DNA of 64,000 nucleotides from Haloglomus salinum. GTDB taxonomy: Archaea; Halobacteriota; Halobacteria; Halobacteriales; Haloarculaceae. This document shows, one piece after another, positions 1 through 64,000 of this stretch (position 1 is its first letter; each line of letters starts with the position of its first letter). The position numbers were made by a program, and so were the translations under genes. The notes under the pieces were generated by a model. The model was not told where the DNA came from, did not search any database, and saw nothing but the letters and a program-made list of their open reading frames with translations. The stretch is from assembly GCF_024298825.1 (NCBI RefSeq), contig NZ_CP101153.1, positions 3,782,001-3,846,000 of the forward strand. Direction: 5' to 3'.

Positions 1-3
1 GCC

Positions 4-738
4 ATGGCTCGCGAGTTGGCCGACGGTGTCTGGTTGCTGGACGTCGGGTTGGTTCCGCCGCTCGCGACGAACGCGTTCCTGCTCGACGGGAACGAGGCGG
101 TGGGGGATACGGACCACACCGACGAGACGGACGGGGAGGTGACACTCGTCGACACCGGGCTCTGGTGGAACCGCCCGTCTCTGGTGGGCGAACTGGCCGA
201 CGCCGGCTACGAACCGACCGACATCGACCAGGTGCTGCTCACGCATTACGACCTCGACCACGTGACTGGGCTCGGTCGCCTGCTCGAACGCGGGTTCGAC
301 GGGCCGGTGTACATGGGTCGACGCGATGTGGAACTCGTCCGTGGGGAGTGGGACCCGCCGCTCGCCCACCACAAGGGCGCCTTCCATCGTGCCGCACGCT
401 TCCTGTTCGACTTCCCGGAGGTCGATCTCCGGCCGGTCGACGACGGCGACCGCATCGGCGGGCTCGTCGCCTTCCACACCCCCGGCCACAACCACGGCCA
501 CACCGTCTTCGTTCACGATGGGCTCTCAGTGGCCTGTCTCGGCGACCTCGTCTGGGAGGAGAACGGCGAGCTGACGCCCCCGTTCTGGCTGGACTCCTAC
601 GAGATGCGCGCCATCCGCGAGTCGATAGAGCGATTCGACCGCGAAGCGCCGGAGTTCGACGTGGCCGCGATGTCACACGGGACGCCGTTCGTGACCGGCG
701 GCCGGGAGGCGATTCGACGGCTGGCGGCCGAACTGTAG
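4..738 (+). CDS. MBL-fold metallohydrolase
   Basis: This is a 244-residue metallo-beta-lactamase-fold hydrolase. The HxDxDH metal motif (HYDLDH) is at residues 81-86. Further ligand candidates lie in HTPGHNHGH near residue 160, in LGDLVW near residue 180, and in the C-terminal SHGTPF. Length and motif order fit the glyoxalase-II/quorum-lactonase-like MBL group, and the substrate cannot be told. The ATG at base 4 is so near the window edge that its promoter is not visible. It converges with the downstream minus-strand gene, with a gap of 56 bp. A reading frame on the same strand shifted by two bases (from 165) is a GC-rich shadow. Confidence 0.88.
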   Translation: MARELADGVWLLDVGLVPPLATNAFLLDGNEAVGDTDHTDETDGEVTLVDTGLWWNRPSLVGELADAGYEPTDIDQVLLTHYDLDHVTGLGRLLERGFDGPVYMGRRDVELVRGEWDPPLAHHKGAFHRAARFLFDFPEVDLRPVDDGDRIGGLVAFHTPGHNHGHTVFVHDGLSVACLGDLVWEENGELTPPFWLDSYEMRAIRESIERFDREAPEFDVAAMSHGTPFVTGGREAIRRLAAEL

Positions 739-794
739 CGCGGCCGCTCCCGGATTCGTGGCCGACGAAGAACGAGTGTGCGTTCGTGCGAGGC

Positions 795-3074
795 TCAGGC
801 CGCGGCGGCGACGCGGTCCGCGACCGACTTGATGACTGCTTTCAGCACCGCGTCGCGCTCGCCGGAGAGGAACTCGACCTTGCCCTCGCGAGCGCCGCGT
901 GCGGCGACGCCGGCGTGCTCGGCCTCCTCGGCGACCTCCTCGGCGATGGCACGGAGGTCGAGCTCCTCCGTCGCGCGGAGGAACAGCTCGTCCTTCGCGA
1001 TGCCGATGGTGACGAAGCTGTCGCCCTCGGCCTCGCGCCGGTGGAGTTCGTCCAGCAGGAGCCGCTTGGGCGGGAAGTCGAAGCGGTGCGTGTACGAGTC
1101 CGTGTCGAGGACGGCGAACGAGACGCCCGCCGCCTCGCGGCGTTCGAGGTTCGCAAGCGCCGTGTCCATCTCGGCCTCGAGCTTGGTGTCGAACTGCTCG
1201 GAGACCTGCTCGGCGAGTCCGACGCCGTCGCCGCCCTCGCCCCGCTCGAACAGCAGGTCGATGATGAGCTCGCGCTTGTCCTCGTAGGACTGGTAGTACG
1301 CCTCCAGCGCGACGGCCTCGCGGAGCTGCCGGGTGGTCTCGGCGTCGACGCCGGCCTCCTCGGCGAGTGTGCCGTACTGCTCGGGCGCGTCGTCCCAGTA
1401 GGAGACGGCCGGCAGGTGGCCCAGGTCGTCGCGGATGGCGTCATTGATGGCGGCCGCGAGCGTCGCGCCCACGGTGGCTGCGGTCCGCTCCTCGCTCCCG
1501 GCGGCCGGAGCGACCGTCGTCTCGACGGCGTCGCGGACCTCGTCGTCCACGGCCTGCCCGTCGACGACGACACGCTCGGCGTCGTACACCTCCAGCAGGT
1601 CGAAGCCGTCGAGGGACTCGCGGGTGCCGCCGGCGGCGGCGAAGACGAACAGCGGGAACTTCTCGTCGTGACGCTCCTGGTCGCCCAGCATCCCCGTCAC
1701 GTCCTTCGTGGCGTCGTCCATGTCGTAGACGGCGCCCTCCAGCGGCCGGCGGTCGAAGTAGTGGTAGCTGGCGTCGCTGGCGGCGTGTTCCTCGGCGACC
1801 AGCGGCAGGACCGCTCGTTCGATGGCGGCGCCCGCGACGTAGCCGTCCGTCGTGGCGGCGTGCCGGATGACGACCGGGCGCGACTCCGCGACCGCACGCC
1901 GGATGGCCGTCGCGGCCTCGCGGAGGTCGTCGTTCAGGTCGGCGATGACCTCGTCGACGGCCAGCGGCTCGACGCGCTCGGGCTCGGCCTCCTCGTCGAG
2001 CGCCTCGGCCATCCGCTGCTCGACGGTCTCCTTCGCCTCGTCGGCCAGCACGACCAGCTCCTCGGTCTCGACCTGGAGTTCGTCGCGCCGGACCCGGACC
2101 TCGCCCGTGAGCCGGACGATGTCGCCGGTCTCGACCTCGGGATAGGCCCGGACGCCAGCCTCCTCGAACGCAGCGCAGTCCACCACGGCGGTCTCGTCAC
2201 GCAGTTCGAAGACGGTCGGCCCGGAGGTCTGTCGCACGCTCACGACCTCGCCCTCGATGGCGATGACGTCGCCGACGCGCTCTCGCAGGTCCTCGACGGA
2301 CGCGCGCTCGGCCTCGGCGCTCTCCGTCGGCTCCCCGTCAGCGTCGTCGGTCGGCTCCTCGGCCGGCTCCTCCGTGGACGCCTCGGGCGCCGGCTCGGAC
2401 GCGCTCTCGGCCTCGTCGGGCTCCTCACCCGTCGGCTCGCTCGCCTCGGGGTCGGCCTCCTCGCTCGCGGCGGCCCGGCCCTGGCCGGCGGTCGGTGCCG
2501 GCTCCGAGTCACGTCCTGACGGTGCTTCGGACTCGTCGGCGGGGTCGGACTCCGTCTCGGCCTCGGTCGTCTCGGCCTCGGTCGTCTCCGTGTCGGATTC
2601 CGTGGACTCGTCGGACTCCGAGACCGGCTCGGGCTCCGAGGTTCCCTGTTCGCTTCCACCCGTGTCGGCGTCCGGCTCGTCGTCATCGTCCTCCTCGTCG
2701 GCGAGGTAGTCGCCGTCGGGAGTGTCGACGAGGCGGCCGCGGAAGTCGCGGTCGGACTGGCGGATGGACCAGCCCAGGTCCACGTCACCGTTGTCGCGGA
2801 CGTTCGTGACCTGGACGAAGACGCTGTCGCCCGGCTCCCAGTCGAGGGATTCGAGCCGCCGGTCGAGCTTCGAGCGGTGGAGCAGCCCGGTGACGCTGCT
2901 GGACAGGTCGACGAAGACGCCGAAGTCGGCGTAGCCGTCGACGGTGCCCTCGTAGAAGCGACCCTCGGTCAGCTGGCTGGGGCTGTTCCCCTCGAACTCG
3001 AAGACGACGTCCTCCTGGTGGGTGTCACAGATAGGCCCGTCAGTCGCCGTACCACAGATGATGCAGTTACCCAT
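795..3074 (-). CDS. RecJ-like DHH-family protein with zinc finger, S1 and OB domains
   Basis: The protein has 759 residues with several domains. An N-terminal CxxC...CxxH zinc-finger-like segment (CIICGTATDGPICDTH) is followed by an S1 RNA-binding fold at about 35-105, a long Glu/Asp/Ser linker at about 125-250, an OB fold at about 255-340, and a C-terminal DHH/DHHA1-like region. This order matches the archaeal RecJ-like exonuclease group with a DnaJ-type zinc finger. The first DHH motif reads RHAATTDGYVAG, and I see no clear DHH triad (VVVDGQ occupies the likely place), so catalysis may be weak or altered. The start is the ATG at 3074. A TATA-like GTTTTAGG lies 27 bases upstream, and upstream in-frame codons lack conserved character. 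Confidence 0.87.
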   Translation of the reverse strand: MGNCIICGTATDGPICDTHQEDVVFEFEGNSPSQLTEGRFYEGTVDGYADFGVFVDLSSSVTGLLHRSKLDRRLESLDWEPGDSVFVQVTNVRDNGDVDLGWSIRQSDRDFRGRLVDTPDGDYLADEEDDDDEPDADTGGSEQGTSEPEPVSESDESTESDTETTEAETTEAETESDPADESEAPSGRDSEPAPTAGQGRAAASEEADPEASEPTGEEPDEAESASEPAPEASTEEPAEEPTDDADGEPTESAEAERASVEDLRERVGDVIAIEGEVVSVRQTSGPTVFELRDETAVVDCAAFEEAGVRAYPEVETGDIVRLTGEVRVRRDELQVETEELVVLADEAKETVEQRMAEALDEEAEPERVEPLAVDEVIADLNDDLREAATAIRRAVAESRPVVIRHAATTDGYVAGAAIERAVLPLVAEEHAASDASYHYFDRRPLEGAVYDMDDATKDVTGMLGDQERHDEKFPLFVFAAAGGTRESLDGFDLLEVYDAERVVVDGQAVDDEVRDAVETTVAPAAGSEERTAATVGATLAAAINDAIRDDLGHLPAVSYWDDAPEQYGTLAEEAGVDAETTRQLREAVALEAYYQSYEDKRELIIDLLFERGEGGDGVGLAEQVSEQFDTKLEAEMDTALANLERREAAGVSFAVLDTDSYTHRFDFPPKRLLLDELHRREAEGDSFVTIGIAKDELFLRATEELDLRAIAEEVAEEAEHAGVAARGAREGKVEFLSGERDAVLKAVIKSVADRVAAAA

Positions 3075-3241
3075 TACTGCGAGAGAGCGGGCCGTGCCTA
3101 AAACCCCTGTCGGATTCCCGCTCGGACTCAATTGGTCGTAATCGGGGGCTGGTCCGGTGTCGTAGCGGCCTCAGGGCTGGCTGCGTTGTCCTCGCGCTCT
3201 CTCACGGTCATGGCGACAACCAAGACACCTACGAAGCCCTC

Positions 3242-3338
3242 GCGCGCTCAGGGCGCCGGGGCTCGCTGCGCTCCTCGCTCCGCTCCCTGCGGTCGCTCCG
3301 CTGCGGTGCTTACGTCGCCCGGGCACCGCTGAGCGCGC
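3242..3338. repeat. 97-bp GC-rich element bounded by 10-bp inverted repeats
   Basis: gcgcgctcag at 3242-3251 is repeated as its exact reverse complement ctgagcgcgc at 3329-3338. Inside are further short repeats; for example ctgcgg occurs twice around tcgctccg. There is no coding content. The shape resembles a miniature inverted-repeat unit, but no target duplication was recognised, and the arms are short enough that chance in GC-rich DNA is not excluded. Confidence 0.45.
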
Positions 3339-3526
3339 TCGCCCTTCGAGTCCGCCAGGAACGTTGAACGTGTCACGGCGCGGCGCCCCTGCCCTTCCCC
3401 GGGTCGCGCGGGCTTGCGCGTCCGCGCTGCGCCACGCGCTCCCGGCCGGGGAGTGGTTGCTCGGCCGCCCGGTTCCGAGACCAGGAAGCGCGCGGGCGCT
3501 CCAGCCGTGGAGGCCGCGAGCGGAGT

Positions 3527-3549
3527 CCTCGTGAGCGAAGCGAACGAGG
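3527..3549. repeat. Short palindrome with gagcgaagcga core
   Basis: cctcgt at 3527-3532 and acgagg at 3544-3549 form a perfect 6-bp stem around gagcgaagcga. The same core word recurs at about 3570-3580 (gagcgaagcgaccgag). A related word, gagcgagcgcagcgag, sits inside a coding sequence at 60541-60565. Confidence 0.45.
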
Positions 3550-3895
3550 GCCTTGGCAGTCGCAGCCCGCGTAGGGAGCGAAGCGACCGAGCAGGAACGT
3601 CTGCCTGAGCGAGCGTGCCGGAACACGCCGGCGCCCGCGCGGGGAGGTGTGGGGACACTAGCACTCCCCCGGAACCACCACGCGCGAACGCTCGACCGAA
3701 CCGGCAACAGGGCGGGGGCTTTCTACCCAGGTCCGCCGGTGTCGGATTCGTCACGGGGAGAGCGGGTGGGGGCTCTCAACAGGATTCCGTCGTCGTGGCT
3801 GACACCGGCAGAGACCGAGAGGTATCCCGACGCCGCTCCAGCAGTTGCTACTTCCCCCATATACAAGTTTTAGAGGGATAATACTACGATTTTGT

Positions 3896-3917
3896 CCCCA
3901 AATTCAAATATTAGGGG
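3896..3917. repeat. AT-rich imperfect inverted repeat
   Basis: cccc at 3896-3899 pairs with gggg at 3914-3917, and aat/att pair inside with one mismatch between, in the centre of a roughly 100-base AT-rich patch. It lies just past the stop of the minus-strand M24 peptidase gene and may act in its transcript end. No clear T-run follows it on that strand. Confidence 0.35.
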
Positions 3918-3947
3918 AGTGGTGTCAGATTTGGATAGTAATATAAA

Positions 3948-5162
3948 TCACACCTCGATAACGAACTCCGTCGGGTAGTCGGTCAGGTTCTCCACGCCGT
4001 CCTCGCGCACCACGACGAGGTCCTCGATACGGACCCCACCCACATCGGGGTCGTACAGCCCCGGCTCGACGGTCACGACCATCCCGGCCTCCAGTTCGTT
4101 CTCGGCCGTGCTCAGGCGCGGGTACTCGTGGATGTCCAGCCCCACGCCGTGCCCGGTGGTGTGGATGAACCCCGTCTCCGTGGCGTCGTCGTCCCGGAGC
4201 GTCGGTTCCCCGGCAGCCTCGTACACGTCACAGACCGCGCCGTGGACCTCGCTCCCCGAGACGCCGGCCTCGATGGCATCCAGCGCGGCCTCCTGCGCTT
4301 CGAACGTGAGGTCGTACCAGTCGTGTGCCCGGTCGGTCGGCTCGCCGACGCAGAAGGTGCGGGTCATATCCGCGAAGTAGCCCGTCTCCTTCGAGCGCGG
4401 GAAGATGTCGACGATGATGGGCTCGTCGGCGTGGAGCGGCCCGCTTCCGCGGTCGTGGGGGTCGGCGGCGTCGGCGCCGCAGGCGACGATGGTCTCGTCG
4501 AGCGCGCAGCCGTTGTGGAGCAGTTCTATCTCGATGGCAGTGCGGACGCGCTCGCTGGTCAGCGCCTCGCCGTCGTGGCGGAGGACGCCCTCCTCGACGG
4601 TGGCCTCGCGGAGCAGTTCCTCGGCCCGGGCCATCGCCTTCTCGTTCGCCTTCTGTGCCTCGCGGATGTGGTCGATCTCGGCCTCGGTCTTGATGGCGCG
4701 GACGCGTTCGACCGTCTCGTCCCGGTCGACGGTCACGTCGAGACCCTGCTCGCGGAGGCCGTCGGCCGGCCCGAGCGGCGCGCGTTCTGGCATCGCGACC
4801 GATTCAACGCCGTGGGCCCGGCAGAACGCCGCCACCGCGCGGTCGCTCCCCTCGTGGGGGCCGTACTCGTCGACGAGCGACTGGGCGTCGTACGCCGACC
4901 CACGCTCGACGGTGTCCGCACGGGCTTCCTTCGCCGCGCGGCCGTACTCCAGCGCCGAGACGAGGAGGTGGGTCGTGCCGCCCGACGCGTCGGCGCTCCC
5001 CTCGCCCGCGCCCTCGCGGACGTACAGCGTCACGTAGGGGTCGGGCGCGTCGAAACCGGAGAGGTAGCGCTGTGTCGCGTCCTCGCCGTCGGCGTCGACG
5101 AGGTAGCCGTCCGCGCCGGCCTCGTCGAGATATGTATCGAGCATCGAGAGGTCGAGGTCCAT
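3948..5162 (-). CDS. M24 family metallopeptidase (Xaa-Pro aminopeptidase/dipeptidase type)
   Basis: This 404-residue protein has the creatinase-like N-terminal half and the pita-bread C-terminal half of Xaa-Pro peptidases. Metal ligands can be placed: Asp in IIVDIFPR and in YFADMTRTF, His in [12 protein letters not shown], Glu in VTVEPGLY, and Glu in VRIEDLVVV. It should split peptides with proline in the second position in the cytoplasm. The start is the ATG at 5162, supported by a TATA-like CATTTACTC on the minus strand 27 bases upstream. An in-frame extension to 5267 would be Arg-rich and would overlap the promoter of aroA, so it was not used. It is divergent from aroA. Confidence 0.93.
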
Positions 5163-5252
5163 GACCGGGAGTGGGTTCGGGGCGAGTAAATGGTTACCGG
5201 GCGGACGGTTCCGGGACGCGGGGCGGTCGTCCCGTCGCCGCCTCCGAAAGCC

Positions 5253-5258
5253 GTTTAC
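5253..5258 (+). promoter_or_regulatory. TATA-like element of aroA
   Basis: GTTTAC is centred about 27 bases before the ATG at 5282, so a leaderless transcript is likely. This favours 5282 over the first in-frame ATG upstream (5171). Confidence 0.55.
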
Positions 5259-5281
5259 AGGGGCCACGAGTGCCCACCGCT

Positions 5282-6649
5282 ATGGACGCAATCGTACGCG
5301 CGTCGGCGGTCCGTGGCGTCGCACGCGCCCCGCCGTCGAAGAGCTACACACACCGTGCCATCCTCGCCGCGGGCTACGCCGACGGGGCGCTCGTCCGTGG
5401 CCCGCTCGACTCGGCCGACACCCGCGCGACGGCCCGCGCGGTCGAACGCTACGGCGGCACCGTCGACCGCCTCGGCGAGGACGACCAGCCACCCAGCGTC
5501 GACCCCGAGGGCGTCGGCTTCGTCGACAGCCCCATCGACGCCGACCCCGGCGACCTGCTCGTCACGGGCTTCGGCGGCCGACCCGACGTGCCGGCGCAGG
5601 TCATCGACTGTGCCAACTCCGGCACCACGATGCGCCTGACCACGGCCACCGCAGCCCTCGCGGACGGGCTGACGGTCCTGACCGGCGACGGCTCCCTCCG
5701 GTCGCGGCCGCAGGGCCCGCTGCTGGACGCCGTCGACCAGCTCGACGGGCGCGCCGAATCGACCCGCGCCAACGGGCAGGCGCCGCTGGTCGTCGGCGGG
5801 CCCGTGGGCGGTGGCACCGTCTCGATTCCGGGCGATGTCTCCTCGCAGTACATCACCGCGCTCCTGATGGCTGGCGCCGTCACCGACGAGGGGGTCCGCG
5901 TCGACCTGGAGACCGAACTGAAGTCCGCGCCGTACGTCGACATCACGGTCGAGGTCCTCGACGAGTTCGGCGTCGCCGCGTGGGACACCGACGACGGGTT
6001 CGCGGTCGACGGCGGCCAGTCCTACGAGCCGACCGACGGCGAGTACCACGTCCCCGGCGACTTCTCCTCCATCTCCTATCTCGTCGCCGCGGGCGCGCTC
6101 GCTGCCGCACCCGACGACGAACTCGTCGTCCACGGCGCCAAAGAGAGTGCCCAGGGCGACACCGTCATCATCGACGTGCTGGAGCGGATGGGCGCCGACA
6201 TCGACTGGGACCTCGACGAGCAGCGCATCACCGTCGCGCGCTCGTCGCTCACGGGTGTCGAGGTCGGCGTCGCCGACACGCCGGACCTCCTGCCGACCAT
6301 CGCCGCGCTCGGTGCGGCCGCCGACGGAACGACGCGCATCACGGACTGCGAGCACGTCCGGTACAAGGAGACCGACCGGGTCAGCGCGATGGCCGAGGAA
6401 CTGGAGCGGATGGGCGCCACCGTCGAGGAGTTCACGGACGAACTCGTCGTCCACGGCGACGAGACGGACCTGCAGGGCGCGACCGTCGACGGCCGCGCGG
6501 ACCACCGCATCGTCATGTCGCTCGCGGTGGCGGGCCTCGTCGCCGACGGCGAGACGCGCATCCAGGGAGCCGAACACGTCGATGTCTCCTTCCCGGACTT
6601 CTTCGAGGTGCTGTACGAACTCGGCGCCGACGTGGACCGGGAGGGGTAG
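5282..6649 (+). CDS. aroA: 3-phosphoshikimate 1-carboxyvinyltransferase (EPSP synthase)
   Basis: The protein has 455 residues. It joins phosphoenolpyruvate to shikimate-3-phosphate in the shikimate pathway. Family marks are all present: [10 protein letters not shown] near residues 17-26, the CANSGTTMR loop near 116, [14 protein letters not shown] near 139, and YKETDRV near 361, which includes the Lys-Glu region of the active site. The two-domain repeat length fits the family. It stands alone, without other aromatic-pathway genes in the window. A downstream unit for sugar nucleotides starts 93 bp after the stop with its own promoter. Confidence 0.97.
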
Positions 6650-6712
6650 CCTGCACCGACCATCGGCCGCGCCGCTCCCGACCGCACCCCCTGACCGCGC
6701 CGCCTCCAGACG

Positions 6713-6719
6713 ATTTATC
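6713..6719 (+). promoter_or_regulatory. TATA-like element of the cupin-rmlB pair
   Basis: ATTTATC lies 27 bases before the GTG at 6743, which points to a leaderless GTG-started transcript. Confidence 0.55.
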
Positions 6720-6742
6720 TCCGGGCGCGGCCAACCGCGTCT

Positions 6743-7216
6743 GTGAGCGGAATCGAGGGGGTACGCGAGCGGGAACTCGAACCGATAGTGGACGAGCGAG
6801 GCTGGCTGATGGAGATACTTCGCTCGGACTGGCCGGAGTTCGAGGCGTTCGGCCAGGTGTATCTCACGACGGCCCGCCCGGGCGTCGTCAAGGCGTGGCA
6901 CGAACACGAGGCCCAGCGCGACAACTTCGTCCCGGTCTCCGGGCGCATCAAACTGGTCCTGGCCGACACGCGCGCCGACTCCCCGACCGAAGGGGAGATT
7001 GTCGAGTACTTCATCGGCGAGCGGAACTTCCGACTGGTCTCGATTCCGCCGGGCGTCACGCACGGGTTCAAATGTATCAGTGACGACGAGGCGATGGTGG
7101 TGAACGTCCCCACGACCACGTACGACTACGAGGACCCCGACGAAATCCGGTACGACCCGGACACCGACGCCATCGACTACGACTGGGTGCTGCCGGACGA
7201 CCGGGTCCACGGATGA
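6743..7216 (+). CDS. RmlC-fold sugar-nucleotide epimerase/isomerase-like cupin
   Basis: This is a 157-residue single-domain cupin with the shape of dTDP-4-dehydrorhamnose 3,5-epimerase: an N-terminal DERGWLMEI, a His in KAWHEHEAQ, SIPPGVTHGFK, then TTTYDYEDPDEI and a closing DYDW. Compared with true RmlC, the RGLHxQ signature is KAWH, and the lysine that normally follows (QGK) is replaced by QRDN. It may therefore be a single epimerase or an isomerase of 4-keto-6-deoxyhexoses rather than a 3,5-epimerase. It starts with GTG and overlaps rmlB by 4 bases (ATGA), so the pair is translationally coupled. Confidence 0.8.
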   Translation: MSGIEGVRERELEPIVDERGWLMEILRSDWPEFEAFGQVYLTTARPGVVKAWHEHEAQRDNFVPVSGRIKLVLADTRADSPTEGEIVEYFIGERNFRLVSIPPGVTHGFKCISDDEAMVVNVPTTTYDYEDPDEIRYDPDTDAIDYDWVLPDDRVHG

Positions 7217-8142
7217 GACTCCTGGTGACTGGCGGTGCCGGGTTCATCGGGAGTCACTTCGCCGGCGCGTACGCCCGGAACCGGCCGGTGGACGAGGTCG
7301 TCGTGCTCGACGCCCTGACCCATGCTGGCGACCGCGGCCGTGTCCCCGACCACGAGGCCGTGACCTTCCGGGAGGGGAGCGTGACCGACCCCGACGCGGT
7401 GGCAACCGCCATCGAGGGCGTCGACCGGGTCGTCCACTTCGCCGCGCGGACCCACGTCGACCGAGCCATCGCCGACCCGGGTGCGTTCGTCGAGACGAAC
7501 GTCCGTGGCACGCAGGTCCTGCTCGATGCCGCACGCGCGGCCGACATCGACCGGCTGGTGCTGCTCAGTACCGACGAGGTGTACGGCGAGACGCTCGCCG
7601 GCGCCCAGCACGAGGACGACCCGCTCGACCCCCGGAACCCGTACAGCGCGACGAAGGCCGCCGCCGAACATCTCGCGGGAAGCTACGCGGCGACCTACGG
7701 CCTGCCCGTGCTCAGCGTGCGCCCGAGCAACACCTACGGGCCGCGCCAGCACGCCGAGAAGTTCATTCCGACCATCCTCTGCCACGCGCTCGCCGAGGAG
7801 CCGATTCCGGTCTACGGGGACGGCAGCGCCCGCCGCCAGTGGCTCTACGTCGACGACTGCGTCCGGGCCATCGCCACCGTCCTCGACGAGGGGGCCACCG
7901 GCGAGACCTACAACATCGGCAGCGGGCGGGAGCTGTCGAACCTGGAGCTGGTCCACACCGTGCTGGAGCGGCTCGGCCGGTCGCGGGACCTCGTCGAGTT
8001 CGTCCCGGACCGACAGGGCCACGACATGCGGTACGATGTCGACGACACGAAGCTCCGGCAGCTCGGCTGGGAGCCGTCGGTCGATATGGAGGAGGGGCTC
8101 GAACGGACCATCCGCTGGGGACGCGAGCGGTTCGACGAGTAA
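7213..8142 (+). CDS. rmlB: dTDP-glucose 4,6-dehydratase
   Basis: This 309-residue extended short-chain dehydrogenase has the GGAGFIGSHF dinucleotide-binding loop at residues 7-16, LLSTDEVYGE near residue 120 (the Thr-Asp-Glu active-site triad of RmlB), YSATKAAAE (catalytic Tyr and Lys), and RPSNTYGPRQHAEKFIP, a strong RmlB signature. It makes dTDP-4-keto-6-deoxyglucose. It is coupled to the preceding cupin gene by a 4-base overlap. With RmlA at 9741 it supplies a 4-keto sugar to the aminotransferase and methyltransferase encoded at 11736-13648. Confidence 0.92.
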   Translation: MRLLVTGGAGFIGSHFAGAYARNRPVDEVVVLDALTHAGDRGRVPDHEAVTFREGSVTDPDAVATAIEGVDRVVHFAARTHVDRAIADPGAFVETNVRGTQVLLDAARAADIDRLVLLSTDEVYGETLAGAQHEDDPLDPRNPYSATKAAAEHLAGSYAATYGLPVLSVRPSNTYGPRQHAEKFIPTILCHALAEEPIPVYGDGSARRQWLYVDDCVRAIATVLDEGATGETYNIGSGRELSNLELVHTVLERLGRSRDLVEFVPDRQGHDMRYDVDDTKLRQLGWEPSVDMEEGLERTIRWGRERFDE

Positions 8143-8162
8143 GGGGAAGTCCGCCGTCCGAC

Positions 8163-9662
8163 CTACAGATAGCCCAGGTCGCGGAGCGACTGCTCCACGT
8201 CGCCCCCGAGGTCGACCGTCGGACCCTCCCCACCCTCGAACGCCGCAAGGCGTTGCTCGCAGGAGCGTCGCGCCGCCTCGGGGGCGTCCTCGTACGGGCG
8301 TCGCTCGCCGCCACACGTCGCCAGCCGGTGGCCGTCCGAGCGGGCCTCGACCTTCCACTCCCCCTGGAACGCGACCGTCGTGTGGTGTTCGATGGCCGTG
8401 GCGAGCAGCTCCCGCGGCACCGCGTCGAACTCGTCGTAGTGCTGGGTGGATTCGTGGGCTGGGCTGGCGCTCGGGACGACCTCGCGGTCGGTGAACGTGC
8501 CGAGGTCCCGGCCGCCGCTCGCCAGCACGGTGTCGAGGTCGTCGGTGAGCAGCGTCGGCAGGTCCGCGAGCGTGACGCGGTCGGGTACGGAGCGCCCGTC
8601 GAGCGCCGGGTGGGCGAGCAGGAGTGGCACCTCGAGGACGGCGTCGCTGGTCGTCGCCTCGTGGCCCATCGTCCGCCCCCCGCGCCAGGTCCGCTCCCCC
8701 AGGTTCTCGCCGTGGTCGGCAGTCACGACGAGCAGGGTGTTCTCGAGCAGGCCGAGCCGGTCGAGCGTAGCCCGGAGCCGCCCCAGCTGTTCGTCGATGC
8801 TCCGCGCCTCGGCGTAGTAGAGGGCGCGTATCGCCTCGATGGTCGCCTCGTCCACGTCGCCGCGCTCGTTGGCCGCGTGGAACGACCACGGGAGGACGTA
8901 CTCGCGGTTCAGCCGGTCGGCCGCGCTGCGCGAGAGCCCCTCCGGGAGGTACGCCTCGGGTGGCCGGTACGGCGAGTGCAGGTCCATGTAGTTCACGAAC
9001 CCGAAGAAGGGCGCATCGTCGGCGGCAGCCCGTTCGAGCAACGACACCACGCGGTCCGTGTTGTCGGCGGCGTCGTAGCTGTAACCGAAGCGACCGCCGT
9101 TCGTGAACCAGGGGTGCGGAACCCGGCGGAGCGGCTCCCAGTGGGACACCGCCCGCCCGACCGTGGCCCGCGCCACGTTCACGAGGCTCTCGGACGGGTT
9201 CTCGTGGGTCGCCGCCGCACGCAGCACCCGGGCGTAGCCACGCGGCGTCGCGCCGTGTTCGCCGAGCGCGTTCGACGCGTCCAGCCCGTCGGCGTGTTCG
9301 CGGTCGATGCCGTTCGTGTAGTGGAACTCGTCGAACGAGGCGTCGAAATCGTAGTGCTGGGAGGCGAAGATGTTGGCCGAGACGCCCCAGGTCGTGAAGC
9401 CCCGCTGGCGGAACCCCTCGACGAGGTCGAGGCGGCCGACGGAGTGGTCAGAGCGGGAGTATCGGACGTGTTCGGACGGGTCCGCGCCGGTAAGCATCGA
9501 GACGTGTGCCGGGAGCGACCAGCTCGCGGGCGTCACCGCGCGCTCGAACGTCAGGTTCGACGCCGCGAGGTCGGCGAACGTGTCCATCGCCCGCCGTGTC
9601 GCGTCCCGACGACACGCGTCGAGCACGACGTAGAGCACGTTCGTCTCACCGGAGTCAGTCAT
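8163..9662 (-). CDS. Sulfatase/alkaline-phosphatase superfamily hydrolase or transferase
   Basis: The protein has 499 residues. Its sulfatase-fold marks are LYVVLDACRRD (metal Asp), the nucleophile motif ending SLPAHVSMLTG, and VVTADHGENLGER. At the place of the formylglycine Cys of classical sulfatases there is Ser, and the Arg of CxPSR is His, so activity on phosphodiesters or as a transferase is as likely as sulfate release. No signal peptide is seen. The C-terminus is LRDLGYL, shared with three other proteins of this fold in the window. It lies inside the sugar-nucleotide locus on the opposite strand from its neighbours. Confidence 0.85.
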   Translation of the reverse strand: MTDSGETNVLYVVLDACRRDATRRAMDTFADLAASNLTFERAVTPASWSLPAHVSMLTGADPSEHVRYSRSDHSVGRLDLVEGFRQRGFTTWGVSANIFASQHYDFDASFDEFHYTNGIDREHADGLDASNALGEHGATPRGYARVLRAAATHENPSESLVNVARATVGRAVSHWEPLRRVPHPWFTNGGRFGYSYDAADNTDRVVSLLERAAADDAPFFGFVNYMDLHSPYRPPEAYLPEGLSRSAADRLNREYVLPWSFHAANERGDVDEATIEAIRALYYAEARSIDEQLGRLRATLDRLGLLENTLLVVTADHGENLGERTWRGGRTMGHEATTSDAVLEVPLLLAHPALDGRSVPDRVTLADLPTLLTDDLDTVLASGGRDLGTFTDREVVPSASPAHESTQHYDEFDAVPRELLATAIEHHTTVAFQGEWKVEARSDGHRLATCGGERRPYEDAPEAARRSCEQRLAAFEGGEGPTVDLGGDVEQSLRDLGYL

Positions 9663-9688
9663 CGAAAATCGACGGCTGTACTGCGGTA

Positions 9689-9708
9689 TCGTTCATAATA
9701 CTTTTGTC
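9689..9708. promoter_or_regulatory. Divergent AT-rich promoter region
   Basis: An AT-rich patch (cgttcataatacttttgtct) is the only one between the divergent starts at 9662 (minus) and 9741 (plus). TTATGAA on the minus strand and ATACTTTT on the plus strand would place both initiation sites within about 12 bases of the start codons. Confidence 0.45.
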
Positions 9709-9740
9709 TTTCCGACAGGTTCGATTCGGCGGACAGTCGG

Positions 9741-10757
9741 ATGAAGTGTGTACTGCTGGCCGGCGGTTCCGGGACACGACTGGCCCCACTCACCGACGGG
9801 TTCTCGAAGCACCTCGTCAGGGTGGGCCAGCGGACGTTGCTCGAACACGCCCTGTCGGACCTGGAGGCAGGAGGCGTCGACGAGGTCTGTGTCGTCCTTG
9901 GTGAGACCGGCGCGACGGCGATTCGGGACCATCTGCGGGAGAGCGACCAGTTCGACCTCGAGGTTCGCTACGCCGTTCAGGGGGCCGCTCGCGGCGTCGC
10001 GGACGCCATCTCCCACGCGGAGCCGTTCGTCGGCGACGAGCCGTTCCTCGTCTACCTCGGCGACAACCTGTTCGGGCCGTCGCTGGAGCCGTTCGTCCGC
10101 GGGTTCGCGGCCACCGAGGACGGGGTCGGCCTCTGTCTCCGTCGGGTGGACGACCCGACCCGGTTCGGCGTGCCGGTGTTCGAGTCGGGGAGCCTCCAGG
10201 ACATCGTGGAGAAGCCGGCCGACCCGCCGAGCGAGTACGCCGTCACCGGCCTGTACGGGTTCCCGCCGGCGGTGTTCGACCACATTGAGCGCCTGGAACC
10301 CTCCGACCGCGGGGAGCTGGAGGTCACCGACGCCATCCGGTCGTTGCTCGACGCCGGCCGCTCGGCCCACGTCCACCGGTTCGACGGCTGGTGGGTGGAC
10401 GCGGGGACGCCCGACGGACTGCTCACCGCGAACCGTCGCGTGCTTGCCGGGTCCGGTGGCTCCGGACCGGCCGCCGCCACGGACGCTGTGGGCGCCGACG
10501 CCGACTCCGGACTCGGGGAGGGGGTCAGGGTACGGGCCCCCGTCTCGGTCGGTGCGGGGGTCGAAGTCGGCAACGGGACGGAGCTCGGTCCGAACGTCAC
10601 GCTCGACGCTGATGTCGTGGTCGGAAGCGAGGCGCGCATCAGCGACAGCATCGTGCTCTCGGGGGCCACCGTGGCCGACGGCACGAGCGTCACGGAGAGT
10701 ATCGTCGCGCCCGGTGCCCGGGTCACGTCGCCGCTCCGGGGCGAGGTCTACCGGTAG
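9741..10757 (+). CDS. rmlA: Glucose-1-phosphate thymidylyltransferase-type nucleotidyltransferase with beta-helix tail
   Basis: This 338-residue protein starts with LLAGGSGTRLAPLT and SKHL (nucleotide loop and Lys), then YLGDNLFG, VEKPADPPSEYAVTGLY, which is characteristic of RmlA, and GWWVDAGTPDGLLTANR. Residues 245-335 form hexapeptide-like repeats (VGAGVEVGNGTELGPNVTL and following), a left-handed beta-helix of the long-form archaeal enzymes. It should make dTDP-glucose from glucose-1-phosphate and dTTP. It feeds rmlB at 7213. Confidence 0.85.
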   Translation: MKCVLLAGGSGTRLAPLTDGFSKHLVRVGQRTLLEHALSDLEAGGVDEVCVVLGETGATAIRDHLRESDQFDLEVRYAVQGAARGVADAISHAEPFVGDEPFLVYLGDNLFGPSLEPFVRGFAATEDGVGLCLRRVDDPTRFGVPVFESGSLQDIVEKPADPPSEYAVTGLYGFPPAVFDHIERLEPSDRGELEVTDAIRSLLDAGRSAHVHRFDGWWVDAGTPDGLLTANRRVLAGSGGSGPAAATDAVGADADSGLGEGVRVRAPVSVGAGVEVGNGTELGPNVTLDADVVVGSEARISDSIVLSGATVADGTSVTESIVAPGARVTSPLRGEVYR

Positions 10758-10797
10758 GTCCATCCCGACGCAGCGGGCACGGGCACCGCCACCGCGG

Positions 10798-11739
10798 TCA
10801 GTCCTGAACGACGGTCGCCCGGTCCGCCGGGCAGTCGTCCATCCGGTACTCGACCGTCCGGACGAACGCACCCAGGCGCTCGCGGGCGTCCGCTGCGGCC
10901 CGGGCGAGGAAGTCGGCGTCAGCCGGCTCCTCGACGTCCTCGGTGACCGCGCCGACGGCCAGCCCGTCCGTGCTGGGCCAGTACTCGTCGAGTATCCGCC
11001 GTGCGGTCGGTGGGTCGTACTTCGCCCAGAAGAGCGGCCAGTTCCGGTAGACGTGGTAGAGCCCCCCGGAGTCGGTCTCCGAGAGGTAGCGGTCGTGTCT
11101 CGCGACGGCTCGCGGTTCGAGCGCCACGTCCCAGCCGCGCTTTCGTGCCCGGAACCCGAGGTCGGAGCTCTCCCAGTAGATGCCGAACCGCTCGTCGAGG
11201 ATACCGACCTCCGCGACGACCTCGGCGCGGACGACCGTGCCGAGCAGCGTCACGCTGGGGCGCCGGAGGAGCCGGTCGTCGATCCCCGGCTCGCGGGTGA
11301 TGGGATGGCACATCCGGTAGCGGTTGAACCGATGGCCCGCCGAGTAGATGCCGCCGCGGAAATCACGGACCAGCGGCTGCACGACGCCGAGGCGGTCGTT
11401 CGCCCGGAGCGTTTCCCAGAGCCGGTCGATGGCGCCGGCGTCGAGCGTCGCGTCCTGATCGAGCAGCATGAACGCCGACGGGTCGAGCCGGTCGCTGGCG
11501 TAGCGGAGCAGGTCGTTCACGCTCCCGACGTAGTGGGTGTTCTCGGTGTGGCCCAGCACGGTGAGCCGCGAGCGGTCGCGCAGCCGCTCCCGGGTCGCGT
11601 CCGTGGAGGCGTCGTCGAGCGCGAGCACCGCCGTCTCCGGCGTCGCGGCGGCCGCCGCGTCGAGCACCTCGTCGAGGAACCCTCGCTCGATGTAGTCCAC
11701 CCCGTCGTAGTAGGGGAGCAGTATCGCGAGGTCGGTCAC
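10798..11739 (-). CDS. Family 2 glycosyltransferase (GT-A fold)
   Basis: The protein has 313 residues. The N-terminal ILLPYYDG strand, the ALDDASTD nucleotide-sugar site, FMLLDQDATLD (DxD metal site) and DERFGIYWESSDLGFRARKRGWDV fit GT2 enzymes of the rhamnosyl/galactofuranosyl type. It has no membrane segment. Its start overlaps the stop of the methyltransferase gene by 4 bases, so it is the last gene of the operon running from the aminotransferase through the methyltransferase to this gene. It probably attaches the sugar made by this locus to a lipid-linked glycan. Confidence 0.87.
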   Translation of the reverse strand: MTDLAILLPYYDGVDYIERGFLDEVLDAAAAATPETAVLALDDASTDATRERLRDRSRLTVLGHTENTHYVGSVNDLLRYASDRLDPSAFMLLDQDATLDAGAIDRLWETLRANDRLGVVQPLVRDFRGGIYSAGHRFNRYRMCHPITREPGIDDRLLRRPSVTLLGTVVRAEVVAEVGILDERFGIYWESSDLGFRARKRGWDVALEPRAVARHDRYLSETDSGGLYHVYRNWPLFWAKYDPPTARRILDEYWPSTDGLAVGAVTEDVEEPADADFLARAAADARERLGAFVRTVEYRMDDCPADRATVVQD

Positions 11740-12479
11740 GGCTCCACCCCCACGGCGTAGATGAGGCGGTCGTCATCGTCGCCGTATCCCGTCGCGAGGT
11801 GGGCCTCGCGGTCGGCCAGCGAACTCCGGTCGTGAGCGAAGCGGAACTCGTGGGCCGTCACGTACCGGAGTTCGTGCGTGGCCGTGTGCGTCTCGACCAG
11901 TTCGTCGTCCGCGAACACCTGCAGGGTCTCCTCGTGGTGCCACCGGTTGTCGAGGGTATCGACGGAGTGGCTGACGTGCTTCTCGATGCGACCGTCCTCG
12001 TGGTCGAGTGTCTCGGTCAGCTCCGCCTCGTACCCGTCGACCAGATGGGACATGAAGTTGGAGGCGTCCACGACGACCACGCCGTCCTCGGCCAGCGCGT
12101 CCCCGAAGGCGTCCAGCGCCGCGACCACGTCCGCGTTCGACAGGAGGTAGTTGAACGTCGTGTACATGCAGACGATAGCGTCGACCGACCGGCTCCCGAA
12201 CTCACGGAGGTCGGCCTGGAACAGGTCGATGTCGTCGGACTGCTCGCGGGCGTACGTCAGCATCTCCCGGTCCACGTCGAAGCCGACCAGCTCGCACGCG
12301 GTCTCGTCGGCGAGCGCCCGCAGCAGCCGCCCCGTGCCACAGCCCGCCGACAGGAGCGTCGCGTCCGGCGAGTCGGTAATCCGCTCCGGGAGCGTCTCGA
12401 GCAGGAACGACACCTGCTCGTCCACCCGCCGGTTCCACAGCCGCTCGTTCTCGGCCGGCAGGAACAGCGAGTCCGCCAT
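11736..12479 (-). CDS. SAM-dependent methyltransferase, TylM1/DesVI-like
   Basis: This is a 247-residue class I methyltransferase. LLSAGCGTGRLL at 42-53 binds SAM, and the following GFDVDREMLTYAR, ADLREF, MYTTFNYL, and GVVVVDASNFMSH, plus a later KHVSHSV, match the layout of the sugar N-methyltransferases TylM1, DesVI and RdmD rather than O-methyltransferases. This likeness is judged by eye from remembered family features. The gene lies 5 bases after the DegT aminotransferase gene and overlaps the GT2 gene by 4 bases, which supports a role on an amino sugar. Confidence 0.75.
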   Translation of the reverse strand: MADSLFLPAENERLWNRRVDEQVSFLLETLPERITDSPDATLLSAGCGTGRLLRALADETACELVGFDVDREMLTYAREQSDDIDLFQADLREFGSRSVDAIVCMYTTFNYLLSNADVVAALDAFGDALAEDGVVVVDASNFMSHLVDGYEAELTETLDHEDGRIEKHVSHSVDTLDNRWHHEETLQVFADDELVETHTATHELRYVTAHEFRFAHDRSSLADREAHLATGYGDDDDRLIYAVGVEP

Positions 12480-12484
12480 CGGTC

Positions 12485-13648
12485 TCAGAACGCCCCCGCC
12501 GGCGGCTCCGTGACCGGCGTCCGCTGCCCGTCGTCGTACGCCCGGACGGCGTCGACGATGCGTTCACGCGCCGTCTCGTCCACGAACCACCCGTTCGGCA
12601 CGCAGACGACCCGCTGGTCGAACCACCGCGTCCGGGGCCGCTCGTCGACCGCCGTGTCGAACACCGACGCCTCGATGTTGGACTGGTGGAGTGCCGAGCA
12701 CTGGATGCCCCGGTCGGCCATGAAGTCGATGAACGACAGCCGGTCCTCCACGAGAACCGGGTAGAGCCACCGGGCCGACCGGCTCCCGGACGGGACCGAG
12801 AGCGTCCGGACGGCCTCCAGGTCGGCGAACGCCTCGTCGTAGCGGGCGGCCTGCTCGCGCTGGGTCGCGACGAGTTCGTCGAGGTAGTCGAGCTGGACGT
12901 TGCCGACGGCGGCGAACACGTCGTTGAGCGTGTACCGGTAGCCGGGCTCGGTGATCTCGTAGGTCCAGGGACGCTTCCGGTCCAGTTTGTCGGCCTTGTC
13001 GGTCTCGATACCGTGCCAGCGGCGCCGCTTCGCTCGCTCGGCCGTGGCCGCATCCGGGACGGCGACGGCCCCGCCCATGACCGAGGTGATGGTCTTGACG
13101 GGGCCGAAGCTGAACGTGGTGTAGTCGGCGATGGCGCCGACCGGGACGCCGTCGTAGGCCCCGCCGAAGCTCTGTGCGGCGTCCTGGATGAGCGTCACGT
13201 CGTGCTCGTCGACCACCTCGAGGAGTTCGTCGTAGGCCGCCGGCGTCCCGTGCATGTCGACGACGACCAGTGCGGTCGTCTCGTCGCTGACCAGTTCGGC
13301 GACCGACGCCGGGTCCGGGAGTCCCGTCGCCGGGTCCGTCTCGGCGAACACGAGGTCCGGCTCGAAGTGGAGCAGCGGGACGTTCGTCGCGGCGCAGGTG
13401 AACGGCGTCGTGACGACCTCGTCGCCGGGCTCGATGCCAGCGAGGTCGTAGGCCAGCGAGAGCGCGCTGCTCCCGGAGTTCACCGCGACCACGTGCGGGT
13501 TGTCGATGCGGTCGCCGATGCGCTCCTCGAACCGTTCCACCCGTGGTCCACCCCCGATCCACCCCGACTGGAGGACCTCGACCACTCGGTCCCCGACCTC
13601 GGCGGGCATGAATGGCTCCAGAATCGGAATCTCGTCGTCGTCGGCCAT
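12485..13648 (-). CDS. DegT/DnrJ/EryC1 family sugar aminotransferase
   Basis: This 387-residue PLP enzyme should transaminate a keto-sugar nucleotide. VNSGSSALSLAYD forms the phosphate-binding loop near residue 58, IQDAAQSFGG carries the PLP-contacting Asp, and FSFGPVKTITSVMGGAV holds the Schiff-base Lys. The start is the ATG at 13648, with a TATA-like GATTAATG on the minus strand 27 bases before it. A 17-residue upstream extension that would cover this promoter was not used. It is the first gene of the aminotransferase-methyltransferase-GT2 operon and is divergent from ileS. Confidence 0.9.
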   Translation of the reverse strand: MADDDEIPILEPFMPAEVGDRVVEVLQSGWIGGGPRVERFEERIGDRIDNPHVVAVNSGSSALSLAYDLAGIEPGDEVVTTPFTCAATNVPLLHFEPDLVFAETDPATGLPDPASVAELVSDETTALVVVDMHGTPAAYDELLEVVDEHDVTLIQDAAQSFGGAYDGVPVGAIADYTTFSFGPVKTITSVMGGAVAVPDAATAERAKRRRWHGIETDKADKLDRKRPWTYEITEPGYRYTLNDVFAAVGNVQLDYLDELVATQREQAARYDEAFADLEAVRTLSVPSGSRSARWLYPVLVEDRLSFIDFMADRGIQCSALHQSNIEASVFDTAVDERPRTRWFDQRVVCVPNGWFVDETARERIVDAVRAYDDGQRTPVTEPPAGAF

Positions 13649-13672
13649 CGTGAACCACCTCTCGCGGCGGCG

Positions 13673-13680
13673 CATTAATC
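13673..13680 (-). promoter_or_regulatory. TATA-like element of the aminotransferase operon
   Basis: The minus strand reads GATTAATG, centred 27-28 bases before the ATG at 13648, so the transcript is likely leaderless. Confidence 0.5.
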
Positions 13681-13733
13681 TCGGTGGTGCCGGCCACAAC
13701 CACCGGCGGGAATTGTAGGGAAGCCGACGAGAT

Positions 13734-13746
13734 GTTATGATTTATG
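13734..13746 (+). promoter_or_regulatory. TATA-like element of ileS
   Basis: gttatgatttatg forms an AT-rich box centred about 28 bases before the ATG at 13771. The ATG at 13744 lies inside this box and so is unlikely to be the start. Confidence 0.55.
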
Positions 13747-13770
13747 CCCGAGCGCCTGCCCCGAACAGCT

Positions 13771-16700
13771 ATGAGCGACCCCGAGTCCGAGTTCGAGTTT
13801 CTCTCGGAGCTAGACCAGCAGTACGACCCACACGAGGTCGAGGCGGACATCAACGGGTTCTGGGACGATGTCGACGCCTACGAGACGGTTCGCGAGGAGG
13901 GTATCCCCGACTTCTACTTCCTGGACGGGCCGCCGTTCACCAGCGGGCAGATGCACCTGGGGACGGCCTGGAACAAGACCCTGAAGGACGCCATCATCCG
14001 GTATCTCCGGATGCAGGGCCACTCCGTCTACGACCGCCCCGGCTACGACATGCACGGGCTTCCCATCGAGACGAAGGTCGAGGAGAAGTTCGGCTTCGAG
14101 AGCAAGAAGGATATCGCCGAGGCCAGCATCGAGACGTTCATCCAGGAGTGCCGGACCTTCGCCGAGGAGAACCTGGAGAAGATGAACGAGGACTTCCAGT
14201 CGCTCGGGGTCTGGATGGACTGGGACGACCCGTACCGGACGGCCTCCAACGAGTACATCGAGGGGGTCTGGTGGGGCTTCAAGCAGGCGTACGACCGGGG
14301 CCACGTCGACCGCGGGCACCAGGTCATCAACCAGTGTCCCCGCTGTGAGACCGCCATCGCGGACAACGAGGTCGAGTACGAGGACATCGACTCCCCCTCC
14401 ATCTACGTGAAGTTCCCGCTGGTCGACGAGCCGGGGTCGCTGGTCATCTGGACGACGACCCCCTGGACGCTGCCGGCGAACCTCTACGTGGCCGTCGACG
14501 AGGAACTGGAGTACGCACGACTCCGTCTCGACGGCGACGAGGAGGTCATCGTCGCCTCGGACTGCGTCGAGGAGGTCGTCGAGGCCGCTGGCGCGGACTC
14601 CCACGAGGTGCTGGAGACGATGCCGGGGTCGGACCTGGTCGGCGCCAGCTACCGGAGCCCGCTGGGCGAGCAGGTGCCCGCCCAGGCCGAGTACGACGAC
14701 GAGCCCGACCATCATCAGGTCTACCCCACGGACTTCGTCGAGGCCGAGCGCACGGGGCTCATCCACTCCGCACCGGGACACGGTGTCGAGGACGCGGAGT
14801 TCGGCGAGAAGTACGGGCTCGACGTGTTCGCGCCGGTCGCCACGGACGGCGTGTTCACCGACGACGCCGGGGAGTACGCCGGCCAGCAGGTCTGGGACGC
14901 CAACGACGAGATAATCGCGGACCTTGAGGCGAGCGGGGCGCTCCTGTCGTCCGGCACAGTCTCGCACCGCTACGGGCACTGCTGGCGGTGCGACACACCC
15001 ATCATCAACATGGCGACGGCGCAGTGGTTCATCCGGGTCTCGGAGATCAAGGACCGACTGCTCGAGGAGCTCGAGAAGAGCACCTGGCATCCGGAGTGGG
15101 CCCGTGACAACCGGCAGCGCAACTGGATCGAGGACGCCCGGGACTGGTGTGTCTCGCGCCAGCGCTACTGGGGGACGCCGCTCCCCATCTGGGAGAACGA
15201 CGACGGCGACATCATCGTCATCGAGTCGGTCGAGGAACTCCGCGAGCGAGCCGACCAGGAGTTCGACCCGACCGATATCGACCTGCACCGCCCCGAGGTC
15301 GACGAGATCACCATCACCGAGGACGGCGAGGAGTACCACCGCGTCCCCGACGTGTTCGACGTCTGGGTCGACTCCGGGGTGACCTCCTGGGCCGCCATCG
15401 ACTACCCGAGCCGGAGCGACCTGTTCGACGAGATGTGGCCCACGGAGCTCATCGTCGAGGCCCACGACCAGACCCGGGGCTGGTTCTGGTCCCAGCTCGG
15501 GATGGGCGTGACCGCCCTCGACCAGAACCCCTACGAGGAGGTCGTGATGCACGGGCACGCGCTCGACGAGGACGGCCTGAAGATGTCCAAGTCACGCGGG
15601 AACATCGTCACGCCACAGGAGGCCATCGACCGGCACGGGGCCGACCCGGTCCGCTCGTTCCTGCTCACGCGGAACCTCGACGGCGAGGACATGCGGTTCT
15701 CCTGGGAGGAGATCGGGAACCAGGCCGACCGGCTCAACATCGTCTGGAACGTCTTCCGCTTCCCCGCGCCGTACATGCGGATGGACGGGTTCGACCCCCG
15801 CGAGGAATCGCTGGCGGACGCAGACCTGCGCCCCATCGACGAGTGGGTGCTCTCCCGGCTCGAATCGACGAAGCAGGTCGTCGACGCCGAGATGGACGAC
15901 TACGCCCTGCCGGAGGCGCTCTCGGCGGTCCTTTCGTTCCTCATCGAGGACGTGTCCCGGTTCTACATCCAGTCCATCCGCGACCGGGTGTGGGAGCCCG
16001 AGGACTCCGCCGACAAGCACGCCGCCTATCTGACGCTGTACCGGCTGTTCGACGAGTCCAGCCGGCTGCTCGCGCCGTTCGTCCCCCACATCGCCGAGCG
16101 GCTCTACCAGACGTTCGTCGGCTCGGAGACGACCGTCCACGACCTCGACTGGCCGGGCGCCTCGGAGGCCTACCACGACCCGGCGCTGGAGGCACAGATG
16201 GAGACGGTCCAGGCCATCGAGAAGGCGGCCTCGAACGCCCGGCAGAACGCCGGCCGGAAGCTCCGCTGGCCCGTCTCGGAGGTCATCGTGAGCACCGACG
16301 AGGCCGACGTGGTCGAGGCCGCCACCGAGCTGGAGCCGGTGCTGCGCGACCGCATCAACTGTCGCGACGTGACGGTCGTGGAGGGGACGTGGGACGGCGT
16401 GGAGTTCGTCGCACGCCCACAGATGGACGTGCTCGGCCCGGAGTTCGGCGGGGAGGCGAGCGCCATCGCCGACGCCATCAGGGGAATGACCCGGGCGGAG
16501 TTCGAGGCAGACCCGACGATAACGGTCGACGGCGACACCATCGAGGTCACCGAAGAGATGGTCGAATTCCGGAAGTCCGTGCCCGAGCACGTCTCGGCCG
16601 CCGAGTTCGGACAGGGCAGCGTCTACGTCGACCTCACCATCACCGACGACATCCGGAGCGAGGGGTACGCACGAGAGGTCATCCGCCGGGTGCAGGAGAT

Positions 16701-16908
16701 GCGCAAGGAGATGGACCTCGACCTGCACCAGTCCATCGAACTCGACCTGGCCTTCGAGGACGCGGAGGCCGACGACCTCATCGAGCGACACCGCGACCTC
16801 ATCGCCCAGGAGACCCGCTGTGAGAACTACTCCGCGGACGCCGACGACTACGTCGAGACGTGGGAGTTCGAGGGCGTGACCGTCACCATCGGCGTGGCGA
16901 CGGTCTGA
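13771..16908 (+). CDS. ileS: Isoleucyl-tRNA synthetase
   Basis: This is a 1045-residue class I synthetase that charges tRNA-Ile. The HIGH motif is HLGT at residues 62-65 within DGPPFTSGQMHLGTAWNK, and KMSKS is at 604-608. The editing (CP1) region holds TTTPWTLPAN. Zinc-type pairs CPRC (near 190) and CWRC (near 410) are present. WVDSGVTSW and HDQTRGWFW fit IleRS. The C-terminal anticodon and tail domains are present, and the length is normal for the archaeal enzyme. The gene is monocistronic and divergent from the aminotransferase operon. Confidence 0.97.
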   Translation: MSDPESEFEFLSELDQQYDPHEVEADINGFWDDVDAYETVREEGIPDFYFLDGPPFTSGQMHLGTAWNKTLKDAIIRYLRMQGHSVYDRPGYDMHGLPIETKVEEKFGFESKKDIAEASIETFIQECRTFAEENLEKMNEDFQSLGVWMDWDDPYRTASNEYIEGVWWGFKQAYDRGHVDRGHQVINQCPRCETAIADNEVEYEDIDSPSIYVKFPLVDEPGSLVIWTTTPWTLPANLYVAVDEELEYARLRLDGDEEVIVASDCVEEVVEAAGADSHEVLETMPGSDLVGASYRSPLGEQVPAQAEYDDEPDHHQVYPTDFVEAERTGLIHSAPGHGVEDAEFGEKYGLDVFAPVATDGVFTDDAGEYAGQQVWDANDEIIADLEASGALLSSGTVSHRYGHCWRCDTPIINMATAQWFIRVSEIKDRLLEELEKSTWHPEWARDNRQRNWIEDARDWCVSRQRYWGTPLPIWENDDGDIIVIESVEELRERADQEFDPTDIDLHRPEVDEITITEDGEEYHRVPDVFDVWVDSGVTSWAAIDYPSRSDLFDEMWPTELIVEAHDQTRGWFWSQLGMGVTALDQNPYEEVVMHGHALDEDGLKMSKSRGNIVTPQEAIDRHGADPVRSFLLTRNLDGEDMRFSWEEIGNQADRLNIVWNVFRFPAPYMRMDGFDPREESLADADLRPIDEWVLSRLESTKQVVDAEMDDYALPEALSAVLSFLIEDVSRFYIQSIRDRVWEPEDSADKHAAYLTLYRLFDESSRLLAPFVPHIAERLYQTFVGSETTVHDLDWPGASEAYHDPALEAQMETVQAIEKAASNARQNAGRKLRWPVSEVIVSTDEADVVEAATELEPVLRDRINCRDVTVVEGTWDGVEFVARPQMDVLGPEFGGEASAIADAIRGMTRAEFEADPTITVDGDTIEVTEEMVEFRKSVPEHVSAAEFGQGSVYVDLTITDDIRSEGYAREVIRRVQEMRKEMDLDLHQSIELDLAFEDAEADDLIERHRDLIAQETRCENYSADADDYVETWEFEGVTVTIGVATV

Positions 16909-17003
16909 GCAGCGCGGGCCGCGGCGACCGGCTACCGGCTCTCGGTGCCGACCTGTTATAGACGGCAGCACGGTTAGGCCCGGTCCCCCGGCTTGGTCTG
17001 ACG

Positions 17004-18329
17004 ATGCCCGAGGCACGAACGGACGACGGGAGGTCGGGGACCCGGTCGGGCGCGGCCGCTCCCTATCGCTGGGTCGTGCTGGCGAACGTAGCGGTCACCC
17101 ACGCCGTCGCACTCGGCGTCGTGTGGCTGGCCATCCCCGCGCTCGCTCCCGTCGTCTCGGACGACCTCGGCGTGAGTACGACGGCCGCGCTCCTGCCGTA
17201 CGCCGTCATCAATCTCGTCCTGCTGGTCGGACAGGTGCCGGCTGGCGTGCTCGGCGACCGCTACCCGCTGCGGTGGGTCGTCGGAGGCGGCGTGCTGCTG
17301 GCCGGCGTCGGCACCGCGCTCCGGGCCGTGGTGCCCACCTTCATCGGCCTGCTCCTCACGAGCCTCCTGACGGGCGCCGGGATGGCGCTCGCGAACCCGA
17401 ACGTCATCAAGGCGGTCACGGAGTGGTTCCCGCCTGGCCAGCTCGGACTCGCGCAGGGCGTCACCATCTCGGGCTACAACGTGGGCGCGGGGCTGGCCGG
17501 GTCGCTGTCGGCGGGCATCCTGCTCGCTGCCGTCGGCGACTGGCCCGATGTCTACCTCGTCTACGGTGTCGTCTGCGTCCTCGTCGGGGTCGTGTGGGTC
17601 GCCACCGTCCGGAACCCGACCGCCGCCGAGCGTCCGGACTACAGCGGCGCGGCGGGGGCCCCGGCTGCCGTCGCGGAGGGGACCGCCGAGTCCACGCGCG
17701 AGACGTTGCGGGCGGTGTTCGGCCGCCGGAACACGTACGTCGCGGTGGCGCTGGCGGTCTGTGCGTTCTACGCCGTCATCGGTGGCCTCGGGGTCATCCC
17801 GTCGTGGCTGGAGGCGGCTCCGGTCCCCGTCCCCGCCTGGTACGCCGGTATCCCACTCTACGCGGGTATCGTCGGCGCGCTCACGCTGCCGCCGCTCTCC
17901 GACCGGGTCGGCCGCAAACCCGTGCTCTACCTCGGACTCGTCGGGAACGCGCTCGCGCTCGTCGCGGGCGGGTTCGTCGCCACCATCCCGGCACTCGTCG
18001 TCGTGCTCGTCACGGCGGGCGTCTTCGGCGGCGGGCTGTTCGCGATGCTGTACGTCCTGCCGGGAGAGCTGCCCGGCATCGGCCCGGCCCGCGCGGGGAC
18101 GATGGCTGGGGCACTCCTCGCGCTCGGGCAACTCGGCGGGACCATCGCACCCGTCGTGGGCGGCCGTGTTCTCGACACGGCCGGGCTCCGCCCCTCCGTC
18201 CTGGTCGTGGGGCTCCCGCCCCTGCTCGGCGTCCTGGCGATTCGCGCGCTCGAACTCGACCCGGAGAAGGTGACACCCATCACGGGACCGGCGGACGATT
18301 CCGCCGCCGTTCCGGAGACCGACGACTGA
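17004..18329 (+). CDS. Major facilitator superfamily transporter
   Basis: This 441-residue membrane protein has about 12 hydrophobic segments. The first starts at residue 21. The loop GDRYPLRWVVGG between segments 2 and 3 fits MFS motif A, and LSDRVGRKPVLYLG repeats it in the second half. The middle loop is short. It looks like the nitrate/cyanate-type or general sugar/anion MFS groups, and the substrate is unknown. The promoter may be GTTAGG at about 16973-16978. The gene runs into the minus-strand MBL gene with a 28-bp gap. Confidence 0.88.
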   Translation: MPEARTDDGRSGTRSGAAAPYRWVVLANVAVTHAVALGVVWLAIPALAPVVSDDLGVSTTAALLPYAVINLVLLVGQVPAGVLGDRYPLRWVVGGGVLLAGVGTALRAVVPTFIGLLLTSLLTGAGMALANPNVIKAVTEWFPPGQLGLAQGVTISGYNVGAGLAGSLSAGILLAAVGDWPDVYLVYGVVCVLVGVVWVATVRNPTAAERPDYSGAAGAPAAVAEGTAESTRETLRAVFGRRNTYVAVALAVCAFYAVIGGLGVIPSWLEAAPVPVPAWYAGIPLYAGIVGALTLPPLSDRVGRKPVLYLGLVGNALALVAGGFVATIPALVVVLVTAGVFGGGLFAMLYVLPGELPGIGPARAGTMAGALLALGQLGGTIAPVVGGRVLDTAGLRPSVLVVGLPPLLGVLAIRALELDPEKVTPITGPADDSAAVPETDD

Positions 18330-18357
18330 CCCGCCGGCTGTCGCGTCTCGCTCGTCG

Positions 18358-19611
18358 CTACCGGAACGGCCGGCGCTGGCCCGCGTACGAGGCAGCCGAC
18401 CGGTAGATGTTCTCCGCCATCAGGCTCGGCGCCTGCTCTGCGCGCGCCGTGTAAACGCGGTTGACGGCGGGCGCGACCGCATCGTCCTCGGGTGCCGCCT
18501 CCAGCGCGAAGTCGGCGAGGTGGCCGGCCAGCCGGAACTCGCCCTCCTCAACGAGCGCCTCCGCGCGCTCGGCCAGTTCCGCGGGCCCGCCCGCGAGCGC
18601 AGCCACCTCCGACGCGAGCGTCGCGCGCGGCGCGGGCTTCAGTTCCGACGGCCGGCCGGTCCACCAGCCGCCATAGCGCCGGATGACCGACCGGACGATG
18701 AACTCGGGTTCGTCGTACTGCGGCGCGAGCCACTCCTCGTCGGGGTCGGGGTAGTCAACGTCGTGGACGATGTCGACGTGCGGCGGGGACTCGTCGTTGA
18801 GGGCCGTGAGCGCCTCGTCCACGAGGTCCTCGAGGTACGCGGCGGTGCGGACGAGGCGCTCGTCCACGGCGTCGGGGTCGTCGACGATGGCGTCGCCGTG
18901 GCCGGGACAGAGGTGGCGGGGCTCCTCGGCGGCCATCTCGCGGAGCGCGTCGACCCACTCGCCGGGATAGCGCTGGACCTTCTGGGGGTTGCCAGCGTTC
19001 GGACACGCGCCGATGGAGAAGTCACCGGAGCAGAGCACCTCGCGGTCCGGGCAGTAGACCCACGTATGGTCGTCGGTCTCGCCGCGCCCGTGGTGGAGTT
19101 CGAACCGCTCGCCACCGACGGTCAGGACGAGTTCGTCGCGGTACTCCGTGGTCGGCGGATAGTCGGGGTAGCCGAACGGGGAACCGTCCTGGTACATCAT
19201 GTCGGCGAGGTCGACGGTGCCGCCGAACTGCCGGGCGTTGATGGCCTCGTTGTGTTCTTGCGTGCGAGCGTAGCGCGCGAAACGCTCGGTCATGGCCTCG
19301 TGGGCGACGACCTCCGGGTCGGCCTGCCCGTCGAGGAGGTACGGCTCCAGCCCGTACGCATGGTCGACGTGGCCGTGGGTGTAGATGGCCGTATCGACGG
19401 GTGCGTCCGTGTGCTCGCGAAGCGCCTCGGCGATGTGTGGCGCGAGCTGTCCGAGTCCCGTGTCGACGAGCACGAGTCCGTCGTCCGTCTCGAAGGCAGT
19501 TACGCCGCTGAACAGCGGACAGAAGTAGGTGCGTTCGGTGACCTGGACTATCTCGGGGTCACGGACGCCGCCCTCGACCGCGGCGACGGTTTCGATGGCG
19601 TTCTCGACCAT
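18358..19611 (-). CDS. MBL-fold hydrolase of the alkyl-sulfatase-like group
   Basis: The protein has 417 residues. The MBL motif THGHVDH is at about 98-104. Further metal ligand candidates are in ETDDHTWVYCPD and CSGDFSIG, and CPGHGDAI follows. A helical C-terminal region of about 120 residues (RYGGWWTGRPSEL and a set of Ala/Glu helices) resembles the dimerisation part of SdsA1-type alkyl sulfatases, where RYxGWWxGxP is common. It may therefore split alkyl sulfates or related esters. The start is the ATG at 19611. An upstream Arg-rich in-frame extension to 19827 runs into the regulator gene and is not believable. Confidence 0.85.
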   Translation of the reverse strand: MVENAIETVAAVEGGVRDPEIVQVTERTYFCPLFSGVTAFETDDGLVLVDTGLGQLAPHIAEALREHTDAPVDTAIYTHGHVDHAYGLEPYLLDGQADPEVVAHEAMTERFARYARTQEHNEAINARQFGGTVDLADMMYQDGSPFGYPDYPPTTEYRDELVLTVGGERFELHHGRGETDDHTWVYCPDREVLCSGDFSIGACPNAGNPQKVQRYPGEWVDALREMAAEEPRHLCPGHGDAIVDDPDAVDERLVRTAAYLEDLVDEALTALNDESPPHVDIVHDVDYPDPDEEWLAPQYDEPEFIVRSVIRRYGGWWTGRPSELKPAPRATLASEVAALAGGPAELAERAEALVEEGEFRLAGHLADFALEAAPEDDAVAPAVNRVYTARAEQAPSLMAENIYRSAASYAGQRRPFR

Positions 19612-19694
19612 GGCGGAGTGATTCGTGGAGCGTGCTTGCCTCTTGCCCCGGTCATGCAGGGACACGCGCGCTGGACCGACCCCGCCGCCGCGAC

Positions 19695-20345
19695 TCAGGG
19701 AACGATCTCGTTCATCAGCGTCGCCTCGATACGCCGGAGGTGCTCGCCGACCGTCGTGGCCGTGAGCCCGACGGCGTCGGCCACGTCGGCGTGGGTCGCC
19801 TGCCGGGGTTCCTGGTAGTAGCCACACTCGATAGCCGCGCGGAGCACCTCGCGCTGGCGCTCCGTCAGGAGCGAGAAGATACGACCGCTCCCGGCCTCGT
19901 ACTCGCCGGTCCGCTCGACCTCGAAGTGGGTATCGTCGGGGACCGACGCGAACACCTCGGAGATGGTGTCGTCGTTCGCGATGAGTGTGACCCGGAGCCG
20001 GCCGCCCTCGGTGAACACCATCGGCATATCGATGGCGAACTCGTACTCCTCCATCACATCGAGGAGTCTGTCGACGACCGGCGTGGGCTCGAAGTGTGTG
20101 TGCTGGAGGACCGTCCCGTCCCCGCGGGTGATCTGGTGGCCGATGGACTGGTCGTGTTCCTGGATGATACCCATGATTCGGTCCGGGTCCCCGCTGATCT
20201 CGTACATCGCGACCGCCGATCCGTCGGCGAGCCGGTCGAGGTGGTGGATGGCCTCCCGGCGCACCTCTGGGTCGGCCAGCAGCGCCTCCTCCATCGGCTG
20301 GAAGAACCCCTTGTCCGGTTTTATCGTCCCCGTTACGAAGCGCAT
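19695..20345 (-). CDS. Bat-type HTH-10 domain transcription regulator
   Basis: This 216-residue protein ends in the bacterioopsin-activator HTH: LLTERQREVLRAAIECGYYQEPRQATHADVADAVGLTATTVGEHLRRIE, in separate helices over residues 155-210. The first 145 residues form the sensor-like domain often found before HTH-10. Such proteins regulate transcription in haloarchaea, and the signal is unknown. The start fits a TATA-like GTTTAGC on the minus strand 27 bases upstream. It lies 83 bp upstream of the MBL hydrolase on the same strand and may control it. Confidence 0.88.
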   Translation of the reverse strand: MRFVTGTIKPDKGFFQPMEEALLADPEVRREAIHHLDRLADGSAVAMYEISGDPDRIMGIIQEHDQSIGHQITRGDGTVLQHTHFEPTPVVDRLLDVMEEYEFAIDMPMVFTEGGRLRVTLIANDDTISEVFASVPDDTHFEVERTGEYEAGSGRIFSLLTERQREVLRAAIECGYYQEPRQATHADVADAVGLTATTVGEHLRRIEATLMNEIVP

Positions 20346-20568
20346 ACCCGGCCGGTGGGCACGGGGGGTGCTAAACGTTGTCGACCGGAGGGACGGCCTG
20401 AGCCACAGTTATCTGAGGAATACAGTGGTCTCTCTACGAACACACTGATTTCTTCGGCTAGATTGCTGTTTGGGGAGTTATTCGCGGAGTGACTCCGCGG
20501 CAGGCCACGGGGCGGGCCACGGAGTGCAGCCGCTCCCTTCTCGGCGTGAACGACGGGGGAGGTCCCGT
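20346..20568. other. Intergenic stretch between ndk and the HTH-10 gene
   Basis: About 220 bp downstream of ndk hold the HTH-10 promoter (about 20370-20376), an AT-richer part at 20400-20480 and the stem-loop listed at 20483-20499. No gene is seen. Confidence 0.6.
20483..20499 (-). terminator. Stem-loop after the ribosomal-ndk operon
   Basis: cgcggag and ctccgcg form a perfect 7-bp stem with a 3-base loop, about 70 bases past the ndk stop. On the minus strand it is followed by aataact and not by a T-run, so a role in 3' end formation is possible but unproved. Confidence 0.4.
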
Positions 20569-21048
20569 CTAGAAGTCCGCGTCCTCGTAGAGCCAGCCCT
20601 CGTCGGACTGCTCCCAGTCGACCAGTTCCTCGTCGTCGAAGAAGAGGGCGATCTCGCGCTCGTTGGCGCCCTCGTCCTCGTGGTCGGAGCCGTGGATGAC
20701 GTTCTGCCCCAGGTCCAGCCCCAGGTCACCTCGGATGGTGCCGGGCTGTGCCTCGGCGGGGTCGGTCGTGCCCATCATCCGGCGGACCTGGCGGGTGGCG
20801 TCGGCGCCCTCCCAGACCATCGCGAACACCGGCGCGGCGGTGATGAACTCCACGAGGTCGTCGAAGAACGGCTTGTCCTCGTGCTCGCCGTAGTGCTCCT
20901 CGGCGAGGGCACGGTCGATCTGCATGAACTTCGCGCCGACCAGCTTCAGCCCGCGGTCCTCGAGCCGGGAGACGACCTCACCGATGAGGCCGCGCTGGAC
21001 GCCGTCTGGCTTGACCATCACGAAGGTGCGCTCGTCGTGGTGGCTCAT
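20569..21048 (-). CDS. ndk: Nucleoside diphosphate kinase
   Basis: The protein has 159 residues. It transfers the gamma phosphate of ATP to other nucleoside diphosphates. The catalytic His lies in NVIHGSD near residue 117, preceded by [24 protein letters not shown] at the N-terminus is the family signature. The acidic C-terminal tail ([15 protein letters not shown]) is usual in haloarchaea. The ATG overlaps the rpl24e stop by 4 bases. It is the last gene of the operon rpl7ae-rps28e-rpl24e-ndk, an order known in haloarchaea. Confidence 0.97.
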
Positions 21049-21416
21049 GCTTCGGTCTCCTCTTCGGTCTCGGCGGACTCCTCGGTGTCAGCGTCAGCCT
21101 CGTCCTCGGCGTCTGCCGATTCGGATTCGGCCTCGTCCTCGGCGTCGACCTCGGCCTCCTCCGGTTCCGGCTCGGATTCGGCTTCAGCTTCGGCGGCTGC
21201 CTCCTGTCGGGCCTCGTCGGCTGCACGGTTCGCCTCGGCAGCCTGTCGGCCAGCCTCGGTCCAGCCGACGTTCCGGGGCTCGCGACCCAGCTCGTCCGAT
21301 CGCTCGCACTTGGCCGAGCAGAAGTGTTCCGTGGTGCCGTCCACGCGGACGAACATCGTGCCCGTGCCGGGCTCGATGTCGTCCCCGCAGAAGTTGCACT
21401 CGCGCGTTCGTACCAT
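21045..21416 (-). CDS. rpl24e: Ribosomal protein L24e with long acidic tail
   Basis: The protein has 123 residues. The zinc-binding L24e core is at 1-62: [19 protein letters not shown], then FCSAKCERS (four Cys) and [14 protein letters not shown] tail of about 60 residues made almost only of Glu, Asp, Ala and Ser follows. The core alone is the full length of the Haloarcula protein as I recall it. The start ATG at 21416 overlaps the TAA of rps28e by one base. The tail is in frame, runs to the ATGA junction with ndk, and is rich in GAC/GAG codons like its neighbours. Confidence 0.95.
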
Positions 21417-21640
21417 TATTGGCCTCCGATGGAGTCTGCTTCGCGGGCGGTCTCGCGCAGCTGAACGACGTCCCCGACCCGGACGGGACCGAGGACGTTT
21501 CGCGTGATGATTCGGCCCTGGTTCGACCCCTCCCGGATGCGGCACTTGACCTGCATGGCCTCGCCGTGCATCCCGGTCTTGCCGACGATCTCGATGACCT
21601 CGGCGGAGGTCGCACCGGACTCACCTTCCTCTGCGGACAT
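21416..21640 (-). CDS. rps28e: Ribosomal protein S28e
   Basis: This is a 74-residue small-subunit protein with an S1-like OB fold. [21 protein letters not shown], the [14 protein letters not shown] loop and [21 protein letters not shown] are family marks. The start ATG at 21640 lies one base past the stop of rpl7ae. The longer in-frame reading to 21877 would overlap rpl7ae fully and is Arg/Ser-rich noise. Translation is coupled at both ends. Confidence 0.96.
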
Positions 21641-21641
21641 C

Positions 21642-22004
21642 TTACCGGAGTTCCTCGATCTTGTTGCCGATCTCCTCGACGTCCGTGGTCGCCTCGCCGG
21701 CGTCCACGATGGCGGCAGCGGCCGAGCCGACCTCGAGGCCGGCCGCGCGCCCGACGTCGTCCTGTGCGCCGACGAAGATGTACGGGATGTCCTTCTCGGC
21801 ACAGAGGTCCGGGAGATGCATGACGACCTCCTCCGGGCTGACGTCCTCGGCCACGAAGACGAGCATGGCGTTGCCACGCTCGACGGCCTTGGTCGTCTCG
21901 TTCGTTCCCTTCTTCACCGCGCCTGTGTCCCGGGAGACCTCGAGCGCCTCGAGGGCGTCGTCCTCGAGGTCCGCCGGAACGTCGTAGTCGACGTATACTG
22001 ACAT
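21642..22004 (-). CDS. rpl7ae: Ribosomal protein L7Ae
   Basis: The protein has 120 residues. It binds kink-turn RNA in the large subunit, in box C/D and H/ACA guide RNPs and in archaeal RNase [20 protein letters not shown] near residues 29-47 is the RNA-binding helix. [18 protein letters not shown] and [17 protein letters not shown] follow. Unlike most genes in this window it has a leader of about 125 bases and a strong Shine-Dalgarno sequence. It is the first gene of the operon with rps28e, rpl24e and ndk. Confidence 0.97.
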
Positions 22005-22011
22005 GATGTGT

Positions 22012-22020
22012 TCACCTCCT
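22012..22020 (-). promoter_or_regulatory. Strong Shine-Dalgarno site of rpl7ae
   Basis: The minus strand reads AGGAGGTGA, 7 bases before the ATG at 22004. Such full anti-16S matches are rare in this window, where most starts look leaderless. Confidence 0.75.
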
Positions 22021-22120
22021 GTACGCGGGCTCGCGCTCCCCCGCCGGTTCGGGCACCGCGCCCTGGCCCCCCGTGAGACCACAGGGGGCGTATCCTGAGA
22101 GGCTAGGAGCATCACAACCC

Positions 22121-22135
22121 GGTACAGGCTGTACC
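22121..22135. promoter_or_regulatory. Perfect palindrome at the predicted rpl7ae start site
   Basis: ggtacaggctgtacc has 7-bp arms around one base. It sits at the place expected for transcription initiation if the TATA-like element at 22154-22162 is used. It may be an operator or the 5' hairpin of the mRNA leader. Confidence 0.5.
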
Positions 22136-22153
22136 CCCTCGTTCCGCTCCGGC

Positions 22154-22162
22154 ACGTAAAAG
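22154..22162 (-). promoter_or_regulatory. TATA-like element of the rpl7ae operon
   Basis: The minus strand reads CTTTTACGT. Initiation about 27 bases downstream would be near 22131, giving a leader of about 125 bases before the ATG at 22004. Confidence 0.45.
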
Positions 22163-22257
22163 CGTGTATGAACGTTCTCGGGGATGACACGCGAGCGCAC
22201 GGTTCAGCCGGGGCGGCCGACGAGGAGTCGGGCTGGCAGACGGCATCAGCACGAACC

Positions 22258-22263
22258 GTTATC
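22258..22263 (+). promoter_or_regulatory. TATA-like element of the aldo/keto reductase gene
   Basis: GTTATC is centred 27 bases before the ATG at 22288, which decides against the longer in-frame start at 22168. Confidence 0.5.
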
Positions 22264-22287
22264 CGCCCGCCGCGAGTGGTACGGACC

Positions 22288-23184
22288 ATGCCACCAGCGA
22301 CCTTCGACATCGGCGGCGACCTGACGGTCAACCGGCTCGGGTTCGGCGCGATGCGGCTCTGTGGTCCGGACATCATCGGGGCGCCCGACGACGAGGCGAA
22401 CGCCCGGCAGATCCTCCGGGACGCCGTCGAGCAGGGTGTCGACCTCATCGACACCGCCGACTCGTACGGCCCCGGCACCAGCGAGCGGCTCATCGGCGAG
22501 GCGCTCGCGCTCGACGGCCCCGTTCCCGACGGCCGCGACCGCGTCGACGCCGAGGACGTGGTGGTCGCCACGAAGGCCGGCCTCCTCCGGAACGCCGGCG
22601 GCGACTGGCTCCGCCACGGGAAGCCCGACTACATCCGCAATCAGGTCCTCGCCTCGCGCGACCGCCTCCGCGTCGATACCATCGACCTGTACCAGTACCA
22701 CGCGCCCGACGAGGACACGCCGTTCGAGGACGCCGTCACGACATTCGGCGAGCTGCAGGACGACGGGCTCGTCCGCCACGTCGGCCTCTCGAACGTGAGC
22801 GCCGACCAGCTGGAGACCGCCCGCGACCACGTCGATGTCGCGACCGTCCAGAACCACTACAACGTCGTCACTCGCGACACCGACCGGGTCGGCGGTGACG
22901 GACGACGCGTCCTCGACGCCTGCGAGGAGTACGACATCGGGTTCATCCCGTACTTCCCGGTCGGGGCGGGCGATCTGGACACCATCGCCGACACCATCGA
23001 CCCCATCGCCGAGGCCCACGGCGCGACCCGGTACCAGGTCGCGCTGTCGTGGCTGCTCCACCGCTCGGACGTGACCCTCCCCATCCCGGGGACGAGCGAC
23101 CGCGACCACCTGGCCGAGAACGTCGCGGCCGCCGACATCGAACTCACGGACGCAGAGGTGGCCGACCTGACCGACGCGGCCTGA
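22288..23184 (+). CDS. Aldo/keto reductase
   Basis: This is a 298-residue TIM-barrel NAD(P)H-dependent oxidoreductase. The catalytic tetrad can be placed: Asp and Tyr in [10 protein letters not shown] near residues 55-64, Lys in VVVATKAGL near 96, and His in YQYHAPDED near 136. [10 protein letters not shown] near the N-terminus and the C-terminal [21 protein letters not shown] fit the oxidoreductase branch (YajO/YccK-like). The substrate is unknown. It is followed after 5 bases by a LarA-like gene, so the two likely share one mRNA. Confidence 0.92.
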
Positions 23185-23189
23185 CGCCG

Positions 23190-24419
23190 ATGTACGAACT
23201 CCCGCTCGGCGACGGCACCGTACGGTTCGACCTCCCCGACTGCGAGGTGGACGTAGCCGAGCCCCCAGGTTCGGAGGAGGTCGATGTCTCCGGGGCCGCC
23301 CACGAGGCCGTCGAGAACCCGCACGGCCCGCGCCTCTCGCAGCTCGTCGACGCCGACGACCTCGTCTGTATCGTCGTCACGGACGTGACCCGCGCGACGC
23401 CCGACGACCTGCTGCTGGATGCGCTGTTCGACGAACTCGGGCGGGCGGGCATCCCGCCGGCGCAGGTCCGCGTGCTGGTCGGCCTGGGCCTCCATCGGCC
23501 GATGACCGACGCGGAACTCCGCGAGGGCCTCGGCGAGTACGCCGACCGCGCCGTCAACCACGACCCCGAGGACTGCGTACAGGTCGGCGAGGTGGATGGC
23601 ACACCGGTCGAGGTCCACGCCTCGGTCGCACACGCCGACCGCGTGGTCTCGACGGGGATGGTCGAGCCGCATCAGTACGCCGGGTTCTCGGGCGGCGCGA
23701 AGACCGTCGCCATCGGCGCCGGCAGCGAGTCGTTCATCCGGTACACCCACGGCCCGGAGATGCTGGGGCGCGAGGGGGTCCGGCTCGGGCGCATCGAGGA
23801 TAACCCCTTCCGGGACGCCGTCGACCGTGCCGGCGACGAGGTCGGCCTCGACTTCTGCCTCAACGTCACCCACGGCCCGTCGGGCATCCTGGGGGCGGCC
23901 GCTGGACAGCCACGTCAGGTCGTTCGGGACCTCGCCGGAACCGCCCGCGAGGCGCTCTCCGCCGAGGTGGACGACTGCTACGACGCCGTCGTCGCGGGCG
24001 TCGGCGCGCCGAAGGACGCGAACCTCTACCAGACGACGCGCGCGTTCACCTACGTCACGCTGGGCGCGACGAACCCGCTCGCGGGTGATGGCGGCCGTGG
24101 ACGCGTCGTGATTCCGGCGGCCCTCCCCGAGGGTGCCGGCGAAGGGACGGGGGAAGAGCGCTTCTACGACCGGCTCTCCGGGGCAGACTCGGCCGGGGGG
24201 CTGTACGACGAGCTGGCCGACGGCTACGACCCCGGTGCGCAGCGCGCCTTCGTCGTCGCGCGAGCGCTCCGCGACCACGACCTGTACGTGACCGACTCGT
24301 CCGCGCCGGCGGTCGTCGAGGACTGCCTGATGCACGCCAGGGATACCGTTCCGGCGGCCATCGAACCGGGGAGTCGGGTGCTCGTCGTGCCCGACGCGCT
24401 CGAGACACTCCTGGTGTAG
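23190..24419 (+). CDS. Lactate racemase-like protein (LarA/DUF2088 family)
   Basis: The protein has 409 residues. IVVTDVTRATPDDLLLDAL in the N-terminal domain, GLGLHRPMTDAEL, and EPHQYAGFSGGAKTVAIGAGS are LarA-type signatures; in LarA these positions serve the nickel-pincer cofactor, with His residues at the active site. In this gene GLHRP and EPHQYAGFSGGAK are intact. The larB/C/E cofactor genes are not in the window, so racemase activity on lactate is not proved, and other 2-hydroxy acids are possible. It follows the aldo/keto reductase gene after 5 bases, and a keto/hydroxy-acid pairing would make sense. Confidence 0.82.
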   Translation: MYELPLGDGTVRFDLPDCEVDVAEPPGSEEVDVSGAAHEAVENPHGPRLSQLVDADDLVCIVVTDVTRATPDDLLLDALFDELGRAGIPPAQVRVLVGLGLHRPMTDAELREGLGEYADRAVNHDPEDCVQVGEVDGTPVEVHASVAHADRVVSTGMVEPHQYAGFSGGAKTVAIGAGSESFIRYTHGPEMLGREGVRLGRIEDNPFRDAVDRAGDEVGLDFCLNVTHGPSGILGAAAGQPRQVVRDLAGTAREALSAEVDDCYDAVVAGVGAPKDANLYQTTRAFTYVTLGATNPLAGDGGRGRVVIPAALPEGAGEGTGEERFYDRLSGADSAGGLYDELADGYDPGAQRAFVVARALRDHDLYVTDSSAPAVVEDCLMHARDTVPAAIEPGSRVLVVPDALETLLV

Positions 24420-24475
24420 TGGCCGGCACTCGTTCGGGGCGACCCTGCCGATAACGGGGTCGGTACAGGCCGACC

Positions 24476-24501
24476 CGGACGGACGGGGACAGGTCCGTCC
24501 G
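24476..24501 (+). terminator. Stem-loop after the LarA-like gene
   Basis: cggacgga at 24476-24483 and tccgtccg at 24494-24501 form a perfect 8-bp stem with a 10-base loop, followed by tcgttctgcctcc. It lies 57 bases past the stop and may act in transcript ending or stability. Confidence 0.45.
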
Positions 24502-24526
24502 TCGTTCTGCCTCCCTCGCCGATGGG

Positions 24527-24554
24527 TGCACACCTCCCCCCGCCAGGGTGTGCA
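24527..24554. repeat. Second stem-loop between convergent genes
   Basis: tgcacacc at 24527-24534 and ggtgtgca at 24547-24554 form a perfect 8-bp stem around a 12-base C-rich loop. It may serve the 3' end of either gene. Confidence 0.4.
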
Positions 24555-24709
24555 TCCTCCTCCCCCCACCGCCGAGCGTGCCCGTTCGGGACGCCGTCTC
24601 GGCCCGAGATTCCGGGTCCGGCCGGGCAGTCCCGACCGACCATCTCCGCCGTACTCTATAGTATGCATCGGGGCGTAATGTCCCGGAAGCACAGATTAGC
24701 GACGGTTCG

Positions 24710-25513
24710 TTAACTGTTCCGCCCCCCGGAACAACCCGGCGTGTCCGCGGCGAACCGCGCCAGTGGCTGCCCTCCCGATTTCGTCCGCATGAACCAGTCG
24801 GCCGCCCATTCACGGAGCGACGGGTCGGTCGAGTGGAGGCAGGCCCGCAGGTCGCCACGCGTCCCGTACGCTTTCAGGAACACCTCGTCGTCGACAAGGG
24901 CCAGGCCGCCCTCGATACACTCCGGCACGACGTGAATCGTCACGCTGTCGCGTTCCAGGGCCACTTCCATCACCGCCGGGTACGAGTCCAGGACGTGCCG
25001 GGCGTACGACTCGTCGTAGACGAGTTCGACCTCGGTGCCGGCCTCCACGGTCGGCTCGAAGGCCTCCACCATCCGCTGGGTGAGTACCGGCGTGAAGCCA
25101 CGGAGGTCGTCAGCGTCGTCGGGAAGCCGGTCGTAGAAGAACGATTCCGGCGCCTGTGGCTCGGTCGGTGTCGCCACGCACACCTCGCCGTCGACGGGGA
25201 ACGGCAACTCGTCGGCCCGCGGGAACGCCGTGAGGAACTCGCTGAACCGGTCGCCGACCGTGACCGCCGCGGCGAGGTCCTCGTACCGTTCGTGTACGTG
25301 TCGGCCCGCCGCAGTCAGTGCGTAGTGGTCGTCGTCCTTGCGGACCCAGCCACGCTCTTCGAAACCGGTCAGGGCGCGGTGAATCGCGGTGCGGGAGGCG
25401 TCGGTCTGCTCGCGGAGTTCGCACGGTCGGCACGACATCTCACCGAGACGCCTGAGGACGGCGACCCGCCCATCTGACCCGGTAAGGAACGCGATTCCCT
25501 CGCGAGCATCCAT
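24710..25513 (-). CDS. Winged-helix regulator with FilR1-like C-terminal domain
   Basis: The protein has 267 residues. Residues 1-80 form an ArsR/MarR-like winged helix (VAVLRRLGEMSCRPCELREQ, ASRTAIHRALTGFEERGWV). The C-terminal part, with VTIHVVPECIEGGLALVDDE and VFLKAYGTRGDLRACLHS followed by REWAADWFMRTK, fits the FilR1/methanogenesis-regulator domain found in many haloarchaeal regulators. The signal is unknown. The start fits a TATA-like GTTTTACC 27 bases upstream. It may act on the convergent aldo/keto reductase-LarA-like pair, but that is only inferred from position. Confidence 0.86.
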   Translation of the reverse strand: MDAREGIAFLTGSDGRVAVLRRLGEMSCRPCELREQTDASRTAIHRALTGFEERGWVRKDDDHYALTAAGRHVHERYEDLAAAVTVGDRFSEFLTAFPRADELPFPVDGEVCVATPTEPQAPESFFYDRLPDDADDLRGFTPVLTQRMVEAFEPTVEAGTEVELVYDESYARHVLDSYPAVMEVALERDSVTIHVVPECIEGGLALVDDEVFLKAYGTRGDLRACLHSTDPSLREWAADWFMRTKSGGQPLARFAADTPGCSGGRNS

Positions 25514-25638
25514 GTGCTACGAACCCACTGACAGGGGTAAAACGGTTCGGGGTACTCGTCACCCATCAGGACTGCTCGGCAGCGACCGACCGCCGCGAGA
25601 CCTGGCTGCAGCAGGGCGAAGCCGGGTACGCCCCGGCC

Positions 25639-28500
25639 CTAATCGTCGCTCTCGACGACCGCTCCGTCACCCTCGGTCTCGGACTCGTCGATAGCGTCCA
25701 GCACCCGCCGGTGGAACTCCTGGAGAACCGCCGACTCGTCCTCGGCAAGCACCACGTCGCTGGCCATCAGCGTGGCCAGTCCGAACGCCCGCGGTGTCGG
25801 CGTCTCGACCGTGTGGTGGACCACATCGACCGCGCCGTGCTGGATGTCCCCGAGGACATCCTCGATACCCGCCAGATTGAGTTTGTCTTCGAGGATCTCG
25901 CGATAGGTCTCCTCGATTACAGCGAAATCCTCGAGATTCTGGGCGAAGGACAGCAGCATCTCACTCGAGACCTGCTGCTGTGCGGCCGACTTCTCGTACC
26001 CCTTGTACCGCTTGAGTATCATCAGCGACCGGGTGGCGTTGATGCGGAAGTAGCGCTTGAGCAGGTCCGTCCCGTCGAGCGCGGCACGGAGGTCAGCCCG
26101 GGCCTCCTCCGGGGCGATGGACTCGAGCACGCCCGTCACGTCCACCTTCCGGTTGAGCGGCATCGACAGCGTGAAGCCGTTGTCCGCCACCGCGACCTGC
26201 ACGTTGGCGTTGGCCGCCTGCGCACAGCGGTAGGCCAGCAGCCGCGAGAAGCCGTCGTTGAATCGACGGCCGTAGTTCGAGTGGACGTAGTAGTGGCGCT
26301 CGTACTCGTCGTGGTCGAGCTCCTCCTCGACGACGAGCCGGTCGTCGGTCGCGACGCTCTCGATGCCCGCGTACCGTACCTGCTCATCGAACATCCGTGT
26401 CACCGCACGCACCGAGTGTTCGTCGAGGGGGAACTCCCGAAGCCAGTTGCGGACCGCGGCCGGGCCGCCGTCGGCCAGGCGCTCCAGCAGGTCGCGCTGG
26501 AACCCCAGAATCTCCCGCCCGAGGTCGTACGAGAGCGGCAGGCGCTCGGAGAACCAGGAGGGGACCGTCGGCCGCGCGCCCGTCGGGTCGACGTACACCT
26601 TCGACCCGCGCCGGTAGGCGTACTCGTAGTTCGACCCGCCGAGGACGAACACGTCGCCGGATTCGAGGGTGTCGAGGTACGACTCGTCCAGCTGCCCGAC
26701 CCACTCGTCGCCACCGCGGACGAACACGTCGCAGGTAAAGGAGTCCGGGATGGTCCCGATGTTGGTCATGTAGATGACCCGTGCCATCCGGCCCCGCTTG
26801 CCCACGAGTGGCGTGCCCGGCGCGTACGCCTCGTAGTGGTGCTCGCCGCCGGGCGCATCGTTCGTGTCGCGCCACACCTTCGCGTAGACGTTCTTCGCCT
26901 CCAGGCCCTCGTAATCCGCCGTGAGATACCGGAACAGCTGCTCGAACGCGGCGTCCGAGAGGTTCCGATACGGGTACGCGCTCGTGAGAATCTCGCGCAC
27001 CTCGGCCTCCGGGCGTGGCCCGTTGATGGCCATCCCGTACACCTGCTGGGCGGCCACGTCCTGGGCGTCCTCCGGGACGAACACCCTGTCGACGAACCCC
27101 TCCTCGGCCTTCTTGAGCATCACCGCACACTCGACGAGTTCGTCGCGGTCCAGCGCCACGACGCGGCCGGTGACGGTCTCGCCGAGCTGGTGCCCCGCGC
27201 GGCCGACGCGCTGGAGCAGCGACGCGACCGATTTGGGCGAGCCGACCTGCACCACGAGGTCGATGTGGGGCATGTCGATGCCGAGTTCCAGCGAGGTGCT
27301 CGTGGTGACCACGTCCACGTCGCCGGACTTGAGCAGCCCCTCGACACGCTCGCGCTCGTCCTTCGAGAGCGAGCCGTGGTGGCAGCCCGAGTTGCTCTCG
27401 TCGTAACCGTCGTAGTTCTCGCGCAGGTTGTGGAGCACGCGCTCGGCGCCCGACCGCGTGTTCGTGAACACGAGCGTGTTGGTCGCTCCCTGTATCCACT
27501 CGTGGAGCTGGTCGTAGAACCGGTCGTTGACGACCGACGGGTGTGTGTCGATGAGGTCGTCGGTGGGACAGTGGAGTTCGATGTCGAAGTCGCGGACGAA
27601 CCGCGCGTCGACGAGTTCGTAGTCGCGGAACTCGGGCGCACGGCCGGCGCCCTCGTCCTCGCCCGCGGTCCCGTCCTCGTCGGTACCCCCGTCCGCGTCC
27701 GGGTCGCCGGGCGTCTCACAGCCCACCAGGAACTCAGCCATCTTCGACAGCGGCTCGACAGTCGCCGAACAGCCGATGCGGGTCGGTGACTCCTCGGCCA
27801 TCGCCTCCAGTCGCTCCAGCGAGACGGCCATGTGGGTGCCGCGCTTGTTGTCGGCCAGCGAGTGGATCTCGTCGACGATGACGTACTCGACGGTCTCCAG
27901 CTTCCGCTTGAACTTCGGCGAGTTCAGCAGGATGGCCAGCGTCTCCGGCGTCGTGTTCAGGATGTGGGGTGTCGTCTCCAGCATCTTCTGCCGGTCGCTG
28001 TCGGAGGTGTCGCCGTGGCGGATGGCGTGCCGGAGGTCCACGTCGGCGTGACCGTTCGCGTCGAGCTTGTCGGTGATGGCGTCGATGGGTTCGGCGAGGT
28101 TCCGGTGGATGTCGTTCGCGAGCGACTTCAGCGGCGAGAGGTAGAGGCAGTAGACGGAGTTGTCGAGGTCGTCGGTCTTCGCGCGGCCGAAGAGGTCGTT
28201 GTAGATGGCCGCGAAGCTGGCCATCGTCTTCCCGCTTCCCGTCGGCGCACAGACCAGCGTGTTCTCCCCCTCGTCGACGAGTGGAATGGCCTCCTTCTGC
28301 GGCGGCGTGAAGAACCCGCCGTTGCCCGGGACGTACTCGCCGAAGGTCTCGGCCCACCACTCCCGGACCTCCGGCTCCAGCCGGGCCAGCACGTCGGCGT
28401 CGTCGATGTCGACGGTCGTCGGGTCGAACGGGAGGTCGTCGTGACACGCGCCCAGCAGCTCGCGACCCTCGCCCGACAGGTCGTCGCCGTGGCTCCCCAT
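25639..28500 (-). CDS. lhr: Lhr-type ATP-dependent DEAD/H-box helicase
   Basis: This 953-residue superfamily 2 helicase carries Walker A APTGSGKT at 85-92, VDEIHSL (motif II), GCSATVEPL (motif III), TNTRSGAE, SLELGIDMPHIDLVVQ and QRVGRAGHQ (motif VI). A winged-helix and Lhr-core region follow, up to about residue 930. Lhr-core proteins unwind branched DNA and RNA:DNA hybrids in repair. The length matches archaeal Lhr-core rather than bacterial full-length Lhr. A possible promoter TTAACA lies close upstream. The gene is divergent from a membrane-protein gene. Confidence 0.93.
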   Translation of the reverse strand: MGSHGDDLSGEGRELLGACHDDLPFDPTTVDIDDADVLARLEPEVREWWAETFGEYVPGNGGFFTPPQKEAIPLVDEGENTLVCAPTGSGKTMASFAAIYNDLFGRAKTDDLDNSVYCLYLSPLKSLANDIHRNLAEPIDAITDKLDANGHADVDLRHAIRHGDTSDSDRQKMLETTPHILNTTPETLAILLNSPKFKRKLETVEYVIVDEIHSLADNKRGTHMAVSLERLEAMAEESPTRIGCSATVEPLSKMAEFLVGCETPGDPDADGGTDEDGTAGEDEGAGRAPEFRDYELVDARFVRDFDIELHCPTDDLIDTHPSVVNDRFYDQLHEWIQGATNTLVFTNTRSGAERVLHNLRENYDGYDESNSGCHHGSLSKDERERVEGLLKSGDVDVVTTSTSLELGIDMPHIDLVVQVGSPKSVASLLQRVGRAGHQLGETVTGRVVALDRDELVECAVMLKKAEEGFVDRVFVPEDAQDVAAQQVYGMAINGPRPEAEVREILTSAYPYRNLSDAAFEQLFRYLTADYEGLEAKNVYAKVWRDTNDAPGGEHHYEAYAPGTPLVGKRGRMARVIYMTNIGTIPDSFTCDVFVRGGDEWVGQLDESYLDTLESGDVFVLGGSNYEYAYRRGSKVYVDPTGARPTVPSWFSERLPLSYDLGREILGFQRDLLERLADGGPAAVRNWLREFPLDEHSVRAVTRMFDEQVRYAGIESVATDDRLVVEEELDHDEYERHYYVHSNYGRRFNDGFSRLLAYRCAQAANANVQVAVADNGFTLSMPLNRKVDVTGVLESIAPEEARADLRAALDGTDLLKRYFRINATRSLMILKRYKGYEKSAAQQQVSSEMLLSFAQNLEDFAVIEETYREILEDKLNLAGIEDVLGDIQHGAVDVVHHTVETPTPRAFGLATLMASDVVLAEDESAVLQEFHRRVLDAIDESETEGDGAVVESDD

Positions 28501-28636
28501 CCGTGACTCGACGGAGGGCCGGCAGGATGTTAAGGGGTCGCCTCCCGCGGTGGAACTGGTCCCGTCGAGGTGATGCGCTGCCGATGACGCGGGCGTTCGG
28601 GGCCGGATTCAAGAGGCTTCGCCGTGGCTACCCGCC

Positions 28637-29848
28637 ATGACCCACGCCGAACGTGCCTCGCGGTGGGCACGCCGGTTCGTCCTGGCGGGTGCCGCGTGGC
28701 TCGCCGTCTGGCAGGTTGCCGAGCTGGCCGGTACCACCCGGCGAGCGGCCGTCACGCTCGGGCTGCTCGGGTTCGTCCTGCACACCGTCTTCGGGAAGGC
28801 GTACGCGCTGGTGCCGCCCTACTTCGACCGCGACCTCGCGACGACGCGGCTCATGCCGGTCCACCTCGTCTGCTCGGTGGCGGGGACCCTGTTACTGGCC
28901 GGCGCGGCGTCCGGAGTGGGCCGGGCGGTCCTCCCGACACCCGCCGTCGAGCTGCTGGCGCTCGCGGGCGCCGCGCTCTGGACGGTCGGCGTGGCCGTCT
29001 TCCTCGGGACGCTGGGCTGGACCGTCCGGGGCAACCTCCTCGGCGGCGAGACGGGCACCGGCGAGGTGAACGCGGAGCGCCGACCCGTCGACCGGGCCGC
29101 GAACCTCGCGGTGCCGGTCGCGGTGGGCTACCTCGCACTGGGCTCGTACGCGCTGCTGGCGGCCCATGCGCCGCTCCCGACGCTGCTGGACGGCTACGCG
29201 CCCCGTGCGTCGCACCTGCTCGGGGCCGGGTTCGCCACCCTCACGCTGTTCGCCGTCGGCTTCCGGCTCCTCCCGCGCTTCCTCGTGGCCCACCCGCCGC
29301 GGGTACTCGTCACGGTCGTCCTCCCGGCCGGGGCCATCGGACCGGCACTGCTCGCCGTCGGCCTCCCCGCCGGGCCGGTGTTCCGCCTCGGCGCGGCGGC
29401 CGAGGCGATTGCCGTCATCGGGTTCGCGACGGCGCTCGGCGTGACCTTCGCGCGCTCGGACCGGCACCGCGTCGGCCTCGATGCCGTCCTCGTGGCGGTG
29501 GCGCTGGGGTCGCTCGCTGCGTTCCTCGGGCTCACGTTCGCGGTCGAGCCCCCGACGGCCGAACTCGTGACGGCTCACCGCCGCCTGAACCTGCTCGGCT
29601 TCCTCGGGCTCGCCATCGTCGGCGCGAGCTACCAGTTCTACCCGCCGACCGTCGGGAGTTTCAGGGGCGCCAGTGACCGGACGGCGCTGGCCGTCATCGG
29701 CCTCGTCGCGGGTGGCCTGCTGGTCGAGGTCGCTGGCCTGCTCGGTGGGGCGACGTACCTCGTCACGGGTGGCCGTCTCGCCGCCACGCTCGGGGCCACT
29801 GTCCACCTCGGGTTGCTGGTCGCCCTGTTCCGCGAACGGTTCGGCTGA
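28637..29848 (+). CDS. Polytopic membrane protein with conserved-looking histidines
   Basis: This 403-residue protein has about 11-12 hydrophobic segments. Histidines sit inside or at the ends of segments: GFVLHTVFGKAYALVPPYF, RLMPVHLVCS, RASHLLGAGF, ELVTAHRRLNLLGF and ATVHLGLL. The order is reminiscent of haem-binding proteins such as NnrS or subunit I of haem-copper oxidases, but the match is weak and I do not assign the family. The start fits GATTCAAGAG 27 bases upstream. It has no operon partner. Confidence 0.75.
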   Translation: MTHAERASRWARRFVLAGAAWLAVWQVAELAGTTRRAAVTLGLLGFVLHTVFGKAYALVPPYFDRDLATTRLMPVHLVCSVAGTLLLAGAASGVGRAVLPTPAVELLALAGAALWTVGVAVFLGTLGWTVRGNLLGGETGTGEVNAERRPVDRAANLAVPVAVGYLALGSYALLAAHAPLPTLLDGYAPRASHLLGAGFATLTLFAVGFRLLPRFLVAHPPRVLVTVVLPAGAIGPALLAVGLPAGPVFRLGAAAEAIAVIGFATALGVTFARSDRHRVGLDAVLVAVALGSLAAFLGLTFAVEPPTAELVTAHRRLNLLGFLGLAIVGASYQFYPPTVGSFRGASDRTALAVIGLVAGGLLVEVAGLLGGATYLVTGGRLAATLGATVHLGLLVALFRERFG

Positions 29849-29906
29849 GGGCCGTGTCGCCGCCCGCTCCGAAACCCACTAACCCCGCCCCCACCCAGCG
29901 ATGCCA

Positions 29907-30851
29907 ATGACCGACGGTATCGACGACCCCGGGGACGTCCTCGGCCGTTACGAGCCCCTCGTGGACGATGTCGAGGCGTTCCGCGCGGCGTGTGCCCGGC
30001 CGCTCCCGGCGGTCGTCAGAGTGAACGAGATCAAGGCCACGCCCGACGAGGTCCGGGCCGGCTTCGAGGAGGAGGGTATCGCCTACGAAACTGTCGACTG
30101 GCACGACGGGCTCCTCCGACTCCCGGACGGCGACCCCGGCCACTCGTGGGCGTACGTCCACGGCTGGGTGTACGGGCAGGAGGAGGTCTCGGCCGTGCCG
30201 GCACTCGTCCTCGACCCGGAGCCCGGCGAGCGGGTGTTCGACCCCTGCGCGGCGCCCGGGAGCAAGACCACGCAGCTGTCGGCGCTGATGGAGGATACGG
30301 GCCTGCTGGTCGCCAACGACTCGAACCTCGGGCGGCTCTCGGCGCTGCGCTCGAACGCCGAGCGCTGCGGCGTCTCGAACGTCGCCGTCACGAACGCCGA
30401 CGCCCGGAACTTCTCGCTGAAACCGTTCTCCGAGGGCGACGAGGACGACCCCTTCGACCGCGCCCTCGTCGACGTGCCCTGCTCCTGTGAGGGCACCATC
30501 CGGAAGAACCCGGACACGCTGGCCGGGTGGACCCTCGACCACGTCGAGGGCGTGGCCGGCGTCCAGAAGGGCATCCTCGAACGTGCCATCGAGATGACGG
30601 CCCCCGGCGGCACGGTGGTCTACTCCACCTGTACGTTCGCCCCCGAGGAGAACGAGGCCGTCCTCGACCACGCACTCCGGAACAGCGACTGTGAACTGGT
30701 CGAGGTCGACCTGCCGCTCGAATCGCGCCCCGGCGTCACCGAGTGGGAGGGTGAGGAGTACGACCCGGCCGTCGAACGCGCGCGCCGCATCTACCCGCAC
30801 CACAACGACACGGGCGGGTTCTTCTGTGCCAAACTGGAGGTGACGACATGA
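29907..30851 (+). CDS. NSUN-type RNA (cytosine-5) methyltransferase
   Basis: This 314-residue protein is of the RsmB/NOP2/Sun group. The SAM-binding signature DPCAAPGSKTTQL is near residues 111-123, NDSNLGRLSAL follows, and the two catalytic cysteines are in DVPCSCEGT and YSTCTFAPEENE. It methylates C5 of cytosine in tRNA or rRNA. The ATG at 29907 fits the TATA-like ACTAAC at 29878; the ATG at 29901 is also possible. It overlaps the next gene by 4 bases. The usual C-terminal PUA-like RNA-binding domain is missing and seems to be supplied by that gene. Confidence 0.92.
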   Translation: MTDGIDDPGDVLGRYEPLVDDVEAFRAACARPLPAVVRVNEIKATPDEVRAGFEEEGIAYETVDWHDGLLRLPDGDPGHSWAYVHGWVYGQEEVSAVPALVLDPEPGERVFDPCAAPGSKTTQLSALMEDTGLLVANDSNLGRLSALRSNAERCGVSNVAVTNADARNFSLKPFSEGDEDDPFDRALVDVPCSCEGTIRKNPDTLAGWTLDHVEGVAGVQKGILERAIEMTAPGGTVVYSTCTFAPEENEAVLDHALRNSDCELVEVDLPLESRPGVTEWEGEEYDPAVERARRIYPHHNDTGGFFCAKLEVTT

Positions 30852-31432
30852 GCGACGACGGCGCGGCTGGTGATGACGCGCCCGCGGAGAACCAGCCCCA
30901 CCAGTTCGAGCGCCTCCCCGCGACCGCTGCCGAGCGAGACGTGCCCGAGCGCGCCACGCGGGAGGGCGTCGTGGAGTTCTGGGCGGAGCGCTACGGCGTC
31001 GACCCGTCTGTCTGGGAGGGCTACACCTTCTGGGAGAAGGGTGCGGGCAAGGTCTGGGCGTTCGCGGACGACCTCCCCTCACCCGTCGAGGTGGAGGCGC
31101 TCGGGATGACGTTCCTCCGGACCGGCGGCGAGCACTGGAAGCCGACGACAGACGCCGTCCAGCGCTTCGGCCGCCACGCGACGGCCGACGACACGGTCAT
31201 CGACCTCTCCCGGGAGCAGGCGACCCGGTTCCTCGCCGGCGAGGACCAGGAACTCGACTGGGACGGGGACTGGGGCTACCTCGTCGTGCGCCACGAGTAC
31301 GGTGGCGGGTCCGTGACTGGAGCGGTGCCGGACCGGGCCGACGGCCCCCGCCCGGAACCGATCGGCGTGGGGCTGTTCCTGCACGGCGAGTTGCGCTCGC
31401 AGGTGCCGAAGGGACGACGGCGGGAGCTCTGA
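30848..31432 (+). CDS. PUA-like RNA-binding partner of the NSUN methyltransferase
   Basis: The protein has 194 residues. After an acidic N-terminus, residues 35-100 hold FWAERYGVDPSVWEGYTFWEKGAGKVWAF in separate parts. The end, WGYLVVRHEYGG...IGVGLFLHGELRSQVPKGRRREL, has the shape of the C-terminal PUA-like domain of bacterial RsmF-type enzymes, where a PKGLR-like ending is typical. ATG and TGA overlap with the methyltransferase gene (ATGA), so the two proteins are made together. I infer that the family's single chain is split here into two subunits. Confidence 0.8.
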   Translation: MSDDGAAGDDAPAENQPHQFERLPATAAERDVPERATREGVVEFWAERYGVDPSVWEGYTFWEKGAGKVWAFADDLPSPVEVEALGMTFLRTGGEHWKPTTDAVQRFGRHATADDTVIDLSREQATRFLAGEDQELDWDGDWGYLVVRHEYGGGSVTGAVPDRADGPRPEPIGVGLFLHGELRSQVPKGRRREL

Positions 31433-31801
31433 CCGGAGTTCGAAGACGGCTCGGCGACCCGGGTCGACTGTCGAGGGGCGCTACGAGCCAGAATCTCCCA
31501 TACCTTGACCCCATCCAGATGCATTATCCAGCATGTGTGATATATACCAGCCAATACTCTGAAACCAACCGCAATAACAAGGTGCCTAGTACGAACGTCA
31601 AATAATTTTCAATGCCGGGGGACGAACGGGAAGTCGTGACCGCTACTCGTACCTCCACCACCGCCGCACCCGGAACCGGACCACGGGAGCGACGACGGCC
31701 TCGAATCGTCACGCCCGACAGGTACTGTCGCTGCCCGCGCCCGCCGAGCGTCGCGGACTCCCCCGCAGGATGCCGGGCGGTCCCCGGGGGGGCGGACTGA
31801 G
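31433..31801. other. Intergenic stretch, AT-rich in the middle
   Basis: About 370 bp lie before the zinc-ribbon gene. Positions 31515-31612 are AT-rich (gatatatacc, aataattttc), unlike nearly all surrounding DNA. A short frame at 31612-31800 (62 codons, Arg/Pro/Thr-rich) ends one base before the zinc-ribbon ATG. It may be a leader ORF or chance, and I do not call it a gene. Confidence 0.5.
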
Positions 31802-32122
31802 ATGGCGAACCGGAACGTCGGCTCCGACGGGGCCGGGACCGGCCGTAACCGAGGTGGACCGGTTGCGGTCTGCTGGCGCTGTCGGGACGCGTCGGAGGAG
31901 TTCCGGGAGGTCGACCATCCCGACCCGGCTATCGACGGCCGGGTACAGGTCTGTGCGACGGGCTGCTGGCTCCCGGAATCGGCCACCTATCGCTGCCACG
32001 AGTGCGACGAGAACCTGCCCCGCGACCGCATCCGCCTCGTACGGGACCCGACACGGGCCGACCTCCGGCCGGAGTGTCTCGCGTGCAACCGGGGCGTGCT
32101 CCGCGGAACCGGGTCGGACTGA
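31802..32122 (+). CDS. Small multi-CxxC zinc-ribbon protein
   Basis: This 106-residue protein has a Gly-rich, low-complexity N-terminus. Eight cysteines follow, in VCWRCRD, VCATGCW, YRCHECDENL and ECLACNRG. The spacing suggests two zinc ribbons. I do not recognise the family. The opposite strand also holds open frames, but the ordered Cys pairs support this one. There is no clear promoter 27 bases upstream, and translation could follow from the upstream short frame. It is bounded on both sides by AT-rich DNA (31515-31612 and 32190-32262), which suggests a separately acquired small unit. Confidence 0.6.
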   Translation: MANRNVGSDGAGTGRNRGGPVAVCWRCRDASEEFREVDHPDPAIDGRVQVCATGCWLPESATYRCHECDENLPRDRIRLVRDPTRADLRPECLACNRGVLRGTGSD

Positions 32123-32262
32123 CACGGGACCTGGCGGCCCCGTGTGAGTCCCCGTAGACCAGCTCCCGCCCCATATCCCCTCAACCGATGTATTTTCAGC
32201 ACCTGTTCCCACGATTTAATAAATGACAGAACTATTCCCCACATATTCCGCGACGATATGAG

Positions 32263-33135
32263 CTATCTGTCGGTGGCCTGCTCTCCGTCCTCGACCGCCT
32301 CCAGCGTCTCGTGGACCGTGTCGCTCGCACGCGTGCTCAGCAGGAGGTACGCCGCCCCGGTCGCGGTGGCGTGGGTGACCCGTCGTGCGACCCAGCGGCG
32401 GACCCGGAACCGGGAACAGAGGCCGACGGCGTTGCGCCAGGCGCTGGACCGGCACTCGTCGATGGTGAAGATGGCGAGTCGCTCGTCGGCCCGGCCCATC
32501 GACTCGTCCACGTGTTCGAGACCCGGGGCGTACGCCTCGGCGAGGAGGTCCTGGATGTCGTCGACGATGGTCCGGAGGACGTCCGTCACGGCGCGGTGGT
32601 CCTCGAGTTTCGCGGTCCGGTCGGCCTCGATGCCCACGTCGGCGAGCGCGAACGCGAGGTCGTAGTTGATGTGAGCGTTCACACCCAGCAGTGCGTCCTG
32701 GATGACGAGTGAGTCGGGTGCGGCGGCGGAGTCGAAGGCGAGCTGCCACGGGTCGGCGACGGCCGCCAGGTCTCCACGCTCGTAGTCGTGGGCGGCCTGG
32801 CGATACCGGTTCGCGAACGCGACGAGGTAGTCGGCCACCCAGTCCGGGTCCTCGAACTCGTCGCGCTCGATGCGGGCCGCGACGGCTTCCGTCGTCCGAG
32901 CGTACACGGCGAGGAAGACCGCGCGGTCGTCCTCACGGGTCGCGAAGACGCGCTGTAGGTCGGTGAGGCGGCGCTCCGACTCCGCGACGGAGTCGTACGG
33001 CTCCGCCACCAGGTCCAGAACCTCCTGGTCCCCCGCTGACCCGCCGCTCGTCCCCGGGCGCCCCTCACGGACGCGCTTGCCCACGGCCGTGGCCTGTTTG
33101 CGCCACGCCCGACGCGGGCGAGTGTCCGGCTGCAT
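32263..33135 (-). CDS. DUF5995 family protein
   Basis: The protein has 290 residues. LLGVNAHINYDLAFAL near residues 154-169 is the hallmark I associate with DUF5995, a mostly alpha-helical family of unknown function. A basic N-terminus (RPRRAWRKQATAVGKRV) and Arg-rich C-terminal third flank it. There is no signal peptide or clear membrane segment. The start at 33135 is supported by a TATA-like GTTATGCC on the minus strand 27 bases upstream, and two further in-frame ATGs lie inside or near that box. It is monocistronic and follows bax1 on the same strand with a 57-bp gap. Confidence 0.8.
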   Translation of the reverse strand: MQPDTRPRRAWRKQATAVGKRVREGRPGTSGGSAGDQEVLDLVAEPYDSVAESERRLTDLQRVFATREDDRAVFLAVYARTTEAVAARIERDEFEDPDWVADYLVAFANRYRQAAHDYERGDLAAVADPWQLAFDSAAAPDSLVIQDALLGVNAHINYDLAFALADVGIEADRTAKLEDHRAVTDVLRTIVDDIQDLLAEAYAPGLEHVDESMGRADERLAIFTIDECRSSAWRNAVGLCSRFRVRRWVARRVTHATATGAAYLLLSTRASDTVHETLEAVEDGEQATDR

Positions 33136-33157
33136 GGCGGTGGGTACCACACCGGTG

Positions 33158-33165
33158 GGCATAAC
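33158..33165 (-). promoter_or_regulatory. TATA-like element of the DUF5995 gene
   Basis: The minus strand reads GTTATGCC, centred 27 bases before the ATG at 33135. The in-frame ATG at 33162 lies within it and is therefore unlikely to be used. Confidence 0.5.
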
Positions 33166-33192
33166 TCTCACCCGACATCCGGCACTGCCGGC

Positions 33193-34722
33193 TCACTTCT
33201 CCCGGACGGTGCCGCCGGAGAGCCCCTCCCACTCGACGCGGTAGCCTAGCCGCGAGAGCACCGTACTCGTGTCGTCCAGGCCGTACTCGTCGAGCACGCG
33301 CTCAGCGTCGTCGAGGGCCATCCCCGCTTCGACACGGTCACCGACGGCCGCCAGCACCGCGGGCCGGACGAGCGTCCGGCCGACACGCTCGTGCTCGGGG
33401 AACGCCTTCGTCTCGACCGCGTCTGCCCCAACGCCGTGGCGTTCGGCGAGGTGTTCGAGCGTGATGGCGTCGTCCTCAGGTACCAGTTCATCGGGCAGGT
33501 CCGCAGCCGCGTCCGCCACGAGGTCGTCCTCGTACCGTCGGAGGGCATCGACCACGTCCTTCACCCGGACGCTGTCGCGGTAGGGGATGGCGCCGTCGGT
33601 CAGCTCCGCGACCGCCTCGCCGACGCCGAGCGACTCGTCGACCGCGACCAGCATCGTCACGTCCTCCAGCGTCTCGAGCCGCGAGAGCTTCTTCTCGACG
33701 TACTCCGGGGTCCAGAAGCCCATGATCTCGAAGAAGACGCGGAAGTCCGCGTGCCGGTAGTCGAACGCGAAGTCCGGGATGACGACGTGTGCACCGCTGG
33801 CGAGCGGTTCTGGCTCGCGGGCCAGCTCCCAGTCGAGGTCGAGCGACGCGAACCGGGTGGCGAAGTCGCGCTCGACGCCAGAATCGTACGTCGGTTCGAC
33901 GACGGGCTCGGTCCCCGGCACCGAGACGTCCGCGTCGGTCAGTACCAGTTGACGCTCGGTGCCGCGGTCGTCGACGGTCGCCTCGAGGCGCCACTCGGGC
34001 GCTGCCGCGACCGTCCGCAGGAGGCGGGCGAACCGGGTGCCGTAGCGGCGCGAGCGCGAGAAGGGGGCGCTCGGACCAGTGACGACCACCTCGCGGTCGC
34101 CCGGGCCGGCGTCGCGCTCGCCTGCATCGACGCGGCGCACCTCGTACATCAGCCGGAGGCGCTTGACCGCGGAGACGAGTTCCTTCGGCTCGACCGAGCG
34201 CACCCGCACCTCGACGGCGTCGAACAGCGCGGTCTGTGCCAGCGAGAGGTCGTACTGTGTGACGAGGGATTCGGGGTCGTAGCGCGAGTCGAACGTCGCG
34301 AGGACCTGCCGGGATTCGAGGTCGGCATACAGCGAGTCGGCCACGGCGCCGGGTGCAGCGTCGAGCCTCTCGGCCGCCCGCACGAGTGCGCTCTCACGCT
34401 CGCCCTCGGTGACGACACCCTCCGCCTCCGCAGCCTCGAAGGCGGCTGCCCGAGCGCGGCGCGGCTCGACTGGCGCTCGCGTCTCGAAGGTCGCCTCACG
34501 CTCCAGGAGCTTCGCGAAGCCACGCACGAGTTTGAAGTCGCTCGCCGACCGCTCCAGGTCCGTCAGCGCCGCGTCCAGCGCCGCTCGCTCCTCGTCGACG
34601 TGTCCCTGGTAGACCCCGATGACACGAGCCGCCAGCGCCCGGGCGTCGGCGTCGTCGCCGACGAACCGGGGGTGATAGCCGCCCCCGGCTCGCGAGACAC
34701 GGAGCAGGTCCTTCGTCAGCAT
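33193..34722 (-). CDS. bax1: XPB-associated nuclease Bax1 (DUF790)
   Basis: This 509-residue protein fits DUF790. The N-terminus LTKDLLRVSRAGGGYHPRFV matches the family. The C-terminal half has HVVIPDFAFDYRHADFRVFFEIMGFWTPEYVEKKL, with the acidic residues of the nuclease motif (Asp in PDF, Glu in FFEI, Lys in EYVEKK). Bax1 is known to bind archaeal XPB and to cut DNA at bubble structures. In many archaea bax1 adjoins xpb, but here xpb is 3.2 kb away on the same strand. The promoter is TTAACC at about 34750. Confidence 0.88.
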   Translation of the reverse strand: MLTKDLLRVSRAGGGYHPRFVGDDADARALAARVIGVYQGHVDEERAALDAALTDLERSASDFKLVRGFAKLLEREATFETRAPVEPRRARAAAFEAAEAEGVVTEGERESALVRAAERLDAAPGAVADSLYADLESRQVLATFDSRYDPESLVTQYDLSLAQTALFDAVEVRVRSVEPKELVSAVKRLRLMYEVRRVDAGERDAGPGDREVVVTGPSAPFSRSRRYGTRFARLLRTVAAAPEWRLEATVDDRGTERQLVLTDADVSVPGTEPVVEPTYDSGVERDFATRFASLDLDWELAREPEPLASGAHVVIPDFAFDYRHADFRVFFEIMGFWTPEYVEKKLSRLETLEDVTMLVAVDESLGVGEAVAELTDGAIPYRDSVRVKDVVDALRRYEDDLVADAAADLPDELVPEDDAITLEHLAERHGVGADAVETKAFPEHERVGRTLVRPAVLAAVGDRVEAGMALDDAERVLDEYGLDDTSTVLSRLGYRVEWEGLSGGTVREK

Positions 34723-34835
34723 CCGGCCGAGTGCTCGGCGAGCGAGCGGTTAAGGGCTCCGTCGCTCGACCGAACCATCGGAATCGGCACCAGCCATGCT
34801 AGAGATTTACAGTCTCCCGGGAGGAGTGGCCGGAC

Positions 34836-35036
34836 ATGAGCCCACACACGGTCTCGGTCGGCATCCCCATCGCCGGTACCGTCGTCGGGATGGTCATCAT
34901 GATCCTCGGCGTGCTGCAGGGGGGTATCAACCCGACCCTCCTCGCGGGGACGCTGGTGATGATGGGCGGTATCGGCTATCTGGCCCGCGACCTCATCATC
35001 CTCGAGGCGGAGACCGAGCCCGAGAGCCACCACTGA
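34836..35036 (+). CDS. Small two-span membrane protein
   Basis: This 66-residue protein has two hydrophobic stretches, at about 9-28 (GIPIAGTVVGMVIMILGVLQ) and 33-50, and a short acidic, His-ended C-terminus. I do not recognise the family. A purine-rich GGGAGGAG lies 9 bases before the ATG, and a TATA-like GATTTAC lies 27-30 bases before it, so the mRNA may be leaderless or nearly so. It is divergent from bax1. Confidence 0.65.
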   Translation: MSPHTVSVGIPIAGTVVGMVIMILGVLQGGINPTLLAGTLVMMGGIGYLARDLIILEAETEPESHH

Positions 35037-35139
35037 GCCACGGCGGCCGTGAATCCATCGTGTCCGGCCGACGCGCCCCCGGGAACCAGTTAAGTGCCTG
35101 CGTGACGCGGGGCCACGATATGCACAGCGGAGGGCGGCG

Positions 35140-36021
35140 ATGAACCAGGACGGCGCGAGCCTCGACCGCGACCGCCTGCAGCGGGCCGTCCACGACTCCC
35201 CGGCGGCCGAGGTGGCGACGGCGGCCGGCGACCGGCCCCGAACTTACCCACTGACACCGTTCTACGACCCGGACCGCGAGTCCGTGGTCGTCACCTCCCC
35301 GCCGGCGTACGCGGGCAAGGTCGACACCGTCCGTGAGAACCCCAGGCTGTCGGTCCTGTTCTACGGCGCCGAGGAGCCGTTCGTGCTGTACGGGCGTGGC
35401 ACCGTCCACGACGACGACCTGGAGGCGAACGCGGAGTACGTCCAGGACCTCATCCGGGCCGAGCCCCCGTCGGAGAAGCGCGAGGGGTTCACGAAGACCT
35501 CGTCGTTGCTCGACTCCCGCGTCGGGCGGTTCCTCTTCGGCTGGTACGCGCTGCGGCTGGTCGTGGAGGTGGAGCCGGTACGCGTCGAACCACTCGCGAA
35601 CGCGACGGCCGGCTCGTTACCGGCCTGGCCCGAGCAGGGCGTCGACGCCGGGGAGGCCGCATCCTACGACCGCCTCGCGCTCACCGTCGTCGACGCGGAC
35701 GGCTGGCCGACGACCCGGACGGTCCGCGATGTCGAGCACCGTGGCGCGGACGCCGTGGTGCTGGACACACCCCTCGCCGTCGAGGACGGTCAGCCCGCGT
35801 CCCTCCTCTGCCACTGGCACACGCCGGACCTGTCGAAACTCGGGCAGCGGCTCTTCCGGGGGCGCGTCTCAACCGCCGAGGGGGGGACCCGCGTCCGATT
35901 CGAACCCGGCAGCTCAACATCGATGCGGAACGCGACACGGCTGGACCGCCTGAGGTTCATCTGGACCGGGAAGCGCCGGACGCGAGCCTACTTCCGGCAG
36001 CAGGATGGCCCCGAAGAGTGA
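35140..36021 (+). CDS. Pyridoxamine 5'-phosphate oxidase-like split-barrel protein
   Basis: The protein has 293 residues. The N-terminal half (TYPLTPFYDPDRESVVVTSP, AYAGKVDTVRENPRLSVLFYG) fits the FMN-binding split-barrel fold of PNPOx-like and general-stress proteins. A second similar segment begins near residue 175 (RLALTVVDADGWPTTRTVRD), so it may hold two barrels in one chain. Cofactor (FMN, F420 or haem) and substrate cannot be told. A GGAGGG stretch sits 6 bases before the ATG. It converges with the SLC13 gene with an 18-bp gap. Confidence 0.8.
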   Translation: MNQDGASLDRDRLQRAVHDSPAAEVATAAGDRPRTYPLTPFYDPDRESVVVTSPPAYAGKVDTVRENPRLSVLFYGAEEPFVLYGRGTVHDDDLEANAEYVQDLIRAEPPSEKREGFTKTSSLLDSRVGRFLFGWYALRLVVEVEPVRVEPLANATAGSLPAWPEQGVDAGEAASYDRLALTVVDADGWPTTRTVRDVEHRGADAVVLDTPLAVEDGQPASLLCHWHTPDLSKLGQRLFRGRVSTAEGGTRVRFEPGSSTSMRNATRLDRLRFIWTGKRRTRAYFRQQDGPEE

Positions 36022-36039
36022 GTGCGCTCTCGACGGCGT

Positions 36040-37884
36040 TCAGACGCCGTAGATGACCGCGATGCCGAGCGTCACGACGACCGCGAGGACCAACTGCAGC
36101 GGGAGTCCGACCCGTGTGAAGTCCGTGAACCGGTAGCCGCCCGGTCCGTACACCATCAGGTTGGTCTGGTAGCCGATGGGGGTCGCGAAGGCGGCCCCGC
36201 CGGCGAACAGGACCGCCAGCAGGAACGCGAACCCGTCCGCGCCGACCTGCGAAGCGGTGTCGACGGCGACCGGTACCATCAGGACCGTCATCGCGACGGG
36301 GGTGATGAGGGCCGCGACCAGGCCGGAGACGAGGAAGACCAGCCCCAGCAGCGCGAGCGTCGGGACGTAGACGCTGACCTCCGCGAAGAGCGAGGCCACC
36401 AGTGCCGCGCCGCCGGTGCGCTGGAGCGCCATCCCGAGCGGGAGAATGCCGGCCAGCAGGAAGATGACGTTCCAGGAGACGGCGTCGTAGGCCTGGCGGG
36501 TGGAGAGGCAGTCGGTGGCGAGCATCACGAAGACGCCGGCCAGCGCCGCGATAACGATGGGGAGCAGGTCGAGCGCGGCCAGCAGGATGACGCCCACGAG
36601 CGTCCCGAGCGCGACGGGCGTCCGGGGCGAGAGCGGTTCGGGCTCCAGTTCGTCGAAATCGACGGGACGCTTCGGCTCGCGCAACAGCGCCAGGTCATCG
36701 GTGTCGGTGAGGTATCGCGCCGCGGCGGGCGTCGTCTGGAGCAACAGCGTGTCGCCGGCCCGGAGGCGGCGCTCGCGCAGGTCCTCGCGGAGCAGTCCCC
36801 CCTCGCGCTTGACCGCCAGGACGGTCGTATCCAGGCGCCGGGTGAGGATGCTCTCGCCGATGCGCGTGCCCACGAGGGCCGAGTCCGGGAGGACGACAGC
36901 CTCGACGAGTTGCCCGCGCTCGCCCAGCAGGTCCTCCTCGGTCACGACCTCGCGGGGGAACTGCCGGAGCGTGTAGCGCTCGACGAGGCGGTTCAGGTCG
37001 CGCAGCGTCGACCGGATGACCAGCGCGTCACCCGCCTCGACGATGCGGTCTGTGGTGGCGGCGATGACCCCCTCGCCCTCGCGCTCGATGCGCAGCAGGT
37101 CCGCCCGGATGTCCTCCTCGCCGTCGATGGTCTCCTGGACCTCGTGGACCGACTGCCCGACGAACGGCGAGTCCTCCCGGACCGTCACCAGCGAGAGATG
37201 GTCCTCCAGTTCGTACGCCTCCGTCAGGTCGGTGTCGGCCGCCACGCGCTCCGGGACGAGGTACCGCCCGACCGTCAGGAGGTAGGCGATGCCGACGGCG
37301 AGGACGACGACACCGAGCGGTGTGAACTCGAACATCCCGATGGGGCCGCGGTCGAGGAGTTCGACGGCGAGGTCGCTGGCGATGAGGTTGCTCGCGGTCC
37401 CGACCAGCGTGAGTTTCCCGCCCAGCATCGCCGCGAACGACAGAGGCATGAGCAGCCGCGACCGCGAGATGCCGGCCTGCTCCGCAAGGTCGGTCACCAT
37501 CGGGATGAACACGGCGACGACGGGGGTGTTGTTGACGAAGCCGGCCGAGAGCCCGGTCGTGGACACCGTCGCCGCCAGCACGCGTCGCTCCTCGCCGCCC
37601 GTGATGCGGCCCAGGAACAGGCCCAGCCGCTCGACGATGCCCGTCCGCTGGACCCCCTCGCTGAGGATGTACATCGCGAGGACGGTGAGCGTCGCCGCAC
37701 TCCCGAAGCCCGAGAGAGCCTCGACAGGGGAGACCTGCGTGAGCGGTTCGAGGACGGCCAGTGCCACCAGGACGCCGATAGCGGTCACGTCGGGCGGGAG
37801 CTTCTCCGAGACGAACAGCGCCAGTGCGGCGAACACGAGGCCGAACGTCACGGCCATCCCCGTCGTCACTGGCGGCAGTGCCAT
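36040..37884 (-). CDS. SLC13-type permease with two TrkA-C domains
   Basis: This 614-residue protein has membrane segments in two halves (about 8-215 and 420-612), separated by two RCK/TrkA-C domains at about 225-385. Each domain holds a G-D-x-L-L/V motif (EAGDALVIRS and RAGDTLLLQT). GFVNNTPVVAVFIP and GKLTLVGTASNLIAS are the re-entrant ion-binding loops of the anion/Na+ symporter family, repeated near the end as LVAALITPVAMT and GYQTNLMVYGPG. It probably takes up a di-acid, sulfate or similar anion with Na+. The start fits CGTTTTGTC 27 bases upstream. Confidence 0.9.
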   Translation of the reverse strand: MALPPVTTGMAVTFGLVFAALALFVSEKLPPDVTAIGVLVALAVLEPLTQVSPVEALSGFGSAATLTVLAMYILSEGVQRTGIVERLGLFLGRITGGEERRVLAATVSTTGLSAGFVNNTPVVAVFIPMVTDLAEQAGISRSRLLMPLSFAAMLGGKLTLVGTASNLIASDLAVELLDRGPIGMFEFTPLGVVVLAVGIAYLLTVGRYLVPERVAADTDLTEAYELEDHLSLVTVREDSPFVGQSVHEVQETIDGEEDIRADLLRIEREGEGVIAATTDRIVEAGDALVIRSTLRDLNRLVERYTLRQFPREVVTEEDLLGERGQLVEAVVLPDSALVGTRIGESILTRRLDTTVLAVKREGGLLREDLRERRLRAGDTLLLQTTPAAARYLTDTDDLALLREPKRPVDFDELEPEPLSPRTPVALGTLVGVILLAALDLLPIVIAALAGVFVMLATDCLSTRQAYDAVSWNVIFLLAGILPLGMALQRTGGAALVASLFAEVSVYVPTLALLGLVFLVSGLVAALITPVAMTVLMVPVAVDTASQVGADGFAFLLAVLFAGGAAFATPIGYQTNLMVYGPGGYRFTDFTRVGLPLQLVLAVVVTLGIAVIYGV

Positions 37885-37963
37885 ACGGGGTGCGCGATGC
37901 CACCCGACAAAACGGTTCGCCTCGCCCCGTCGGCCAGGTGCCGGCGGGGACGTACACTCGCGT

Positions 37964-39325
37964 TCACCGCCGCCGCCGCGCCACCCGCTCCTCGGCGGTC
38001 TCCTCCGTGACGAGTTCGTACAGCGTCGCCCGCCCGCCGTCCGCCTTCGGCCGCAGCACCCGCCCGAGCCGCTGGGTGAACTCCCGCTCGCTCCCGCTCC
38101 CCGAGAGCACCACCGCGACGTTCGCGTCCGGCACGTCGACGCCCTCGTCGAGGACGTTCGCGGTCACGACGCGCGAGTGGTCGCCCGCACGGAACCGCTC
38201 CAGGATCTCCCGGCGCTCGGCCGCGGCCGTCTCGTGCGTGATGGCCGGCATCAGGAACCGCTCGGAGAGCCGGTAGACGAGGTCGGTGTACGCAGTGAAG
38301 ACGATGACACGGTCCTCGCGGTGGTGGTCCAGCACTCGCTCCAGTTCGCGCACCTTGTTCTCGGCGTTCATCATCACCTCGCGGGCGCGCTGTTTGGCCA
38401 GGAGCGCCTCCCGTGCCCGCGGGTCGTTGCCCGAGCGCTTGACCAGTTCCTGGTAGTCGCTACCCGAGCGCAGCTGGATGCCCGACTGCGCGAGGTAGTC
38501 CGTGAACGTGCCCTGATACTCATCGTAGCGCTCGCGTTCGTCCTCGGTGAGTTCGACCGCGACCCGCTTGATGTCGAAGTCGGCGAGGTGGTCCCCCGCG
38601 AGGTCCTCGGCCGAGAGCCGGTGGACCACAGGCCCGACCAGCTCCTCGATGACCTCGTGGGCGCCGTCGGGCCGCTCGAAGGTCGCCGTGAGCCCCATCC
38701 GGGCGGGCGCGGCGAGGAGGCGCGCGATGTCGCGGTACCCCTCGCCGCCGAGGTGGTGGACCTCGTCGAAGACGACCAGTTCGAAGTCACCGCCGAGTTC
38801 GTCCGCCCGGAGATAGGCGGAGTCGTACGTGGAGACGGTGATGTCCTCGACGCGCTGTTCACCGCCGCCGAGCCGCCCGATCGGAACATCGAACTCCGCC
38901 GCGAGTTCGCGCTCCCACTGGTCCAGCAGGTCGATGGTCGGGACGACCACGAGCGTGGGGGCCGAGCGCGCGGCGATGGCCGCGATGGCGACGACCGTCT
39001 TCCCGCTCCCGGTCGGGAGTTCGAGGACACCGCGGCAGTCCGCCTCGCGCCACGCGTCGAGCGCATCCTGCTGGTAGTCGCGGAGTTCGTAGGCCGTCGT
39101 CAGGTCCGGCAGCTCGCGCTCGGCGAGGACGGCGTCGTCGACAGCCCCGTCGTGCTCGGCGAGCGCGTCACGGAGGTCGGCGTAGCGGTGGGCGGGGGCA
39201 CGCCAGGATTCCGAGCGCTCGTCGTACTCGGTGCCGGGAAGGTCAGCGACGACCGACCCGGGACCGGTGATGCGGACCGTGCCCTCGTCGAACGCCAGTC
39301 TGAGGGTCCCGGCCTCGTCGGTCAC
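37964..39325 (-). CDS. xpb: XPB-type DNA repair helicase
   Basis: This is a 453-residue superfamily 2 helicase. It has LRDYQQDALDAW (motif Q-like), Walker A PTGSGKT at 104-110, DEVH at 187-190, MGLTATFERPDG (motif III with an RED-like loop reading ERPDG), VIVFTAYTDLVYRL, LDEGVDVPDANVAVVLSGSGS, and QRLGRVLRPK (motif VI). Archaeal XPB works with Bax1 in DNA repair. I choose the GTG at 39325 because a TATA-like TTGAAATC lies 26-29 bases upstream of it and the longer reading to 39394 runs through it. Bax1 is encoded 3.2 kb downstream. Confidence 0.92.
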   Translation of the reverse strand: MTDEAGTLRLAFDEGTVRITGPGSVVADLPGTEYDERSESWRAPAHRYADLRDALAEHDGAVDDAVLAERELPDLTTAYELRDYQQDALDAWREADCRGVLELPTGSGKTVVAIAAIAARSAPTLVVVPTIDLLDQWERELAAEFDVPIGRLGGGEQRVEDITVSTYDSAYLRADELGGDFELVVFDEVHHLGGEGYRDIARLLAAPARMGLTATFERPDGAHEVIEELVGPVVHRLSAEDLAGDHLADFDIKRVAVELTEDERERYDEYQGTFTDYLAQSGIQLRSGSDYQELVKRSGNDPRAREALLAKQRAREVMMNAENKVRELERVLDHHREDRVIVFTAYTDLVYRLSERFLMPAITHETAAAERREILERFRAGDHSRVVTANVLDEGVDVPDANVAVVLSGSGSEREFTQRLGRVLRPKADGGRATLYELVTEETAEERVARRRR

Positions 39326-39497
39326 GGCCTGTTCTCCGTGACGGCACGATTTCAATCCCGTGCTACGACCATCGCGCCATGCGTCGCGTTCCATCGATGC
39401 CTCCGGGACTCCGGTGCCAGGTGGCCGGTGAAGGCCGTCACGGCTTATATGCCACCGTGACTACGGCAGCAACTACTTGACCGGACAGTCAGCGCCG

Positions 39498-40232
39498 ATG
39501 GCTATGGAGGGAACGCCTTCCGGGACGCGACGTGCACTGCTCCGCTCGGCTACGGCCGGAACCGCGGCCGCACTCGGACTCCCGGCGCTCGGCAGCGCGG
39601 CCGCCGGAGAAGACCGGGATTCGGTCGTCCTGCTCCACGGGTACATGGACACCGGCGATACGCCGTGGTGGGATGTCCTCACGGGCTACCTCGAGGACGA
39701 CGGATACGACGCCGACGAGATACATCAGATGAGTCTCGGTGACATCCCCGGGACCACGACGGATTCGCCCTCGGACTACGGCGAGGTGGTCGCGCGGGAA
39801 CTCGAACGTATCTCCGACGAGGAGGGAGGACCGGTCGACGTCATCGCCCACTCGATGGGTGGACTCGACACCCGCTGGGCCATCGAGAAAGAGGGTGCGG
39901 CCGCCCACGTCGACGACCTCGTCACGCTCGGCTCCCCGCACCAGGGAACCTACGTGGCGTACGTCGGTGTCCTCACGGAGGGCGGGCGTGATATGATCCC
40001 CGGAAGTACACTTCTGGAGGAACTGAACCAGGACGGCCTCGCATCCGGGGTCAGCTACACTGCGGTCTGGTCACACGCCGACGAACTCATCGCCCCGAGT
40101 CCGTACGCGAGCATCCCGGAGTACATGCTCACCGATGCCACGGGTCGTAACATCAACTCCGGCATCCAGGAGCACATCCAGCTCCTCGTCGACCGATCGG
40201 TCTTCGACCAGTACATCGGCCACCTCGGTTGA
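39498..40232 (+). CDS. Tat-exported alpha/beta-hydrolase (lipase-like)
   Basis: The protein has 244 residues. A twin-arginine signal stands at the N-terminus: TRRALLRSATAG, then an Ala/Gly/Leu-rich segment ending about ALGSAAAG, so it should be exported folded, as is common in haloarchaea. The mature part has the LLHGYMD oxyanion loop, the nucleophile elbow AHSMGG, an Asp in SHADELIAP and a His in IQEHIQLL. That is the layout of triacylglycerol lipases of the LipA/EstA type. The start at 39498 is taken from the first ATG; a TTG at 39477 is less likely. A TATA-like CTTATAT is at 39444-39450. Confidence 0.85.
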   Translation: MAMEGTPSGTRRALLRSATAGTAAALGLPALGSAAAGEDRDSVVLLHGYMDTGDTPWWDVLTGYLEDDGYDADEIHQMSLGDIPGTTTDSPSDYGEVVARELERISDEEGGPVDVIAHSMGGLDTRWAIEKEGAAAHVDDLVTLGSPHQGTYVAYVGVLTEGGRDMIPGSTLLEELNQDGLASGVSYTAVWSHADELIAPSPYASIPEYMLTDATGRNINSGIQEHIQLLVDRSVFDQYIGHLG

Positions 40233-40298
40233 CGCGTCGGTGACGAGCTGCACGCTGCCACCGGCCCGACGCACCCGGGCTGATGTGGATATACAACC

Positions 40299-40305
40299 CT
40301 TATCC
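40299..40305 (+). promoter_or_regulatory. TATA-like element of grpE
   Basis: CTTATCC is centred 27 bases before the ATG at 40329. A second AT-rich word, GGATATACAA, stands just upstream at 40287-40296. Confidence 0.5.
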
Positions 40306-40328
40306 CCGGCCGTCGCCAACTCGTGGCT

Positions 40329-40949
40329 ATGAGCGAGAAGGACGCCGCGACGGACGACGACGCGGCGGACACCGACGGTGCCGCCGAGGACGATACGCAG
40401 GTCGAGCCCGATGCGGACCTCGTCGAACGTGTCGAGGAGTCCGACCCGGAGACCATCGCCCGCGAAATCGCCTCGCTGCGGTCGGCCCGTCACGACGCCG
40501 AGGACGCCGCTACCGAGTACGAGGAGCGCGTCGAGGACCTGGAGGAGCAGCTCAAGCGCAAGCAGGCGGAGTTCCAGAACTTCAAGAAGCGGATGGAGCG
40601 CAAACAGGAGGAGCAGAAGGCTCGCGCGACCGAGGAACTGGTCGAGCGGTTGCTGGACGTGCGGAACAACCTCGTCCGGGCGCTGGAGCAGGACGAGGAC
40701 ACGGACATCCGCGGCGGCGTGCGGACGACGCTGGACCAGTTCGACCGTGTGCTCGACGCCGAGAACGTGGTCGCCATCGAGCCGGAACCGGGTGAGGAGG
40801 TCGACCCCCAGCGCCACGAGGTGCTGATGCGCGTCACGAGCGACCAGCCCGAGGGGACCGTCGACGAACTCCACCGCCCGGGCTACGAGATGGCCGAGAA
40901 GGTGCTCCAGGCCGCGCAGGTGACCGTCTCCGACGGCGCCGGCGAGTAA
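40329..40949 (+). CDS. grpE: Nucleotide exchange factor GrpE
   Basis: The protein has 206 residues. It speeds ADP release from DnaK. After a very acidic N-terminus comes a long coiled coil (about 45-110), with QAEFQNFKKRMERKQEEQK matching the family. The C-terminal beta domain has LDQFDRVL, RHEVLMRVTSDQPEGTV, and GYEMAEKVLQAAQVTVSDG, which holds the GrpE signature. The ATG at 40329 is preferred to the GTG two codons earlier. dnaK lies 1.1 kb downstream on the same strand with one unrelated gene between. Confidence 0.96.
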   Translation: MSEKDAATDDDAADTDGAAEDDTQVEPDADLVERVEESDPETIAREIASLRSARHDAEDAATEYEERVEDLEEQLKRKQAEFQNFKKRMERKQEEQKARATEELVERLLDVRNNLVRALEQDEDTDIRGGVRTTLDQFDRVLDAENVVAIEPEPGEEVDPQRHEVLMRVTSDQPEGTVDELHRPGYEMAEKVLQAAQVTVSDGAGE

Positions 40950-41035
40950 CCAGCACGAACCGACACCCCACCTTCTGGTCGGGTACCGACCCACCAGGAC
41001 CACCCTTTTGCGCTCGGCCCGAGCACGCTCGGGTG

Positions 41036-41092
41036 ATGATGAAGCGCGGCCATGGACGGCCCCGGAGGGCGACGGAGGACGACCGACCGTGA
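41036..41092 (+). CDS. Possible 18-codon leader ORF
   Basis: The ATG at 41036 is 27-28 bases past a TATA-like CCTTTTGC (41004-41011), so it would be the 5' end of a leaderless mRNA. The frame reads [18 protein letters not shown], and its TGA overlaps the GTG start of the next gene (GTGA). The basic peptide has no known relative that I recognise. It may only serve to bring ribosomes to the GTG. Confidence 0.3.
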   Translation: MMKRGHGRPRRATEDDRP

Positions 41093-41892
41093 GCGGCGTC
41101 GCTCCGCTGCGGGTGATGACGTACAACGTCCGCTACGCGACGCTGGACGACGGCCCCCGGGCGTGGGAGAACCGCCGGGACGCGGTCGCAGCCACGGTCC
41201 GTGTCCACCGGCCCGACGTACTCTGCCTGCAGGAGGTCTGGCAGGACCAGCTGCCGGACCTCCGCGAGCGGCTCCCCGACTACGAGTGGGCCACAGAGCG
41301 TCAGCAGACGGGAGAGCACACACCCGTCGGCTACCGGCCCGAACGACTGAGGGCCGAGACGGTAGAGCCGTTCGCGCTGGCGCCGGCCCCCGAGAACATC
41401 GGCGCGGTCGGGTGGGACGCCTCGGTCCCGCGGGTGGCGACGGAGGTACAGTTCCGGGACCGGGAGACGGACGAGACGTTCGACCTCGTCAACGTCCACT
41501 TCGACCACGCGGGCGCGCTGGCACGGCGCGAGAGCGCGCGCCTCGTCCGTGAACGGCTCGACGCCGCCCCGTCACTCCTCGTGGGAGACCTGAATGCCCG
41601 GCCCGCCTCCGGCCCGTACCGCTCGCTCGTCGAGACGCCGGGGCCGTTCACCGACGCCCGGCAGGCCGCGGACACGCGGTTCGGCCCCGGCGAGACGTAC
41701 GTCGGCTTCGACGGCGAGGGGGTCGAGGAGGGCACCGACCACGACCCGACCCGCGACAAGCGCATCGATTACGTCCTCGTCCGCGGCTTCGACGTGGCCC
41801 TGTACGCGACGGCCGCGGACGTGGACCAGACCTGGCGCCATCCCTCCGACCACCTGCCCGTCGTGGTCGACCTGTGGGCGACAGCGGACTGA
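41089..41892 (+). CDS. Endonuclease/exonuclease/phosphatase-fold protein
   Basis: The protein has 267 residues. The fold is read from [10 protein letters not shown] (Asn metal ligand), VLCLQEVWQ (Glu), [21 protein letters not shown] (Asp and Asn), [10 protein letters not shown] and [10 protein letters not shown] (Asp-His), which is the complete active-site set of the DNase I-like superfamily. It may act on phosphodiesters or phospholipids, and the substrate is unknown. No ATG stands before the first strand, so I take the GTG at 41089, which overlaps the stop of a short upstream frame. It interrupts the grpE-dnaK neighbourhood. Confidence 0.85.
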
Positions 41893-42023
41893 CTCACATC
41901 CGGTCGGACGGCACGCTTGTGATGCACTTCTGTTTGTACGTGTCGGTCGCGGAGAATCGGCGACGGGAAAACCGCAAGAGGGCGACGGGGCTCCTGCGAG
42001 GCGAATCGACCCGATTCAGCAAG

Positions 42024-42031
42024 GCTTAACG
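42024..42031 (+). promoter_or_regulatory. TATA-like element of dnaK
   Basis: GCTTAACG is centred about 31 bases before the ATG at 42059, so the leader is only a few bases long. The upstream region up to 41893 holds no gene. Confidence 0.4.
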
Positions 42032-42058
42032 GCGCCAGACTGCTACTCCCGTCCAACA

Positions 42059-44014
42059 ATGGCGAGCAACAAGATCCTCGGCATCGACCTGGGGACCACC
42101 AACTCCGCGTTCGCAGTGATGGAGGGTGGCGACCCCGAGATCATCGCGAACGCCGAGGGCGACCGCACCACGCCCTCCGTGGTCGCGTTCACGGACGACG
42201 GGGAACGCCTCGTCGGGAAGCCCGCGAAGAACCAGGCCGTCCAGAACCCCGAACACACCATCCAGTCCATCAAGCGGCACATGGGCGAGGACGGCTACAC
42301 CGTCGACATCGAGGGCGAGGAGTACACGCCCGAGCAGATATCGGCGATGATCCTCCAGAAGATCAAGCGCGACGCGGAGGACTACCTCGGCGACGAGGTC
42401 GAGAAGGCCGTCATCACGGTCCCCGCCTACTTCAGCGACCGCCAGCGCCAGGCCACGAAGGACGCCGGCGAGATCGCCGGCTTCGAGGTCGAGCGCATCA
42501 TCAACGAGCCGACCGCGGCGTCGATGGCGTACGGCCTCGACGACGAGTCCGACCAGACCGTCCTCGTCTACGACCTGGGCGGGGGCACCTTCGACGTCTC
42601 CATCCTCGACCTCGGTGGTGGGGTGTACGAGGTCGTCGCCACGAACGGTGACAACGACCTCGGCGGTGACGACTGGGACCAGGCGCTCATCGACCACCTC
42701 GCCGACGAGTTCCAGGCCGAGCACGGCATCGACCTCCGCGAGGACCGGCAGGCGCTCCAGCGACTCAAGGACGCCGCCGAGGAGGCGAAGATCGAACTCT
42801 CGAACCGAAAGGAGACGACCGTCACGCTCCCGTTCATCGCGGCCGACGACGACGGCCCGAAGGACCTGGAGGAGACCATCAGCCGCGCGAAGTTCGAGTC
42901 GCTCACCAGCGACCTGCTGGAGCGGACGGTCGGCCCGACGGAGCAGGCGCTCTCGGACGCCGGCTACGACAAGGGCGACATCGACGAGGTGCTGCTGGTC
43001 GGTGGCTCCACGCGGATGCCGCAGGTCCGCGAGAAGGTCGAGGAGATGGCCGGACAGGACCCGCGCAAGTCCGTCAACCCGGACGAGGCCGTCGCGCTGG
43101 GCGCGGCCATCCAGGGCGGGGTCCTCTCGGGCGACGTGGACGACATCGTCCTGCTGGACGTGACGCCGCTGTCGCTCGGTATCGAGGTGAAGGGTGGCCT
43201 GTTCGAGCGCCTCATCGACAAGAACACCACCATCCCGACGGAGGAGTCGAAGATCTTCACGACCGCGGCGGACAACCAGACGATGGTCAACGTCCGCGTC
43301 TTCCAGGGTGAGCGCGAGATGGCCGAGGGCAACGAGCTCCTCGGCGAGTTCCAGCTCACCGGTATCCCGCCGGCCCCCGCCGGCACACCGCAAATCGAGG
43401 TGACGTTCAACATCGACGAGAACGGCATCGTCAACGTCGAGGCCGAGGACAAGGGCTCGGGCAACGCCGAGTCCATCACCATCGAGGGCGGCGCCGGCCT
43501 CTCCGACGAGCAGATCGAGGAGATGCAGGAGGAAGCCGAGGAGCACGCTGAGGAGGACCAGAAGCGCCGCGAGTTCGTCGAGACGCGCAACGAGGCCGAG
43601 TCGGCCGTCCAGCGCGCCGAGACCCTCCTCGAGGAGAACGAGGAGGAGATCGACGCCGACCTCCGGAGCGACATCGAGGCCGAGGTCGAACGTGTCGAGG
43701 ACGCCCTCGACGAGTACGAGGACGTCGAGTTCGAGGCGATCGACGAGGCCACGGAGGCGCTGGAATCGGCGACAGAGAGCCTGAGCCAGGAGCTTCAGGA
43801 GATCGGCAAGCAGATGTACCAGCAGCAGGCCCAGGCCGGCGCCGGCGGTGCCGGTGCTGGCGCCGGTCCCGGCGGCGCCGGTCCCGGCGGCATGGGCGGC
43901 GGCCCTGGCGGTATGGGCGGCGGCCCCGGCGGTGCCGGCCCGGGCGCCGAGGCCGACGACGAGGAGTACGTCGACGCCGACTTCGAGGACGTGGACGAGG
44001 ACGACGAAGAGTAG
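42059..44014 (+). CDS. dnaK: Chaperone DnaK (Hsp70)
   Basis: This 651-residue Hsp70 binds and refolds proteins in an ATP cycle with GrpE and Dna[14 protein letters not shown] is at 8-20, [17 protein letters not shown], the phosphate loop [11 protein letters not shown] at about 171-181, [11 protein letters not shown], and the linker [10 protein letters not shown] follow. The substrate domain and helical lid follow. The last 65 residues begin with a Gly/Ala/Pro/Met-rich run (about 43838-43952) and end in an acidic stretch close to [16 protein letters not shown]. The same frame stays open far upstream (to 41594), but only the part from 42059 is conserved. Confidence 0.98.
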
Positions 44015-44042
44015 GACTGCTCGCGAGACGCTGCGGTAATCT

Positions 44043-44055
44043 GCTGTTTTTCAGC
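44043..44055 (+). terminator. T-run terminator candidate after dnaK
   Basis: gctgtttttcagc has five Ts between short complementary arms, 29 bases past the dnaK stop. T-runs are the main mark of archaeal terminators, and this is one of very few in the window. Confidence 0.45.
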
Positions 44056-44096
44056 GGTATCCTGCGTAGAACTGAGATACTGAGAACTGTGGCGAG

Positions 44097-45770
44097 CTAT
44101 TGCTCGGCCACGGGCGCGTCCGCGGCCCGGGAGAACTCGAAGCCGTCGTAGTCGTCGCTGGCGACGCGGTCGCAGATGTCGCGGTACATGTCGAGGCCGC
44201 CCGGGAACGGCGTGAACACCGCCGTCTTGCCGGGGACGTTGTCCCCCCGGTACCAGGAGTCGGCCTCCGAGAACAGCATGTTGTCCGCGAGCATGTTGGT
44301 GTTCGTGACCCACTGGGTCTCGGATGCCTCGGTCGGTTCGATGGTGTCGTGGCCGTGTTCGTCCATGTAGTCGATGCAGTCCTCGATCCACTCGACGTGC
44401 TGCTCGATGGAGAGCGGCATGTTCGTCAGGACCGAGGGGCTCTGCGGGCCGGTGATGGTGAACAGGTTGGGAAAGCCACGCGTCATCAGGCCGAGGTAGG
44501 TCCGGGGGCCGTCGGCCCACTTCTCCTCCATCGTCAGCCCGTCGCGGCCCTCGATGTCCATCGCGAGGATGGCTCCAGTCATCGCGTCGAACCCCGTCGC
44601 GAACACGATGACGTCGAGGTCGTACTCCTCGGCCGTGGTCTGGATACCACGGGGCGTGACGCGCTCGATGGGTTCGCCGTCGTCGCTGACGTCGACGAGC
44701 GAGACGTCGTCCCGGTTGTAGGTCCGGTAGTAGTCGTTGTAGTCCATCGGCGGCCGCTTCGCGCCGTACGGGTGGTCGCTCGGGACGAGCTTCTCGGCGG
44801 TCTCGGGGTCGTCGACCTTCGCGCGGATCTTCTCGCGGATGAACTCCGAGATGACCGCGTTCACCTCGGCGTTCGTGAGGACGTGGCCCGGTTCGAACGC
44901 GTGGAGGAAGCGGAAGCCGCCCTGCTCCCAGCGGTCCTCGAGCGTCTCGCGGATCTCCTCCTCGGAGAGGCTGGCGGCGGAGTAGTGTTCGTGGTCGAAC
45001 GGCATCCCCAGCCGCGAGTCGCGGGCCTGCTCCCAGATATCGTCGTAGTTCGCGCGAATCTCCTCGTACTCGTCGTCCTCCAGCGGCCGGTTACGCGCCG
45101 GGACAGCGTAGTTGGGCGTCCGCTGGAACACGGTCAGGTGTTCGGCCCGTCCGCCCGTCTCGGAGATGAACTGGATGCCCGTCGACCCGGTGCCGATGAC
45201 GCCGACGTGCTTGTCGGAGAAGTCGACACCCTCGTCGGGCCAGCGGGACGTGTGGTGCCACTCGCCCTCGAACTCGTCGAGGCCGTCGAAGTCCGGCTTG
45301 AACGGCTCGGAGAGACAGCCGACGCCGGTGATGAAGAAACGCGTCTCGACCACCTCGCCGTCAGCCAGTTCGACCGTCCAGGTGCCCGCGTCCTCGTCGT
45401 ACGTCGCGGACCGGACCTCGCGCTCGAACTCGATGTCGCGGCGCAGGTCCAGTTCGTCGGCGACGAAGTTCAGGTACTCGAGAATCTCGGGCTGTTCCGG
45501 GTAGCGCTCGGTCCACTCCCACTGCTCCCGGATGTCGTCGCTGAACGAGTAGCAGTAGATGTGGCTCTCGCTGTCGCAGCGTGCGCCCGGATACCGGTTC
45601 CAGTACCACGTCCCGCCCACGTCCCCACCCTTCTCGAAGACGCGGACATCGTAGCCGCGTTCGCGCAGTCGATGCAGCATGTAGAGCCCCGAGAACCCCG
45701 CCCCGACGACGACGGCGTCTACGTCCGTGTTGCTCCCGGCCCGGCCCGTGCGTGCGTCCGCGTCAGACAC
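44097..45770 (-). CDS. Baeyer-Villiger-type flavin monooxygenase
   Basis: This 557-residue protein has two Rossmann folds: VVGAGFSGLYML for FAD near residue 21 and VGVIGTGSTGIQ for NADPH near 190. Between them lies FEGEWHHTSRWPDE, which fits the Baeyer-Villiger fingerprint FxGxxxHxxxWP. GGTWYWNRYPGARCDSESH is also typical. It should insert oxygen next to a ketone to make an ester or lactone. It starts with GTG. It is the last of four minus-strand genes (kinase, acyl-CoA synthetase, kinase, monooxygenase). Genes for the lactone hydrolase or alcohol dehydrogenase of such a pathway are not visible. Confidence 0.92.
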   Translation of the reverse strand: MSDADARTGRAGSNTDVDAVVVGAGFSGLYMLHRLRERGYDVRVFEKGGDVGGTWYWNRYPGARCDSESHIYCYSFSDDIREQWEWTERYPEQPEILEYLNFVADELDLRRDIEFEREVRSATYDEDAGTWTVELADGEVVETRFFITGVGCLSEPFKPDFDGLDEFEGEWHHTSRWPDEGVDFSDKHVGVIGTGSTGIQFISETGGRAEHLTVFQRTPNYAVPARNRPLEDDEYEEIRANYDDIWEQARDSRLGMPFDHEHYSAASLSEEEIRETLEDRWEQGGFRFLHAFEPGHVLTNAEVNAVISEFIREKIRAKVDDPETAEKLVPSDHPYGAKRPPMDYNDYYRTYNRDDVSLVDVSDDGEPIERVTPRGIQTTAEEYDLDVIVFATGFDAMTGAILAMDIEGRDGLTMEEKWADGPRTYLGLMTRGFPNLFTITGPQSPSVLTNMPLSIEQHVEWIEDCIDYMDEHGHDTIEPTEASETQWVTNTNMLADNMLFSEADSWYRGDNVPGKTAVFTPFPGGLDMYRDICDRVASDDYDGFEFSRAADAPVAEQ

Positions 45771-45863
45771 TCTCAGTCACCGCGCGGATGACGGTGTCAG
45801 TTCGCGTTAAATCTGGTGCCTGTCTAGCGAGTGTCGACCATACCGACACGACGGGTCGCCGCC

Positions 45864-46931
45864 TCAGAGCGTCCACTCCCCCTCGACGATGGCGAGCGCG
45901 CGCTCGGCCTGCGCGGGGACACCCTCGCCCATCCGCTCGTACATCGGGTCGTCGACGCCGCCACGCAGGAAGCGGGCGTAGAACATCTCGCCGAGGGCGG
46001 CCATCTTGAATGCGGCCAGCGCGAGGTAGAAGCGCGGGTTCGTGAACTCGCGTCCGGAGCGAGTCTCGTACCGGTCGACGAACTCGGTGCGCGTGGGGTA
46101 GTCCTCGCCCGCGAGGAACCGTGGCGCGAACCGCTCGGAGACGACCCGTTCCTCGTCGTCCGGGTCGGGCCAGAAGTGGAGCGCGTACCCCAGGTCCGCG
46201 AGCGGGTCGCCCAGCGTGCTCATCTCCCAGTCGAACACGCCGGCGATGCGCGGGTCCGCCTCGGGTGCGAACATCACGTTGTCCAGTTTGTAGTCGCCGT
46301 GGACGAGCGCGTGGTCGGCCTCGTCGGGCGCGTGCTCGGCGAGCCAGGAGCCGACCTCGTACAGTTCGGGCACCTCGCGCTCCTCGCTGGTCGTGTCGAG
46401 GGCCCAGATGACCGCCTCCTGGAACCGCTCGACCTGCCGGTCGAGGTAGCCCTCGGGGTAGCCGAACTCGCCCGCCTCGAGGCCGACGGCGTCGTAGTCG
46501 ACGTCGTGGACGGCAACCAGCGCGTCGATGAAGGCGTCCGCGAGCGCATCCCGGCGCGCGGGCGTGGCGAACCGCTCGGGTTCCTCGGTGTGGACGACGT
46601 CGCCCTCGATGCGGTCCATCACGTAGAACGGCGCGCCGAGCACGGAGTCGTCCTCGCAAGAGGCGACGGTGGGCGCGACGGGTACCTCGGTCCCCTGAAG
46701 CGCGTCGAGGATGCGGTACTCCCGGAGGACGTCGTGGGCGGTGTCGGCGGTCTCGTCCGGCGGCGGGCGTCGGACGACCAGCTCGCGGTCGCCCCACGTC
46801 ACGAACAGCGTCTCGTTGGAGTAGCCGCCGCCCTCACCGGTCACCTCGAGTGTGTCGGCGGGGCCGACCTCGCGGTCGAGGAAGGACCGGAGGGGGGCCG
46901 TGTCGAGCGTCGAATCGGCCTGTTCGGACAT
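45864..46931 (-). CDS. APH-fold phosphotransferase of the ACAD10/11-LvaA type (copy 1)
   Basis: This 355-residue protein has the aminoglycoside-phosphotransferase kinase fold. GGYSNETLFV near residue 36, a Lys/Arg-type RELVVRRPP strand, LVHGDYKLDNVMF at 209-221 (catalytic loop, Asp213, Asn218) and VFDWEMSTLGDPLADLGY (metal Asp234) are present. The EFGYPEGYLDRQVERF stretch is typical of the group that phosphorylates hydroxyacyl-CoAs rather than drugs. It is a paralogue of the gene at 48740-49807. A promoter CTATTTCC lies 27 bases upstream. It sits between an acyl-CoA synthetase and a monooxygenase gene. Confidence 0.87.
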   Translation of the reverse strand: MSEQADSTLDTAPLRSFLDREVGPADTLEVTGEGGGYSNETLFVTWGDRELVVRRPPPDETADTAHDVLREYRILDALQGTEVPVAPTVASCEDDSVLGAPFYVMDRIEGDVVHTEEPERFATPARRDALADAFIDALVAVHDVDYDAVGLEAGEFGYPEGYLDRQVERFQEAVIWALDTTSEEREVPELYEVGSWLAEHAPDEADHALVHGDYKLDNVMFAPEADPRIAGVFDWEMSTLGDPLADLGYALHFWPDPDDEERVVSERFAPRFLAGEDYPTRTEFVDRYETRSGREFTNPRFYLALAAFKMAALGEMFYARFLRGGVDDPMYERMGEGVPAQAERALAIVEGEWTL

Positions 46932-46995
46932 GGCACGGAGGCGGAGTGGCGTGGGGAAATAGCTTCCCCCGGGAGCCTTCGTCGGGGCCGCGCGC

Positions 46996-48675
46996 TCAGT
47001 CCGCCAGCCCCTCGCGCTCGCGGAGGCTCTGTCGCCGGACCTTTCCGGTCGAGGTCCGGGGCAACTCGTCGACGAACGTGACCTCGCGCGGGTACTCGTA
47101 CTTCGCCAGGCGGTCCTTCACGTGGTCCATCAGCGCCGTCCGGAGGTCGTCGCTCGCCTCGTGGCCCTCGGCCAGCATGACGAACGCCTTCGGCACCTCG
47201 CCGCGCTCCTCGTGGGGGACGCCGATGACGGCCGCGTCGGCGACGGCCTCGTGACTCGCGAGCGAGTCCTCGATCTCCTCCGGGCCGATGCGGTAGCCCG
47301 AGGAGATGATGACGTCGTCCTTGCGCGACTCGAAGTAGAAGTAGCCGTCCTCGTCGACCCGGCCGAGGTCCTCGGTCAGGAGCCAGCCGTCCCGTACCTT
47401 CGCGACGGTCTTCTCCGGTTCGTTCCAGTACTCCTTGAAGCAGACCGGGTCACCCTCGTACCGGAAGGCGATCTCGCCGACCTCTCCAGGGTCGACGGTC
47501 GGCTCGCCCGTCTCCGGGTCGACGATGGCGACCTCGTGGCCCGGCGCGGCCAGGCCCATGCTCCCGGCGCGTTTCTCGGCGAGCGACTCGTTCTCCACGA
47601 CGGTCACGTTGGCCTCCGTCTGGCCGTACCCCTCGTGGACGAGCGCACCGCCGAAGGTGTCCTCGGCCCACTCCGCGACGGACTCGCCGAGCGACTCGCC
47701 GCCACTCCCGATGACCCGCAGGGAGTCCACGTCGTACCCCTCGCTGGGCACCTGCATCATGAACCGGAGCGCGGTCGGCGGGATGAACGCCATCGTGATG
47801 TCGTAGCGGTCGAGCAGGTCGAACGCCGTCGCCGGGTCGAACTCGCCGCCGTGGTAGGCCAGCACCGGCCGCCCGTAGAACAGCGCCGAGAAGACGATGT
47901 TGAACAGCGAGGCGATCCACGCCCACTCGGCCGGCGTCCAGAAGCGCGTCTCCTCGCCGAACTCGAAGTCGCCGACGGTCTGGATGCCCGGCAGGTGGCC
48001 CAGCAGGACCCGATGCGCGTGCCGGACGCCCTTCGGGTCGCCCGTCGTCCCGGAGGTGTAGATGAGCAGGGCGTCGTCCTCTGCGTCGGTCTCGACGGCC
48101 TCGTGGTCCGGGGAGCGGTCGGGCACGGCCTCGTCGTACGCGCGCTCGTCGCCCTCGGGGTCGCCGTCGACGACGAGCACGGACGTCAGGCCGATGTCGT
48201 AGTCCTCACGCGCCCGGCGGAGCGCGTCGACGTTGCTCCCGTCGACGACGCAGGCGCTGGCATCGGCGTCGGCCAGCCGGTACCCGACGCCGTCCGGACC
48301 GAACAGCGTCGAGAGCGGCACGGAGACGGCCCCGAGTTTCCACGCGGCGACGTGGGCGATGGCAGCCTCGGGCTTCTGTGGCAGGTTCACGCCGACCCGG
48401 TCACCCCGCTCGACGCCGCTGTCGGCGAGGTGGTTGGCGAGGCGACTCGCCGCGGCCTCGAACTCCGCGAAGGAGTAGGTGTCCGTCGCCCCCGACTCGT
48501 CCTCGACGAACAGCGCCGGTGCGTCGGGGGTCCGCTCGGCCCACCGGTCGCAGACGTACGCCGCCATGTTGAACCGGTCGGGCACCTCCCACTCGAACCA
48601 GTCGCGGAGCTCCTCGAAGCTCTCCCAGTCGTGCTCGTGGAGGTGGTAGCTGTCCAGCCGTTCAGTGGTTGCCAT
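46996..48675 (-). CDS. Acyl-CoA synthetase (AMP-forming)
   Basis: This 559-residue ANL-family enzyme activates a carboxylic acid to its CoA thioester. LLIYTSGTTGDPKGVRHAHR (P-loop-like motif), EGYGQTEANVTVVEN, DGWLLTEDLGRVDEDGYFYFESRKDD, SSGYRIGPEEIEDSL and RTSTGKVRRQSLRE, with the catalytic Lys, are all present. It resembles medium-chain/acetate-like synthetases. The start is the ATG at 48675; 75 extra codons upstream run through the promoter and the next gene's end. A palindrome covers the TATA-like element. It lies between two APH-fold kinase genes. Confidence 0.92.
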   Translation of the reverse strand: MATTERLDSYHLHEHDWESFEELRDWFEWEVPDRFNMAAYVCDRWAERTPDAPALFVEDESGATDTYSFAEFEAAASRLANHLADSGVERGDRVGVNLPQKPEAAIAHVAAWKLGAVSVPLSTLFGPDGVGYRLADADASACVVDGSNVDALRRAREDYDIGLTSVLVVDGDPEGDERAYDEAVPDRSPDHEAVETDAEDDALLIYTSGTTGDPKGVRHAHRVLLGHLPGIQTVGDFEFGEETRFWTPAEWAWIASLFNIVFSALFYGRPVLAYHGGEFDPATAFDLLDRYDITMAFIPPTALRFMMQVPSEGYDVDSLRVIGSGGESLGESVAEWAEDTFGGALVHEGYGQTEANVTVVENESLAEKRAGSMGLAAPGHEVAIVDPETGEPTVDPGEVGEIAFRYEGDPVCFKEYWNEPEKTVAKVRDGWLLTEDLGRVDEDGYFYFESRKDDVIISSGYRIGPEEIEDSLASHEAVADAAVIGVPHEERGEVPKAFVMLAEGHEASDDLRTALMDHVKDRLAKYEYPREVTFVDELPRTSTGKVRRQSLREREGLAD

Positions 48676-48697
48676 GTGGTCTGACAGCAGTGGGCGC

Positions 48698-48713
48698 GGC
48701 AAAGGCGTTTGCC
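48698..48713. promoter_or_regulatory. Palindrome over the acyl-CoA synthetase promoter
   Basis: ggcaaa and tttgcc form 6-bp arms around ggcg. The minus strand word CCTTTGCC in it is centred 27 bases before the ATG at 48675, so the palindrome covers the likely TATA box and could be a repressor site. Confidence 0.4.
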
Positions 48714-48739
48714 TCGGGGCCCCAACGTCAGGTGGGTCC

Positions 48740-49807
48740 CTACAGCGGCTCCTCCCCCTCGACGATGCGCTTCGCTCGAGCGGCCAGCTCTGGCACGCCC
48801 TCCTCCAGCGCGGGATACAGCGGGTCGGAGGCGTCGCCCGCCCGGTAGCGGAAGTACATCGCCTCCGTGGTCGTGACAATCTTGTACGCCGCGAGGCCAC
48901 GGTAGAACCGCTCGTTCGTGAACTCTTGGCCCGTGCGCTCTTCGTACCGCGCGACGAGTTCCCGACGAGTCGGGTAGTCCTCGTGTTCCATGAAGCGGGG
49001 GACCAGTCCCTCGGGGAGCGCGGGCTCCGGGTCGCCCGCGTCCCGCCAGAAGACGAGCATCCACCCGAGGTCGGCGAGCGGGTCGCCGAGCGTCGAGAGC
49101 TCCCAGTCCAGCACGCCCGTAATCTCGGGCGGCGTCCCGGGCGCGAACATCACGTTGTCCAGCTTGTAGTCGCCGTGGACGAGCGTGTGAGCGCTCTCCT
49201 CGGGGACGTTGTCGGCCAGCCACTCCCCCACCTCCCGGACGTGTGGGACCTCGCGGTCCTGCTCGGTCGTCGGGAGGAACCACTCCAGTTGCTCGGTGAA
49301 CGTCTCGACCTGCCGTTCGAGGTAGCCCTCCGGGTAGCCGAACTCGCCCTCGCCGAGGCCGACGGCCTCGTGGTCGACCGCGTGGATGTCGGCCAGCGTA
49401 TCGACCAGTTCCTCGCCGACGGTTCGGCGGCCCGCGGCGGTGGCGAAGCGGTCGGGTTCCTCGGTCCGGAGGACGTCCCCGTCGAGCCGCTCGAGCAGGA
49501 CGAAATCACATCCCAGCACGTCGAGGTCATCGCAGGTCGCGACCACGTCGGGGACTGGGACCGCGCCGGCGACGGCGTCCATCACTCGCGCCTCCCGGAG
49601 CACGTCGTGGGCACCCTCGGCGTGGTCACCGGCGGGGGGCCGCCGGAGGACGAGGTCGCGGTCGCCCCACTCGACGAACAGCGTCTCGTTCGAGAGCCCG
49701 TCACCGTGGTACTCGACCGAGAGGTCGGTGTTCGAGTCGCTACCCAGCGTCTCGCGGCAGAAGTCGGCCAGTGCGGCCTCGTCGACGAGCGCGTCGGCGT
49801 CGGTCAC
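48740..49807 (-). CDS. APH-fold phosphotransferase of the ACAD10/11-LvaA type (copy 2)
   Basis: This 355-residue paralogue of the copy at 45864 keeps DGLSNETLFVEWGDRDLVLRRPP in parts, EFGYPEGYLERQVETF, LVHGDYKLDNVMF and VLDWELSTLGDPLADLGW. Catalytic Asp and Asn are kept. The two differ over most of the substrate-facing C-terminal part, so they may serve different chain lengths. I take the GTG at 49807, which gives the same length as the other copy; a GTG at 49822 is also in frame. The 49807 GTG overlaps the stop of an 18-codon upstream frame. It is the first gene of the four-gene minus-strand group. Confidence 0.86.
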   Translation of the reverse strand: MTDADALVDEAALADFCRETLGSDSNTDLSVEYHGDGLSNETLFVEWGDRDLVLRRPPAGDHAEGAHDVLREARVMDAVAGAVPVPDVVATCDDLDVLGCDFVLLERLDGDVLRTEEPDRFATAAGRRTVGEELVDTLADIHAVDHEAVGLGEGEFGYPEGYLERQVETFTEQLEWFLPTTEQDREVPHVREVGEWLADNVPEESAHTLVHGDYKLDNVMFAPGTPPEITGVLDWELSTLGDPLADLGWMLVFWRDAGDPEPALPEGLVPRFMEHEDYPTRRELVARYEERTGQEFTNERFYRGLAAYKIVTTTEAMYFRYRAGDASDPLYPALEEGVPELAARAKRIVEGEEPL

Positions 49808-49860
49808 GTCCGACCACCACACGACGGGTGGCCGACCGCGTCCAATGCGAGCAGTGCCAT
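49804..49860 (-). CDS. Possible 18-codon leader ORF
   Basis: The minus-strand ATG at 49860 lies 26 bases past a TATA-like CGATTTGTGG (49881-49890). The frame reads MALLALDAVGHPSCGGRT, and its TGA overlaps the GTG at 49807 (GTGA). It mirrors the arrangement at 41036-41092. Peptide function is unknown, and a role in coupling translation is the simplest idea. Confidence 0.3.
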   Translation of the reverse strand: MALLALDAVGHPSCGGRT

Positions 49861-50032
49861 ACCGCGACGTGCTGCCCCGGCCACAAATCGGTTCGGGCGA
49901 ACGGTAACCGCCCGTGGGTCACCGACGAGGTGAGGCCGTTCAGTCGCCTGCATGCCGCGCCGCAGACGCGGTGTAACCGGCCGGAGCGCGTCCTGCCGGC
50001 CGTCCGACGAGGGGGCCCGCCGCCGAACGGAC

Positions 50033-51958
50033 TCACTTGAACCGGAACGTCTCCAGGTTCTTCGGCGCGAACGTCCGCATGTTGAACTCGTGGTAGAGTG
50101 CGCTGGAGAGGTCCTGCGCGGAGGATTCGTCGCCGTGGACGCAGAGCACCTTCTCCGGGCGCGGGTTCATGGTGCGGACGAAGTTCTCCAGCCCCTGCCG
50201 GTCGGCGTGGCCGGAGAAGCCGTCGACCGTCTCGACGTCGAGGTTCAGCGTGAGTGTGTTGCCGCGGCCGCTGGAACCACGCTCGTTCATCGGAATCTCG
50301 TCCCAGCCGTTCTGGATGCGCCGACCCAGCGTTCCCTGGGCCTGGTAACCGACGAACACCATGCGGTTGTTCTCGTCGCCGCCGAGGTGGCGGAGCCAGG
50401 ACATGATGGGACCACCCGTGACCATCCCCGAGGTCGAGAGGACGATGCAGGGGCCGCCGTCGGCGACATCCATCCGCTCGTCCTCGCCGCCGTCGATGTG
50501 GTTGAACTCGTCGGCGAGGAACGGGTTCTCGTCCTCGTGGAAGATGCGGTCGCGCAGGTCGTCGCGGAGGTACTCGGGGTAGGTCGTGTGGATGGCTGTC
50601 GCCTCCCAGATCATCCCGTCGAGGTGGACGGGCATCTTCGGGATGTCGCCCTTGCGCATCGCCTCCTCGAGGACGAGCATGATCTCCTGCGAGCGACCGA
50701 CCGCGAACGCCGGGATGAGGACCTTCCCGTCGCGCTCGTAGGTCTCGTTGATGACGCGCTTGAGGTTGCGCTCGGAGTCCTCCTGGTCTGTCTGGTAGTC
50801 GTTGCGGCCGCCGTACGTCGACTCCAGGACGAGCGTCTCGACGCGGGGGAACTCGTTGACGGCTCCGTTGAACAGTCGGGTATCCTCGTAGTGGATGTCA
50901 CCGGAGAACGCGACGTTGTAGAGGCCGTCGCCGATGTGGAAGTGCGCGATGGAGGAGCCGAGGATGTGCCCGGCGTTGTGCAGCGTGAGCTTGATGTCCG
51001 GCGCGATGTCGGTCACGTCGCCGTACTCGATGTCGATGCAGTGCTTGATGGCCTCCCGGACCATCTCGGACTCGTAGGGCGGCGTCCGGCCCTCCTTCGC
51101 GGCGACATCGAGGTAGTCCAGCGTCAGGAGGCCCATCAGGTCGCGGGTGGGCTCCGTGCAGTAGATGGGGCCGTCGTAGCCGTACTTGAACAGCAGCGGG
51201 ATGAGCGCGGAGTGGTCGAGGTGCGCGTGGGTCAGGACGACTGCGTCGAGGTTCTGTGCGCCGGCACCGAGCGCCTCGGGCACCTGGAGGTACGGTACCT
51301 CGTCCTCGGCGCCGGGCTTGTCGCCACAGTCGATGAGGATGCGTGTCTCCGCGGTCGAGAGGATGAACGCGGCCCGGCCGACCTCGCGGCAGCAGCCCAG
51401 CGTCGTGATGCGGACCCACTGCTCGTCGGCCATCTCCTCACGGTGGATCTGGCGACCCACCCGTTCGAGGATGTCACGGCGGTCGTCGCGTTCCTGCTTG
51501 AGGAAGTTCCGGACGTTGGAGACGGTGGAGGACTCGATGGGCGGCGTACGGACGACCTCGGGGGTCCAGCCGACCTCTTTCGTGATCTCGCGGAGCGTGG
51601 AACCGTGCCGGCCGATGACCATGCCGGGCTTCTCGGCCTCGATGACGACCTCGCCGGTATCGGCGTGGAAGTCGAGGTCGGTGACGCCGGCCTCCTCGGG
51701 GATGATTCCCGTGATGCGCTCGCGGGCATCGTCCGGGCGCGAGAGGCTGTCCGGGTCCGGCCGGACGGTGATACGCTTGCGGAGCTTCGAGGCGAGGCTC
51801 CGGACGAGGTCGCCGTTCTCCGCGAACTTCTTGGGGTCCTGCGTGTAGATGACCAGTTCCGGACCCTCGTACTTCACGTCGGAGATCGAGATATCGCTGG
51901 GGACCTCGTCCGTGATCGTTTCCTTCAGTTCGTCGAGTTGCCGCTCTACTGCGCTCAT
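50033..51958 (-). CDS. fttA: Archaeal CPSF1/FttA: KH-domain beta-CASP ribonuclease, transcription termination factor
   Basis: The protein has 641 residues. The N-terminal part holds KH-like RNA-binding folds, with GMVIGRHGST at 112-121 as the GxxG loop. The MBL domain has HAHLDH at 244-249, GHILGSS and SGDIHYED. The beta-CASP part has ESTYGGRNDY, AFAVGRSQEIML, STSGMVTGGP, and a final GFSGHADRQGL plus VHGDESS. aCPSF1 cuts nascent RNA and ends transcription in archaea. The start is the ATG at 51958; an 8-codon extension is possible. A TATA-like ATAGTTATCC on the minus strand near 52045-52053 suggests a leader of about 60 bases. Confidence 0.96.
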   Translation of the reverse strand: MSAVERQLDELKETITDEVPSDISISDVKYEGPELVIYTQDPKKFAENGDLVRSLASKLRKRITVRPDPDSLSRPDDARERITGIIPEEAGVTDLDFHADTGEVVIEAEKPGMVIGRHGSTLREITKEVGWTPEVVRTPPIESSTVSNVRNFLKQERDDRRDILERVGRQIHREEMADEQWVRITTLGCCREVGRAAFILSTAETRILIDCGDKPGAEDEVPYLQVPEALGAGAQNLDAVVLTHAHLDHSALIPLLFKYGYDGPIYCTEPTRDLMGLLTLDYLDVAAKEGRTPPYESEMVREAIKHCIDIEYGDVTDIAPDIKLTLHNAGHILGSSIAHFHIGDGLYNVAFSGDIHYEDTRLFNGAVNEFPRVETLVLESTYGGRNDYQTDQEDSERNLKRVINETYERDGKVLIPAFAVGRSQEIMLVLEEAMRKGDIPKMPVHLDGMIWEATAIHTTYPEYLRDDLRDRIFHEDENPFLADEFNHIDGGEDERMDVADGGPCIVLSTSGMVTGGPIMSWLRHLGGDENNRMVFVGYQAQGTLGRRIQNGWDEIPMNERGSSGRGNTLTLNLDVETVDGFSGHADRQGLENFVRTMNPRPEKVLCVHGDESSAQDLSSALYHEFNMRTFAPKNLETFRFK

Positions 51959-52067
51959 AGATACGAGAGCGGGCTCCGGCAACTGCCACCCGAAGCTCGG
52001 GACCGACCGTGTCGGTCGTCTCCGTGCAACGACGTGTGCGACGGGATAACTATCATACCCTTGACCG

Positions 52068-52086
52068 GTCCGGAGCGTATCCGGAC
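52068..52086. repeat. Stem-loop between divergent promoters
   Basis: gtccgga and tccggac form a perfect 7-bp stem with a 5-base loop, between the aCPSF1 promoter and the gene at 52173. It is not a recognisable tRNA arm. Confidence 0.35.
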
Positions 52087-52140
52087 GTCTGCGGGACGTG
52101 GTGCCGGAAAACCCGCGTGTACCTGCTCCTATCGCCGACT

Positions 52141-52150
52141 GTTATTAAAA
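52141..52150 (+). promoter_or_regulatory. TATA-like element of the gene at 52173
   Basis: gttattaaaa is centred 27 bases before the ATG at 52173 and is the clearest AT-rich box in this area. The mRNA is likely leaderless. Confidence 0.6.
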
Positions 52151-52172
52151 GCCTTCGGGACGACCAGGGAGT

Positions 52173-52670
52173 ATGCGCGTCACACCTGCTGTCGTGGCCG
52201 ACGAGCACGAGTGGGTTCGCTCGCACGAGCCCGTGGTCGACCTCGTGAACCACGTCCGTGCCGACCTCGGCACGGCGTTCGACACGAGTGTGGACCCCAT
52301 CACCACCGACCAGTACCGCGCGGAGGTGGACCACGTCTTCGCCGATGGTGACGTGGCCGTCAACGTCGCGGCGCTCGTGGGACTCCTGCGTGAGCTCGAC
52401 GTGGAGGGCGACTACCCGGGCTTCGTCGTGGACGAGTACCTCGGTCGCGAGCTGGCAGCGACCATCGCCAGCACGAAGGGCCGCCCGTTCTCGATGCTCG
52501 CGGAGGCCACCTTCCACGTCGCGGACGTGGGAACCCACGGGGCGCCAGACGAGGTGGCCGGGGCAGACGACCTCGATGCAGCACTCGCGGCGGGCTTCCA
52601 GACCCGGCTCCCGGGCTGGGACTGGACCGAGGGTGAGAGCCCGTTCGCCGTCGAGCGAGACGGGGAGTGA
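52173..52670 (+). CDS. Hypothetical protein
   Basis: This is a 165-residue soluble acidic protein whose family I do not recognise. It looks alpha/beta, with VVDLVNHVRADLGTAF, a hydrophobic VAVNVAALVGLLREL helix and LPGWDWTEGESPFAV near the end. There is no signal peptide, membrane segment or metal motif. It is divergent from aCPSF1 and 54 bp upstream of a glycosyltransferase with its own promoter. Confidence 0.75.
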   Translation: MRVTPAVVADEHEWVRSHEPVVDLVNHVRADLGTAFDTSVDPITTDQYRAEVDHVFADGDVAVNVAALVGLLRELDVEGDYPGFVVDEYLGRELAATIASTKGRPFSMLAEATFHVADVGTHGAPDEVAGADDLDAALAAGFQTRLPGWDWTEGESPFAVERDGE

Positions 52671-52692
52671 CCGCGGGGACCGGACCCGGAAA

Positions 52693-52700
52693 GCCTATGC
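52693..52700 (+). promoter_or_regulatory. TATA-like element of the AglG-like gene
   Basis: GCCTATGC is centred 28 bases before the GTG at 52725 and supports that GTG as a leaderless start. Confidence 0.45.
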
Positions 52701-52724
52701 GCGCCGTCCCCCGACCGCTCGGCC

Positions 52725-53660
52725 GTGCAGGTCTCCGTCGTCCTCTGTACGCACACGCTGGAGCGCTACGAGTACCTGACCGACGCCGCCGAGAGCGTCC
52801 TCACCGGGACGTACGACGACCTCGAACTCGTCTGTGTCAGTGACGGAAACGAGGCGGTGTACGAGCGGATGCAGGAGGACTACGGCGACCACCCCAAAGT
52901 CGTCACGACCTGCCTGGACGAGAACAGCGGCCTGCTCACCGCGCGGAACCACGGCGCCGAGGTGGCGTCGGGCGACATCGTGGCCTTCCTCGACGACGAC
53001 GCCATCGCCTGCGAGGCGTGGCTGGAACTGCTCGTCGATGCGTACGAGGCACACGACGCCATCGCCGTCGGCGGCCGGATGACGCCGCGCTGGGAGGCCG
53101 GCGAGCCAGCCGTCCTTCCGGAGGAGTTCTACTGGCTGGTCGGTGTCACTCACCGCGGGTTCGGGCCGGATGGCGACCCCGGCGAGCCGGGGTGGGTCCG
53201 GAACACGATGGGTTCGAACATCTCCTTCCGGGCCGAGGTGTTCGCCGAACTCGGCGGCTTCGACGTCGATATCGGCGGGCGGAAGGGCGACAACCACCTC
53301 CAGGGCGGGGAGTCGGAGCTCTGTGCCCGGCTGCGCGCCGAGTACGACCAGCGCGTCTGGTACGTCCCGGAGGCGACCGTCGAACACCGCATCTTCGAGT
53401 ATCGGACGGAACCCGACTGGCTCCTCGAACGGGCGTTCTGGCAGGGCTACTCGAAGCGCGGGATGGAGCGGTTCGTCCCCGAGTCGACGGGTGCGGAGGG
53501 GGAGTTCCTCGGCGACCTGCTGGGTTCGTTCGTACCGGACCGCCTCCGGGGGCTGGTGCTCCGCCCCTCGGCGGCCGCCGCGCTCCAGTTGCTGTTCCTG
53601 TTCGTCTTTACCGGAGCCGTCGGCGCCGGCTACGGCTACGGCATCGTGAAGTGGGGCTGA
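52725..53660 (+). CDS. AglG-like dolichol-linked glycan glucuronosyltransferase
   Basis: This 311-residue GT2 enzyme has VSVVLCTHTLERYEYL, CVSDGNEAVYERMQ, VAFLDDDAIA (DxD), LPEEFYWLVGVTHRGFG, VRNTMGSNISFRAEVF and EYRTEPDWLLERAFWQGYSKRGM. A hydrophobic C-terminal segment (LLFLFVFTGAVGAGYGYGI) would hold it in the membrane. These parts resemble AglG of Haloferax, which adds a hexuronic acid to the dolichol-phosphate sugar in N-glycosylation of the surface-layer protein. The likeness is from memory, so the exact sugar is uncertain. It starts with GTG. Confidence 0.82.
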   Translation: MQVSVVLCTHTLERYEYLTDAAESVLTGTYDDLELVCVSDGNEAVYERMQEDYGDHPKVVTTCLDENSGLLTARNHGAEVASGDIVAFLDDDAIACEAWLELLVDAYEAHDAIAVGGRMTPRWEAGEPAVLPEEFYWLVGVTHRGFGPDGDPGEPGWVRNTMGSNISFRAEVFAELGGFDVDIGGRKGDNHLQGGESELCARLRAEYDQRVWYVPEATVEHRIFEYRTEPDWLLERAFWQGYSKRGMERFVPESTGAEGEFLGDLLGSFVPDRLRGLVLRPSAAAALQLLFLFVFTGAVGAGYGYGIVKWG

Positions 53661-53717
53661 ACGCGGCAGGCCGCGCTCGGCCCAATCGCTAAGCCTCGCC
53701 CGCCCGGAGCGTGTCCC

Positions 53718-54902
53718 ATGTCGTTCGAGCTCACCGCCGAGCAACAGGCCATCTGGGAGGCCGTCCGTGACTTCGGCGAGTCCGAAATCCGGCCGATTGC
53801 GCACGAGTACAACGAGGAGCAACGCTACCCCGAACAGCTCCGCCAGCAGGCCGCCGACCTGGACCTCGTGGCCCCGCACATCCCCGAGGAGTACGGTGGC
53901 GCGGGGATGGACGGCGTCGCGACGGTCATCGTCACGGAGGAGCTGTGGCGCGCCGACCCCGGCGTCGGCGGCGCCATCGCCGCCGCGGACTTCGGGACGG
54001 GCATGATTCTGGAGTACGGCGACGAGTGGATGAAGGAAGAGGTCCTGCCGCGGGTCACGGGTGGCGAGACGCCCATCGCGACCTGCATCTCGGAACCGGC
54101 CCACGGCTCGAACGTCGCCGGGATGGAGACGCGCGCCCGGAAGGACACCGCCGAGCAAAGCTCGGCGAGCCCTGCGACGGCGTCGCAGGAGGGAGACGAG
54201 TACGTCATCGACGGCGAGAAGATGTGGATAACGAACGGCACCGTCGCGGACGTCTACATCGTGATGGCCAAGACCTCGCCGGAGGACGGACACGCGGGTA
54301 TCACGGCCTTCCTCACCGAGGCCGACCGCGACGGTATCGAGGCCTCGCGCATCACCAACAAGCTGGGCATCCACGCCCAGGACACCGCCGAGGTCCGATT
54401 CGACGGGCTCCGAATCCCGGCCGATAACGTCGTCGGGGAGGTGGACCGGGGGTTCTACCAGCTCATGGAGTTCTTCGCGCCGGCCCGTGCGGACGTGGCC
54501 GGGCAAGCCACGGGCGTCGCGCAGGCGGCGCTGGATGCAGCCGTCGCCTACGCCCGCGAGCGCAAGCAGTTCGACCAGCCCATCGCGGAGTTCCAGGCCA
54601 TCCGACACAAGCTCGCGGAGATGGCCACCGACATCGAGGCCGCCCGGTCGCTGGCCTATCGGGCGGGGTCGGCCATCGACAGCGGCGACACGGACGAGGC
54701 GACGCGGCTCGCGTCGATGGCGAAGCTGTTCGCCTCCGAACACGCCGTCGACGTGACCGACGAGGCCATCCAGGTCCACGGGGGCGCGGGCTACGTCGAC
54801 GACCACCCCGTCGAGCGCTACTACCGCGACGCCCGCGTCACGAAGATATACGACGGCACCTCCGAGATACAGAAGAACATCATCTCGGAGCAATTGCTGT
54901 GA
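53718..54902 (+). CDS. Acyl-CoA dehydrogenase with an in-frame palindromic insertion
   Basis: This 394-residue FAD enzyme should oxidise an acyl-CoA at the alpha-beta bond. Marks are SEPAHGSNVAGMETRA, GEKMWITNG, QFDQPIAEFQAIRHKLAEM, and QVHGGAGYVDD. Two oddities are visible. A 15-codon stretch (54147-54191, TAEQSSASPATASQE) breaks the usual short RKDGDEYVIDGEK loop and consists of two perfect palindromes. The catalytic-base segment reads IYDGTSEIQ, where the usual form is YEGT, so Asp379 replaces Glu. The start fits a GCTAAGCC box 27 bases upstream. It may act with the kinases and synthetase at 44-50 kb. Confidence 0.92.
   Translation: MSFELTAEQQAIWEAVRDFGESEIRPIAHEYNEEQRYPEQLRQQAADLDLVAPHIPEEYGGAGMDGVATVIVTEELWRADPGVGGAIAAADFGTGMILEYGDEWMKEEVLPRVTGGETPIATCISEPAHGSNVAGMETRARKDTAEQSSASPATASQEGDEYVIDGEKMWITNGTVADVYIVMAKTSPEDGHAGITAFLTEADRDGIEASRITNKLGIHAQDTAEVRFDGLRIPADNVVGEVDRGFYQLMEFFAPARADVAGQATGVAQAALDAAVAYARERKQFDQPIAEFQAIRHKLAEMATDIEAARSLAYRAGSAIDSGDTDEATRLASMAKLFASEHAVDVTDEAIQVHGGAGYVDDHPVERYYRDARVTKIYDGTSEIQKNIISEQLL
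54149..54167. repeat. Perfect 8-3-8 palindrome (first of two) inside the acyl-CoA dehydrogenase gene
   Basis: cgccgagcaaagctcggcg: 8-bp arms around aaa. It starts three bases after the last codon before the extra residues. The next palindrome follows after 3 bases (agc). Confidence 0.8.
54171..54189. repeat. Perfect 8-3-8 palindrome (second of two) inside the acyl-CoA dehydrogenase gene
   Basis: cctgcgacggcgtcgcagg: 8-bp arms around ggc. It has the same length and loop size as the first palindrome but a different sequence, so it is not a simple duplication of it. Confidence 0.8.
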
Positions 54903-55048
54903 CATACCACATATCCTCCATCTTAACCAGATAGTCCGGATTTCGGTGCCGAAGAAAGGTAAGTAAGCCAGTAATATCGCCGCCACCCACGTACATACGA
55001 GTCGGAATCACCGATGCGTTTAGGCGTGTCAACGAACAACATCCGCGT

Positions 55049-55489
55049 ATGAGATTCGTCGTAGCCGTCGATGGAACGTCCGGGAGCGACCGTGTGCTGG
55101 AACACGCGGCGTCGCTGGCGGCGGCGGCGGCGGCCGACCTGGTGCTGGTCCACGCCGTCAACCCCTCGGTGTACGAGGTGATGGACGGCCCAATCCGGGA
55201 CGGGAGCAACGCCGAGGAGCGGCTCCTGCTGGAGAGTACCGAGGACGCCGAGGAACGCGGCGAGCAGCTCCTGGAGCGGGCCGCCGAGCGGATGGAAGGG
55301 GTCGACACGGAGACGGAACTGCTCTACGGCTCTCCCGCGAGCGCCATCGCCGAGTACGCCGAGGAGATCGGCGCCGACGGGGTGTTCGTCGGCCATCGCG
55401 ACCTCAGCGAGGAGCAAGAGCGGGTGCTCGGCAGCGTCGCGAAGCGGCTCGTCGACAACTCCCCGGCTCCCGTGACCGTCGTTCGCTGA
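55049..55489 (+). CDS. Universal stress protein (UspA family)
   Basis: The protein has 146 residues with the alpha/beta UspA fold. FVVAVDGTSGSDRVLEHAASLA starts it. The nucleotide-binding region GHRDLSEEQERVLGSVAKRLVDNSPAPVTVVR differs from the classic GxxGxxxxxxxxxG(S/T) form: the first glycines are changed (GHRD) while GSVAKRLV and the Pro-Val ending are kept. The role is probably stress-related, and the signal is unknown. A GTTTAG box is centred about 28 bases before the ATG. Confidence 0.9.
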   Translation: MRFVVAVDGTSGSDRVLEHAASLAAAAAADLVLVHAVNPSVYEVMDGPIRDGSNAEERLLLESTEDAEERGEQLLERAAERMEGVDTETELLYGSPASAIAEYAEEIGADGVFVGHRDLSEEQERVLGSVAKRLVDNSPAPVTVVR

Positions 55490-55565
55490 CCCCCGCCAGC
55501 GCGTCCGTCGCCCCCGAACGACCGCGACCGGTACCGCTTTGGTGCCGGCTCCGGGACGGTCCGGC

Positions 55566-56711
55566 GTGCCCGAGTCGGTTCCGGACGTCTGTGTGGTCAC
55601 GCATCCGCTCGCCTCGGCGGGCGAGAACGCGACCCGTAGCCTGCTCGACATCCTGAGCGCCCTGACGACGGTGTCGCTCGTCACGGCCAACCTCCCGGCC
55701 GACTCCGAGATCTGGGACCGACACGAGGTGGTCGAACTGACCGAGCGGGGCGCCGGGGACTCGCTCCCGGTCGCTGCCGCCCGCTTCCTTCGCAACCAGC
55801 TCCGGATGTGCCGAGCGATAGCCCGGCGCGACGAGGAGGTGGTGCTGTTCTTCGGAGCGACGGCGTACCTCCTCCCGATACTGTTCGCCCGGCTCCGTGG
55901 GAAGACCGTCCTGCTCCAGCCCCGCGGGGACGTACCGCTGACGCTCCGACTGAACTGGGAGCAGCGGGTTCCCTCGCCGCTCGCGCGGCTGCTGGCCGGC
56001 TCGGTCCGAGCCCTGGAGCGCCTGGACTACGCCATCGCCGACGGCGCCGTCACGTACACCGCCTCGATGGCCGCGGAGCTGGGGCTCGACCCCGACTCGC
56101 CGCGCGTCTACCCGAACGGAGCGCGCTACATCCGTGTCGGCGAGTTCCAGCCGCAGACGCCGTTCCCGGAGCGCGAGCGGCGGGTCGGCTTCCTCGGCCG
56201 GCTCGACGAGGAGAAGGGCGTCCGGGAACTCGCACAGGTGGCGAAGCGACTGCCCGACGACGTGACGTTCTCGTTCATCGGTGACGGCCGGCTCTCCGGA
56301 TGGCTGGAGACCGAACTCGCCGACGAGATTGCGGCCGGCCAGGTCGAGCTGCGCGGCTGGGTTGACCACGACGACGTGCCGGCGGAGCTGTCGCGGCTCC
56401 AGTTGCTCGTGATGCCCTCCCAGCCGACGGAGGGGCTCCCGACGACCATCCTGGAGGCGCTCGCCTGCGGGACGCCCGTCTACGCCACCCCCGTCTCCGG
56501 CGTGCCTGACGTGGTCCGCGCGGACGAGACGGGCTTCCTGATGGACTCGCGCGACCCCGACGACATCGCGGCCGGCATCGAGAGCGTCCTCGCACGCGAG
56601 GACCTGGCCGACGTATCCCTGCGTGGGCGCCAGCTCATCGAGACGGAGTTCAGCCTCGACGCAGCAGTCGAGCGGTATCGGGCCATCCTGACGGCAGCTA
56701 TCGACGACTGA
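55566..56711 (+). CDS. Family 4 glycosyltransferase (GT-B fold)
   Basis: The protein has 381 residues. The C-terminal Rossmann half has RVGFLGRLDEEKGVRELAQVA, FSFIGDGRL, LRGWVDHDDVPAELSRLQLLVMPS and PTEGLPTTILEALACGTPVYATPVSGVPDVV, the full GT4 nucleotide-sugar site with its E-x7-E pair. The N-terminal half carries the acceptor site and LFFGATAYLLPILFARLRGKTVLLQPRGD. I choose the GTG at 55566, 27 bases after a GCTTTGG box; the TTG at 55539 lies in the box. It opens the second glycan locus and converges with the flippase gene. Confidence 0.87.
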   Translation: MPESVPDVCVVTHPLASAGENATRSLLDILSALTTVSLVTANLPADSEIWDRHEVVELTERGAGDSLPVAAARFLRNQLRMCRAIARRDEEVVLFFGATAYLLPILFARLRGKTVLLQPRGDVPLTLRLNWEQRVPSPLARLLAGSVRALERLDYAIADGAVTYTASMAAELGLDPDSPRVYPNGARYIRVGEFQPQTPFPERERRVGFLGRLDEEKGVRELAQVAKRLPDDVTFSFIGDGRLSGWLETELADEIAAGQVELRGWVDHDDVPAELSRLQLLVMPSQPTEGLPTTILEALACGTPVYATPVSGVPDVVRADETGFLMDSRDPDDIAAGIESVLAREDLADVSLRGRQLIETEFSLDAAVERYRAILTAAIDD

Positions 56712-56728
56712 GGGCACGTCCTGACAGC

Positions 56729-58144
56729 CTACTCCGCAGCCGACCGGGCCAGGTTGCCGAACTTCTCGCGGACCCGTGGCGAGACGCCCAGCAGGCAGCC
56801 CACGTACACCAGAACACCGACGAATACCAGTCCAACCGTCGCGAACTGCGAGCCCGGAACGACACGACGAAGCAGTAGCACGGCCCCGGCCATCACGCCG
56901 CTCGCGACGACCTGGCGAGCGAACTCCCGGAACGGCAGGTCTGGGACCCCCATGACCGCGACGAGGCCCCAGTAGGAGAGGACGGCGGTCACGCCCGCGG
57001 AGACGAGCGTGGCCACCGCAGCGCCGAGCCAGCCGAACGCCCAGACCAGCGAGACATTCAGCACGAGGTTCAGCCCGACGAACGCGAGGTTGACTCGGAA
57101 GGCGATTTCGGGGCGGTCGACGGCGTTGACGGCATTGAGGAACTGCTCGCCGTACACCGCCAGCAGCCGTGCGACCACTAGCAGGGCCAGCACGCCGGCG
57201 CCTTGGGAGAACTCGCCGCCGTAGATTCGCAGCACCCGCTCCCCGAGGACGACAGCGCCGAACAGCCCCGGGACGAGGAACACACCCGCGAAGACCAGCC
57301 CCTCGTTGAGGTAGTGGTGGACGCGGTCGTAGCTCTCCTCGATTCCGTCGAGTTCGCTCATCTCCGGGAACAGCGTCGACTGCACCGAAACCGCCACCAG
57401 GGCGAACAGCGAGGCCAGGTTCCACGACACCTCGTACACCCCGACCAGCGTCGGCGAGACGAACGCTGCCAGGACGATGGTGTCCATCCAGCCGAAGGCG
57501 CGGGTCTTCAGCGTTCCCAGCCAGGCGTATCGGGCGTAGGAGACGAGGCTGCGGCCACGCTCGCGGCTCGGCCGTCCCAGAGCGGCCGCCGAGAGGAGCG
57601 CTCCCACGACGACCGCCAGCAACGTGGCGACGACGTGGCCGGCGACCAGCGCTGCGACCCCCAGCCCGGCGACGATGGCGCCGACGTGGATGCCCGAGCG
57701 GACGAGCCGCTCCAGCGCCTTGATGCCGCCCGAGAGCTCGACCCGCTTCTCTCCGTTGAGCACGGAGACGACGGTGACGAGGCCGACGTTGCTGACGACG
57801 AGCGCGGCGACCAGGCCGCCGACGGAGGCACCGACGTAATCGTCGACGAGCGGCCGTGCGAGCAACAGCGCGGCCAGCAACACCGCCGCGATGCCGGCGT
57901 TCAACAGCAGTGCTGTGGCGACGGCGCCCCGCGAGTCGCCGGGCTCGCTCAGCCGCTTGGTCAGCGCGTCGCCGATGGCCGTGCTGGGGATGTTGAGCCA
58001 GAACGTCAGCGCGACGGCGGTCGCGTAGACGCCGAGTACGTCGGCTCCGCCTAGCCGCGCGATGGCGAAGGTGGCGGCGAACCCGGAGACCGAGACAGCG
58101 ACCTGCGAGAGGAAGTGGAGGAACGCGGTTCGACCCAGCCGCAT
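56729..58144 (-). CDS. Polysaccharide/oligosaccharide flippase (Wzx-like, MOP superfamily)
   Basis: This 471-residue membrane protein has about 14 hydrophobic segments. FLSQVAVSVSGFAATFAIARLGGADVLGVYATAVAL at its start is the typical first repeat of O-antigen flippases, and ALLVVARLLAVYGEQFLNAVNAVDRPEIAFRVNL a later one. It probably turns a lipid-linked glycan across the membrane for transfer to surface proteins. It follows the sulfatase-fold gene after one base, so the two are co-transcribed. Confidence 0.9.
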   Translation of the reverse strand: MRLGRTAFLHFLSQVAVSVSGFAATFAIARLGGADVLGVYATAVALTFWLNIPSTAIGDALTKRLSEPGDSRGAVATALLLNAGIAAVLLAALLLARPLVDDYVGASVGGLVAALVVSNVGLVTVVSVLNGEKRVELSGGIKALERLVRSGIHVGAIVAGLGVAALVAGHVVATLLAVVVGALLSAAALGRPSRERGRSLVSYARYAWLGTLKTRAFGWMDTIVLAAFVSPTLVGVYEVSWNLASLFALVAVSVQSTLFPEMSELDGIEESYDRVHHYLNEGLVFAGVFLVPGLFGAVVLGERVLRIYGGEFSQGAGVLALLVVARLLAVYGEQFLNAVNAVDRPEIAFRVNLAFVGLNLVLNVSLVWAFGWLGAAVATLVSAGVTAVLSYWGLVAVMGVPDLPFREFARQVVASGVMAGAVLLLRRVVPGSQFATVGLVFVGVLVYVGCLLGVSPRVREKFGNLARSAAE

Positions 58145-58145
58145 C

Positions 58146-59534
58146 TCACTCCACGTATCCGAGGTCGGACAGTTGGCGGCGCATCGCGTCGTCGAACTCC
58201 GCGTCGCGGCCCTCGCCGACGGGCTTCCCTTCGGTGGCCAGCCACTCGTCGAGTCGCGCCTCCAGTTCGGCCGCGAGTTCCGGCTCGGACTCGCTCACGT
58301 CTGTCGTCTCGCCAGGAAGCGCCAGCAACTCCGTCCGGTCCTCGCTCCGTTGGTAGCGATGGGTCTCCGTACGCAGACCGGTCAGGAGTGACTCGTGGAA
58401 CCGCGAGGTGTCGAAGGTGGCGTCGTGGTCGAGGTACAGGTCGAAGTTAGCCGGGCCGCGCTGGCTGATGGCGAATTCGCGACCCTCCTCACGGAGGTCG
58501 ATCCCCTGGACCCTGTCGGTGTCGGCGCCAGCCGCTTCGAGGAGCGTCCGCATCAGGTCCGTGTGCTGGACGAGGTCGTCGTCCTCGACAGCGAGGTCGT
58601 CGAGACCCGAAGCGACCAGCGGAACGTTCACGAGTGCGTCGTCGACGACGAGATTGTGGGCCAGGAGGCCGCGGTCCCCGAGCATCTCCCCGTGGTCGGC
58701 GGTGACGACGAAGACGGTCTCCCGGTCAGTGTCCAGCCCGCGCACCCGGTCGTGGAGGCGGCCGACGCACTCGTCGGTGTACGCCACCTCCGCGTCGTAC
58801 ATCGCGAGCAGTGCCTCCCGTTCGCGGTCGGTCAACGGGTCACCGCTCGCCACGCGGGCGTGCATGTTCCGGTGGGCGTCCATCGCGATGTCGATGGCCT
58901 CCTCGGCCGTCGCGTCGATATCGGAGGTGTACCGGTCCTGCCAGGGGAGCGGTGGCACGAACGGTCGGTGCGGTTCGTTGTAGTGGAGGTAGTAGAAGAA
59001 CGGCTCCTCGCCGGCGAGGTCGTCCAGCCACCGCTTCGCGATGTCGTTCATCAGGAACGGCGTGGCGTGCTTCGCCGTGTCCGTGGTGAGTCCCGCGGAG
59101 TGGCGACGGATGTTGAGGAGGTACTTCGCGAGGGTTCGTGGCCCCGCAGCGGAGAGCAGCGTCGAGGCGGCGATCCACTCGAACCGGTCGAACCCGCGGT
59201 CCATCCCGGTCGCACCGCTCAGGTGGCCGTTCCGGGACAGACAGGCGGTTCGGTAGCCGGCGTCGCTGAACCGTTCAGCGACTGTCGGCAGCTCCGGTGG
59301 GATGGTCTCCCCGTCGACGCCGACCGTGTTGTGCGATGGGTACGTTCCCGTGAGGATACTCGCGCTGGAGGGCAACGTCCAGATACCGGCGGCGATACAG
59401 GTCGAGAACGACCGCCCCGCCCCGGCCATGTGCTGGAGGCGCGGGGTCGTGTCCCGGTCGTGGCCACCCATCGTGGTCCGGTCCTGACGGACGCTATCGA
59501 GGGTGACCCAGACGACGTTCGGCCGGCTGTCCAT
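58146..59534 (-). CDS. Sulfatase-fold enzyme with Thr at the nucleophile position
   Basis: The protein has 462 residues. NVVWVTLDSVRQDRT holds the metal Asp. IWTLPSSASILTGTYPSH is the nucleophile region, where the formylglycine Cys is Thr, as in phosphoglycerol and phosphoethanolamine transferases. VVTADHGEMLGDRGLLAHN gives the C-terminal metal site. FFYYLHYNEPHRPFVPP is also typical of the fold. The C-terminus LSDLGYVE is shared with related proteins here. It is co-transcribed with the flippase, so action on a lipid-linked or surface glycan is likely. Confidence 0.86.
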   Translation of the reverse strand: MDSRPNVVWVTLDSVRQDRTTMGGHDRDTTPRLQHMAGAGRSFSTCIAAGIWTLPSSASILTGTYPSHNTVGVDGETIPPELPTVAERFSDAGYRTACLSRNGHLSGATGMDRGFDRFEWIAASTLLSAAGPRTLAKYLLNIRRHSAGLTTDTAKHATPFLMNDIAKRWLDDLAGEEPFFYYLHYNEPHRPFVPPLPWQDRYTSDIDATAEEAIDIAMDAHRNMHARVASGDPLTDREREALLAMYDAEVAYTDECVGRLHDRVRGLDTDRETVFVVTADHGEMLGDRGLLAHNLVVDDALVNVPLVASGLDDLAVEDDDLVQHTDLMRTLLEAAGADTDRVQGIDLREEGREFAISQRGPANFDLYLDHDATFDTSRFHESLLTGLRTETHRYQRSEDRTELLALPGETTDVSESEPELAAELEARLDEWLATEGKPVGEGRDAEFDDAMRRQLSDLGYVE

Positions 59535-59624
59535 AGCCGGCGTTGACTGCCGGGATTACCAAACCTTTCCATCTCCGCGGCCGGTCCCGTCAGAGTCTTG
59601 CCCGCACGCGCCGGACGGCGAGCC

Positions 59625-60608
59625 ATGACGCTCGTCGTCCTCGGGCTGGACGCCCTCGACCCGGACCTCGTCGACCCCGACGAGCACCCGAACCTCGCGC
59701 TCGACGCCCGCCGCACAATCGACACAATCGACAGCGTCGCGGGCGAACCGAGCACGCACGAGCTGTGGCCCACCATCATCACGGGACTGCGCCCGTCGGA
59801 ACACGGTCTCGAACTCGAGGACGGCGTGGCGTGGGGGAACCCGCTGCTGGAGTTCGGGAGCGACGTGGCCGACCGCGTTCTGCCCGACGGTCTCCAGAGC
59901 CGCATCGGCGCCTGGCTGCTCACGAACACCGGGACCGACGCCTTCCGGACGCCGGCGACATACTACGCCGAGAACGGTCTCTCGACGGTGTTCGACGGGC
60001 GTGACGCGCTCGCCATCGGCGTCCCCAACTACGTGACCGACCCGGACGCCGAGGACCGCGAGCACCAGCTCCGGCGCAACCTCGGCGACCTGTTCGAGCG
60101 CGACCCCGATGCCGTCGGCGGGCACGTCTCCTCGGCGCCTCGCGAGTTCTACGAACAGTGCCTCGAGATGCTGATGATACGCGTCGCTCGCACGCGGCGA
60201 GGGCTCCGCAGCGGGAACCACGAACTCGTGTTCGGCTACACTAGCGGGCTGGACCTCGTCGGGCACATCGCCTACGAGGAGCCGCGCCTGCAGGACCGCT
60301 CGTACGAGGAGGCCGACGCGTTCGTCGGCGAACTCCGTGCGGACCTCGGCGAGGACGACGAACTCCTGCTCGTCTCCGACCACGGCCTGCAGGACGGGGT
60401 CCACACCCACGAGGCGATGGTCGCCGGGACCAGCGAGCGGCTGGTCGCGGACATCGACTCCGTGACGGACGTGCGGGCGGCTATCGACACCGAACTGGAC
60501 GCGCACGACCATACGCCCGCCGACCCGTGGGCCGGGTCGGAGGCGAGCGAGCGCAGCGAGCAGTCCGACGTGGTGAAAGAACAGTTGGAAGACCTCGGTT
60601 ACATGTAG
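59625..60608 (+). CDS. Alkaline-phosphatase-superfamily phosphodiesterase
   Basis: The protein has 327 residues. VVLGLDALDPDLVD gives the first metal Asp, STHELWPTIITGLRPSEHG the nucleophile region, GLDLVGHIAYE and LLLVSDHGLQDG the later metal ligands; this is the nucleotide-pyrophosphatase/phosphodiesterase layout. Near the end the run GSEASERSEQSDVV is low-complexity and is encoded by gagcgagcgcagcgag, a word like the intergenic repeats at 3.5 kb. The C-terminus LEDLGYM matches the neighbours. The start is the ATG at 59625, after the Arg-rich MPARAGRRA that was left out. Confidence 0.83.
   Translation: MTLVVLGLDALDPDLVDPDEHPNLALDARRTIDTIDSVAGEPSTHELWPTIITGLRPSEHGLELEDGVAWGNPLLEFGSDVADRVLPDGLQSRIGAWLLTNTGTDAFRTPATYYAENGLSTVFDGRDALAIGVPNYVTDPDAEDREHQLRRNLGDLFERDPDAVGGHVSSAPREFYEQCLEMLMIRVARTRRGLRSGNHELVFGYTSGLDLVGHIAYEEPRLQDRSYEEADAFVGELRADLGEDDELLLVSDHGLQDGVHTHEAMVAGTSERLVADIDSVTDVRAAIDTELDAHDHTPADPWAGSEASERSEQSDVVKEQLEDLGYM
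60541..60565. repeat. gagcgagcgcagcgag repeat word inside a coding sequence
   Basis: The direct-repeat word sits in frame between the catalytic domain and the C-terminal tag of the phosphodiesterase. It encodes Ser/Glu/Arg residues and looks like the intergenic words at 3530-3580. Confidence 0.4.
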
Positions 60609-60670
60609 AGTTCGACTATATCTCCACAACTCGACCCGTTATCAGAATACCGTCTGCTCCCGTACGATAG

Positions 60671-62116
60671 CTACGCGTATCCGAGGTCCTCCAGCCGCTG
60701 CTGAACGTCGTCGTCGACGCTTTCGGTTTCAGTCGTGACACCCGCATCGGCGAGGCCGTCGAACGCGGCAGTCACACGTTCGACCCCCTCCTCGGCTATC
60801 GGATACGAGGTGATTGCATCGCGAACGACTGTCTCCACAGCCGAGGACCGCCAGGTCGCCCACTTGTGAACGGCCCCGTCATCACCGTCCTCGTAGAAGA
60901 CCCGAGTCTCTGCCTCGTACGGGGAGAGGTCGTCACAGTAGTGCTCCGCGTTGCGGCGCATCCGTTCGTTCAGGCCCGACCCGGCAGCCAGCACGGGGCC
61001 GGTATCGTCGGCGAGCGGGTCGCCATCGGCGCCACGGAGCGTGGCCTCGACGAGGTCCGGGAACTGCGTGAGGCTGCAGACCGAATCGACGGTTCGACCT
61101 CCCTCTCGTCCCGGGTAGTGGACCACGAGCGGGACGTGGAGCAGCACCTCGTGGGCACCCCCGTTCCCGTGCCCGACCGCGCGGGCACCGGGGCGGAGCG
61201 TGCTCGGTTCACCGAACCCTTCACCGTGGTCGCCGGTGACGACGACGAGCGTATCCGAGAGGACCCCACGCGTCTCCAGCGTCCGCAACAGTTCCTCCAG
61301 CGCGTCGTCCAGCTGGCGGATACAACCATCGTAGAGCCCTTCGAGGGCCCTCCGTTGCCACCAGGGGCGCTGCCCGCCGTTGAACTCCCAGATGTAGCTG
61401 TCGATGTCACGCTGGAGCCCACGGAGCCGGTCGCCGCCCCACTGGTCGAACTCGGAGGCCGGCTCGTACGGATGGTGGGCGTCCATCAGGTTGAGACAGG
61501 CCGCCCAGCTGTCGTCCGTTCCCGCCTCCCAGTCGAGGAACGCCTCGACGAACCGGTGCCCCGAGGCGTCGGGCTGCACCGCGTCCGGGAGCAGTTCGGG
61601 CGCGTCCCGTTCCAGTTTCTCGTAGGCACCGTTGAGCAGGGACCGGACGGGGTACTCGGACGTGAGTGCCGCACGCACGTACCGGCCGAACTGACCGGGG
61701 CCGTGTTCGCGGACGAACTCCCGCGGGTCCATCGCCTCCGTGAACGGGAGGTCGACACGCCCAACGGCCGTATCGAAGGCCCGTTCCAGCCCGACCGGGA
61801 CTGCCGTCAGGAACGGATTGGAGGAGAACACGCCCGTCTCGTAGCCGTGGTCGTCGGCCAGGTGCTCCCAGACCGTCTCTCCGGGCACGAGCTGGCGGTC
61901 CCGCGAATCGAGCCCGTGCTCCGGCGGGTGGAGTCCGGTGAACATGCTGACGTGGCTGGGGAGGCTCCAGGTAGAGGGCGCCCGGGCCTGCGTGTACGTG
62001 GTTGCCTCGTCGGCGAACGCCTCGAGGAACGGCGTCGTCTCGTTCGCGTGGCCGTGGAGGCTGGTATTGCGGGCCCGGACACTGTCGAGCACCACCAGCA
62101 GGACGTTCGGCTGCAC
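60671..62116 (-). CDS. Sulfatase-fold enzyme with Ser at the nucleophile position
   Basis: The protein has 481 residues. NVLLVVLDSVRARNTSLHG gives the metal Asp, STWSLPSHVSMFTGLHPPEHG the nucleophile region with Ser and His in place of Cys and Arg, and VVTGDHGEGFGEPSTL the C-terminal metal site. NLMDAHHPYEP is typical of this fold. The C-terminus reads LEDLGYA. It resembles the protein at 8163-9662 more than the one at 58146. The promoter is CATATGTG on the minus strand, 27 bases upstream. It converges with the phosphodiesterase gene and is divergent from a GT2 gene. Confidence 0.86.
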   Translation of the reverse strand: MQPNVLLVVLDSVRARNTSLHGHANETTPFLEAFADEATTYTQARAPSTWSLPSHVSMFTGLHPPEHGLDSRDRQLVPGETVWEHLADDHGYETGVFSSNPFLTAVPVGLERAFDTAVGRVDLPFTEAMDPREFVREHGPGQFGRYVRAALTSEYPVRSLLNGAYEKLERDAPELLPDAVQPDASGHRFVEAFLDWEAGTDDSWAACLNLMDAHHPYEPASEFDQWGGDRLRGLQRDIDSYIWEFNGGQRPWWQRRALEGLYDGCIRQLDDALEELLRTLETRGVLSDTLVVVTGDHGEGFGEPSTLRPGARAVGHGNGGAHEVLLHVPLVVHYPGREGGRTVDSVCSLTQFPDLVEATLRGADGDPLADDTGPVLAAGSGLNERMRRNAEHYCDDLSPYEAETRVFYEDGDDGAVHKWATWRSSAVETVVRDAITSYPIAEEGVERVTAAFDGLADAGVTTETESVDDDVQQRLEDLGYA

Positions 62117-62227
62117 AGCCGTACTCTACCCACGCGGCACATATGTCCTGCCATCCCTCCCGGACCGCGGACGACCGCCTGTCGTCGTCCGGAACCGGCT
62201 TGTAGCCGGGGGCTGTCCGGTCACGGC

Positions 62228-63133
62228 ATGACGGACGTGGCGCTCGCGACGAAGGTGTTCTCGCGGGCGGACAAGCTGGATGCCCTCCTGAACTCCGCCG
62301 GCGCCGCCGGACTGGACGCGGTGTACGTCGCCGACGACGGCGAGCCGAGCGACCGCAAGGAGGAACTGTACGCCGCGGAGTACCCCTTCGACCTGACGGT
62401 GCTCGACCTGGAGTACGATGCCGGGCTGGGCCAGGGCCGGAACGCCATCGTCGAGGCCAGCGACGCCGAGTACCTCCTCGTGGTCGACAGCGACCACCGC
62501 GTCCCGGGGAACGTGGACACGCTGGTCGCCCAGGCCGAGGCCCGGCCGGACCTGGGCGGCATCAGCGGCCTCCTCTACGAGGACGGGAAGATACGGGGCA
62601 CCTGCCACGACCTCCACGAGCGCGGGGACCTGCTGCTCCGGGACGTTCGCGAGGACAAGCCCGTCGAGATGGTGGCGGGGGCCCCGCTCGTCGAGTTCGA
62701 CTTCCTCCCGAACGTCGTGCTCCTCCGGCGCGAGTGCCTCGAGGCGCAGGCCTGGGACGACGAGTACGTCATCGGGAAGGAGCACCTCGACTTCTACGTA
62801 GCCCACGCGAAGCGGACCGACTGGCGGTTCGCCGTCTCGCCGACCGTCCTGTTCGAGCACCGGCCCGGCGGTGACGAGGGATACGTCTCGAACCGCGAGA
62901 GCGCGGCGAAACTCGAACACAGCAAGGAGTACTTCCTCGAGAAGTGGGACTACCGCCAGGTCCTGCTCGGGCAGACCGACTGGACGGATGCGACGCGCCG
63001 GCAGGGCACGACCGACCACCTCGTCGAGTGGGGCATCAAGCGCGCGTTCCTCTCGCTTCCGCCCGCGGTGCAGGCGCCGCTCATGGACGCTCGCGACGCC
63101 GTGCGACGACGACGGAACCGGCCGCCGCTCTGA
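62228..63133 (+). CDS. Family 2 glycosyltransferase
   Basis: The protein has 301 residues. VALATKVFSRADKLDALLNSA, VYVADDGEPSDRKEELY and AEYLLVVDSDHRVPGNVDTLV (DxD site) show a GT-A fold, and VVLLRRECLEAQAWDDEYVIGKEHLDFYVAHAKR is the acceptor and catalytic region, with the Glu-His pair of some galactosyl/GalNAc-type enzymes. It has no membrane segment. The ATG at 62228 lies 27 bases after GCTTGTAG. The same frame is open far upstream (to 60866), but that part is antisense to the sulfatase-fold gene. Confidence 0.85.
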   Translation: MTDVALATKVFSRADKLDALLNSAGAAGLDAVYVADDGEPSDRKEELYAAEYPFDLTVLDLEYDAGLGQGRNAIVEASDAEYLLVVDSDHRVPGNVDTLVAQAEARPDLGGISGLLYEDGKIRGTCHDLHERGDLLLRDVREDKPVEMVAGAPLVEFDFLPNVVLLRRECLEAQAWDDEYVIGKEHLDFYVAHAKRTDWRFAVSPTVLFEHRPGGDEGYVSNRESAAKLEHSKEYFLEKWDYRQVLLGQTDWTDATRRQGTTDHLVEWGIKRAFLSLPPAVQAPLMDARDAVRRRRNRPPL

Positions 63134-63289
63134 GGCGGCGCCCCGCCGTCTTCCACGCGTGTAACTCCATCCGATACATCACCGAGTGCCACGAAGGCCG
63201 TGTGTCCGCGGCGGGCGGTCGGCCCTCCGAGTGACCCGGGACCCCGTCGCGGACGAAGCTTCAAGTGACGGCTCCCCGACTCGGTGGGC

Positions 63290-64000
63290 ATGACCTTCGA
63301 CGCGGCACTGGACGGCACGCTGATGCTGTCGGACCACTCCAGTATCGACGAGGCCGTCGCGCAGGCGCAGCGATACGAGGACCACGGGTTCAGGCGCGTC
63401 TCGATGGGCGAGGTGACCGGGTGGAACATCGTGCCGGTGCTGACGGCCATCGCCCGTGAGACCGGTATCGGTATCTCGAACGACGTGTTCTCGCCGCCGT
63501 CTCGCTCGCCGGCGATGCTGGCACAGACCGCACTCACCCTCCACGAGGCCAGCGACGGCGACTACCGGATGGGCCTGGGGCCGTCCTCACCCGCACTGGT
63601 CGAGCGGTGGCACTCGGGGGAGTTCGAGCCGGCGCTCCGCCGCACACGGGAGACCATCGACATCGTCCGCGCGGTGTACGAGGGCGGGAAGGTGTCCTAC
63701 GACGGCGATGTCTACGAGATGGGCGGGATGGGCTACGACCGCCAGGTCCCGGACGACCCGCCGGCCATCGACCTCGCGACGCTCGGGCCGAAGGCGGTGG
63801 AGATGACGGGCCGGTTCGCGGACGGCTGGGTCCCGCAACTGTTCACGGCCGACGGTCTCCGCGACCGTCTCGAGGACCTCGAGCGGGGGGCTGACCTCGG
63901 GGACCGCGACGCGGACGACGTGCGCGTCGCGCCGCTGGTGCGCACGTTCGCCCACGAGAACGGCGACCACGCGCGGTCGATGGCCCGGCAGATGGTGGCC
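63290..64000 (+). CDS. LLM-class flavin/F420-dependent oxidoreductase (cut by window end)
   Basis: 237 codons are seen with no stop before the window ends. The N-terminus TFDAALDGTLMLSDHSSIDEAVAQAQRYEDHGF and the following RVSMGEVTGWNIVPVLTAIARETGIGISNDVFSPPSRSPAMLAQTALTLHEASDGDYRMGLGPSSPALVERWHSGEF, read in parts, fit luciferase-like monooxygenases and F420-dependent reductases. The LGPSSPALVERWHSGEF and DLATLGPKAVEMTGRFADGWVPQLFT parts match the methylenetetrahydromethanopterin-reductase-like group. The substrate is unknown. A CTTCAAG box stands about 27 bases before the ATG. Confidence 0.88.
   Translation, partial: MTFDAALDGTLMLSDHSSIDEAVAQAQRYEDHGFRRVSMGEVTGWNIVPVLTAIARETGIGISNDVFSPPSRSPAMLAQTALTLHEASDGDYRMGLGPSSPALVERWHSGEFEPALRRTRETIDIVRAVYEGGKVSYDGDVYEMGGMGYDRQVPDDPPAIDLATLGPKAVEMTGRFADGWVPQLFTADGLRDRLEDLERGADLGDRDADDVRVAPLVRTFAHENGDHARSMARQMVA

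Follow-up and report, generated by a model that had tools for sequence, protein, structure and literature searches.

The locus raises the question whether two kinases placed around an acyl-CoA synthetase in a haloarchaeal genome, next to a Baeyer-Villiger monooxygenase, form a route for hydroxy acids, and which of the neighbouring genes belong to it. In Pseudomonas putida the lva operon encodes the kinase LvaA, LvaB, the acyl-CoA dehydrogenase (ACAD) LvaC, the SDR LvaD and the ligase LvaE, and P. citronellolis possesses a variant (PMC6692424). The window, which is the whole 64-kb stretch of DNA that was analysed, covers positions 3,782,001-3,846,000 of a genome that consists of one 4.19-Mb contig, and the genome-wide counts given below come from sequence searches of this genome. 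The gene set of the preliminary description, two kinases around an acyl-CoA synthetase together with a monooxygenase, was confirmed with Pfam and PDB searches, and has the following coordinates:

44097-45770, minus strand: BVMO, type I Baeyer-Villiger monooxygenase, very likely an adjacent passenger and not core (match to PAMO; no copy at the G142 locus)
45864-46931, minus strand: kinase A (KA), APH-fold, predicted hydroxyacyl-CoA kinase of the ACAD11/LvaA type (Pfam APH, PDB matches, orthologues, residues)
46996-48675, minus strand: acyl-CoA synthetase (ACS), with a putative LvaE-like role (AMP-binding domain, ATG at 48675, orthologues)
48740-49807/49822, minus strand: kinase B (KB), same family as KA, separate clade (Pfam APH, PDB matches, orthologues, tree)

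The four genes are transcribed from the minus strand in the order KB, ACS, KA, BVMO, with intergenic gaps of 93 bp (BVMO/KA), 64 bp (KA/ACS) and 64 bp (ACS/KB). The probable start of KB is the GTG at 49807, within an open reading frame that runs to 49822. The start listed for the ACS reading frame, at 48900, is too long, and the ATG at 48675 was taken. Genes encoding DnaK (41594-44014) and the transcription terminator FttA/aCPSF1 (50033-51982) flank the cluster; between them BVMO, KA, ACS and KB are the only genes, and neither an LvaD-like SDR nor a small protein like LvaB was found in this interval. The G+C content of the cluster is 69.2%, against 69.4% in the window.

An A/T-rich TATA-like element was recognised by eye ahead of all four genes, approximately 30-40 bases upstream of the start, and these elements are largely retained in a congener. 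Two elements were read directly:

46953-46969, minus strand: GGGGAAGCTATTTCCCC, TATA/BRE-like element with a 6-bp inverted repeat upstream of KA
48698-48713, minus strand: GGCAAACGCCTTTGCC, TATA/BRE-like element with a 6-bp inverted repeat upstream of ACS

The former is identical in genome G141 and has one mismatch in the congener G142; the latter is near-identical in G141 and decayed in G142. Since every gene has such an element upstream, BVMO, KA, ACS and KB may each be transcribed on their own, as leaderless mRNAs, and not as an operon, as judged by eye, and the idea of a single co-regulated unit of four genes was not supported.

Both kinases match Pfam APH (KA 2.2e-47; KB 5.2e-45), and their best solved relatives in the PDB search were 9o56, 3dxp and the kinase domain of mouse ACAD11. 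KA matches 9o56 with 7.6e-66 and ACAD11 with 8.5e-40, and the corresponding values of KB are 1.3e-56 and 1.1e-39. The catalytic Asp (D220) and Asn (N225), the metal-binding Asp, the alpha-C Arg-Glu and the Arg equivalent to R176 are retained in KA and KB. The roles of the ACAD11 kinase residues, including D220, N225 and R176, have been described, with R176 contacting CoA in the model (PMC12440821). In a tree of 58 kinases, where the lva-like loci L115, L118 and L119 stand in for P. putida LvaA, KA (three species) and KB (five species) form separate, fully supported clades, nested within a haloarchaeal group (support 95) and loosely associated with K1 (83), another kinase of the genome. The separation of these clades means that the pair, by its phylogeny, is not a recent tandem copy and consists of two old lineages. 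Orthologues of KA are present in G141 (90%) and G142 (86%), those of KB in four genomes (77-89%), and a kinase of the ACAD11/LvaA type was found in 67 of the 99 sampled haloarchaeal genomes. Both kinases group with the ACAD11/lva-type proteins and score far below the drug-kinase cut-offs, which bears out their earlier likening to LvaA and ACAD10/11; judged from sequence, KA and KB belong to the ACAD11/LvaA-type kinases and not to the drug phosphotransferases. Their identity to the ACAD11 kinase domain (31-32%) is similar to the 29% reported between LvaA and ACAD10/11 (PMC11342911).

The hallmarks of ACAD10/11 and LvaC are a catalytic Asp, an HCMR motif and, eleven residues before the last Arg of HCMR, a further Arg (PMC12440821). 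Of 39 haloarchaeal kinases sampled from beyond the KA and KB clades, 25 have an HCMR ACAD, usually divergent, within 1.5 kb, and the same holds for six of the seven sampled bacterial plasmid kinases. The haloarchaeal HCMR ACADs retain the R626/H634/R637 spacing and the catalytic Asp. No HCMR eliminase was detected in the 64-kb window, though an LvaC-type linkage to a kinase was looked for. The genome harbours three of them: C1 adjoins kinase K1, C2 adjoins kinase K2, and C3 (contig C1:1651735-1652952) is an orphan, with no kinase within reach. Four kinases (KA, KB, K1 and K2) thus stand against three eliminases. Three or more HCMR-type ACADs are present in every KB genome checked; one of those in G220 reads HCLR.

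The preliminary description had pointed to an acyl-CoA dehydrogenase with an altered catalytic position, 4 kb from the cluster, as the partner that completes the shift of the hydroxyl group:

53718-54902, plus strand: acyl-CoA dehydrogenase, catalytic Glu changed to Asp (YDGT), without HCMR; putative relation to the cluster (sequence)

The altered position was confirmed, as the protein reads KIYDGTSEIQ where a 69%-identical paralogue reads KIYEGTSEIQ; this paralogue and its orthologues have the usual catalytic Glu. The dehydrogenase is kept in two congeners, and the Asp itself was read in G142. Despite the Asp, HCMR and the paired Arg were not found, and F, V and Q occupy the positions of R626, H634 and R637. 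The protein lacks the phosphate-handling residues because of these replacements, and is therefore read as a normal dehydrogenase in which E has been replaced by D, not as an LvaC. It was rejected as an LvaC-type eliminase and as the partner in the hydroxyl shift, with HCMR eliminases encoded elsewhere in the genome.

The substrates of KA and KB may differ from 4-hydroxyacyl-CoA. They could act on another hydroxyacyl-CoA (3-hydroxy, 5-hydroxy, branched or isoprenoid), with the Asp-bearing dehydrogenase at 53718-54902 as partner. Consistent with this, KA and KB belong to two separate, old clades with no adjoining HCMR ACAD, the dehydrogenase with its Asp remains approximately 4 kb away in G142 and lies near FttA in G141, and orthologues of its paralogue occur near kinase-HCMR pairs at seven loci. 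Nonetheless, a partner with F, V and Q at the eliminase positions is hard to reconcile with the handling of phosphate, and the HCMR-type ACADs found in each KB genome checked could take its place, so that we regard this alternative as rather improbable.

ACS shows the Pfam AMP-binding domain (1.1e-79) and the C-terminal domain. Its orthologues in G141, G142, G231 and G220 (84-90%) adjoin kinase B, and either KB-ACS or KA-ACS-KB is retained in these genomes; a further kinase-ACS pair was found in Halomarina. We compared the neighbourhoods, up to 4 kb, of 40 ACS orthologue loci (51-90% identity) with those of 20 paralogous ACS control loci (46-49%). An AiiA/GcL-type MBL lactonase was present at sixteen of the 40 orthologue loci, an HCMR ACAD at six and an ACAD11-type kinase at five. 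Any of the three was found at 25 of the 40 orthologue loci and at none of the 20 controls (Fisher p approximately 1e-6, and approximately 7e-6 without the five kinase-linked loci), values which are indicative only, since the 40 loci are related and not phylogenetically independent. The kinase-bearing loci were partly found through the kinase, and the control row L228 falls in the ACS orthologue clade, on a long branch.

Pairs of lactonase and ACS occur in several genome families and on Natrinema plasmids, and in G050 (L082) the lactonase is divergent from a kinase. The lactonase link belongs to ACS orthologues of 58-68% identity, whereas the clade of the window's own ACS (84-91%) pairs with the kinase. 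The ACS-linked protein has the MBL fold, with the HxHxDH motif present as HLHLDH, and matches GcL with 7.8e-30 and AiiA with approximately 4e-18. No lactonase was found in the 64-kb window; the genome encodes one homologue (59%), standing alone at contig C1:3745062-3745844, with the MBL fold, the HxHxDH motif and kinship to lactonases. GcL and AiiA open the γ-lactone of acyl-homoserine lactones, and the opening of a γ-lactone yields exactly a 4-hydroxy acid. The placement of the ACS-linked lactonase by an acyl-CoA ligase and an eliminase suggests lactone catabolism rather than quorum quenching. The genome of G142 also carries a 35-kb island with a second kinase, a member of the ACS family, two HCMR ACADs and a branched-chain-type ABC transporter (domains assigned by eye). 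A route from lactones or ketones to 4-hydroxyacyl-CoA, as had been proposed, is plausible with regard to the lactones, because both kinases are of the ACAD11/lva type, their family is tied to eliminases and the ACS family to lactonases; the entry would be through a lactonase rather than the BVMO.

The monooxygenase is a type I enzyme, with two Rossmann folds, the FxGxxxHxxxW(P/D) signature and the active-site Arg. It matches phenylacetone monooxygenase in the PDB with E=4.5e-177, and the fingerprint FxGxxxHxxxWP is present as FEGEWHHTSRWP. If BVMO were the source, it would form lactones or esters from ketones, and the resulting hydroxy acids would supply ACS and the kinases in a single pathway. 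Its position 93 bp from KA on the same strand, its retention in two congeners, an HCMR ACAD near the BVMO of G168 and the HCMR ACADs near three of the 80 bacterial BVMO loci, all from Bradyrhizobium and two with kinases, agree with such a pathway. However, the locus of G142 consists of DnaK, KA (86%), ACS (90%), KB (84%) and FttA without BVMO, the BVMO of this genome (87%) sits in an unrelated place, and the BVMOs of G231 and G220, which have KB-ACS, are also elsewhere. No general link between BVMO and kinase emerged when linkage was examined across 146 genomes of the family, 99 genomes of the order and 80 BVMO loci from bacteria. Within the family, 26 of the 146 genomes have a BVMO, in widely varying contexts, five loci having an adjoining alpha/beta-hydrolase. 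Kinases were found at two of the 29 haloarchaeal BVMO loci, both from the window's genus, and within reach at none of the others; four of the 80 bacterial loci have a kinase. Moreover, a TATA-like element of its own precedes BVMO, and Baeyer-Villiger oxidation of the common cyclic ketones with rings of five or six members leads to 5- or 6-hydroxy acids, not 4-hydroxy acids. We consider the full ketone route very unlikely, and BVMO was rejected as a pathway member. Because KA-ACS-KB stands without it in G142 and so few haloarchaeal BVMO loci have kinases, BVMO is very likely a passenger, best read as having been inserted next to the cluster in a sub-lineage.

That KA and KB are drug or small-molecule phosphotransferases outside acyl-CoA metabolism, as might be suggested by the unspecific name of the Pfam family and by remote matches to APH(3') and to kinases for capreomycin/viomycin, is hardly credible and was ruled out on scores, since the drug-kinase models lie far under their cut-offs (APH(3') 42.8 bits vs 205), the ACAD11 kinase is much closer, an acyl-CoA ligase flanks the kinases and their family is tied to HCMR ACADs.

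We consider it likely that the KA-ACS-KB module feeds 4-hydroxy acids, probably from γ-lactones, into beta-oxidation, with an eliminase acting in trans and the BVMO a neighbour by insertion. Family membership, residues, gene neighbourhoods and the presence of C1-C3 were read in the sequence, and from them we infer the activities and a 4-hydroxy substrate. γ-Lactones, the probable source, would yield 4-hydroxy acids on opening by an AiiA/GcL-type lactonase, whose gene lies at another place in the genome. ACS would join the free 4-hydroxy acid with CoA to the thioester, as its family and neighbourhood suggest. KA and KB, according to their family, residues and neighbourhood, would phosphorylate the C4 hydroxyl of 4-hydroxyacyl-CoA to 4-phosphoacyl-CoA. 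An LvaC/ACAD11-type flavoprotein, most likely the orphan C3, else C1 or C2, would eliminate the phosphate and yield 2-enoyl-CoA. As neither eliminase nor lactonase is encoded in the window, both would have to act from distant loci. KA and KB probably split chain lengths or stereoisomers between them, although this division of labour is a guess. The kinase of ACAD10 favours the R isomer (PMC11342911), so one possibility is that the second kinase serves the opposite isomer. More tentatively, haloarchaea might possess a full γ-lactone route of lactonase, dedicated ligase, 4-hydroxyacyl-CoA kinases and HCMR eliminase, in which the kinase-ligase-kinase arrangement of this genus would provide two complementary kinases (R/S or short/long chain) with a shared, unlinked eliminase; this wider picture is possible, but we hold it with reserve.

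For Pseudomonas, the kinase/eliminase route of 4-hydroxyacyl-CoA was reportedly described in 2017, and for mammals in 2024-25. Archaea go unmentioned in the ACAD10/11 papers (PMC12440821, PMC11342911), and a literature search, with most subscription journals outside its scope, found no report of an archaeal 4-hydroxyacyl-CoA kinase or lactone pathway. The kinase/eliminase pair is common across haloarchaea, mostly annotated as phosphotransferases and acyl-CoA dehydrogenases, and the data propose γ-lactones as the source of substrate, through the lactonase that adjoins the ligase. If this is true, many haloarchaeal 'aminoglycoside phosphotransferases' are due for re-annotation as enzymes of carbon metabolism.

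Similar to the lva operon, the haloarchaeal genome encodes a kinase of the same family, a ligase and LvaC-like HCMR ACADs, the latter elsewhere in the genome. The bacterial plasmid loci, with ACAD, SDR, kinase and histidine phosphatase together with HCMR, have the lva layout of P. citronellolis (PMC6692424). Unlike the lva operon, the cluster is archaeal, lacks adjoining LvaB and LvaD, has two kinases around the ligase and an unlinked eliminase, and the ACS orthologues are paired with a lactonase and not with a keto-acid reductase. KA and KB share the catalytic and CoA-contact residues of animal ACAD10/ACAD11 (PMC12440821, PMC11342911), at the identity given above, and HCMR, the upstream Arg and the catalytic Asp are also found in the haloarchaeal eliminases; in contrast to the ACAD10/ACAD11 fusion, the haloarchaeal proteins are separate, with unequal numbers of kinases and eliminases. 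The ACS-linked MBL protein resembles both GcL and AiiA and shares HLHLDH, but differs in its position next to an acyl-CoA ligase and an eliminase. With regard to phenylacetone and cyclohexanone monooxygenases, the BVMO of the window is a clear type I member, whereas haloarchaeal BVMOs are sporadic and mobile, and kinase-linked in two congeners only. The enzyme families and the lva/ACAD11 chemistry are thus known; the differences lie in the archaeal host, the separation of the kinase-ligase-kinase set from the eliminase, and the repeated association with a lactonase.

A conventional acyl-CoA dehydrogenase of the H. salinum genome (locus L008, C1:3380644) has orthologues lying about 2-9 kb from the pair of ACAD11/LvaA-type kinase and HCMR ACAD (ACAD10/11-LvaC-type eliminase with HCMR motif) in seven haloarchaeal genomes (loci L052, L054, L056, L061, L065, L080, and L082). 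This recurrence suggests that a conserved beta-oxidation neighbourhood extends beyond the pair. The window also encodes a dehydrogenase:

53718-54902, plus strand, acyl-CoA dehydrogenase with catalytic Glu replaced by Asp (YDGT), without ACAD11 motifs

This Asp is also present in the congener G142, and the congener G141 possesses a 96% orthologue. Its 69% paralogue in H. salinum, and the orthologues of that paralogue, carry Glu, not Asp. The replacement possibly shifts the chemistry of the window enzyme.

The TATA-like elements preceding the kinase KA and the acyl-CoA synthetase gene (ACS) each form a perfect 6-bp inverted repeat:

46953-46969, before KA, GGGGAA-n5-TTCCCC
48698-48713, before ACS, GGCAAA-n4-TTTGCC

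Both are possible operators, with decay in G142. A 35-kb catabolic island of G142 (C1:1155000-1189900, L278/L279) harbours a kinase, an ACS orthologue, two HCMR ACADs, a branched-chain-type ABC transporter, SDRs, and genes resembling 2-oxo-acid dehydrogenase.

Among 80 bacterial Baeyer-Villiger monooxygenase (BVMO) loci, an HCMR ACAD within 10 kb of the BVMO was confined to three, all from Bradyrhizobium (L170, L182, and L185), two of which also have a distant kinase. The haloarchaeal genome G168 encodes an orphan HCMR eliminase convergent with a BVMO (L046, 9198-12680), sharing the RLGGGR motif variant with C3, the orphan eliminase of H. salinum.

A bacterial precedent for the two-kinase cluster is located on pRhX5 of Rhodococcus erythropolis (L116, 3113-10624), where an HCMR ACAD lies between two ACAD11-type kinases, and after them come genes for CoA-transferase, acyl-CoA ligase, and FAD monooxygenase.
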